Shown: in pieces, positions 1 through 38,540 of the stretch
Layout of the letters: each line of letters opens with the position of its first letter
Position numbering within the stretch: the first letter of the stretch is position 1
DNA from: Magnetococcales bacterium
Lineage (GTDB): Bacteria > Pseudomonadota > Magnetococcia > Magnetococcales > UBA8363
Assembly: GCA_015228925.1 (NCBI GenBank)
Contig: JADGCQ010000026.1
Span: forward strand, 1-38,540
DNA length: 38,540 nt
Reading direction: 5' to 3'
Translations under genes and position numbers: made by a program
The notes under the pieces: generated by a model
What the model was told of the DNA's origin: nothing
Database searches by the model: none
What the model saw: only the letters and a program-made list of their open reading frames with translations

Positions 1-6
1 CCCTGC

Positions 7-45
7 GCATTTTTTTCGCAGAAACAAGAAGCGCGAAAAAAATGC
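7..45. repeat. Perfect 13-bp inverted repeat (hairpin) at the window edge
   Basis: Positions 7-19 (GCATTTTTTTCGC) and 33-45 (GCGAAAAAAATGC) are exact reverse complements around a 13-nt loop. The hairpin starts 9 nt from the point (about position 54) where similarity to the IS110 transposase stops. It could be the subterminal hairpin of an IS200/IS605-type element inserted after TTGAT (minus strand, 59 to 55), or a terminator-like structure. Only the hairpin itself is certain. Confidence 0.6.
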
Positions 46-53
46 TTCGGGAT

Positions 54-452
54 AATCAACGAGGTCCGATGGGCAACCGCCATGCTGCGTATTCGATGCA
101 AGCTTTGTAAATCCTGCTGATTAGTCGATTTCATCGGCACAAATCGCATACTGGGCCGTTGTACTGCCTCACAGATTGCCTCTGCGTCTAGTTTGTCACT
201 TTTGTTGCTCTTGACGTAGGGCTTGACAAATTGCGGTGCCATTATCCGAACGTCATGCCCCAAGTCCTTCAACTGCCTAGCCAAATGGTGCGAACCTCCG
301 CACGCTTCGATACCTACTAAACAAGGTTTTAAATTAACCATGAATTCAAGCATCTTCTCACGGTTAAAATGCTTTCGCAAAACCCGATGCCCCTTGGCAT
401 CGACACCATGCAGGTGAAATGAATTCTTTCCAGTGTCGATTCCAAGTGCCAT
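54..452 (-). pseudogene. IS110-family transposase, N-terminal part only (disrupted)
   Basis: The reading frame starting at the ATG at 452 has a good ribosome binding site (AAAAGGAAATC just upstream). It encodes the N-terminal RuvC-like catalytic domain of an IS110-family DEDD recombinase. The acidic residues are D6 in GIDTGKN, E49 in GIEACGG, and D86/D89 in KSNKSDKLDAEAI; QFVKPYV and MRFVP are further family hallmarks. About 133 residues are recognisable, against roughly 320-400 for a full protein. After AHRTSLI (about position 54) the family sequence, normally continuing with NQIRG-like residues, is lost. The frame stays open as unrelated residues to the edge of the window, so the C-terminal serine domain is absent here. 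The gene is therefore broken by a secondary insertion or a deletion. It lies downstream of gcvT and probably marks a rearranged end of that operon. Confidence 0.85.
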
Positions 453-600
453 GATTTCCTTTTCTGCGCTATTCTTGTCCATGGTTCGCTCCGTTCTTCG
501 TTTAGATGGTTGTTAAGAATTCCATCTTGGCACATTTCGATGCCGTTTAGGAACGGGGCGGACCATACCATTAGACCCCTTTTTTCTTTCAATAATTCCC
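453..600 (-). other. Non-coding 5' flank of the IS110-family element
   Basis: This stretch lies between the transposase start and the end of gcvT and contains no convincing gene. It is probably the non-coding left end of the insertion sequence. In some IS110 members this region encodes the bridge RNA that guides target choice, whereas IS1111-type members carry it at the other end. The subgroup cannot be told from the fragment. The exact element border is not visible because IS110 elements usually lack clear terminal inverted repeats. Confidence 0.4.
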
Positions 601-613
601 AGGGGGTGTAGAC

Positions 614-1695
614 CTACCCCCCCTTGCGACCCGCCACAAACGGGGGACGGACAACCTCGGCGACCAAGCCACGTCCGCGCACCATCACCTCGCAGGTGTC
701 ACCCACACGCAATCCCGGTTCCAGGCGGGCCAGGGCAATCCCTTTTTGCAAAGAGGGGGAATAACCACCGCTGGTGATCTCCCCCATCCGGCGGCCATCC
801 TTGAAAACCTCCTGGTGATTACGCAATACCCCCTTATCGCGCAATATCAATCCATGACGCTGCCGATTGGTCGCTTGTCCATGATGGGTTTCCAACATGC
901 GCCGACCGATGAAGTCCCGCGTTTTCGGCTCCCAGGCCACCAGCCAGCCCAAACCCGATTCCAACGGGTTGGTCTGTTCATCCATATCCTGACCGTACAG
1001 GTTCAACCCCGCCTCCAAACGCAAGGTATCCCTGGCACCCAACCCAATCGGGGCAATACCCGCCCGCATCAATCCATCCCACAACGCAACCGCCCTATCG
1101 GCATCCACCATAATTTCAAAACCATCTTCCCCCGTGTACCCCGTCCGGGCAACGCGCCACCCGTCCGCAACCAGAATATGGAACGGTTTCAAAGCCACTA
1201 TCCGATCTTCCAATTCACCCAACAGGCAATGTTGCAGCCGTTTGGCAACCTGCGGTCCCTGAAGGGCAATCATGGCCATATCCTTGCGCCAGTTCACCTC
1301 CACCCCATAAGCCGCCGCATGAATGCGAATCCAAGCCAAATCTTTTTCCAACGTCCCCGCATTGACCACCAGAGAGAAAAAAGCCTCCCCCAAACGGTAA
1401 GCGATCAGGTCATCCACACAATGACCGCGCTCGTTGAGCATGACGGTATACTGTCCCTGACCAATCTGGGGAATTTTAGCCACATCGTTGGCCAAAAGCA
1501 GACGCAGCAGATCATCCACACCCGGACCCGTCAAATCAAAAATCCCCATGTGGGAAACATCAAAAGCCCCGCAATCCTCCCGAACCACCAGATGCTCGCG
1601 CAACTGCGATCCATAATGCAGCGGCATGTCCCAGCCGCCAAACGGGACCATGGTTGCCCCCAGGTTTACATGGTTCGGATGAAGAATAGTTTTTT

Positions 1696-1699
<4 letters not shown>
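614..1699 (-). CDS. gcvT: Aminomethyltransferase (glycine cleavage system T protein)
   Basis: T protein transfers the methylene group from the aminomethyl-lipoyl H protein to tetrahydrofolate and releases ammonia; it is cytosolic. The 361 residues match the usual length (about 360-370). Visible family features are GAFDVSHMG near the N-terminus, the VDDLI segment holding the catalytic aspartate region, GYTGEDGFEI, LESGLGWLV and the C-terminal GEITSGGYSPSL segment of the barrel domain. The start is GTG at 1699 and overlaps the kdsA stop by 4 bp (GTGA), which implies translational coupling. The partners gcvH and gcvP, which often follow gcvT, are absent; an IS110 fragment begins right after the stop. 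Close YgfZ-type paralogs are shorter and lack these motifs, so GcvT is preferred. Confidence 0.93.
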
Positions 1700-4235
<2,536 letters not shown>

Positions 4236-4263
4236 TCAGACTAACAGAAACCACCCCACAACC

Positions 4264-5217
4264 TCAAAGAGTGCCGAAGCCCTTGGAAGAAAAAGAGGCC
4301 GGACGATGCTTCCATGTCACCTCGGAACACCGTTCCAGGGCCTCCTGCATAAGATGATCCCCCCCTTCCAGCCAGTGAATGGCGACACCACGGCGTTGCA
4401 TACGCCGAAACCAAGTTTCCTGACGTTTGGCAAATTGGCCAATGGCGCGGGACAACCCCTCTTGAAGCTTCTCCCGATTCATCTCCCCCCGCAGATACCG
4501 CGCAACCCACCGATATTCCAATCCCAAGGATTCCAGACGCTCATGAGAGACCCCCTCCGCCAGCAATCGTTGCACCTCCTCGACAAGCCCACCCTGCAAA
4601 CGCATCTCAAGCCGAGTCCAGATCCGGTGACGCAAAATCTCCCGGGGCCAGTGAATCCCCAGGACAAAGGGATTCAATGTTCCATGTGTCGCAGGTATCG
4701 TTTGAGGGTCTCCCTGAGCGATTTCGATGGCACGCACCAACCTATCACGGTGCAACAGATCGGTATCATTGTGCAGGCGTGGTTGCAAAGCTATCAAGCG
4801 TAATTTCAGGTCAGCTTCAGAAAGTTCCTCCAATTCACGGCGCAGTTCCCGATTTTCCGGCACCCGCACCATCCGGTAGCCTTGGAGAATCGATTCCAGG
4901 TAGAGTCCTGATCCGCCAACGAGGCAGGGAAGATGGCCTCTCTGAGAGATGTCCGCAATCGCTTGGTAACATCGGGCCTGAAAATCAAACACATTGAATT
5001 CGGTCTGTATATCGATGATGTCTATGAGATGGTAGGGGACCAGACCATATTCATGGAGATCCTTACCAGTCCCCACATCCAGCCCCCGATACACCTGCCG
5101 GGAATCGGCGGAGATAATTTCTCCCGATAAATGACAGGCCAATTGTACCCCAAGGCGGGTTTTGCCCGATGCCGTAGCCCCCACGACCGCCAACAGATCA
5201 TAAGGCATGGCAATCAT
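4264..5217 (-). CDS. miaA: tRNA dimethylallyltransferase
   Basis: MiaA attaches a dimethylallyl group to N6 of A37 in tRNAs that read codons starting with U. The 317-residue protein has the P-loop GATASGKT (about residues 13-20), then ISADSRQVYRGLDVGTGK, the VPYHLIDIID segment, LVGGSGLYL, and near the C-terminus YRWVARYLRGE and the QETWFRR motif that contacts tRNA. The ATG at 5217 overlaps the stop of the upstream SPOR-domain gene by 4 bp (ATGA); a second in-frame ATG lies 9 nt further in. The DVGTGKDLHEYG segment differs from the GTAKP wording of enterobacterial MiaA, but the rest leaves little doubt. Confidence 0.95.
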   Translation of the reverse strand: MIAMPYDLLAVVGATASGKTRLGVQLACHLSGEIISADSRQVYRGLDVGTGKDLHEYGLVPYHLIDIIDIQTEFNVFDFQARCYQAIADISQRGHLPCLVGGSGLYLESILQGYRMVRVPENRELRRELEELSEADLKLRLIALQPRLHNDTDLLHRDRLVRAIEIAQGDPQTIPATHGTLNPFVLGIHWPREILRHRIWTRLEMRLQGGLVEEVQRLLAEGVSHERLESLGLEYRWVARYLRGEMNREKLQEGLSRAIGQFAKRQETWFRRMQRRGVAIHWLEGGDHLMQEALERCSEVTWKHRPASFSSKGFGTL

Positions 5218-6857
5218 TGTTTCGGCTTGACAAGCATCCCTTCCTTACCAAACTGATCGTGAAATCGATCCATGGCCGACAATGCCTCCGCCCGACCATC
5301 AAACCCACCCATACGCACAAAGAATCCATCTTTACCCGAAGGGAATTTTTTATTGACAGCCAACGCCTTGAACCCCTTATCCTTCAACAGGGACACTTCA
5401 TCCTCCGCCGATTTTAAATCCCAATAAAATGAGGTTTGAACGTACCATTGAGACGCTTCTTCCGTCACCTCCCCCTGGTCCGCAACCACCCCCCCCGTCG
5501 CAGATGGGGGCGATTCCTCCGCGACGCCCGACGGTTTTTCACGAGAATGATCGCCAACCAAAAACTTGGCCACCCATCCCGTCACGTTATCGGGATCAAT
5601 CACATGCACCCAGCCATCCACAACATCCACAACACGCAAGCGCGTATTGGACGCCAACTCCTTCACCACCATAGAGTCAGATCTTCCCGCACGCCGCAAC
5701 CGCACATTATCTCCATGAACGTACACCTCGTCGTAGTCAGCACTACTGTCCACCTTGCCCGCAGATTGGCTCAGAGGAGCCACTTCAGAGTTAGGCCGGT
5801 CCGTGGAAACACCCCCCACGGTCGTGGATGGCACGGCATCCGTTGAAGGGACCGGAGACAACGCAGCACCCACAGGAGCCGTCTCCCTTCGCCCACTCAG
5901 ATGATTCCTCACCAGAAACTCGGCAACCCACCCATCATCATCGTCGGGAGAGACCACATGCAACCAACCATTCTTGGCATCCAAAACCCGCAACCGTGTG
6001 TTGAGCGGCAATTCCTTCACAACCTCCGCATTAAGATGGGCCGCACGGCGCATCCGTAATTTTTCGGTATGCGCATAAACATCGCCATGTTTAAAATGAC
6101 CGTCGTAGCGAAAACCTTTCGGGGGATCGGCAGCATCCTGGCTGGGAGGGGCTTTCGGTGCGGAAACTTCGGTTTTCACATCCTGGACAGGCAAAAGTAC
6201 AAGGGCCTCCTGACGGGAGGGCTGCGCGACGGTTTCCTCCATCGGGGTCAAGTCAACAAAATCATGATTCTCAACAAGGACCATGGTTCCAATATCGGGA
6301 AACTTCTCCGCCTGATTGGAACCGTCCCCCCCCACCCGTTCATGCGCCAAAGGGGACGGCCCCCCCGATGCCAAGTTCTGTCTGGCGGCCTGAATCTGAC
6401 GCCAATCCTCGGCAATCTTTTGTTTTTCACGTGCGACAGCACGTTTTTCCCGTTCCAGTTGAGCGACCGCCTCGTTCAGGGTCTGTTTCACCTCCAACAA
6501 GCTGTCCACCCCCTCCGGTGTCGGCAATTCTTTCAGGATAACCAAGGCCGACACATCCCGACCATCCACCACAATGCTTCCCGTTTCGCTGACATAGCCA
6601 ACGTGGGAAACCTTGATTTTATACTTGCCATCGGGCAAAGCGACACCGGGGGTATAGGCAACGGAAGAATCGAGGATTTCAACCATAGACTTATAGGGGT
6701 CGGTCACGATAACGACGCGGTGCTTCCCCGTTTTCCCTTCACCATTGTTTGGAGCATCCGCAGCTTCGGAAAGGGTGAAAAAAAAAGGGAAAAAGAACGC
6801 CATAAACACAAGCGTGAAAAAAACGGGCAACCACGTGATACCTGTCAAATGTCTCAT
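5214..6857 (-). CDS. Exported SH3b and SPOR domain protein
   Basis: No exact named homologue is recognised. The 547-residue protein starts at the ATG at 6857 (AGGAAGTGAGTCC upstream) with a hydrophobic export segment (residues about 5-30, ending LSEA). A PEGA-like beta domain follows (LPDGKYKIKVSHVGYV), then a charged coiled coil (LLEVKQTLNEAVAQLEREKR onward). Next come two bacterial SH3 repeats of about 65 residues, each with the pattern xRRA..(A/S)xVVKEL..NTRLRV.D...GW.HV..PD...GWVA.FLV. The C-terminal SPOR domain begins WYVQTSFYWDLKSAEDEV. SPOR domains bind denuded peptidoglycan glycan strands and SH3b domains often bind peptide stems, so a cell-wall or septum role in the periplasm is inferred. 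It is the first gene of the miaA-pyrG-kdsA-gcvT strand and overlaps miaA by 4 bp. Confidence 0.85.
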   Translation of the reverse strand: MRHLTGITWLPVFFTLVFMAFFFPFFFTLSEAADAPNNGEGKTGKHRVVIVTDPYKSMVEILDSSVAYTPGVALPDGKYKIKVSHVGYVSETGSIVVDGRDVSALVILKELPTPEGVDSLLEVKQTLNEAVAQLEREKRAVAREKQKIAEDWRQIQAARQNLASGGPSPLAHERVGGDGSNQAEKFPDIGTMVLVENHDFVDLTPMEETVAQPSRQEALVLLPVQDVKTEVSAPKAPPSQDAADPPKGFRYDGHFKHGDVYAHTEKLRMRRAAHLNAEVVKELPLNTRLRVLDAKNGWLHVVSPDDDDGWVAEFLVRNHLSGRRETAPVGAALSPVPSTDAVPSTTVGGVSTDRPNSEVAPLSQSAGKVDSSADYDEVYVHGDNVRLRRAGRSDSMVVKELASNTRLRVVDVVDGWVHVIDPDNVTGWVAKFLVGDHSREKPSGVAEESPPSATGGVVADQGEVTEEASQWYVQTSFYWDLKSAEDEVSLLKDKGFKALAVNKKFPSGKDGFFVRMGGFDGRAEALSAMDRFHDQFGKEGMLVKPKQ

Positions 6858-7143
6858 GGACTCACTTCCTTGCCTCCTAAGCCGGTTGGACGAACAATCG
6901 ATCAAAAAGTAAACTCCTCCAATCCACCCCCGATTTCCCCGTTCGCCAGGGTAGCCCCGCATTGATTGAAAATCCAGAAAAATCGGACCATCATCATCGC
7001 CCATGGAAGGCAAACAAACCGCTTGCCTCTGACTCCCCCTCTCTGGAGGGATGGAAAAAGAGGTTGACGTATGTTAGAAATCATCCGGTGTCCGCGATGG
7101 GTCGCAAACCATCCCCTGCCAACCCCCATGAAGATTCCATTGG

Positions 7144-8628
7144 ATGACGATTCAACATACCAAACTCCTACATGCCCTCACCCAACGCTTCTCCGGCACC
7201 ACCATTCTGGTCGCCGGCGATTTAATGTTGGACCGCTACCTGTGGGGCGAAGTTTCTCGCATTTCCCCGGAAGCCCCCGTCCCCGTCGTCCGCCTGAACC
7301 GTGAAAGCGAAAGTGCCGGGGCCGCCGCCAACGTGGCCATGAACTTGGTACGCCTTGGCCTGCAATGCCGTCTGGCTGGTTTCGTGGGCAATGATCCCGA
7401 CGGCGTCAAACTGACCGAACTCATCACCGCCGCCGGTATCGACCCCTCCGCCATTCACCAACTTCCCCACCACCCCACCATCACCAAAACCCGGATCATC
7501 GGTGGTCATCAACAAATGCTCCGTCTTGACCTGGAAGAGACACGCCCCCCCGATGCCGAAGATCGTGACCGCTTCATCGCCCATGTGATTCAAATCCTCG
7601 ATACCCCCCCCACCCCCGCCGCCGTAATCCTATCGGATTATGGCAAGGGAACCCTGGGGCGGGAAACCTGCCAAGCACTCATCCAGGCGGCCCGTTCCCG
7701 CAACCTCCCGGTCATCGTCGATCCCAAAGGGGTGGATTATTCCCGCTACCAGGGGGCCACCGCCCTCACCCCCAATCGGCGAGAACTGGCCGAGGCGATC
7801 CCCTGGCCTTACGCCGATCTTGCCGGATTGCTCGCCAAAGGGGAACAAATGATCCCCTCCCTGGGCCTGGATTTTCTCACCGTCACTTTGAGCGAGTTGG
7901 GAATCGCACTCTTGGAACAGGATACCCCTCCCCGGCTCATCCCCGCCATGGCCAAGGAAGTGTTCGATGTCTCCGGGGCCGGCGATACCGTCGTCGCCAC
8001 CCTGGCCGCCGGGCTTGCAGCGGGTCTGTCACGCATGGAAGCGATCCATCTGGCCAATCTGGCCGCAGGGGTCGTCGTCGGCAAGGTCGGAACCACCCCC
8101 ATTACCCATCCCGAACTGCTCACCGCCCTCTCCACCGATGTCACCATGGGCGAAGCGGATAAAATCTGTGATCAAAACAAAGCCATCACCCGCGTCAACG
8201 CCTGGCGCGAACTTGGAAATAAAATCGTCTTTACCAACGGCTGCTTCGACCTTCTGCACGCCGGACACGTCACCTATCTTGAACAAGCCCGCCGCCTGGG
8301 ACAACGACTTATCGTCGGACTCAACACCGATGCCTCCGTCCGCCAGTTGAAAGGCCCCTCCCGACCGGTCACCAACGAACACGACCGCGCCCGGATCCTC
8401 GCCGCCCTGGCCTCCGTCGATATGGTCGTCTTTTTTAACGATGAAACGCCACTCGCTCTCATCGAATTGTTCAAACCGCACATCCTTGTCAAAGGGGCCG
8501 ACTATACCGTGGAACAAGTCGTCGGTCATACCCAGGTGCAACACTGGGGGGGGAAGGTCGTTCTCGTCCCCCTGCTGGAGGGAAAAAGTTCCAGCCGCCT
8601 GCTTGAAACCATCAAAACCGCCCATTGA
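7144..8628 (+). CDS. hldE: Bifunctional heptose 7-phosphate kinase / heptose 1-phosphate adenylyltransferase
   Basis: HldE carries out two steps in making ADP-heptose for the LPS core: phosphorylation of D-glycero-D-manno-heptose 7-phosphate at C1, and transfer of AMP to heptose 1-phosphate. The 494 residues equal the normal fused form (about 475-490). The N-terminal PfkB-family kinase (about 1-325) has AGDLMLDRYLWGEV, RISPEAPVPVV, SAGAAANVAMNL, and the catalytic GAGDTVVATLAAGL. The C-terminal nucleotidyltransferase (about 350-494) has FTNGCFDLLHAGH with the HxGH signature. It is the first gene of the plus-strand LPS operon. The 286-bp divergent gap with the SPOR gene presumably carries both promoters, though none stands out. 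The ATG at 7144 has only a weak ribosome site. Confidence 0.96.
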   Translation: MTIQHTKLLHALTQRFSGTTILVAGDLMLDRYLWGEVSRISPEAPVPVVRLNRESESAGAAANVAMNLVRLGLQCRLAGFVGNDPDGVKLTELITAAGIDPSAIHQLPHHPTITKTRIIGGHQQMLRLDLEETRPPDAEDRDRFIAHVIQILDTPPTPAAVILSDYGKGTLGRETCQALIQAARSRNLPVIVDPKGVDYSRYQGATALTPNRRELAEAIPWPYADLAGLLAKGEQMIPSLGLDFLTVTLSELGIALLEQDTPPRLIPAMAKEVFDVSGAGDTVVATLAAGLAAGLSRMEAIHLANLAAGVVVGKVGTTPITHPELLTALSTDVTMGEADKICDQNKAITRVNAWRELGNKIVFTNGCFDLLHAGHVTYLEQARRLGQRLIVGLNTDASVRQLKGPSRPVTNEHDRARILAALASVDMVVFFNDETPLALIELFKPHILVKGADYTVEQVVGHTQVQHWGGKVVLVPLLEGKSSSRLLETIKTAH

Positions 8629-8641
8629 AAGGAGTGCCACC

Positions 8642-9604
8642 ATGATCATCGTCACCGGAGGTGCCGGATTCATCGGTGCCAATCTTATCGCCGCCCTCAA
8701 TGATCAAGGACAGACCGATATCCTGGTGGTGGATAACCTGGAGAAAAGTGATAAATTCCTCAATCTGCGCGATCTGCAATTCGCCGACTACCACGATAAA
8801 CGCGAATTCCGCGAAGCCCTGCGCCAGGGCCGCTTCAAAGAAACCCCCATCTCGGCCATCTATCACCAGGGGGCCTGCTCCGATACCATGGAGTACAACG
8901 GACTCTACATGATGGATAACAATTATGCCTACTCCAAAGAATTATTTCACTTTGCTTTTGCCCGGAAAATCCCCCTGATCTATGCCTCCTCCGCCGCAAC
9001 CTATGGGGCCTCCACCACCTTCACCCAACACCCCGATCATGAAAAACCACTCAACATCTACGGGTATTCCAAACTCCTCTTCGACCGTTATGTTCAGCAA
9101 CATCGGGCCAACATCCAGAGTACCGTTGTCGGGTTACGTTATTTCAACGTCTACGGTCCCCGTGAAAGCCATAAAGGGCGGATGGCCTCCATGGTCCATC
9201 AGCTTTATCATCAAATCCTCCAAACCGGCCACGCCCGCCTTTTTGCCGGATCTGGGGGCTACAGCGATGGCGAACAAAGCCGCGATTTCATCCATGTTTC
9301 CGATGTCGCCCGCATCAATATCGCCCTCGCTCAGCAATCCCCCCCCATCCAAGGGATCTTCAACGTCGGCACCGGCATCAGCCGCAGTTTCAACGCCATC
9401 GTCCAAAATCTTTTTACCGCCATGAATCGTCCATCGCAACCAACCCACTATATCCCCATGCCTGAGGGACTCGCCGCCAAGTATCAAAATTTCACCCAGG
9501 CCGACATTTCCCATCTTCTCTCCATCCCCGGACTGCATGATCGTCCCATGACCCTGGAGCAAGGGATCAAAAGCTTTGTCCAGGCCAAGGAAGCGGGACT
9601 TTGA
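8642..9604 (+). CDS. hldD: ADP-L-glycero-D-manno-heptose 6-epimerase
   Basis: HldD epimerises ADP-D-glycero-D-manno-heptose at C6 to the L form used by the heptosyltransferases. It is a short-chain dehydrogenase/reductase-like enzyme of 320 residues. The Rossmann motif TGGAGFIGANL is at residues 5-15, the catalytic triad region is visible as SSAATYG and the YxxxK motif YGYSKLLFD, and NVYGPRE and FIHVSDVA follow. The ATG at 8642 has an ideal AAAGGAG ribosome site 13 nt after the hldE stop; longer in-frame starts run through hldE and were discarded. Confidence 0.96.
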   Translation: MIIVTGGAGFIGANLIAALNDQGQTDILVVDNLEKSDKFLNLRDLQFADYHDKREFREALRQGRFKETPISAIYHQGACSDTMEYNGLYMMDNNYAYSKELFHFAFARKIPLIYASSAATYGASTTFTQHPDHEKPLNIYGYSKLLFDRYVQQHRANIQSTVVGLRYFNVYGPRESHKGRMASMVHQLYHQILQTGHARLFAGSGGYSDGEQSRDFIHVSDVARINIALAQQSPPIQGIFNVGTGISRSFNAIVQNLFTAMNRPSQPTHYIPMPEGLAAKYQNFTQADISHLLSIPGLHDRPMTLEQGIKSFVQAKEAGL

Positions 9605-10641
9605 CCCCTGCCCACCCCCATAATGCCCCGGCCATACTCGTCGTCGGCCCTTCCTGGGTCGGCGATATGGTCATGGCCCACCCCCTGTTTCAATTGCTCA
9701 AGATCAAATATCCCACCGTTCCCATCGATGTCCTGGCCCCCCCCTGGAGCCAACCCCTGGTGGAACGGATGCCTGAGATTCGCCAAGGGATCCCCATGCC
9801 GTTGCAACACGGCCAATTGGGCCTGGGGATCCGATGGCATCTGGGGCACGGCCTCCAAGGGAGGTATCATCATGCCATCGTCCTGCCCAACGCATTCAAG
9901 TCGGCCCTGATCCCCTTTTTTGCCCGAATTCCCCGCCGTACCGGCTTCATCGGGGAAGCCCGCCTGGGGGTTCTCAATGATTTGCGCCGCTGCGACCCCC
10001 AAAAATATCCGCAAACCGCCCAACGGTTTGCCGCCCTCAGTCTTGACGGGACCGAATCCCTCCCCACCCCACTGCCGCCCCCCCACCTGACCCATCTCCC
10101 CCAGCGGGTCTGCGCCACCTTTCGCGGCCTGGGATTGCGACTCGATTACCCCCATAACATTGCCCTGTGTCCCGGTGCTGAATTTGGTCCTGCCAAGCGC
10201 TGGCCCATACACCATTTTCAAACCCTGGCCACCCTGTGCGCCGAGGCGGGATACCGGGTATTGGCCCTGGGTTCGCAAAAAGAATATCCTTTGGGTGAGG
10301 CGATCCGCTCTGCCGCCGGACCCCATGGGGTCAATCTGGCGGGTGCCACCACCCTGGCCGAGGTTGTGGATCTCCTTTCGTTTGTCCAGGGGGTTGTCAC
10401 CAACGATTCTGGATTGATGCACGTTGCTGCCGCCCTCAACCGTCCCGTCATCGCCATTTTTGGCTCCTCCGATCCCCACCATACCCCCCCCATGTCCACC
10501 CAAGCGCACGTTCTCACCCGAAACCTCCCCTGCGCCCCCTGTTTTAAACGCCAATGTCCCCTGCAACCCCAGGCACCCTGCCTGGAGGAGATTACGCCAC
10601 AGATGGTGATGGACCAGTTGCGTTCTGTGTTGTCACCATGA
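9601..10641 (+). CDS. waaF: ADP-heptose:LPS heptosyltransferase II
   Basis: This is a GT9-family enzyme that adds the second L,D-heptose to the inner core on the cytoplasmic face of the inner membrane. The 346-residue protein shows the N-terminal PSWVGDMVMAHPLFQLLK, the LCPGAEFGPAKRWP donor-binding loop, the VTNDSGLMHVAAAL motif, FGSSDPHHTPP, and the CAPCFKRQCPL cysteine cluster typical of WaaF. The likely start is TTG at 9601, which overlaps the hldD stop by 4 bp (TTGA) and allows coupling. The nearest ATG is out of frame. It ends in a 4-bp overlap with the next gene. Confidence 0.9.
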   Translation: MTPAHPHNAPAILVVGPSWVGDMVMAHPLFQLLKIKYPTVPIDVLAPPWSQPLVERMPEIRQGIPMPLQHGQLGLGIRWHLGHGLQGRYHHAIVLPNAFKSALIPFFARIPRRTGFIGEARLGVLNDLRRCDPQKYPQTAQRFAALSLDGTESLPTPLPPPHLTHLPQRVCATFRGLGLRLDYPHNIALCPGAEFGPAKRWPIHHFQTLATLCAEAGYRVLALGSQKEYPLGEAIRSAAGPHGVNLAGATTLAEVVDLLSFVQGVVTNDSGLMHVAAALNRPVIAIFGSSDPHHTPPMSTQAHVLTRNLPCAPCFKRQCPLQPQAPCLEEITPQMVMDQLRSVLSP

Positions 10642-11648
10642 AGGTACTCATCGTCAAAACATCCTCTCTCGGTGATGTGCTGCACACGTTGCCCGCAATC
10701 ACCGATGCGGTCAAACAGTCGGGGACCATCCAGTTTCATTGGCTGGTGGAAGAGAGCTTGGCGGAAATTCCATCCTGGCACCCTGCGGTCACGCGCGTCA
10801 TCCCCTTTCCCTGGAGACGTTGGCGACACCATCCCCTCGCCGCCTTGGGCCGGGGGGAGCCGATCCATTTTCTCCAAGAACTGCGTCATCATACCTACGA
10901 TGCCATCATCGATGCGCAGGGGTTATTAAAAAGTGCCATTCCCGCCCGCCTCGCCAAAGGGAAGGTTTGGGGCCATGATCGTCACAGTGCCCGGGAGTCT
11001 TGGGCCTCCTGGTGGTATCATCACCCGGTGAAGATCGCCACTGGACAACACGCCATCGACCGTGTACGCCAACTCTTCGCCCAGGTTTTGGGATATCCCC
11101 CCCCGACGACGCCCCCCGATTATGGTCTGGCGGGACCATGGATGGCTGATCGAGAGCGTAGCGACCATCTGGTTTTTATCCATGGGACAACCTGGCCCAG
11201 CAAACATTGGCCGCAGGGCCATTGGCAACAATTGGCCGCCAGCCTGGATGGGACATGTCCCATCAGGTTACCCTGGGGCAACGCCATGGAAAAAAAAAGG
11301 GCCGAGGCGATAGCCGCCGCAGCCCCCCTCTCTGCAAAAGTCTTGGAGAAAACCACCTTGGAACAATTGGCGGGGGTCTTAGCCACCGCACGCCTGGTTG
11401 TTGCGGTAGATACCGGCCCCGCCCATCTGGCAGCGGCCCTTGCGACACCGGCACTGTGTCTCTACGGACCCACCGATCCCGCCCTGGTCGGGACTGTCAG
11501 CGGCAACCACGACCATGATTGCGGCCCCTGCCCCCGGGCACCATGCCGACAAAAAATCTGTCCGATCATCAATCGGGATGCGGCACCACCGTGCATGGCC
11601 GCCATCACCCCCACGATGGTCCAAAAATGGTTGGAGCATCAAGGATGA
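10638..11648 (+). CDS. waaC: Lipopolysaccharide heptosyltransferase I
   Basis: This second GT9-family heptosyltransferase fits the enzyme that adds the first heptose to KDO2-lipid A. Features in its 336 residues are MKVLIVKTSSLGDVLHTLPA at the N-terminus, IDAQGLLKSA, FIHGTTWPSKHWP, VAVDTGPAHLAAAL and LYGPTDPALVG. The start ATG overlaps the waaF stop by 4 bp (ATGA), and the gene ends with another ATGA overlap into the glycosyltransferase gene. The WaaC rather than WaaF or WaaQ assignment rests on the SLGDVLHTLPA and STDP-like YGPTDP segments and on the absence of the WaaF cysteine cluster pattern; a few GT9 paralogs look similar. Confidence 0.88.
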   Translation: MKVLIVKTSSLGDVLHTLPAITDAVKQSGTIQFHWLVEESLAEIPSWHPAVTRVIPFPWRRWRHHPLAALGRGEPIHFLQELRHHTYDAIIDAQGLLKSAIPARLAKGKVWGHDRHSARESWASWWYHHPVKIATGQHAIDRVRQLFAQVLGYPPPTTPPDYGLAGPWMADRERSDHLVFIHGTTWPSKHWPQGHWQQLAASLDGTCPIRLPWGNAMEKKRAEAIAAAAPLSAKVLEKTTLEQLAGVLATARLVVAVDTGPAHLAAALATPALCLYGPTDPALVGTVSGNHDHDCGPCPRAPCRQKICPIINRDAAPPCMAAITPTMVQKWLEHQG

Positions 11649-12412
11649 AGAAAACGCCTCTTTCCGTCGTCCTCATCACCCGGGACGCGGGTCATCTCCT
11701 GACGGATTGCCTGGAGAGTGTTGCATTCGCCGATGAGATTGTGATCGTCGATTCGGGGAGCCGTGACAACACTATGGCCATCGCCCAGGAATACCGAGCT
11801 AGGACCATGTTTCAACCTTGGCTGGGATATGGCCCACAAAAACAATTTGCCGTCTCCCAGGCGACACATGATTGGGTGTTATGTCTGGATGCCGACGAGC
11901 GCGTCAGCCCAGAGTTGCGTGAAAGTATCCTAAAAACTTTGGGAAACCCGGTGTTCAAGGCATACCGTTTCCCCCGGCGCAACCGTTTTCTCGGTCGTTG
12001 GCTGGCACACGGCGAAGGGTACCCCGATCTGAGTTTGCGCCTGTTTCACCGCCATCATGCCGCCTGGTCCGATGATCCCATCCACGAAAAGGTTCAAACC
12101 CGGGAAGCTATCGGTCAACTGCGTGGTGATCTTCTGCATGAATCGGAACAAACCCTGACCGATTATATTGCCAAACAAAACCTTTACACCACCCTGCAAG
12201 CCCAACGGATCCACCAGTCTGGTCAGCGCATCGCCCCCTACCGCATCGTCTTCAGCCCCCTGGTCCGTTTCATCCGATTTTATGTTTTCCGCCTCGGTTT
12301 CCTCGACGGCCTTCCCGGTTTGATTCACATCGCCATCGGTGCCTTCAACAGTTTTTTAAAATATGCCAAAGTCACTGCCAAACACCTGGATGGGGACAAT
12401 CCAAAAGACTGA
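11645..12412 (+). CDS. Family 2 glycosyltransferase of the LPS core (WaaE/KdtX-like)
   Basis: The 255-residue protein is a GT-A fold glycosyltransferase. It has LSVVLITRDAGHLLTDCL at the N-terminus, EIVIVDSGSRDNT, and the metal-binding LCLDADERVS motif, followed by a short hydrophobic stretch (VRFIRFYVFRLGFLDG) that probably touches the membrane. The pattern resembles WaaE/KdtX beta-1,4-glucosyltransferases that decorate the first heptose. It is last in hldE-hldD-waaF-waaC and overlaps waaC by 4 bp, which supports a core-sugar role. The exact sugar and linkage cannot be read from sequence. Confidence 0.85.
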   Translation: MKKTPLSVVLITRDAGHLLTDCLESVAFADEIVIVDSGSRDNTMAIAQEYRARTMFQPWLGYGPQKQFAVSQATHDWVLCLDADERVSPELRESILKTLGNPVFKAYRFPRRNRFLGRWLAHGEGYPDLSLRLFHRHHAAWSDDPIHEKVQTREAIGQLRGDLLHESEQTLTDYIAKQNLYTTLQAQRIHQSGQRIAPYRIVFSPLVRFIRFYVFRLGFLDGLPGLIHIAIGAFNSFLKYAKVTAKHLDGDNPKD

Positions 12413-12483
12413 TCGGGGGGGGATTTCCATGGCATATCCCATGCATCAAGAAAAAAATTCATCTGTTATCTGGTAGAGGCGCG

Positions 12484-12492
12484 TGGTATACT
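12484..12492 (+). promoter_or_regulatory. Possible extended -10 promoter element
   Basis: TGGTATACT matches the extended -10 pattern (TGnTATAmT) and lies about 38 nt before the GTG start of the small coiled-coil gene. No good -35 hexamer is visible at 16-18 nt, which is tolerated by extended -10 promoters. This is a pattern match only. Confidence 0.35.
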
Positions 12493-12529
12493 GCGGTCGG
12501 TGATAATCTTGAGGAAGGAGTGCTTTGCC

Positions 12530-12793
12530 GTGAGTGCAGCCATTACGTTCGACACATATGCCTTTGTGAAGAAACTCAAGGATGCCGGTATGCCAGAGGA
12601 GCAGGCCAAGATTTTAGCCGAGACACACACCGAACTGATCGAAGAACGTTTGGCAACAAAACGGGATTTAAAAGAACTAGAAACCAACCTCAGGCATGAG
12701 ATGAAAGAGATGGAAATGCGGCTCCTGATCCGCCTGGGTGGGATGATGGCGGCATCAATCGCCATCGTGGCGGCACTGGTAAAGTTGCCTTGA
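12530..12793 (+). CDS. Small coiled-coil membrane protein, DUF1640/CCDC90-like
   Basis: This 87-residue protein begins AITFDTYAFVKKLKDAGMPE (after VSA), followed by EEQAKILAETH, a charged coiled coil (LIEERLATKRDLKELETNLR onward) and a C-terminal hydrophobic helix (LGGMMAASIAIVAALVKL). This layout matches the DUF1640 family of coiled-coil proteins, related to mitochondrial CCDC90/MCUR1; the bacterial role is unknown. The GTG at 12530 is chosen because AAGGAG lies 9 nt upstream; a longer in-frame start at 12500 would place this ribosome site inside the gene. Confidence 0.75.
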   Translation: MSAAITFDTYAFVKKLKDAGMPEEQAKILAETHTELIEERLATKRDLKELETNLRHEMKEMEMRLLIRLGGMMAASIAIVAALVKLP

Positions 12794-12814
12794 TATCGGG
12801 AAGAAATAACATCG

Positions 12815-14062
12815 ATGGCATCCGCAATCAATAAAAACTTGATGATCACCATCGAGGCCCTCTACGATGCGGTTACCGATCAAAGAAAGTGGGAACGGGT
12901 ACTCAGGGAGATGTGCCTGTTGTTGGAAGGGGATGCCGCCCACCTGGGCCATTTTGATCATGAAAATCCTTTGTTTAACGTGTCACTGTTGTGGACCGAT
13001 AGTCAAGATAAGTGCTACTGGGACGCCGAAATACAGCAAAAATTTGAACGTTTGATGCCCGAAGACCCGCGCCTCATCCTCTGTAATCGCTACCCCGAAA
13101 AGCCCATTTCCTGCCGCATGTACCTAACCGATGATCAATTACATGCCTCCAAAATGTGGCAGGAGGTTCTTCAATATTCCAAAGCGGAGTATTCCCTGAT
13201 TGTCACCCTGCTTGGTAGCAACAACAAGACATTGACGGGTATTGGCGTGTTCCGCAATCCGGGAAAAGTTCCCTTTGATCAGGAGGAATGTGACCTGATG
13301 GGAGAACTGGTTCCGCATTTTAAACGCGCTTTTACCCTCCATAAACAACTGGCGAGCATGGACATGAATCAACGGATGGCCATGAGTGCCTTGGATCACA
13401 TTCCCATGGGGCTTTTTGTTGTGACCGGGGAAGGGAAAATCCGTTTTTCCAACGACAGTGGCCAGGAACTTTTAAACCAGAACGACGGCCTTTCCAACCG
13501 TTCCGGCTATTTATCACTGAAGATGGCCAACGAGGACAGAACCTTCCACCGTTACCTTGGCAGTGCAGTCAAAACGTTCAGCCAGGGGACTTCCCCCACC
13601 CCGTCACAAACTTTTTCCGTCACCCGCAGGAAAGTGGCCGAACCTTTATGGGCCATGATTTCACCCCTGGCATCCAGCAATCTCCCTCTGGGAGTTGGCA
13701 TTACGGACCAGCCCATGGCGGTGGTCTTTATCTCCGACCCCCGAAAACCTCAGGAAACACCCCCGGAATTATTGCAACGGTTATTTGGTTTCACCCGACG
13801 CGAAGCCGAAGTTGTCGAGCAGTTGGTTTCGGGACAAAGCCTTCAGGAGAGTGCCAAAATACTGGACATATCCGAACAAACCGCCCGAAGCCATCTCAAA
13901 AGCGCGTTTGGAAAAACTCAGACGACCCGCCAGAGCGATTTGGTACGCATGGTTTTATCGTCTCCCGTATGGATTCGCAAGACAACCACACCATCCGATC
14001 CAAAAACAAATATTGAGGACACCTTAAAACACGGTACCCAATTCCGCCTGTTCTCACCATGA
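12815..14062 (+). CDS. LuxR-family transcriptional regulator with a long sensory N-terminus
   Basis: This 415-residue protein ends in a LuxR-type helix-turn-helix (about residues 340-400). The motif reads LFGFTRREAEVVEQLVSG, then SLQESAKILDISEQTARSHL, with the TxREAEV and QTARSHLKSAFGKT signatures. The N-terminal 300 residues include a PAS-like segment (MAMSALDHIPMGLFVVTGEG and IRFSNDSGQELL). There is no receiver domain, so a ligand or redox input is more likely than phosphorylation. It lies 21 nt after the small coiled-coil gene and converges on the minus-strand isc operon. Its targets are unknown. Confidence 0.85.
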   Translation: MASAINKNLMITIEALYDAVTDQRKWERVLREMCLLLEGDAAHLGHFDHENPLFNVSLLWTDSQDKCYWDAEIQQKFERLMPEDPRLILCNRYPEKPISCRMYLTDDQLHASKMWQEVLQYSKAEYSLIVTLLGSNNKTLTGIGVFRNPGKVPFDQEECDLMGELVPHFKRAFTLHKQLASMDMNQRMAMSALDHIPMGLFVVTGEGKIRFSNDSGQELLNQNDGLSNRSGYLSLKMANEDRTFHRYLGSAVKTFSQGTSPTPSQTFSVTRRKVAEPLWAMISPLASSNLPLGVGITDQPMAVVFISDPRKPQETPPELLQRLFGFTRREAEVVEQLVSGQSLQESAKILDISEQTARSHLKSAFGKTQTTRQSDLVRMVLSSPVWIRKTTTPSDPKTNIEDTLKHGTQFRLFSP

Positions 14063-14113
14063 ACGGGGTGCCTTGCTCGCCCATGTCAAAATAATGTGCG
14101 CGACTATCACACT

Positions 14114-15073
14114 TTAGTCGGAAAAAACAGCCTCAAGGGACTGGGCATCCAATATCCGAAGACTCCATTCCTCCAGGGACGGCGGCTCGGCTACAGCGAT
14201 TTTGTCGCTCACCCAACCCGGTACAGCACCAAAACGACGCTGAAGTTGGCGTGTTAGAATCGTGGCCTCCCCATCCCGATGACCTTTCTGCATCCCCTTC
14301 TGCATCCCAAACCGTTCTACACTCGAAATGTAGGGCATTTTCTTGCTCTCCTCAAAGTCAACAATCTCCATCCACAATCGTTTGTCAGCTTCTTCGGGTA
14401 GATGAAGCACCCAGTCGATAAAACAAAAGAGGCTGATCACTTGCTGACGGTCAAAACCGCTCTGGTACGGCCTTTTGACAAGATGCCATTTCGCTTGATA
14501 ACGATCCTCCGTCCGATGTTTGGTCCTCTTGGCGTGCAGGTGCGCCAATGTCACAATCGCAAACGGATTACGCGATTGTTCCAATGCAGCTTCTGAATAG
14601 TCCAACAATTTAACCGACGTAAATTGATAACTTTGTTTCGTTCCCCATAAATCATAACTAAATTCCGTCGGTCGCCAACCATCCTCCTCATCCGCCAAAA
14701 TAGCCAAGCCAACGACCGGCACTTGGTACAGATCATAAGCCCGATATTGGTAGACATACATCCCTTCGGCAAAGTTCGTCTTACGGTCTCCCTGGATTTC
14801 TATGTGAATCAACACCCACAACGCAACCCCATCACGCCGCCACACCTTGACCAGCTTGTCCATACGCCGATCACCCATTTCCGCCTCACGGGTGATCCGG
14901 GCCAACTCCTTGTCCAAAAACTCAAACCCACGCCCCCAATCGATACCATCGTGGGCCTGCGGCAAAAAAAACGCCAGAAAATCCCTAAAATATAATCGGA
15001 GAACTTCCTTCCAGGGGGTATCAAATTCGTCGTTTTGCCGTTGATCGCCCTCTTCCGGTGTGGTTGCCATCAT
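14114..15073 (-). CDS. Rpn-family PD-(D/E)XK nuclease/transposase-like protein with DUF4351 tail
   Basis: This is a 319-residue member of the Rpn (recombination-promoting nuclease, 'putative transposase') group. The N-terminal half has FLDKELARITREAEMGDRR, then MDKLVKV and the catalytic-core-like WVLIHIEIQGD (the D...ExQ pattern of this PD-(D/E)XK branch), followed by MYVYQYRAYDLY. The C-terminal 60 residues, from [20 protein letters not shown] to WSLRILDAQSLEAVF, are a DUF4351-type module closely resembling the end of the gene at 15787-16764, although the N-terminal halves differ. A GMQKGMQKG repeat joins the halves. Two adjacent ATGs (15073 and 15070) are possible starts; AAGGG sits closest to the second. 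It is the last gene on this strand of the extended isc operon. Confidence 0.8.
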   Translation of the reverse strand: MMATTPEEGDQRQNDEFDTPWKEVLRLYFRDFLAFFLPQAHDGIDWGRGFEFLDKELARITREAEMGDRRMDKLVKVWRRDGVALWVLIHIEIQGDRKTNFAEGMYVYQYRAYDLYQVPVVGLAILADEEDGWRPTEFSYDLWGTKQSYQFTSVKLLDYSEAALEQSRNPFAIVTLAHLHAKRTKHRTEDRYQAKWHLVKRPYQSGFDRQQVISLFCFIDWVLHLPEEADKRLWMEIVDFEESKKMPYISSVERFGMQKGMQKGHRDGEATILTRQLQRRFGAVPGWVSDKIAVAEPPSLEEWSLRILDAQSLEAVFSD

Positions 15074-15095
15074 CCCTTCACCATGGGGAATATCC

Positions 15096-15500
15096 TCAGC
15101 GGGTCAAGTCGGAACGGGAAGATAGAAAATGAAAAGCCCGACGCAATTCGTTGGTCAAACCCGCCAGCGATAACGCCAAAGAATCCATGGCCGCCGTCTT
15201 CAACGCACACTCCAAATCCCGGGAAGATTCATAGACGCCAAAAGCACCCACATAACCCGCCAAAGATTTCAAGGTATGCGTCAGTCGCATGGCCGCAATC
15301 CTATCGCCGCGCTCAAGGGCTGCCAGGATCGTCTGCGGGGTATGCTCCCGGTCCGCAAGAAAACGACGGCAGAGAATGGCATACAAGGACTTATTATCGT
15401 TGAGGCGAAGCAACGCCTTCCGGTAATCAATCGCGTCGCTCTCATCCCCGGTCTCATCCCCGGTCGGTGCGGTCGCTGGAGCTGTGCTGCTGGAAATCAT
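15096..15500 (-). CDS. Orphan histidine phosphotransfer (HPt) domain protein
   Basis: This 134-residue protein consists of a variable N-terminus, including a TGDETGDE repeat, and one HPt four-helix domain. The phosphoaccepting histidine is H75 in MRLTHTLKSLAGYVGA, the classic HTLKS...G signature. HPt proteins relay phosphoryl groups between hybrid kinases and response regulators. It begins 3 nt after the iscX stop and precedes the Rpn-like gene, an unusual place for a relay protein. The only kinase in the window with a receiver domain is the one at 24434-26077, which lacks its own HPt and is a possible, unproven partner. Confidence 0.85.
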   Translation of the reverse strand: MISSSTAPATAPTGDETGDESDAIDYRKALLRLNDNKSLYAILCRRFLADREHTPQTILAALERGDRIAAMRLTHTLKSLAGYVGAFGVYESSRDLECALKTAAMDSLALSLAGLTNELRRAFHFLSSRSDLTR

Positions 15501-15503
15501 CCC

Positions 15504-15698
15504 TCAATCCCGTTCTTCCAGCCAAACCTGCTGGATGGTCTCAAGAATTTTTTCATTACACCGTTTGACATCATCATCAAATCCGGGCAGTGCCATCACC
15601 CATTGCATCAGGTCGGTAAAACGGATCGCCAAAGGATCAATATCAGGCTTTGAATCCGCCAAAGCAATGCCAATTTCACGAACATCGGTCCATTTCAT
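15504..15698 (-). CDS. iscX: Fe-S cluster assembly protein IscX
   Basis: IscX is a small acidic protein that binds IscS and modulates iron-dependent cluster assembly. The 64 residues match the family: [40 protein letters not shown] and [16 protein letters not shown]. The start ATG at 15698 is overlapped by the stop of a partial fdx copy (ATGA), which preserves the ancestral fdx-iscX junction. A longer in-frame frame to 15911 runs through the duplicated repeat and the nuclease gene and is not real. Confidence 0.95.
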
Positions 15699-15770
15699 CC
15701 CCGGCCCCCTTTTTTCTGATCCACGCTGATAGTGACCGAATATTCCGGGATGGTCATCTCCAACCCATCC
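15674..15770 (-). repeat. 97-bp direct repeat, copy A (fdx end / iscX start)
   Basis: This copy matches 16753-16849 at a constant offset of 1079 bp with about 6 mismatches in 97 bp. It contains the last 23 or so codons of fdx with its stop, overlapping the real iscX start, then the first 8 codons of iscX. The fdx part is a dead remnant reading about [20 protein letters not shown]. It borders the inserted nuclease-like gene on its downstream side. Confidence 0.92.
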
Positions 15771-15786
15771 TGGCATCGACAATACA

Positions 15787-16764
15787 TCACACCTTGTCAA
15801 AAAAAATATCGTCCAAAGATTGGGCATCAAAGATACGAAGGCTCCAATTTTCAAGAAATGACAACTCAGCCTTGGCAACTTTTTCACGAACCCATTCAGG
15901 GACAATACCAAAGCGGCGTTGCAACTGGCGCATCAAAATTTTGGCCTCTCCATCCCGTTCGCCTTCTTGGTGTCCATCGCGATGTTCTTGCACCAAACGA
16001 TGCTCAAACTTCGGTAAAGAAAAAAGCTCTTCCTCCGGCGTCGCGTCCACCATCGACTCAAACCACTCTTTTCCAAGCTGCGCCACATACTCAGGAGTGA
16101 TCCCTTCCATATCAGGACTATTCAATGCACCTTTCATTTTCAATCTCCATAAACCGACAATCATTTGACCAAACGCCACAGAAAGATTAAATAACCCAGC
16201 GTATTTTATCGTCGCAAACGCTTTTTTTTGCTCATCCTGACGACTTGCGAAGCATTTTAACGGAGCGTTTCGAGATTCATCCGCCAATTCATTCAAAAAA
16301 ATCAGTCGAACAACACCGCCCCAAGTGGGCTTACATTCATAAACACCTACCGGCCCAATAGGCTTGAATGAATATTTTGACAAAAAGTCTTTCTGAGATG
16401 TTATAGAACTAATGATAACACCCCGTAACTGATGGCGTTTCAATTGTGAAGATTTTAAATACAAATGATCATATACCGAAAATTGCATGAGAGCATCTTC
16501 GTTCAAACTCTCGGTAATTTTTAACTCGACCAAGATCTGGTCTGCATCAAGGTCACACAGCCCATCGGCCAAACGCAAACGCTGTTCCTGGGTCCAGCCC
16601 TGTTCGCCAACTTCCTTGCGTTGGATCAAGATAAGATCCGCGATAGGCGGCGCAGAAACAACAGGAACTTCCATACGCACTTCAATACCGACAGGTTCCA
16701 GCAATACTTTCAACGTTTCGCCAACCAAGCGGTGCCAGTATGTTTTCTTATCTTTCACGAACAT
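15787..16764 (-). CDS. PD-(D/E)XK nuclease-like protein with DUF4351 C-terminus, inserted in the isc operon
   Basis: No named family was recognised for the N-terminal part. The 325-residue protein has a core compatible with a PD-(D/E)XK fold: [20 protein letters not shown], then [10 protein letters not shown] with an ExK motif. A middle region of unknown function follows, and the C-terminal 60 residues ([18 protein letters not shown] to [14 protein letters not shown]) resemble those of the gene at 14114-15073. It lies between 97-bp direct repeats of the fdx/iscX junction. Its ATG at 16764 lies inside the duplicated iscX start, out of frame with a 9-codon iscX fragment (MTWTDVRER then stop) that is read from a start 14 nt earlier. 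The only clear ribosome site (AAGGG) belongs to that fragment, so translation may depend on restart. An acquired selfish or defence-type gene is inferred. Confidence 0.78.
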
Positions 16765-16849
16765 CGGTCCATGTCATCCCTTGCCCCCTTTTTTCTTATC
16801 CACGCTGATATTGACCGAATATTCCGGGATGGTCACCTCCAACCCATCC
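16753..16849 (-). repeat. 97-bp direct repeat, copy B (fdx end / iscX start)
   Basis: This copy holds the functional 3' end of fdx, its stop overlapping an iscX-like ATG (ATGA), and the first codons of iscX, which soon hit a stop (MTWTDVRER). The nuclease-like gene starts inside it in another frame. Together with copy A it brackets 982 bp of inserted DNA. Confidence 0.92.
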
Positions 16850-17118
16850 AACGCCTCGGTCACCTGCAATTGGCACCCCAAGCGACTCGTCGGTGTCACA
16901 CCAAAGGCACGGTCCAACATGTCCTCCTCATCTTCCGCCGCTTCGTCCAAGCGACCATACCAGGAGGCACCGACGATCACATGACAGGTGGAACAGGCCA
17001 GAGAACCTTCGCAGGCCCCCTCCAGTTGAATTCCATGTTCATGGGCCGCCTCAAGGACGCTCGTCCCCGCCGCCACCTCGACGGTTTGATTCATGGGCAA
17101 AAAAGTAATCCGGGGCAT
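16774..17118 (-). CDS. fdx: ISC-type [2Fe-2S] ferredoxin
   Basis: This adrenodoxin-type ferredoxin supplies electrons for cluster assembly on IscU. The 114 residues carry the four cluster ligands C36, C42, C45 and C82 (CEGSLACSTCH and RLGCQL). The acidic DEAAEDEEDMLD stretch and the C-terminal TIPEYSVNI are also typical. The ATG at 17118 has GAGGAGAACGTC upstream; a longer in-frame start at 17157 adds residues outside the family. The gene's last 23 codons are duplicated downstream at copy A. It follows hscA. Confidence 0.95.
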   Translation of the reverse strand: MPRITFLPMNQTVEVAAGTSVLEAAHEHGIQLEGACEGSLACSTCHVIVGASWYGRLDEAAEDEEDMLDRAFGVTPTSRLGCQLQVTEALDGLEVTIPEYSVNISVDKKKGGKG

Positions 17119-17171
17119 GACGTTCTCCTCAAGTATCCAATCATCAATCGTGGTCATTCACGCACAAACTT

Positions 17172-19058
17172 TTATTGAAACTCATCCACTTTGCGCCCGG
17201 TCATCACCTTGCGAACGCTACGATCCATCCGTCTTTCGGCAAAAAACACCGTTTCCCTGTCCAACGTCTCCCGGGCACGGTTGATCCCTTCATGGTCTTC
17301 CTTCTGACTGGCTTCCCACAAAGCCAACATCAATCCCTTGACCCGCTTCAACTCATTGTCATCCAACAAATCAGCATCTTCCCGCAAGGCCGCCCCCGCA
17401 GCACTCAAAACCCGTTCCGCTTCCACCTTGGCCTCATGGAGCAATCGTTGACGCCAATCCGCCTCCCCATGGACCATCGCCTCCCGCAACATCCGTTCGA
17501 TCTCCGCATCACCCAGGCCATAGGATGGCTTCACCGCAACCGATTGTTGCACCCCCGTCGTCTGTTCCTGGGCCGATACCGTCAATAGTCCATCGGCATC
17601 CACCTGAAAGGTCACCCGAATACGCGCCGCCCCCGCCGTCATGGGGGGGATCCCCCGCAACTCAAAACGGGCCAATGATCGACAATCACTCACCAGTTCC
17701 CGTTCCCCCTGAAGCACATGGATGGCCATGGCGGTCTGACCATCCTTGAAGGTGGTGAAATCCTGAGATCGCGCCGTCGGAATGGGTGCATTGCGGGCAA
17801 TGATTTTTTCCACCAACTCGCCCATGGTCTCAATCCCCAAAGAGAGCGGCGTCACATCCAACAGCAGCATGTCTCCACGGGCAGTACCAGACAACTGCTG
17901 TGCCTGAAGTGCCGCCCCCAGGGCAACCACTTGATCAGGATCCAGATCGGATAACGGTTCACGGCCAAAGAGTTCTTTGACATATTGCCGCACCATGGGA
18001 ACCCGCGTCGATCCCCCAACCAACACAACCCCCTGAAGATCATGGCCCCGGATACCGGCATCCTTCATGGCCCGCCGACACGGCGTCCCCGTGGCGCGGA
18101 CCAGATCGTCGATCATCTCCTCAAAGAGTTCCCGTGTCACCCGAATACCAAACGGCTCCCCATGAGGAAGTGCCACCCGAACCTCGCAAACATCCACACG
18201 GCTCAACATCTCCTTGGCCTGACGGGCCGCCGCTTTGCAGATTTGCAACACCGCCGGGGAAGGATCGGCCTCATCCATCTCTTTCAGGATGTACTCACAC
18301 AAAAGATGGTCAAAATCATCCCCTCCCAACGCCGAATCGCCCCCCGTGGACAAAACCTGAAAAACCCCCTGGGTCAACCTTAAAATCGAAATATCAAATG
18401 TCCCGCCCCCCAGGTCATAAATGGCGTACAACCCTTCCCGTCCCTGGTCCAAACCATAGGCCAATGCTGCCGCCGTCGGTTCGTTCACCAAGCGCAGCAC
18501 CTCCAACCCCGCCAAACGTCCCGCATCTTTGGTGGCTTGACGTTGGGCATCATCAAAATAGGCGGGAACCGTAATCACCACCCCATCCAAAGATCCCCCA
18601 AGGGCCTCCTCGGCACGACTAGCCAAAACTTTAAGGATATGCGCCGAGACCTCAACCGGCGAAACCCGATGATGGCTGGTGACAATGCGCACCATCCCCC
18701 CCTCACCCGCTTCCAAGCCAAATCCAGTCCGATGTTCCGAAGCGACCACATCATCCAAACTGCGCCCCATGGTCCGTTTGACCGAGACGATGGTGTCGGC
18801 AGGATATTGCTCAGACGCCGCAATGGCCTTATCCCCGACCAAAATCCTCCCATCCTGCGGATAACACACCACCGACGGCAAAGCCACACGCCCTTCATCA
18901 TCGGGAATACACGCCGGTTTTCCCTGAACATCCACCGCCGCCACCAGAGAAAACGTCGTTCCCAAATCGATCCCCACCACCCGCTTGCGATCTTCGGGAC
19001 GGACTTCATGGGGGCGTAAAGATTGCCCAGGTTCGGCAATATCCAATAATACGGACAT
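17172..19058 (-). CDS. hscA: Fe-S assembly Hsp70 chaperone HscA
   Basis: HscA is the dedicated Hsp70 that, with HscB, helps transfer clusters from IscU. The 628-residue protein has Hsp70 ATPase motifs [64 protein letters not shown] and [15 protein letters not shown]. The substrate-binding domain starts at [13 protein letters not shown]. Length is close to the HscA norm (about 615-625) and shorter than DnaK tails, and the neighbours decide HscA over DnaK. The ATG at 19058 with CAGGAA upstream is favoured over a TTG 6 nt earlier. Confidence 0.95.
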
Positions 19059-19109
19059 GATCAAGTTCCTGTTTTTATAACGGTTTCAGGGTCATAGTTC
19101 GGTCCCCCT

Positions 19110-19748
19110 TTAAAAAAATAGCTCTGATTTTCGGTCCAACTCGTCCAAAAAACGGGTGAAATAACGCAGGCGATCCGTATGTTGGGCCGCAACGGCCAAA
19201 CCCTCCCGCTTGCCACCCACAAACCAATCATGAAAGCCCTTGCCAAGCGCAACGACCTCGGCATCACACGTCTCCATCATCCGGTCGCGCAATTGTTGCA
19301 ACTGCACGGCAGCATTCTTCCCCTTCAAGTCTACCTCCTCAAGGGTCTCCCGCCATTCCATAATCTCAAGCAAAAACGCAGGATCCGACGGTGTGGCATT
19401 TTCCGGTGTTTGCTCCCGAAATCCCGTCACTTTCAACAGATATTCCCCGCGCGTCAAAGGATCCTTCAAGGTCCGATACCCCTCATTCAGACGGGTGACA
19501 TGCTCCATGGAATAACGCCGTTCCGTCGCCCCACGAGAGACAAACAAATCGGGGTGAAACTGTTGTTGCCGCTGCCGATAAACCGTATCCAACACCCCCA
19601 GATCCAGGTCAAAACCCGGGTTCAGTCCAAAATAGTGAAAATGATCCCGACGCGGGTCGGGAGGTTGAATCACCCGACAAGTCGGGCAAAACCCCTCCCC
19701 AGCCACCACACCACCACGACAGGACCAACAAACATCGACCCGGTTCAT
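19110..19748 (-). CDS. hscB: J-domain co-chaperone HscB with N-terminal zinc-binding motif
   Basis: HscB brings IscU to HscA and stimulates its ATPase. The J domain contains the HPD tripeptide at residues 65-67 (QQFHPDLF) and NEGYRTLKDPLTRGEYLL; the C-terminal three-helix domain contacts IscU. Unlike E. coli HscB (171 residues), this 212-residue protein starts with two CxxC pairs (C7/C10 and C21/C24), a small zinc-ribbon-like extension seen in human HSC20 and some bacterial HscB. It is between iscA and hscA. Confidence 0.92.
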   Translation of the reverse strand: MNRVDVCWSCRGGVVAGEGFCPTCRVIQPPDPRRDHFHYFGLNPGFDLDLGVLDTVYRQRQQQFHPDLFVSRGATERRYSMEHVTRLNEGYRTLKDPLTRGEYLLKVTGFREQTPENATPSDPAFLLEIMEWRETLEEVDLKGKNAAVQLQQLRDRMMETCDAEVVALGKGFHDWFVGGKREGLAVAAQHTDRLRYFTRFLDELDRKSELFF

Positions 19749-19763
19749 AACCTTAAACCCCCA

Positions 19764-20105
19764 TCATATCTTGAACGATTCACCACACCCGCAACGTCCC
19801 TTTTCCTTGGGATTGCTAAACCGAAAACCCGATTTAAACTGTTCGGTGACGAAATCCATCTGCAAACCCTCCATGACCATCATCGATTTGCCATCCACCA
19901 CCACGCGAACGCCATGTTGTTCAAACACCCGATCCCCCTCTTCGGCGACATCGGCATATTCCAGCTTATAAGACATCCCCGAACAACCTGCCGTGGTCAC
20001 CCCAATACGGACCATTGCCTCTGGGGTGCCACGCTTGGCCAACATCTCCCTGACTTTTTGGGCCGCTGGTTCCGTGACGTTGATCCCATTAAGCTCCGCT
20101 TGCAT
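19764..20105 (-). CDS. iscA: A-type iron-sulfur carrier IscA
   Basis: IscA-type carriers pass clusters to target apoproteins. The 113-residue protein has the three conserved cysteines C41 (TAGCSGMSY), C105 and C107 (RCGCGESF). The ATG at 20105 has an excellent AAAGGAGGGG ribosome site and lies 17 bp inside the end of iscU. An upstream in-frame start at 20159 adds residues not seen in the family. IscA and ErpA are hard to separate by sequence; location in the isc operon favours IscA. Confidence 0.93.
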   Translation of the reverse strand: MQAELNGINVTEPAAQKVREMLAKRGTPEAMVRIGVTTAGCSGMSYKLEYADVAEEGDRVFEQHGVRVVVDGKSMMVMEGLQMDFVTEQFKSGFRFSNPKEKGRCGCGESFKI

Positions 20106-20493
20106 TCGCCCCTCCTTTTTGTTTTTTACGATAGTCATCCACCGCCGAACGGATCGCATCCTCCGCCAGGACGGAACAATGAATTTTCACCGGCGGCAAG
20201 GCCAATTCCTCGGCGATGTCCTTGTTCTTGATCGATAATGCCTGGTCAATGGTTTTCCCCTTGATCCACTCGGTCACCAGCGAAGAGGAAGCAATGGCGG
20301 AACCACAACCAAACGTTTTAAATTTGGCATCATCGATGACACCCGCATCGTTGACCCGAATTTGTAATTTCATCACATCACCACAAGCGGGTGCCCCCAC
20401 CATACCGGTACCCACATGGAGATCATTTTTGTCCATGCTTCCCACATTTCTCGGTTTTTCATAGTGTTCCAGCACTTTATCGTTGTAAGCCAT
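20089..20493 (-). CDS. iscU: Fe-S cluster scaffold protein IscU
   Basis: IscU is the scaffold on which IscS, ferredoxin and iron build [2Fe-2S] clusters. All ligands are visible in the 134 residues: C37 and D39 (GAPACGDVM), C63 (FGCGSAIASS), H105 and C106. The LPPVK motif recognised by HscA is intact at 99-103. The end overlaps the iscA start by 17 bp. Confidence 0.97.
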   Translation of the reverse strand: MAYNDKVLEHYEKPRNVGSMDKNDLHVGTGMVGAPACGDVMKLQIRVNDAGVIDDAKFKTFGCGSAIASSSLVTEWIKGKTIDQALSIKNKDIAEELALPPVKIHCSVLAEDAIRSAVDDYRKKQKGGANASGA

Positions 20494-20510
20494 GTCCGTT
20501 CCTTTATTTT

Positions 20511-21722
20511 TTAGTGTTCGGCCCAGCGAATGGAATCAAGATCGATCCCCTCCTGAACCATTTCCCACAGAGGAGACATCTCCCTGAGTTTATTGACCGC
20601 AGCCACAACCGTGGCTATGGCATAATCAACTTCTTCCTCGGTGGTAAAGCGGCCCAGTCCAAAACGGATGGACGTATGGGCCAATTCCTCGTTCACCCCC
20701 AAGGCGCGTAAGACGTAGGAGGGTTCCAAAGAAGCTGAAGTACAAGCGGAACCCGAAGAGACGGCAATATCCTTGATGGCCATCATCATGGATTCCCCTT
20801 CGACGTAGGCAAAGGAGATATTCAAATTGCCGGGAAGTCGATGCACCGGATGGCCATTGAGTTCCACATGGGTCAACCGATTCATGATCCCTTGCTCCAT
20901 ACGGGTACGCAATGCCGTGATACGGGCATTTTCCTCCACCATTTCCCGACTGCAAATCGCACACGCCTCCCCCAGTCCGACAATCAAAGGGGTTGGCAAA
21001 GTTCCCGAGCGCATCCCACGCTCATGGCCACCACCAAACATCACCGCCTGAAGACGGATCCGGGGACGCCGCCGCACATACAAGGCACCGATCCCTTTGG
21101 GTGCATAGATCTTATGCCCCGATATCGACACCAGATCCAGATTCATGGCGTTGACATCCATGGGGATCTTTCCCGCCCCCTGGGCAGCATCCGTGTGAAA
21201 ATGGACCTGTCTCTGCCGACAAATAGCCCCGATTTGCGCCAACGGCTGCACGACGCCAATTTCATTATTGGCGGTCATCACCGAAACGAGGATCGTTCGG
21301 TCCGTAATGGCTGCCGCCAAAAGTTCCGGGTCCAGGCGGCCATCGGTCCCCACCGGCAGATAGGTCACCTCGAACCCTTCCGATTCCAAATGACGGCAGC
21401 AATCCAACACCGCCTTGTGTTCGATGACGGTAGTGATGATATGATTTCCCCGGGTTTTATGAAACCGGGCGATCCCCAAAATAGCGATATTGTTGGACTC
21501 GGTGGCTCCAGAGGTAAAAACAATTTCCCTGGGATCAGCACCGATCAACGTGGCCACTTGGGTCCGCGCCTGTTCCACCGCCTGTTCCGCTTCCCAACCA
21601 AACGGATGGGAACGGGAGGCGGGATTGCCAAATTTTTCGGTAAACCAAGGCAGCATGATCGCCAAAACCCGTGGATCGACGGGTGTTGTCGCCTGATAAT
21701 CCATATAGATAGGAAGTTTCAT
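20511..21722 (-). CDS. iscS: Cysteine desulfurase IscS
   Basis: IscS removes sulfur from cysteine using pyridoxal phosphate and delivers it to IscU and other acceptors. The 403-residue length matches IscS (404 in E. coli). The PLP-binding lysine is K204 in [12 protein letters not shown]; the catalytic cysteine is C327 in [17 protein letters not shown], on the long flexible loop of group I desulfurases. The C-terminus ends SIRWAEH, the usual IscU-binding tail type. It lies between a second desulfurase gene and iscU. Confidence 0.96.
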
Positions 21723-21752
21723 AAGTTTTACCTTGCGCTCTCTTTTGAGCTT

Positions 21753-22901
21753 TCAGACCATTGCGCCTGAACCACCACGAAGACGGGCCACAATGGAGAT
21801 CAATTGTTGAATCAACCGTTCCACCTCAAACATTTGGGTATTCCATCCCAGACTGATACGCACAGCACTTTGCGTCAGTGCCGCCGGCACCCCCATGGCA
21901 CCCAAGACATGGGAACCTTCCCCCTTCCCCGACGCACAAGCCGCCCCGGAACTGATACCAATTCCCGCCAGATCCAGATTCATCACCAGGGTTTCACCAT
22001 GAATCTGTTCGATCCCCACCATGGAGGTATTGGGGATACGCTCGGCCTCACTGGAAAACAGAAACAACCCCGGTATATTGGCCATAAGTTCCCCCTCCAT
22101 GAGGTTACGCAACCGGGTCATGGTGGCGATCTCTTCCTGGGGGTGATGAGAAAGAATTTGCGCCACCGCCCCCAATCCCACAATACCGGAAAGATTGGGT
22201 GTCCCTGCCCGCCGTCCCCGTTCCTGCCCCCCCCCCACAATCTGGGGTTGCAACGGCATGGTCCGTTCCATGATCAAGGCACCAACCCCCATGGGTCCAC
22301 CCAGTTTATGGGCCGAAAGGGATACCAGATCAGCCGGTAACGCCTCATAGTGCCAAGGGATGCGTCCCACACTTTGCACCGCATCGGTGTGGAATAACAC
22401 CCCCGCTTCCCGACACATCTCCCCCAGGGTATGGATGGGTTGGATGACCCCTGTTTCATTATTGGCGTGCATGACGGAAACCAAAAAGGTATCCGGTTGC
22501 AGTATTGTCCTAAGTTCCTCCGGGTTCACACGGCCAGCCCCGTCCACGTTTAAAAAGCTCACCCGATGTCCTTGCTGTGCCAGAAGGTCAAAAGCGGCCA
22601 ACACCGAAGGGTGTTCAATCCGGGAGGTGATGGCATGACCCGGTTGATTTCGCATTCCCGAAACGCCGAGGATGGCCAGGTTATTGGCTTCGGTGGCACC
22701 GCTGGTAAAGCAAACCAAGCTTTCATGGACACCAAAAAGTTGTGCCACCTGGCGTCTAGCCTGATCCAACCCCTGACGGGCACGCCGCCCAAAACCGTGG
22801 ACCGAAGTGGGATTGCCAGATGGCCCTTCCAGATACGGCAGCATGGCTGCCAGGATGCCGGGCCGCATGGTGGTGGTAGCGTTATGGTCCAGGTAAATCA
22901 T
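21753..22901 (-). CDS. Second cysteine desulfurase (NifS/IscS-like)
   Basis: This 382-residue PLP enzyme is a full-length paralog of the adjacent IscS and not a fragment. It has YLDHNATTTMRP, FTSGATEANNLAILG, the PLP lysine K199 (SLSAHKLGGPMG) and the catalytic cysteine C322 in SSGAACASGKGEGSHVLG. The loop is of the long group I type. It lacks the IscS C-terminal RWAEH-like tail, so delivery to IscU may differ. The start directly abuts the iscR stop with no spacer. Tandem desulfurases between iscR and iscU occur in several proteobacterial lineages; a NifS-like general role is inferred. Confidence 0.92.
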   Translation of the reverse strand: MIYLDHNATTTMRPGILAAMLPYLEGPSGNPTSVHGFGRRARQGLDQARRQVAQLFGVHESLVCFTSGATEANNLAILGVSGMRNQPGHAITSRIEHPSVLAAFDLLAQQGHRVSFLNVDGAGRVNPEELRTILQPDTFLVSVMHANNETGVIQPIHTLGEMCREAGVLFHTDAVQSVGRIPWHYEALPADLVSLSAHKLGGPMGVGALIMERTMPLQPQIVGGGQERGRRAGTPNLSGIVGLGAVAQILSHHPQEEIATMTRLRNLMEGELMANIPGLFLFSSEAERIPNTSMVGIEQIHGETLVMNLDLAGIGISSGAACASGKGEGSHVLGAMGVPAALTQSAVRISLGWNTQMFEVERLIQQLISIVARLRGGSGAMV

Positions 22902-23351
22902 CTAAATCACCTTTTTCCCACTCGGAATGGAAGGACCAGGGATTTGATCATTCGTCTCCTGTGTCAACCATGCAAGGCTGACCGATTCCAGATAACCGTT
23001 GAGATGTTCCCCCAGGCGTTGCCAAAAATGGTGGGTAATACAACGACTGGTGGAGCGACAACCTTCGGGGCTATTGCAGGAGGTCGCTTGCAGGGGTTCA
23101 TCGACGGCGCGGATGATATCGGCGATGCTGATGGCCGCCGCTGGGACCGCCAGCATATAACCACCACCCGGGCCACGAATGCTGCGGACCAACCCTTTGC
23201 GCCTGAGTTTGGCAAAAAGCTGTTCCAGATAAGAAAGGGATATTTCCTGGCGACTGGAGATTTCCGCCAGGGCAGTGGGGCGTGTCTGGCCATGAACGGA
23301 GATATCCAACATAGCCGTCACCGCATAACGCCCGCGTGTGGTGAGTTTCAT
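22902..23351 (-). CDS. iscR: Rrf2-family Fe-S sensing repressor IscR
   Basis: IscR senses cellular Fe-S status by holding a [2Fe-2S] cluster and represses the isc operon when loaded. The 149-residue protein has the winged-helix start [17 protein letters not shown], the recognition region [20 protein letters not shown] and RGPGGGYML. All ligands appear at E. coli positions: C92, C98, C104 and H107. The ATG overlaps the cysE stop by 4 bp. A matching site lies upstream of cysE, which suggests autoregulation of the whole operon. Confidence 0.95.
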
Positions 23352-24046
23352 GGTTTATTCTCCTGAGCGGGTTGATCAAGAGCGACACTGGCTGTTTCGA
23401 GTGTTTTGAGGCGATGTTCCAGATGATGGACCTGTTCCAACATACATTTAACCGCTTTGGCGACGGGATCGGGCATGAATTCAATTTGGCCGTAGGCGGA
23501 AAACAGGGGAGAATCCTGCCGTGGCGAAGTATTCATCCCCATGACGACACGACCGGGAATTCCCACCACGGTGCTATTTTCCGGCACATCCTCCACGACG
23601 ACCGCATTGGAACCGATACGGGCATTGGCATGGACGGTCAATGGCCCCAACACTTTGGCCCCTGCCCCGATGATCACGCCATCTTGGATGGTTGGGTGCC
23701 GTTTTCCCTTGTTCCAACTGGTTCCCCCCAGGGTCACTCCGTGGTAGAGTGTGACATTATCGCCGATTTCCGTGGTTTCGCCGATGACGACCCCCATCCC
23801 ATGGTCGATAAAAAAGCCGCTGCCGATCCGAGCGGCGGGATGAATCTCGATACCGGTAAAAAAACGCGACAGGTGGGAGACCAACCGCGCCAACAAATAC
23901 CAACCGTGTCGCCATAAACCATGGGCGATGCGATAACCGATGACGGCATGTAACCCCGGATAGCACAGCAACACATCCCACAATCCCCGTGCCGCAGGAT
24001 CCCGCTTGTGGATGACGTAGATATCATTTTTGATACGATTCAACAT
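23348..24046 (-). CDS. cysE: Serine O-acetyltransferase
   Basis: CysE makes O-acetylserine, the substrate for cysteine synthesis and so the source of sulfur for IscS. The 232-residue protein is a short-form enzyme with hexapeptide-repeat left-handed beta-helix motifs: [20 protein letters not shown] with the catalytic His-Asp region, [21 protein letters not shown] and [10 protein letters not shown]. The ATG at 24046 (AGAGG upstream) is preferred; a longer in-frame start to 24208 would read through the promoter. It is the first gene of the isc transcription unit and overlaps iscR by 4 bp. Confidence 0.95.
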
Positions 24047-24089
24047 GGAACCTCTGCAAAAAAAACGGTGATGATCAACCCTGGGGACC

Positions 24090-24118
24090 ATTGTGCTAAT
24101 TCTGATCGTTTTTGTCAA
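24090..24118 (-). promoter_or_regulatory. Sigma-70 promoter of the cysE-isc operon
   Basis: On the minus strand a perfect -35 box TTGACA (24118-24113) is followed after exactly 17 bp by CACAAT (24095-24090, four of six matches to TATAAT). The -10 is 44 nt before the cysE start codon. This is the best promoter match seen in the window. Confidence 0.65.
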
Positions 24119-24122
24119 GTAT
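24098..24122 (-). promoter_or_regulatory. IscR type-1-like operator overlapping the isc promoter
   Basis: Reading the minus strand from 24122, the left half ATACTTGAC matches all nine positions of the E. coli IscR type-1 consensus left arm (ATASYYGAC). The AT-rich centre also fits, and the right half matches in part (TCAG). It overlaps the -35 box, so holo-IscR binding there would block the promoter. The weaker right arm makes it a prediction. Confidence 0.55.
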
Positions 24123-24433
24123 TCTGCGCAGCCCCATCCGCCAGAGAACCATAGACGGGCTTGTCTGGATGAACGCCGGTACGGACCTAAGTGGAATTTT
24201 TTTTCCACAGCCCGATCACAAAAATTGGCCCGGGAGATATCCTCATGGGATCACCTCTTGGAGGTCTGCATCAAACTGTGGCACAACATATCCTGGGTAG
24301 AAAAAAACAGATATCCATTCATCCCAGGTCTGCGGTTCATCCGCAGGGCGTTGGTCAAAGGCATCATTCGACCGTGCCGGTTCATGGGAGGTAGATACCA
24401 ACATCCATTAAAAACAAATCTTTTCCCCGCCCA
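24123..24433. other. Intergenic region upstream of the isc operon, no gene seen
   Basis: About 310 bp lie between the cysE promoter and the stop of the sensor kinase gene. Open frames in it lack ribosome sites and family signatures. No terminator hairpin with a T run was found. It may hold further regulatory sites or a degraded gene. Confidence 0.5.
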
Positions 24434-26077
24434 TCACCCTGTTTTGAACTTGTTAATAGTTTCGAGTAATTGCGGCTTCCTGACCGGCTTGGTCAGGTAA
24501 AAATCGCATCCAGCCTCCAAAGTTCTTGCCAGATCCTCCTTCAATGCATGGGCCGTCAAGGCGATGATCGGAACCGCTTGCAATCCCCGCTTTTTCTCAT
24601 AGTCGCGTATGGCCCTCGTAGCCGAATACCCATCCAACACCGGCATGAGCATGTCCATCAAAACCAAATCGATGTTCTGTTCCTGGAAAATGGCAATCGC
24701 CTCCGAACCATTGGTCGCTTCAATGACGCGGTGCGCAACTTGTTTCAAAAATGCGCGCACAACCATACGATTTTCATCGGCATCGTCCACAAGAAGAATA
24801 TTCAAAAGTTTCCTGGCAGGACTTGCCTCCTCAAAGGTAGAATCCGTGCCCAAATAGTGACCCGAGGATACGGGAGGCAAAAACAAACTTATCGAAAAAC
24901 AACTTCCCTTTCCAAGATGACTGTCCACCTCCATGGTACCACCCATAATTTCAACCAATTTCCGGCTTATCGTCAGACCAAGCCCCGTCCCACCATACTT
25001 TCGCGTGATCGTTGAATCACCTTGAATAAACGGCTGAAATACCTTTTCTGTTTGTTCCTTGGACATCCCAATGCCGGTATCCCGTACTTCAAACAAAATG
25101 TACTGGTTTTGTCCCTTGGAGACGGTAACGGTAACCTCCCCTGTCGAAGTAAACTTGATGGCGTTATTCACCACATTCGACAAAACCTGTCGCAATCGAT
25201 CCAAATCTCCCTGGACATAATGCGGCACATCTTGGCCAATGCGAACCTTGAAGCCAATCCCCTTCTCCCGTGCGAAAAAACTTTGTAAATTGGCAATCTG
25301 TTCGATCACTTTGGTTAAATGAAAATCTGTAACGGTCAAATCCATCTGCCCAGCTTCAATCTTGGAAAGATCCAAAATATCATTGACCAGCGACAAAAGC
25401 GTCTCACCACCAATTCTCAAAGTTTCCAGACATTGATGTTGTTCGCGGGAAACCGGGGTTTCACTCAGAATCTGGGTCATTCCCAAAATAACATTGAGCG
25501 GAGTCCGAATCTCATGGCTCATATGGGCAAGAAACTGCGTCTTAGATTGGGTTGCCGCCTCCGCTTCACGCTTGGCAAGTTCCAAAGTGACTTCAACCTG
25601 TTTTTGCCGGGTCACATCCTGTATCAACCCAATGGATTTCAGAGGAAATACACTCGCGGCAAAAAAAGTCTTGCCAAAATGTTTGACAATCCGTTCCTGA
25701 CCATCCTTGAGAATCATCCGATGGACCAATTCAAACGGCCTCCCATGGTTGACGGAGGCCTCGTAATGGTGCCGGAAATTCTCTTGGTCATCGGGATGAA
25801 TGCACTGCCGAAGGTCATCCATGGAATAGCCCATCAAACCTTCCTCGCCTAAAATGCGGGAAAGCGGTTCCGAAGCATTCAACCGACCGCTTTGTTCGTT
25901 GATTTCCCAGCTATCAATGGCCGCCATACGCTGAAGTTCAGCCAACTTTGTTTCATTCATCCGATTCGCCAAATCCTGCTGGCGCAATCTCTTGAGTTCC
26001 TGTTCCTGGGAAACCAGTTGCAGTTCCAACGCTTCGACCCGCAAAGTCAGATCTTCCAAGGGATCATTACCCGCCAT
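24434..26077 (-). CDS. Hybrid sensor histidine kinase (PAS-HisKA-HATPase-receiver)
   Basis: This 547-residue protein has an N-terminal coiled coil (LRVEALELQLVSQEQELKRL), a PAS domain (about 50-160, with SWEINEQSGRLNASEP and CIHPDDQENF), and a HisKA domain with the phosphorylated H188 in FLAHMSHEIRTPLN. The HATPase has VVNNAIKFT, RDTGIGM and KYGGTGLGL, and a C-terminal receiver domain starts NILLVDDADENRMVV with LVLMDMLMPVLDG and the KPVRKP lysine. No membrane segments are seen, so it is cytoplasmic and its signal is unknown. It lacks an HPt domain; the orphan HPt protein at 15096-15500 could in principle act with it. The ATG at 26077 with GGGA upstream is preferred to a TTG 15 nt earlier. 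Confidence 0.9.
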   Translation of the reverse strand: MAGNDPLEDLTLRVEALELQLVSQEQELKRLRQQDLANRMNETKLAELQRMAAIDSWEINEQSGRLNASEPLSRILGEEGLMGYSMDDLRQCIHPDDQENFRHHYEASVNHGRPFELVHRMILKDGQERIVKHFGKTFFAASVFPLKSIGLIQDVTRQKQVEVTLELAKREAEAATQSKTQFLAHMSHEIRTPLNVILGMTQILSETPVSREQHQCLETLRIGGETLLSLVNDILDLSKIEAGQMDLTVTDFHLTKVIEQIANLQSFFAREKGIGFKVRIGQDVPHYVQGDLDRLRQVLSNVVNNAIKFTSTGEVTVTVSKGQNQYILFEVRDTGIGMSKEQTEKVFQPFIQGDSTITRKYGGTGLGLTISRKLVEIMGGTMEVDSHLGKGSCFSISLFLPPVSSGHYLGTDSTFEEASPARKLLNILLVDDADENRMVVRAFLKQVAHRVIEATNGSEAIAIFQEQNIDLVLMDMLMPVLDGYSATRAIRDYEKKRGLQAVPIIALTAHALKEDLARTLEAGCDFYLTKPVRKPQLLETINKFKTG

Positions 26078-26143
26078 GACGATTCCCAGCAAACAGTGAA
26101 AGTCGGTACAGGCTTCCTGACACCTGATTTTGAGACAAAGATA

Positions 26144-27220
26144 TCACCGCTTGTCAAACGCAGCCGCAGCCATTCTTGTCCCGATCACTCTGGCACGAAT
26201 TTTTTCAAAGGCAATCTCTCGAGAAGTGGAGGCATCATCCACAAATGGGGAAAAACCACAATCATCACACGTACCCAACTGATCGGGAGGAATAAATCTG
26301 AGGGCTTGCAGGACACGATCCCGGACCAATTCGGGAGATTCAATTTTCGGGTCGATGGGATCGATCACACCAATGAATACGCGCAGTCCTGGCCGCAACA
26401 AGGTTTTGATGATACGCAACGCTTTTTCGGGATCTTTCTCACTGGCCATGGCAATATAAAAGTTTCCCACGTCAATGCGAAACAGAGTGGGAAGCAGATC
26501 CTTGTAATCCACATCGGCACTATGCGTGGCATCCCGATCACTGCCGGGGCATGTGTGGACCCCCAATCGTTGACGTTGCGCATCGGTAAAATCCGATAAC
26601 CCTTGATTGATAAGATCCACCATCCCCTGAAGCAACTCACCGGAAGGATCCAACTTGAGGGAAAGTCTCCCCTCGGTAAAATCAATCTGGACCTTATGGG
26701 CACCCAGGGAGAGACAACGACCAATTTCAGCGGCATGCTCGGAAAGAACATCCTTGATAAACTGTCCGCGACTGTAATTCTCGATCCCACCCTGGGGATA
26801 GAGCAGGCTGATCGCCGAAGGAGAGATGACCGCCTGTTTGACTGGGACTTGAGCCAGCTTTTGAGCAACCTCCAAAAAACGGTCGGCCCCCTGTTGATAC
26901 CTGAACGGTCCACGGGTTAAACGTGGTAAAAAACGGCTGTGCCCATCGGAAAAAACAATTTCAACCCCGTCGGATGCTAAATTGGTCGCTCCATGCAAGC
27001 AATAACTGGCGAAACCGTCGAATTTTAACTGTTCGCCATCACTAACGCATGGCGAACCCGTCTCTTCCAGACGCTGAATCGTCTCCCTGATCGCTTCCAG
27101 GGCCATCTCTTCCAGAGAGGCTCTATCCAACTGACCCCTTCTGAATTGCTGATAAGCATCGACAAGTTTTTGCGGGCGCGGAATCGAACCAATATTTTCT
27201 GTTGGGATCGTCATGACCAT
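26144..27220 (-). CDS. MetE-like (cobalamin-independent methionine synthase C-terminal type) methyltransferase
   Basis: This protein of about 358 residues matches only the catalytic C-terminal barrel of MetE, not the full 750-residue enzyme. Visible zinc-site segments are GVHTCPGSDRD (His-x-Cys) and GTCDDCGFSPFVDD (third cysteine). FRIDVGNFYIAMASE probably supplies an acidic residue, and NIGSIPRP near the start and VIDPIDPKIES are also family-like. Such short MetE-type proteins ('core MetE') in some prokaryotes make methionine with a different methyl donor, while others act on unrelated methyl or sulfur compounds. The reaction here is unknown. The start is uncertain: ATG at 27220 or 27214, or a TTG at 27268. 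Confidence 0.75.
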   Translation of the reverse strand: MVMTIPTENIGSIPRPQKLVDAYQQFRRGQLDRASLEEMALEAIRETIQRLEETGSPCVSDGEQLKFDGFASYCLHGATNLASDGVEIVFSDGHSRFLPRLTRGPFRYQQGADRFLEVAQKLAQVPVKQAVISPSAISLLYPQGGIENYSRGQFIKDVLSEHAAEIGRCLSLGAHKVQIDFTEGRLSLKLDPSGELLQGMVDLINQGLSDFTDAQRQRLGVHTCPGSDRDATHSADVDYKDLLPTLFRIDVGNFYIAMASEKDPEKALRIIKTLLRPGLRVFIGVIDPIDPKIESPELVRDRVLQALRFIPPDQLGTCDDCGFSPFVDDASTSREIAFEKIRARVIGTRMAAAAFDKR

Positions 27221-27327
27221 TTTTTCAGCCCCCTGAATGAACAAACGCTTGTAGGTAAATTCTGCCAAAGCACCCCTGGTAACCGATCTTCCTTATCCAG
27301 ACAATCGACCACACCCTCGGAAAAAAA

Positions 27328-28602
27328 TTATCGGTCATCCATCCCCATGAGATACCCACTACCGGTTACTTCGCTACGTAACGCCATGCGCACATTATGA
27401 ATTCGGTTTAAAGAAGCCCGTTCTATGACTACCCAAAGATCGTCGATGACAAACTGTTCATTGGCAGCCGGGATGCGTTGAATGGAACGCAAGATCCACT
27501 CGTTGATCGAGTCGGTGGGTTTGCAGCCCAGGTGGATATCCCCAAAATGTTCCTGAACGCGGCGCATGGAAACCTTACCTTCGGCCAGGAGTTCACCATC
27601 GGGGTTTGGATGGAAAAATTCCTTGGGGGTTTCCTTATCATCATAAATCTCCCCCACCAGTTCTTCCACCAGATCTTCCAAGGTACACAAGCCACGCATA
27701 TTACCAAATGGACCGACAACGATAATGGTATGTTCCTTTTTTTTGCGGATATTTTCAAACAGTTCGTCCACACGCTGGTTGACGGGGACAAACATGGGGG
27801 TATGGGCGATATCCATGAGGGGGACATCCCAACGACCGGCGTGAATGGATGAGAGGATATCGCGCAGGTAGACGACCGCCGTAATATCATTAGTATCGCC
27901 ACTGTGCAGGGGGATACGTCCGTGATGGTGGGACAAAATCTCGCCCAAAGCCTCGCGGATAGTGCGCGTCCCGTCCATGGAGACCACTTCGGATCGGGGA
28001 ATCATGACATCACCAGCACGCAGGGTATCGAAGGCAAAAATCCGTTTGATCATCTCCTTTTCGTCATGATCGATGGTCCCCTCATTGGCACCGTGACTGG
28101 CCATGCTGACCAATTCCGATTCGGTGACAGACGGTTCGGCCTGGAGGGTAAAATGGGATTGCAGCCAAGTGGTGAAATATTCAAGCAGCCAGATGATAGG
28201 GCTGACCAAGCGGCCAAAAAAAAGGAGAATCGGGGCAACGGCGAGAGAAATGGAGGATGCATGGTTGACGGCGATGGCCTTGGGGGTAATCTCGCCAAAA
28301 ATCAAGATGAGGAGGGTCAACAAACCGACGGCCAAACCGGGCCCAAGATCGCCAAAGTAGTGGGTAGCCAGGACGGTACCAATGGCGGAGGCGGCGATAT
28401 TGACCACATTGTTGCCGATAAGCAGGACAATCAACATACGATTGGGATTTTGCTTCAATTCCCGCAGTGCCTTGGACCCGCTACGCCCTTCCCGAATCAG
28501 GGCTTCCAGCCGCATTTTAGACAGAGAAATCAGGGCAACTTCAGATCCGGAAAAAAAAGCAGACAGCAACAGTAGAATCAACAGAACAAAAATGTACGAC
28601 AC
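27328..28602 (-). CDS. CNNM/CorC-family transport-associated membrane protein (DUF21-CBS-CorC_HlyC)
   Basis: This 424-residue protein has an N-terminal DUF21 membrane domain of about four helices. It begins FVLLILLLLSAFFSGSE with the conserved SGSE motif and continues NNVVNIAASAIGTVLATHYF and GEITPKAIA. Two CBS domains follow (VMIPRSEVVSMD to FVPVNQRVDELFENIRK), then a C-terminal CorC/HlyC domain (LLAEGKVSMRRVQEHF). Members are linked to magnesium or other cation export (CorB/CNNM) and were once called hemolysins; hemolysis is doubtful. The start is GTG at 28602 with no clear ribosome site. Confidence 0.88.
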   Translation of the reverse strand: MSYIFVLLILLLLSAFFSGSEVALISLSKMRLEALIREGRSGSKALRELKQNPNRMLIVLLIGNNVVNIAASAIGTVLATHYFGDLGPGLAVGLLTLLILIFGEITPKAIAVNHASSISLAVAPILLFFGRLVSPIIWLLEYFTTWLQSHFTLQAEPSVTESELVSMASHGANEGTIDHDEKEMIKRIFAFDTLRAGDVMIPRSEVVSMDGTRTIREALGEILSHHHGRIPLHSGDTNDITAVVYLRDILSSIHAGRWDVPLMDIAHTPMFVPVNQRVDELFENIRKKKEHTIIVVGPFGNMRGLCTLEDLVEELVGEIYDDKETPKEFFHPNPDGELLAEGKVSMRRVQEHFGDIHLGCKPTDSINEWILRSIQRIPAANEQFVIDDLWVVIERASLNRIHNVRMALRSEVTGSGYLMGMDDR

Positions 28603-28731
28603 GGGTATAAGCCAATAATAAGGTGTTGAAAGTTAAAACCAGCCTCTTCGGAGTCCTTGATGTTGACATAAAATACCTTGGAAAGCAAGATATTTCATTG
28701 GTTTCATAGCTCTTGTTGGGTAACTCCGGGA

Positions 28732-29631
28732 TCAACAGGCCAGATCGGTCATCAATTGGTGCGCATGTTTTGCGTGGAGAAGGTATTTTTTAAGATTTTC
28801 CATGGCCCGTTTTTCCAATTGCCGAACCCGCTCGCGGCTTAATTGAAGCTGTTGGCCGAGAGATTCAAGAGTTTGAGGTTCATCAACCATATGGCGTTGT
28901 TGCAAAATGAGACGATCACGATAGGAGAGGGATTCCAAACCAAGCTGGATGCATTGCTGAATCAGGTCTTTTTGCTGGGATGCGATGGCGACCAATTCCT
29001 GATTGGGGCGTTCGTCGGCGATGCGTTGGATCGGTTCGGACGTATCGTGTAATGATGGCTGATTGAGCGAGATATCGCTGCCGAGGATACGTCCATCGAC
29101 ATCCAAAACCGTATCGGCATCGGTACCGAAGCGAATCGCCAACTCTTGCGCCTCTTCGCGGGTCAGTGGGGCGGCATCATTTTTTAGTTGGCGCAATTTG
29201 AAGAATAATTCGCGCTTGACACGGGTGGTGGCAATACGCACCATACGCCATGATTTTTGGATAAAGCTGTGGATGGCGGCACGGATCCACCATTGGGCAT
29301 AGGTTGCCAAACGGCTTCCCCGGTCAGGATCAAATCGTTTGACCGCCTGCATCAATCCGACGGTCCCTTCCTGCATGAGATCCTTGAGGCCAATGCCGTA
29401 ACATAAATATTCCCGAGCGATACGATGGACAAAACGGATGTGGGCGAAAACCAGTTCATGGGCAGCCTGAACATCTTGATCGGTGCGGTATTTCCTGGCC
29501 CAATCATATTCTCGTTGGGCCGAGAGAAGGGGTGCTCGCAGAGCGTTGCCGAGGAAAAGCTGAAAACCTGAACCGGATGGTTCAAAAACCGCCAAACCGG
29601 GAACATGCACAATCGTCAACGGGGGATCCAT
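28732..29631 (-). CDS. rpoH: RNA polymerase sigma-32 factor (heat shock)
   Basis: This is a 299-residue sigma-70 family factor. Region 2 is clear (FVHRIAREYLCYGIGLKDLM, QEGTVGLMQAVKRFDPDRGS, LATYAQWWIRAAIHSFIQKS), and the RpoH box ELFFKLRQLK follows shortly after, which separates RpoH from RpoD and RpoS. Region 4 has SYRDRLILQQRHM and the helix-turn-helix TLESLGQQLQLSRERVRQLE. The ATG at 29631 is favoured because AAGGA lies 5-6 nt upstream; an ATG 6 nt earlier would sit on top of it. It is divergent from the DegP/HtrA protease gene, a typical heat or envelope stress target, though no sigma-32 promoter was identified. Confidence 0.92.
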   Translation of the reverse strand: MDPPLTIVHVPGLAVFEPSGSGFQLFLGNALRAPLLSAQREYDWARKYRTDQDVQAAHELVFAHIRFVHRIAREYLCYGIGLKDLMQEGTVGLMQAVKRFDPDRGSRLATYAQWWIRAAIHSFIQKSWRMVRIATTRVKRELFFKLRQLKNDAAPLTREEAQELAIRFGTDADTVLDVDGRILGSDISLNQPSLHDTSEPIQRIADERPNQELVAIASQQKDLIQQCIQLGLESLSYRDRLILQQRHMVDEPQTLESLGQQLQLSRERVRQLEKRAMENLKKYLLHAKHAHQLMTDLAC

Positions 29632-29694
29632 GATCATCCTTAGTGTACAGACCTTACGCCATTTTATTCACAACCATCGCACCTGGAGGATAAC

Positions 29695-29802
29695 ATGGTC
29701 GCCTTCACATTAAAATGGACAGAAAAAAATCCTTGTTCGCGTCAGCGCGATCACCCTTGCCTTGGAGATTGGGTTATGGGAAGTTGGGGGCGTTTCTTCT
29801 AA
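29695..29802 (+). CDS. Possible 35-residue small ORF or leader peptide before degP
   Basis: A strong ribosome site (GGAGG, 5 nt spacing) precedes the ATG at 29695. The ORF encodes MVAFTLKWTEKN and ends WGRFF at a TAA at 29802, within the 257-bp gap before the protease gene. It has no recognisable family. The ribosome site is better than that of many real genes here, so a small protein or regulatory leader is possible, but chance is not excluded. Confidence 0.3.
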   Translation: MVAFTLKWTEKNPCSRQRDHPCLGDWVMGSWGRFF

Positions 29803-29896
29803 AAACAAAACATGATGGCAGAGTGATCGGCCAAGGGATGATTTTTTTGGTATCCTTCATCGCGGATGCCAGCGGTGATATTTGGGAGTTTAAGTT

Positions 29897-31339
29897 ATGA
29901 ATGCACTGTTCAGCGGACTGTCTGTTTGGGTATGCAAGCGGGGATTGTCATGGGTGTTCGCGTTTGTCTGGACGCTGATGATCGTGCCGCAAACCGCCGT
30001 GGCGGAAGGGTTGCCCGAATTGACCGAACTGGTTAAACGGTTGAAACCCTCGGTAGTCAACATCCATGCGACCAAAAAGGGGGATGCGGAGGGGATCATG
30101 GGGCGTAACCCGTTTGAAGGGACGCCATTTGAACATTTCTTCAAGCAGTTCAATGATCAATACCCGAAGGATCGGTCCGAATCCCAAAATCTTGGATCGG
30201 GATTCGTCATTGACCCGGAGGGGTTTATCCTGACCAATCATCATGTGGTGGAGGGTGCCGACAAAATTACGGTCCGTTTTCCCGATGAGCGGGAGTTTAC
30301 GGCCAAGATGATCGGTGGTGATTCCAAGACGGATCTGGCGTTGATTCGCATTGAAACCGGGGAAAAACTTCCGGTTGTAGACATGGGCGATTCGGAAGCG
30401 ACGGAGGTTGGGGCCTGGGTGATGGCTATCGGCAACCCTTTTGGCCTCGACGCGACGGTGACGGTAGGAATCATCTCGGCCAAAGGACGCATCATTGGTA
30501 GCGGTCCCTATGATGATTTCATTCAGACCGATGCGGCCATCAATCCTGGCAATTCCGGTGGGCCGCTGTTTGACATGCAAGGGAAGGTTGTGGGGATCAA
30601 TACCGCCATTTTTTCCCGATCGGGTGGCAATATGGGGATCGGTTTTGCGATTCCTGTCAATTTGGCCAAATCGGTGGTTACACAACTCAAAAACAGCGGC
30701 CATGTGACCCGTAGCTGGCTGGGTATCGGTATTCAGACCGTGACGCCGGAACTGGCGCAGGCATTGGGATTGAAGGAACCACGCGGCGCATTGATTACCC
30801 ACGTCATGCCGGATGGTCCTGGCGAGAAATCGGGGTTAAAAACAGGTGATGTGATCTTAAAATTTGATAATCATGAAATCAATCGGATGCGTGAACTCCC
30901 GACGATGGTGGCAGCTACAGAGGTTGGAAAAAAAGTTTCCATGGATGTGCTGCGGGATGGCAAGCCTGTTCAAATGTCGGCGACCACAGGGGTCATGCCT
31001 CCCGATGAGGAGACGGAGCAACCCAAGATCGGGAGCAAGCCGAACAATGATCGCCTTGGAATGCAGGTAGAACCTCTCAACGAGCGTAATCGGTCTCGGC
31101 TGGGGGTGGATCCCGACCAAAATGGGGTCGTCGTGCTGTCATTGGTGCCCGGCAGTCCGGCTGCGGAGGCGGGCATTCAACGCAATGATGTATTGGTCGA
31201 GATCAACCGGATAAAGACCGATTCCCTGGCCAACTATGAGAAAGCACTCGATGCAACCAGCAATAAAGGGACGGTGCTGGTACGTTTGATCCGTAGTGGT
31301 GATCCCCTGTTTATCGCCATCAACAATAAGCGTTCGTAA
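29897..31339 (+). CDS. degQ: DegP/HtrA-type periplasmic serine protease (Do-like)
   Basis: This is a 480-residue periplasmic quality-control protease. The signal peptide ends near TAVA (residue about 36). The catalytic triad is H116 (TNHHVVEG), D146 (SKTDLALI) and S220 (NPGNSGGPLFD). Two PDZ domains follow, about 265-350 (RSWLGIGIQTVTPELAQALG) and about 385-475 (DQNGVVVLSLVPGSPAAEAG). This is the DegP/DegQ/MucD arrangement and not the one-PDZ DegS, so the choice of degQ as symbol is approximate. Magnetotactic bacteria carry related HtrA proteins MamE and MamO, but those have heme-binding CXXCH motifs or defects, and neither is seen here. Confidence 0.9.
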   Translation: MNALFSGLSVWVCKRGLSWVFAFVWTLMIVPQTAVAEGLPELTELVKRLKPSVVNIHATKKGDAEGIMGRNPFEGTPFEHFFKQFNDQYPKDRSESQNLGSGFVIDPEGFILTNHHVVEGADKITVRFPDEREFTAKMIGGDSKTDLALIRIETGEKLPVVDMGDSEATEVGAWVMAIGNPFGLDATVTVGIISAKGRIIGSGPYDDFIQTDAAINPGNSGGPLFDMQGKVVGINTAIFSRSGGNMGIGFAIPVNLAKSVVTQLKNSGHVTRSWLGIGIQTVTPELAQALGLKEPRGALITHVMPDGPGEKSGLKTGDVILKFDNHEINRMRELPTMVAATEVGKKVSMDVLRDGKPVQMSATTGVMPPDEETEQPKIGSKPNNDRLGMQVEPLNERNRSRLGVDPDQNGVVVLSLVPGSPAAEAGIQRNDVLVEINRIKTDSLANYEKALDATSNKGTVLVRLIRSGDPLFIAINNKRS

Positions 31340-31381
31340 AGGGTATGTCATTCGAATAACCTGATTGATGAGGAGAGTTTC

Positions 31382-32584
31382 TTGACGGACGGGTTGAATA
31401 TCGCGGCTGAAGAAACGCAAGAGGCGGAGAGTTTGCGCGTCTCCGAACGCGCCATTCTGGTTGGCGTGGTCATCAATGTGGTGTTGTCGGTGGTGAAGGT
31501 GATGGTTGGGTTGTTGTCTTCCAGTCCGGCCCTGGTCGCCGATGGGATTCATTCGGTTTCGGATCTGTTCAGTGATGGGGCGGTGTGGGTTGCCAATCGC
31601 ATGTCGCGTGAGGCGGCGGATGAGGGGCATCCCTACGGTCACGGACGCTACGAAACACTGGCGATTTTGTTCAACGGCGTTTTAATGTTTGTGTTGGCGG
31701 CGGGCATTGTCATCGATGCCATTCCCCGTGTGGAACAGCATGTGGTGGTCGTACCAGGGTTCCCGGCATTGGCGGTGATTATTGTCGCTATTTTATCGAA
31801 GGAGTGGTTGTTCCATTATACACGCCGTGTGGGGGAAAAGTATCATCTACGGGCACTGGTCGCCAATGCTTGGCATCATCGCTCGGATGCCATTTCGTCG
31901 GTGGCGGCGTTGTTTGGCATTGCGGGGGCTATTTTGGGATGGCCGGTGGCCGACCCCATCGCAGCCATCATCGTATCGGTGATCTTGTTTAAAATGAGTT
32001 ATGATTTTACCCGAGATGCATTCTTGGAATTCACCGACGCTTCGGCTGCAATCGACAAGGCGATTCAGGACAATATCGTCAAGATGGTCGAGGCCTATCC
32101 CGATGTCTATTCGGCGCATTTGTTCAAAATCAGGCGGAGTGGACCCAATCTCCATGTGGATGTTCATGTGGTGGTCAACCCATTCTTATCGGTTTCGGAG
32201 GGGCATCAGATTGCGGAGCGGATGCGCAGGGCGATCATCGATGAAGTTTTGGAGGTGACGGAGGTAATGGTCCATGTCGATCCTGAGGATGATCAAAAGC
32301 GGCCCATGCCGATCGATTATCCGGGTCGTTCGGAAATGTTAAACAATCTGGAGCAGTTGTTCGCGGAGGACGATGGATTGTTGGCTATTGCCGATTTGGT
32401 GTTGCACTACACCCGCGAAGGGATCGTGGTGGATCTGGTGTTGGCGGTGGATCCCAAGAGTGATTGGGATGGATTGCGCCGCAGCGCACTGAGATATTGC
32501 CAAAAAATACTGAAAACCCAAAATCGCGTCACCAGTGTGCAACTCAAAACCGTCCTCCATGGCTGCGACCGGGCAATGGTTTAG
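31382..32584 (+). CDS. Cation diffusion facilitator (CDF) metal transporter with extra C-terminal domain
   Basis: This 400-residue protein exports divalent metals such as Fe, Zn or Mn in exchange for protons. The six-helix membrane part contains the metal site motifs ADGIHSVSDLFSDG and WHHRSDAISS (His-x-x-x-Asp in helix 5), plus GHPYGHGRYE. A cytoplasmic dimer domain follows (PNLHVDVHVVVNPFLSVSEG with HxDxH). Most CDF proteins stop near 300 residues; here about 90 more (LEQLFAEDDGLLAIADLVLH onward) look like a second, diverged dimer-domain copy. The likely start is TTG at 31382 with GAGGAG 7 nt upstream. Magnetosome MamB and MamM are CDF proteins, but this copy has no mam neighbours. Confidence 0.88.
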   Translation: MTDGLNIAAEETQEAESLRVSERAILVGVVINVVLSVVKVMVGLLSSSPALVADGIHSVSDLFSDGAVWVANRMSREAADEGHPYGHGRYETLAILFNGVLMFVLAAGIVIDAIPRVEQHVVVVPGFPALAVIIVAILSKEWLFHYTRRVGEKYHLRALVANAWHHRSDAISSVAALFGIAGAILGWPVADPIAAIIVSVILFKMSYDFTRDAFLEFTDASAAIDKAIQDNIVKMVEAYPDVYSAHLFKIRRSGPNLHVDVHVVVNPFLSVSEGHQIAERMRRAIIDEVLEVTEVMVHVDPEDDQKRPMPIDYPGRSEMLNNLEQLFAEDDGLLAIADLVLHYTREGIVVDLVLAVDPKSDWDGLRRSALRYCQKILKTQNRVTSVQLKTVLHGCDRAMV

Positions 32585-32624
32585 ACCAAAATCACGCCGG
32601 GATGCCGATGTCATCTGCAAGTCC

Positions 32625-33443
32625 ATGCCCGAAAGAATCCTGATGTCCCAACGATTGCCTCTGTTTCAGAACATCTTGTTGCGTTTGCACGTCTTGGTCA
32701 AACGCTCTGGATTCCTGGCCAGTCCTCCTGGACAATGGCTTTTTGAAACCACCTATTTCCTCTACAAACGTTTTTTTGAGGCGCGAAACGTTGCAGTTTT
32801 GCGACAATGGATACCCTCCGATGCCTGGATCATCGATGTTGGAGCCAATATTGGCTTTTTCACCGTTTATTTTGCCCATTGGGTTCACGGTTCGGGACGG
32901 GTTGTTGCCCTTGAGCCAGAGTCCGTGAACTTTGAACGTCTCCAACGACGCCTAGCTACACATCCAGAGCGGGACAAGGCCACGTTGCTTCAGATGGCAG
33001 CCGCCGAAAAAAATGGTTGGGGTTGGTTACAACTCAACCCGAATCATCCAGCCGACCACCGCCTCTCCAGTAGCGGCGTTCCGGTGCCGTTGTCAGCCCT
33101 TGATACCCTGATGGCAGAGCGGGGATGGCCCAAGATTGCCTTGATCAAAATCGATGTCCAGGGGGCCGAAGACCGGGTTATCATGGGGGCGCAAGAGCTG
33201 ATTCGGCGATTTCATCCTGCATTGTTGGTAGAATTGACCCTGAATGATCCGGGAAGCTTGCGCACAATGACTTTGTTGGCATCGCTCAACTATCGACCCC
33301 ATCATCTCCTTCGAGATGGAACACAACCATTCCATGAGAATGAACTGGCAAATTTATTGAAAAGAAAAGGATATATCGACTGCCTGTATCTGTATTACGC
33401 TGGTTCACCAAAAATCGATCAACCAGGAGCCGCTTGCAAATAA
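32625..33443 (+). CDS. FkbM-family SAM-dependent methyltransferase
   Basis: This protein of about 272 residues has the SAM-binding motif IIDVGANIGFFTVYFA, the acidic ALEPESVNFERL end of strand 2, and the FkbM-hallmark IDVQGAEDRVIMGAQELI followed by ALLVEL. FkbM members O-methylate sugars, polyketides or other metabolites; the substrate here is unknown. Position 32625 is the first ATG within the recognisable frame, and 32643 is an equal alternative. Longer frames extend back into the CDF gene and were ignored. Confidence 0.82.
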   Translation: MPERILMSQRLPLFQNILLRLHVLVKRSGFLASPPGQWLFETTYFLYKRFFEARNVAVLRQWIPSDAWIIDVGANIGFFTVYFAHWVHGSGRVVALEPESVNFERLQRRLATHPERDKATLLQMAAAEKNGWGWLQLNPNHPADHRLSSSGVPVPLSALDTLMAERGWPKIALIKIDVQGAEDRVIMGAQELIRRFHPALLVELTLNDPGSLRTMTLLASLNYRPHHLLRDGTQPFHENELANLLKRKGYIDCLYLYYAGSPKIDQPGAACK

Positions 33444-33467
33444 GGATGTGTTGATTTAAACCATAGC

Positions 33468-33500
33468 CTTGATCTTTACTTGATCTTTACTTGATCTTTA
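33468..33500 (+). repeat. Three tandem copies of an 11-bp repeat
   Basis: The unit CTTGATCTTTA occurs three times in a row with no mismatch between the FkbM gene and the transporter gene, about 108 bp before the latter's start. Its period of 11 bp is near one helical turn, so it could present a protein-binding site on one DNA face, or be replication slippage. Confidence 0.9.
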
Positions 33501-33607
33501 CCAAAAAGACATTTATCCTCCCCCCCTGCCGTGTCCCCAGAGGGACCGTCACAGAAGATGTAGCCATATTCAGACCCATTCAACCCATACTCATAAGGCA
33601 ATGCGGA

Positions 33608-34984
33608 ATGAAGCGAATTCTCTTTTTATTACAGGCGATATTTTTCGCCCCAGCCTGTGCCTGGGCCAATGAGGCCGCTGGCCGCGCCGAAGGTCCCGCG
33701 CTCTTTGGCATCCCCTTGGATTTCATCTTGTTCGCCCTGGTGCTTCTGGGAGTCGCGTTATTCCATAGCAAAACATTGCAGGTCGCCCTCACCGGGGTGA
33801 CAACCATCATCGTCTACAAGTTGATCTTCACCGGATTCAAACACGGCGATGGGTTGGCGGGGTTGGGGCTTCATTTTCAACACGAATGGGTGATTCTAAC
33901 CAATTTGTTCTGCCTTCTCGTGGGATTTGCCCTGCTTTCCGCCCATTTTGAACACAGCAAGGTTCCCGATGTCCTTCCCCGTTTTCTCCCCGGCGGTTGG
34001 GTTGGGAGTTTTGTTTTGCTGGTTCTTATTTTTATTCTTTCCAGTTTTCTGGATAATATCGCGGCGGCACTCATCGGTGGTACCATCGCCAAAACCGTTT
34101 TTCGTAACAAGGTGCATATCGGCTATCTTGCCGCCATCGTTGCAGCCTCCAATGCGGGTGGTGCGGGAAGCGTGGTGGGTGATACAACCACGACGATGAT
34201 GTGGATCGCCGGGATCAGCCCTGCGGCGGTTCTTCATGCCTACGCCGGTGCTGTTGTCGCTTTGGTGATTTTTGGCATTCCTGGTGCGTTGCAGCAGGAT
34301 AAATATTCTCCGATACAGGCCGATCATACGACCGTATTCAAGATCGACTTCGCGCGGGTGATGATTGTGGCGGTCATCCTGATCATCGCCATCGGCACTA
34401 ACGTTGTCGTGAACGTGAAGTTCAGTGAAGTGTCCGACAGTTTTCCATTCATCGGCGTCGCCGTCTGGGCCGCCTTGCTAGCCTGTACCCCCCTTCGGAG
34501 TCCCGACTGGAAACTTTTGCCGGAAACATTCAAAGGGAGTTTGTTCCTTCTTTCTCTGGTGGTGTGCGCATCGTTAATGCCCGTGGAAAAACTTCCCATC
34601 GCTTCCTGGGGTACTGCCCTGGGTCTGGGGTATGTCTCAGCGGTATTCGATAACATCCCCTTGACCGCCTTGGCCATCAAGCAGGGGGGATACGATTGGG
34701 GTGTTCTCGCCTACACGGTCGGTTTTGGTGGCTCTATGGTCTGGTTTGGTTCTTCGGCTGGCGTCGCCCTGTCCAATCTTTTTCCTGAGGCCAAATCGGT
34801 GGCGAACTGGATTCGTCACGGGTGGATGGTCATCGTCGCCTATACCGTCGGGTTCTTCGTAATGCTGACATTGGTTGGTTGGCATCCTTCTGCGGATCGG
34901 TATCACAACCCAGCCACCCAAGCAGAGCAATCTCTACATTCTGCGCCAACGGAACAACCCCTGGCTCCTCCTCCGAGCCATTGA
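33608..34984 (+). CDS. Ion transporter superfamily permease (NhaD/ArsB/citrate-type)
   Basis: This 458-residue membrane protein has a signal-like first helix (MKRILFLLQAIFFAPACAWA) followed by about ten hydrophobic segments. It shows the two inverted half-signatures of the ion transporter superfamily: SSFLDNIAAALIGGTIAK in the first half and SAVFDNIPLTALAIKQGG in the second. The conserved NAGGAGSVVGDTTTTMMWIAG stretch resembles the NhaD-type sodium/proton antiporter or citrate/arsenite permease branch. The substrate is not decided by sequence. The ATG at 33608 fits best because the upstream in-frame frame has no family-like residues. The C-terminal 35 residues are proline- and serine-rich and soluble. 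Confidence 0.8.
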   Translation: MKRILFLLQAIFFAPACAWANEAAGRAEGPALFGIPLDFILFALVLLGVALFHSKTLQVALTGVTTIIVYKLIFTGFKHGDGLAGLGLHFQHEWVILTNLFCLLVGFALLSAHFEHSKVPDVLPRFLPGGWVGSFVLLVLIFILSSFLDNIAAALIGGTIAKTVFRNKVHIGYLAAIVAASNAGGAGSVVGDTTTTMMWIAGISPAAVLHAYAGAVVALVIFGIPGALQQDKYSPIQADHTTVFKIDFARVMIVAVILIIAIGTNVVVNVKFSEVSDSFPFIGVAVWAALLACTPLRSPDWKLLPETFKGSLFLLSLVVCASLMPVEKLPIASWGTALGLGYVSAVFDNIPLTALAIKQGGYDWGVLAYTVGFGGSMVWFGSSAGVALSNLFPEAKSVANWIRHGWMVIVAYTVGFFVMLTLVGWHPSADRYHNPATQAEQSLHSAPTEQPLAPPPSH

Positions 34985-34993
34985 CAAAGCGAC

Positions 34994-35037
34994 GCTGTGT
35001 CTCCCCTCCCTTTATGACAGGGCAGGGGAGACACGGC
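34994..35037. terminator. Long hairpin after the transporter gene
   Basis: GTGTCTCCCCT at 34997-35007 pairs perfectly with AGGGGAGACAC at 35024-35034; CG/CG pairs extend it outward and CCCT/AGGG inward past one bulged base. It lies 10 bp after the transporter stop, so a terminator or mRNA-stabilising stem is likely, though no run of T follows. It also marks where the zeta-toxin-like fragment on the other strand loses its similarity. Confidence 0.55.
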
Positions 35038-35060
35038 AGCGAGTTAGCCCTCCCCCATCT

Positions 35061-35126
35061 TGTCTTGCCAACCCCATTGGGACCCGCAACAACAATCAGG
35101 CGTGGACTGATGGACACCTCACTCAT
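35061..35126 (-). pseudogene. Zeta-toxin/AAA ATPase-like gene, N-terminal fragment only
   Basis: The frame starting at ATG 35126 reads SPRLIVVAGPNGVGKT (residues 7-22), a clear Walker A region of zeta-toxin-like kinases (normally 190 or more residues). Directly after KT the sequence runs into the hairpin and then antisense to the transporter gene's end; the frame stays open to 34830 but without any kinase motif. The start overlaps the small upstream gene by 4 bp (ATGA), as in a two-gene toxin-antitoxin operon. The toxin part is therefore lost by deletion. Confidence 0.7.
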
Positions 35127-35305
35127 TCTACCATTCGCGCTCTGTTGGCATTAAGGATGTCATCACGCAAGCGTTGCATCAGAACGACGTGCGCTCGTTC
35201 AGCTCGCCGGTTTGCCTCAATCACCACGGCATCCATCAACGCCTTGAGTTGCTCGTCCGACGGCTCATGCTCGATGTCATTTAAATCGAACTGCATGCTT
35301 TGCAT
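35123..35305 (-). CDS. Small putative antitoxin partner of the zeta-like fragment
   Basis: This 60-residue acidic/helical protein begins MQSMQFDLNDIEHEPSDEQL and contains ALMDAVVIEANRRAERAHVV. No family name is recognised. The ATG at 35305 has GGAG 7 nt upstream; a GTG at 35371 is less likely. It is coupled by ATGA to the broken zeta-like gene, so it may be the cognate antitoxin or a regulatory small protein. It appears intact. Confidence 0.55.
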   Translation of the reverse strand: MQSMQFDLNDIEHEPSDEQLKALMDAVVIEANRRAERAHVVLMQRLRDDILNANRARMVE

Positions 35306-35374
35306 GTTATTCTCCAAAATTGCGCTGATCGCTTGGTGGCTGCGCACAAGACAAACCCGAATCGGTTTCACTTA

Positions 35375-35485
35375 GGGCACTCTCGTGCATCGTTTCGGCT
35401 TATTCTTCGATCTATTTGATACGGTGACTCCAAGTGTGCGACCCAATCAAAAATCCGAACAAAAAGATAAGCCGAAACGATGCCC
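35375..35485. mobile_element. 111-bp MITE-like element flanked by TA
   Basis: Inverted ends begin GGGCA and share TCGTTTCGGCTTAT: the right end (35467-35485, minus strand) reads GGGCATCGTTTCGGCTTAT, and the left end (35375-35403) is the same with 10 extra bases after GGGCA. A perfect 17-bp inverted match is at 35387-35403 and 35467-35483. Both sides carry TA (35373-35374 and 35486-35487), the usual target duplication of IS630/Tc1-type transposons. There is no coding capacity, so it would need a transposase elsewhere. The TA and the first base of the right end form the TAG stop of the chemoreceptor gene. Confidence 0.75.
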
Positions 35486-38292
35486 TAGCGAATGCCACCC
35501 TTACGCAAATGTTTGGCATATTTGGTATCAACAGCCATAATATGGTCAATCAGCCACTCCCGCAATAATTTAAGCAAATTCATATCAATATTTGCTTCAT
35601 CGGCCTCATACTGCTTTTGAAACGCCAATACCTGGTCCACAAAACGACTGTGCAATGCCTTGTGTGCCGTAGCGTCTGGATAATCCGTTTTTGCAAACGC
35701 ATCCTCCTCCCGTTTGAAGTGGGTGGCGGTATAATTCACCAACTCGTTGAGAATATTTCCCAGATCATTACGACCCTCCCCCCGATTGAGACCATTATAA
35801 AGTGTGTTAATCAAGGTCACAAGATTCTTATGATCTTGATCGATCGAAGGGATGTTCACCAATAATTTATCGGACCAAGCGACAATCTGCCGGTCCGCAG
35901 TTCCGACCTCCTGAACCAGATACAACCGATCAAGCAGAGAGAACATGCCACGGCGCAAACCATTGAGAACCTGCATATGTTCCCGTGCCTGTTCCAGTTT
36001 TCCATCACGCACCATGGCCGTTATATCACGAGCCGCTTTGTGGACATTTTCGTGAACGCGCCCCAACTCTCGAAACAATTCCATAGTGCCAAAAAGCTTC
36101 TCCCCTTCCGAAAAATACCATAGGCCAAATTTGCACTGTTTATGACTGGAAACCTCCTCTGGACGTAGCAGGGAACGACCACGGATAACCTGTTCCAAGC
36201 GACCGATCCACTGCAAATGCGCCTGTTTGATGGAACGAACGTCAAAGCGGGCCTCATCGACGTGGACACCACCCGCCGCCCTTTTCAGGGCATCGCTGGT
36301 CTCCTTGACGGCATCGGTCAACCGAGCCGAATATTCCACAGAACCGTCCAGGTAATGGCTCAATTGCATCGATTGCAGCATCATTTTCTGGACTTCGGCA
36401 GAAGATGAAAAAATCTCCTGGGCCGCATTCTTGACTTTAATGGCCCGATCCCGTGCAGCAGAACTCTCTTCGGCAACCTGATTGCCATTGATCGCCACCT
36501 TAGAGGCGGAAATAGCAATTTCCTGGGTTCCAGTAGCCGCTTCCACGGCAGCCCGCGCCACCTCATGTGCCGCCGATTCCAACTCGTGAGCATTGCGGGA
36601 AACCTCCAGGGCCGCCCCACTGACCTGCTCCATGGCTTTGGAGATGCCATTGACCGCTCGATGTTGGGAATCGACCGCCTTGGTAATCTCGCGGTTGGCC
36701 GCATTGATTTCCCGAACACCCTCGGTAATGCCACGGGTCGCCCGGGAGGCCTCCAAAGCCTGTGTGCGAATTTCCGCAGTCTTCTCCTGGATCATTTTGG
36801 TCGCTTCCGTCGTCTGCCGCGCCAAATCCTTGACTTCGTTGGCGACAACGGCAAATCCTAATCCCGCCTGCCCCGCCCCAGCAGCTTCGATGGCGGCGTT
36901 TAACGCCAACATGTTGGTTTGATTGGCGATGACCTTGATCAAATCCACCACTTTTCCAATCTCTGTCGCGGAAACCGCCAGCCTGTCCATGATCCCCATG
37001 GAGCCTTGCGCGTTTTGATCCGCCTTGGCCGACATATCATCCGCCTGCTGACAACGATCACGCACCGATTGCAAAGATCGGGTCAGCAATGCGACTGATT
37101 TGGAAACATTGGAAACCGAATCATTGACTTGATCCAAACTATGATTGACCCCCGCAACGTTACTACTCATTTGCTCCGCCGCCGAAGCCATCGTATTGAC
37201 GTTGGTACTCGCCTGTTCCGAAGCCGCAGCGATAGCGGTCACATTCTCGGATAACTGAAACGCCGCCTGCGAAACCGTCTCTATATTGGCGACCGCCTCC
37301 CCAATGTTGTCGTTCAAAATCCGGGTTTCCTGATCGAGAAGATCATTTTCCTTCACGACATCCCGTGCCAGAGCATGGTTGTCCAGAGAATCCTTTTTCA
37401 AAGAGTCTCGTAAAGGGACCATTTCGTCCACCACCGACATCACCGATTCCGACTGCAACAAGACCAAATGAATCACATGGGAAATCTGGTCGGCCATGGT
37501 ATTCAACCCCACGAAAATACGACCAAACGTATTGTTGGAATGAACCGGGATCCGTTGCCGCAACTCCCCCCGGCTTATCAACTCCACGTAATCCTCAATA
37601 CTGGCAATCGACTGGAGAATGGACCTTAAAAACAAGATGATCAGCATCAGACCCATCAAAGTCGATAAAAAAATAACCACCCCAAGGCCAATCTGAAATC
37701 GATCAATTGCATCCGAATGCGCCAGAATCCCCCCGTTGATTGCCGTCATCCGGTTCTGCACAGTCGCCACCAACTGATCCATTGCTTGCGATGTAGGACG
37801 ATCAATACCAGATACCGCTTTGTCGGTCCGTGGAATCGACTGAATATCCCCAGTCACATAATGACCCGCCAACGCTTCCCGATACAACTGGCCCAGTTTC
37901 CGATGGCTATCCTGCAAGGATACGATGGCTCCTGTCTCCTCACCCGCCGTCTCATAAGCACGCTGCATCGCACCAAGTTCTTCCTGAACCTCTCTCTCCA
38001 TCGCTTCAAACTGTTTAAAGTATTTAAAATCGTTTATATTCCCTTCAGCTAGATAACCACGAAGAAGAATATTTTTCCATTCGTGGATCTGACGGCCAAA
38101 CAAGGTCGCCGCCTTCTGGCCGTGGGAAGCAGCCAGGGCATACATGGCCGTCTCGCGCGATGTGACGTTTTCCCGATGAATCTGGACACTTTGCCAAACA
38201 TTCAGCCCCGTCATCACCATAATTAAAGCGATGATGAAATAAAACCGGGCATGAATCGAAAGTTCGTCAATCCACTGAAGTATGTTACGCAT
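35485..38292 (-). CDS. Methyl-accepting chemotaxis protein with CZB and hemerythrin domains
   Basis: This 935-residue chemoreceptor has a first membrane helix (about 14-35), a periplasmic helical-bundle region to about 200, a second membrane helix (200-225) and a HAMP domain (225-275). The long coiled-coil signalling domain has its tip at [20 protein letters not shown] (455-475). It then carries a CZB zinc-binding domain (about 688-757, ligands H692, C720, H747, H751) and a C-terminal bacteriohemerythrin domain (about 810-930). Predicted di-iron ligands are H821, H858, E862, H877, H881, H917 and D922. Hemerythrin suggests oxygen or redox sensing inside the cell, and CZB domains respond to zinc or reactive chlorine. 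The stop TAG is formed by the MITE-like element. The start ATG has GGAG about 12 nt upstream. Confidence 0.93.
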
Positions 38293-38512
38293 ATTCGTGT
38301 TCAGTCTCCGCTCTGTATCCCCAATCCACCTTTTAGACCATAACCTACCCCGAAAAGGGGAAAAAATCGGTTGTCCCCACCATTGTATGCAAAAAACTGA
38401 CCATGCACATCCGTATCGCCCGTCTGACGTTCATCATCCCAGGGCAATTGCATTTGGAATTGGCACGTCCAAATGCCTTGGAAAGAATCAATTATTAAAA
38501 GAAAAAAGGGGT

Positions 38513-38530
38513 CTGGGGGATTGCCCCCAG
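38513..38530. terminator. Bidirectional terminator-like hairpin at the right edge
   Basis: CTGGGGG (38513-38519) pairs with CCCCCAG (38524-38530) around a 4-nt ATTG loop, preceded by an A run and followed by GGTTTT. This is a standard intrinsic terminator in both directions. The 220 bp between it and the chemoreceptor gene hold no gene; a short CCCC-loop-GGGG stem lies near 38350 and no strong promoter was seen. Confidence 0.7.
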
Positions 38531-38540
38531 GGTTTTGATT

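Follow-up and report, generated by a model that had tools for sequence, protein, structure and literature searches.

We identified, in a 38,540-nucleotide stretch of Magnetococcales DNA (hereafter the window), a gene for a membrane chemoreceptor whose cytoplasmic tail carries a CZB domain followed by a hemerythrin domain. According to the reading that we favour, and to which we give slightly better than an even chance, the hemerythrin domain is the main oxygen or redox sensor, the CZB domain is a relay held in fixed register, and zinc is an optional second input that is intact in this receptor.

A chemoreceptor with CZB and hemerythrin domains in one tail

The receptor gene (35485..38292; this gene and all its features lie on the minus strand) starts with ATG and encodes 935 residues without an internal stop. 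Two hydrophobic stretches, at about residues 11-30 (38203..38262; Kyte-Doolittle 19-residue mean 1.68) and 203-222 (37627..37686; mean 2.73), indicate a membrane receptor, and residues 31-199 between them matched no Pfam family above its cut-off. They are followed by a HAMP domain (residues 221-271; 37480..37632; PF00672, 34 bits, cut-off 25) and an MCP signalling domain (MCPsignal, residues 413-583; 36544..37056; PF00015, 96.4 bits, cut-off 34.6), a set of features that makes the protein a membrane-bound methyl-accepting chemoreceptor. The hairpin tip lies at residues 460-471 (36880..36915), 232 residues before H692. The tip region (window 36865-36915) reads EAAGAG; E. coli-type receptors carry EAARAG at this place, and the Gly is also found in those relatives whose tips were listed.

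After the signalling hairpin, the CZB four-helix bundle spans residues 685-792 (35917..36240), as delimited by the Pfam match of 54.3 bits and by the model helices, and its Pfam core spans residues 692-757 (36022-36219; PF13682, cut-off 29.4). A linker of residues 793-806 (35875..35916), whose length varies among relatives, leads to the hemerythrin domain (residues 816-926; 35515..35847; Pfam 50.6 bits, cut-off 25.3), which was also recognized as a bacteriohemerythrin by NCBIfam (138.8 bits, cut-off 84) and by structure matches. The order along the receptor is thus HAMP, MCP hairpin, CZB and hemerythrin, each above its Pfam cut-off, and the E-values of the two tail domains (1.8e-14 and 3.3e-13) exclude chance.

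By alignment, the zinc ligands are H692 (36217..36219), C720 in a CKFGLW motif (36133..36135), and H747 and H751 in an HxxxH motif (36040..36054), and the hemerythrin ligands are H821, H858, E862, H877, H881, H917 and D922 (five His, one Glu, one Asp). The first-pass annotation had proposed a single chemoreceptor with CZB and then hemerythrin in its cytoplasmic tail after the signalling tip, with the three His and one Cys of the CZB domain and seven predicted di-iron ligands all present; the Pfam matches confirm this order, and the alignment recovered every ligand. Metal binding, the true ligand and the behaviour of the receptor are predictions from sequence.

Structure models of the tail

We modelled residues 684-935 with AlphaFold from an alignment of 36 zinc-bearing tails with the window first, and obtained two four-helix bundles (mean pLDDT 91.3, pTM 0.81). 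In this model, the hemerythrin fold of the C-terminal domain is clear. The hemerythrin domain of Desulfovibrio vulgaris DcrH (DcrH-Hr, 2avk), which is the best PDB match by sequence (4.3e-27), was matched by Foldseek at E 2.4e-06 with a TM of 0.93 to the target, and by VIA-align with Z 20.3 and rmsd 1.3 over 131 aligned residues; 4xpw reached Z 21.1, and other hemerythrins were also matched by Foldseek.

For the CZB half, the best-ranked Foldseek match was the CZB domain of DgcZ (3t9o_B), with a probability of 1.00 but an E of 0.29, non-significant alone. The superposition on 3t9o_B gave Z 12.3 and rmsd 2.8 over 109 aligned residues, compared to 11.2 for an unrelated receptor domain (6its_B), and the DosC middle domain (4zvc_B) was matched with a Foldseek probability of 0.84, an E of 0.73 and a VIA-align Z of 11.0. 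Since a Z of 12.3 is within the chance range of helical bundles, the CZB assignment is carried by the sequence score, and the CZB fold of the first bundle is consistent with the model. We also modelled the C16 paralogue, from 68 tails, with a pLDDT of 92.4 and a pTM of 0.57. Its residues 1-116 gave Z 11.4 with 3t9o_B and 10.8 with the unrelated LytSN (5xsj), and among its best 50 Foldseek rows DosC MID appeared at E 2.4 and 3t9o was absent, which makes this a weak structural test of the CZB fold in the zinc-less tail.

A family of tandem receptors in the Magnetococcales

We searched for the tail in 48 Magnetococcales genomes and obtained matches in 48/48. Counting the window's own copy, the matches listed comprised at least 119 tandems, spread over 46 of the 48 genomes: 108 are the full-length rows of a list ranked by likeness to the window, and 11 were added from later searches. 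This count leaves out many rows covering one half only, as well as three long but shorter rows (G008:C7, model 1-239; G044:C66, 1-227; G032:C295, 1-205). The tandem is a family of the order and is not special to the window gene; a tandem unique to this gene, which we had considered, was rejected on these numbers. The nearest named relatives of the tail are in Magnetococcales genomes, the closest being 88% identical.

All seven iron ligands were present in 100 of the 119 listed copies; in the remaining 19, Gln replaces H877 and every other ligand is kept. These Gln-for-H877 hemerythrins (L029, L030 and L112 among them) form a four-His variant. All four zinc ligands were found in 40/119 copies, a proportion that may overstate the keeping of the zinc site because the listing ranks by likeness to the window; both sites were complete in 31/119. 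By genome, 26 have a zinc-bearing copy, 40 a zinc-less copy and 20 both. With iron ligands near-invariant and the zinc site complete in 40 copies, the oxygen or redox site would be the constant input and zinc the optional one. That many relatives keep the iron site and lack the zinc site further suggests that the main job of the CZB domain would be to pass the hemerythrin signal onward. A combination of oxygen with zinc or oxidant signals in one receptor, as initially put forward, therefore stands as far as both sites are complete here, but probably not as a pair of equal inputs, given how unequally the two sites are kept.

Spacing of the tip, the CZB domain and the hemerythrin domain

We analyzed the distance from the hairpin tip to the H692 column. 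The tip motif was found in 97 rows, of which 96 (64/64 zinc-less and 32/33 zinc-bearing) have a distance of 232 residues and the odd one 233. The tip expression missed 22/119 rows; inspection by eye placed a variant tip at 232 in 16 of them and the tip at 233 in three, whereas one row is truncated at the contig start and two frames are too short. In contrast, the stretch after the last CZB helix, from column 789 to column 806, varied from 14 to 24 residues over the 119 rows and was 18 in 68 of them. The CZB domain is thus in near-fixed register with the signalling coil, zinc or not, and the hemerythrin domain is on a looser tether. MCP hairpins within one length class hold a fixed spacing anyway, so the 232-residue distance is partly expected.

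Three hemerythrin receptors (L052 and L053, on contigs C156 and C157 of the window's own genome, and L191) match the tail profile only from position 83-91 onward, roughly where the last CZB helix begins, and L052 and L053 have no Pfam CZB match. As judged from where these alignments start, the last CZB helix may be a shared lead-in to hemerythrin.

Zinc-less CZB halves and the history of the zinc site

We compared the profiles of the zinc-less and zinc-bearing CZB halves, and they matched with a probability of 100.0% (E 5.7e-40, 112 columns), compared to 1.0% for a reversed control. The possibility that the zinc-less halves are CZB by alignment only was thereby rejected. At E <=0.01, Pfam CZB was found in 20 of 68 zinc-less tails as against 35 of 36 zinc-bearing tails. 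The latter make up alignment A1, with 36 of the 40 zinc-bearing tails; a duplicate of the window tail and four further tails were left out of it. Scaffold residues were kept to a similar extent in zinc-bearing and zinc-less copies, respectively, for K689 (38/40 and 77/79), W725 (39/40 and 73/79) and F784 (37/40 and 78/79), whereas two residues beside the zinc site were not kept alike (W695, 30/40 and 24/79; G723, 32/40 and 35/79).

We removed the zinc-ligand columns and column 877 before computing a tail tree of 108 rows (the window and 107 others, with the eleven later rows left out). This tree is quick and unrooted, 35 of its forks are open and several of its branches are long; on it, the zinc-site state changed at least 9 times, with 4 changes forced by starred branches, and residue 877 changed at least 6 times. 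The window's subfamily comprises 25 tree rows with a support of 89, not starred, and the zinc site is present in 25/25. The zinc site, having changed several times in the family and yet been kept there, appears to be of use in this subfamily, which makes a real second input plausible; zinc is probably such an input in the subfamily. The unrooted tree gives no direction of change, and we infer loss rather than gain of the zinc site because the zinc Cys is described as near-universal in other CZB domains in the available text of a CZB survey (PMC8262984).

The same observations bear on an unlikely explanation, in which zinc is purely structural in the subfamily and senses nothing, and the receptor is a plain hemerythrin receptor for oxygen, like DcrH but with its neck lengthened. 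The 79/119 copies without the full zinc site stay homologous over the CZB half and keep the spacing, so zinc is unneeded for the relay to persist, as this explanation would have it. However, mere glue would not predict three His and one Cys in every one of the 25 subfamily rows, whose members in A1 include some that are only 32% identical to the window, and the tested CZB zinc sites, those of DgcZ and McpA, are reported to be regulatory in the parts of the publications available to us (PMC8846402, PMC13370339).

Proposed mechanism

Returning to the favoured reading of hemerythrin as sensor and CZB as relay, the N-terminus of the hemerythrin domain would shift when the di-iron site meets oxygen or is oxidised, and the linker would pull on the last CZB helix. 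The CZB bundle would then hand the change to the signalling coil and thence to the CheA kinase. In the window receptor and the rest of its subfamily, zinc at the three-His, one-Cys site could stiffen or relax this relay, and labile zinc, whose level may in turn depend on oxidants and oxygen, might tune or gate the oxygen response; we infer such zinc gating of the relay for the window's subfamily.

What CZB domains sense is under revision: a 2026 preprint, in its accessible part, describes the CZB domain of McpA as reporting redox, O2 included, through labile zinc (PMC13370339). If McpA senses O2 via labile zinc, both inputs of the window receptor would, by analogy, report oxygen by different routes. 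The McpA-mediated taxis to ROS and O2 described in that preprint and the completeness of both metal sites would also agree with two equal and independent sensors, zinc or oxidant at the CZB domain and oxygen at the hemerythrin domain, summed at the coil. We nevertheless regard such an arrangement as quite improbable, the two sites being unequally kept over the 119 copies. Least probable of all is that the hemerythrin domain responds to iron, nitric oxide or redox state instead of O2. This would have a precedent in the Ferrovum Bhr-HD-GYP protein, which air oxidises with no O2 adduct to be seen and which is regarded as sensing redox in the sections of PMC8846402 at hand, but the nearest solved domain by sequence, DcrH-Hr, binds O2 according to the accessible text of a review (PMC13401364).

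For the CZB fold in general, we tentatively propose, at somewhat less than an even chance, a mechanical relay from an oxygen sensor to an output, with zinc as an optional tuning input that is repeatedly dropped. This proposal takes in the Magnetococcales receptors as a natural series of one relay, some members having zinc and others lacking it while the geometry stays near-fixed, and DosC as a parallel with a globin.

In Magnetospirillum gryphiswaldense, the two hemerythrin MCPs were deleted singly and all the MCP mutants formed swim halos, the most notable phenotype among them being that of CetBA2, as far as the available text of that study goes (PMC12442639). These halos count against the favoured reading of hemerythrin as main sensor, with the reservation that the deleted proteins are not the window receptor.

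Comparison with known systems and distribution

Like the window receptor, DcrH of Desulfovibrio vulgaris is a membrane-bound MCP that has a HAMP domain and ends in hemerythrin. However, DcrH is described as a periplasmic part, HAMP, MCP and hemerythrin (PMC9388753, in the part available), and the MCP domain of DcrH-type receptors is directly followed by hemerythrin, whereas CZB residues 685-792 intervene in the window receptor. The CZB chemoreceptors TlpD and McpA share with it a CZB domain with three His and one Cys after the MCP coil. TlpD-like receptors are soluble according to the available text of PMC8262984, whereas the window receptor has two membrane segments and HAMP, and its CZB domain is non-terminal, with hemerythrin after it.

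The middle domain of DosC/EcGReg (4zvc) resembles the window tail in placing a CZB-like bundle, 'CZB-like' being Pfam's name, between an oxygen sensor and an output; the match of its family PF21118 to the window receptor was 19.1 bits, below the cut-off of 31. DosC differs in having a globin sensor, a diguanylate cyclase output and no MCP. Changing two residues of this middle domain abolished activity, as stated in the accessible part of PMC5549716. The CZB domain of DgcZ (3t9o) has the same ligand set and ranks first among the structural matches to model residues 1-113, but is fused to a diguanylate cyclase, with no hemerythrin.

In a phylum sample of 398 genomes, full-length tandems among the matches listed were found only in the 48 Magnetococcales and in none of the 350 others. 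Of these 350, 94 matched the tail at E 1e-20, and the 52 scored fully had rows with hemerythrin only, with CZB only or with partial coverage; the widest of these rows starts at model position 38 and is an MCP-hemerythrin protein without a Pfam CZB match. For the class to which G169 belongs, a sample of 385 genomes that partly overlaps with the phylum sample, the widest listed row at E <=1e-36 starts at position 57 and no full tandem was listed. About six candidates per genome at most were scored in the phylum scan, and seven at most in the class scan; beyond the phylum, the coverage was that of a pattern scan.

The MCP-CZB-hemerythrin architecture was not found described in the literature searched, a search that most subscription papers fell outside. 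In the available main text of a CZB survey with seven subgroups (PMC8262984), the word 'hemerythrin' occurs 0 times, and the main text of a hemerythrin survey (PMC4919030) does not name CZB. The passage of the signal from hemerythrin to MCP is not fully understood according to the accessible parts of two reviews (PMC9388753, PMC13401364). Because natural copies with and without zinc occur at near-fixed spacing, the family makes both this question and that of CZB sensing open to comparison between copies and to exchange of tails, and it names concrete oxygen-receptor candidates in a magnetotactic lineage.

Host genome and neighbourhood

The window belongs to a Magnetococcales genome of 4.25 Mb in 219 contigs. 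Since MamB (422.3 bits) and MamM (393.9 bits) both exceed their NCBIfam cut-offs of 350 and a MamE-like protein (349.7 bits, below the cut-off of 800) is on the contig of MamM, we conclude that this genome carries magnetosome genes, the magnetosomes themselves being putative. The 'possibly magneto-aerotactic' cell suggested at first agrees with these two MamB and MamM scores. As to magnetosome genes inside the window itself, its CDF and Do-type protease proteins were tried and rejected, scoring below the MamB, MamM and MamE cut-offs.

The same genome has 11 hemerythrin matches and 6 CZB matches, 5 of them above the cut-off. Its three tandems among the 119 copies are the intact window copy and two others, on contigs C16 and C206, in which H692 and C720 are replaced, and its other CZB proteins include a double-CZB receptor, a CheW-CZB protein and a CZB-GGDEF protein. 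In L055:2-1867, on contig C111 of this genome, two CZB domains stand in tandem ahead of HAMP and MCP, so this pair may be outside the membrane.

We also compared the final 10.5 kb of the window with four relatives' loci, and a conserved neighbourhood was rejected. Among the matches listed, the receptor and a short repeat are common to the window and L045, and L048 also has a gene where the window has the CDF transporter. The contig ends in a short repeat (window 38490-38540), of which the contig of the relative L045 has three copies; the assembly probably broke at this point.

Next to the receptor gene, at window 34830-35371 (minus strand), we observed two short overlapping frames, apparently truncated, one of them with a P-loop start (VVAGPNGVGKTRWG) and presumably resembling zeta-toxin/kinase proteins. 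Further away, window 20511-22901 (minus strand) holds two adjacent gene frames, which we take to be cysteine-desulfurase-like.
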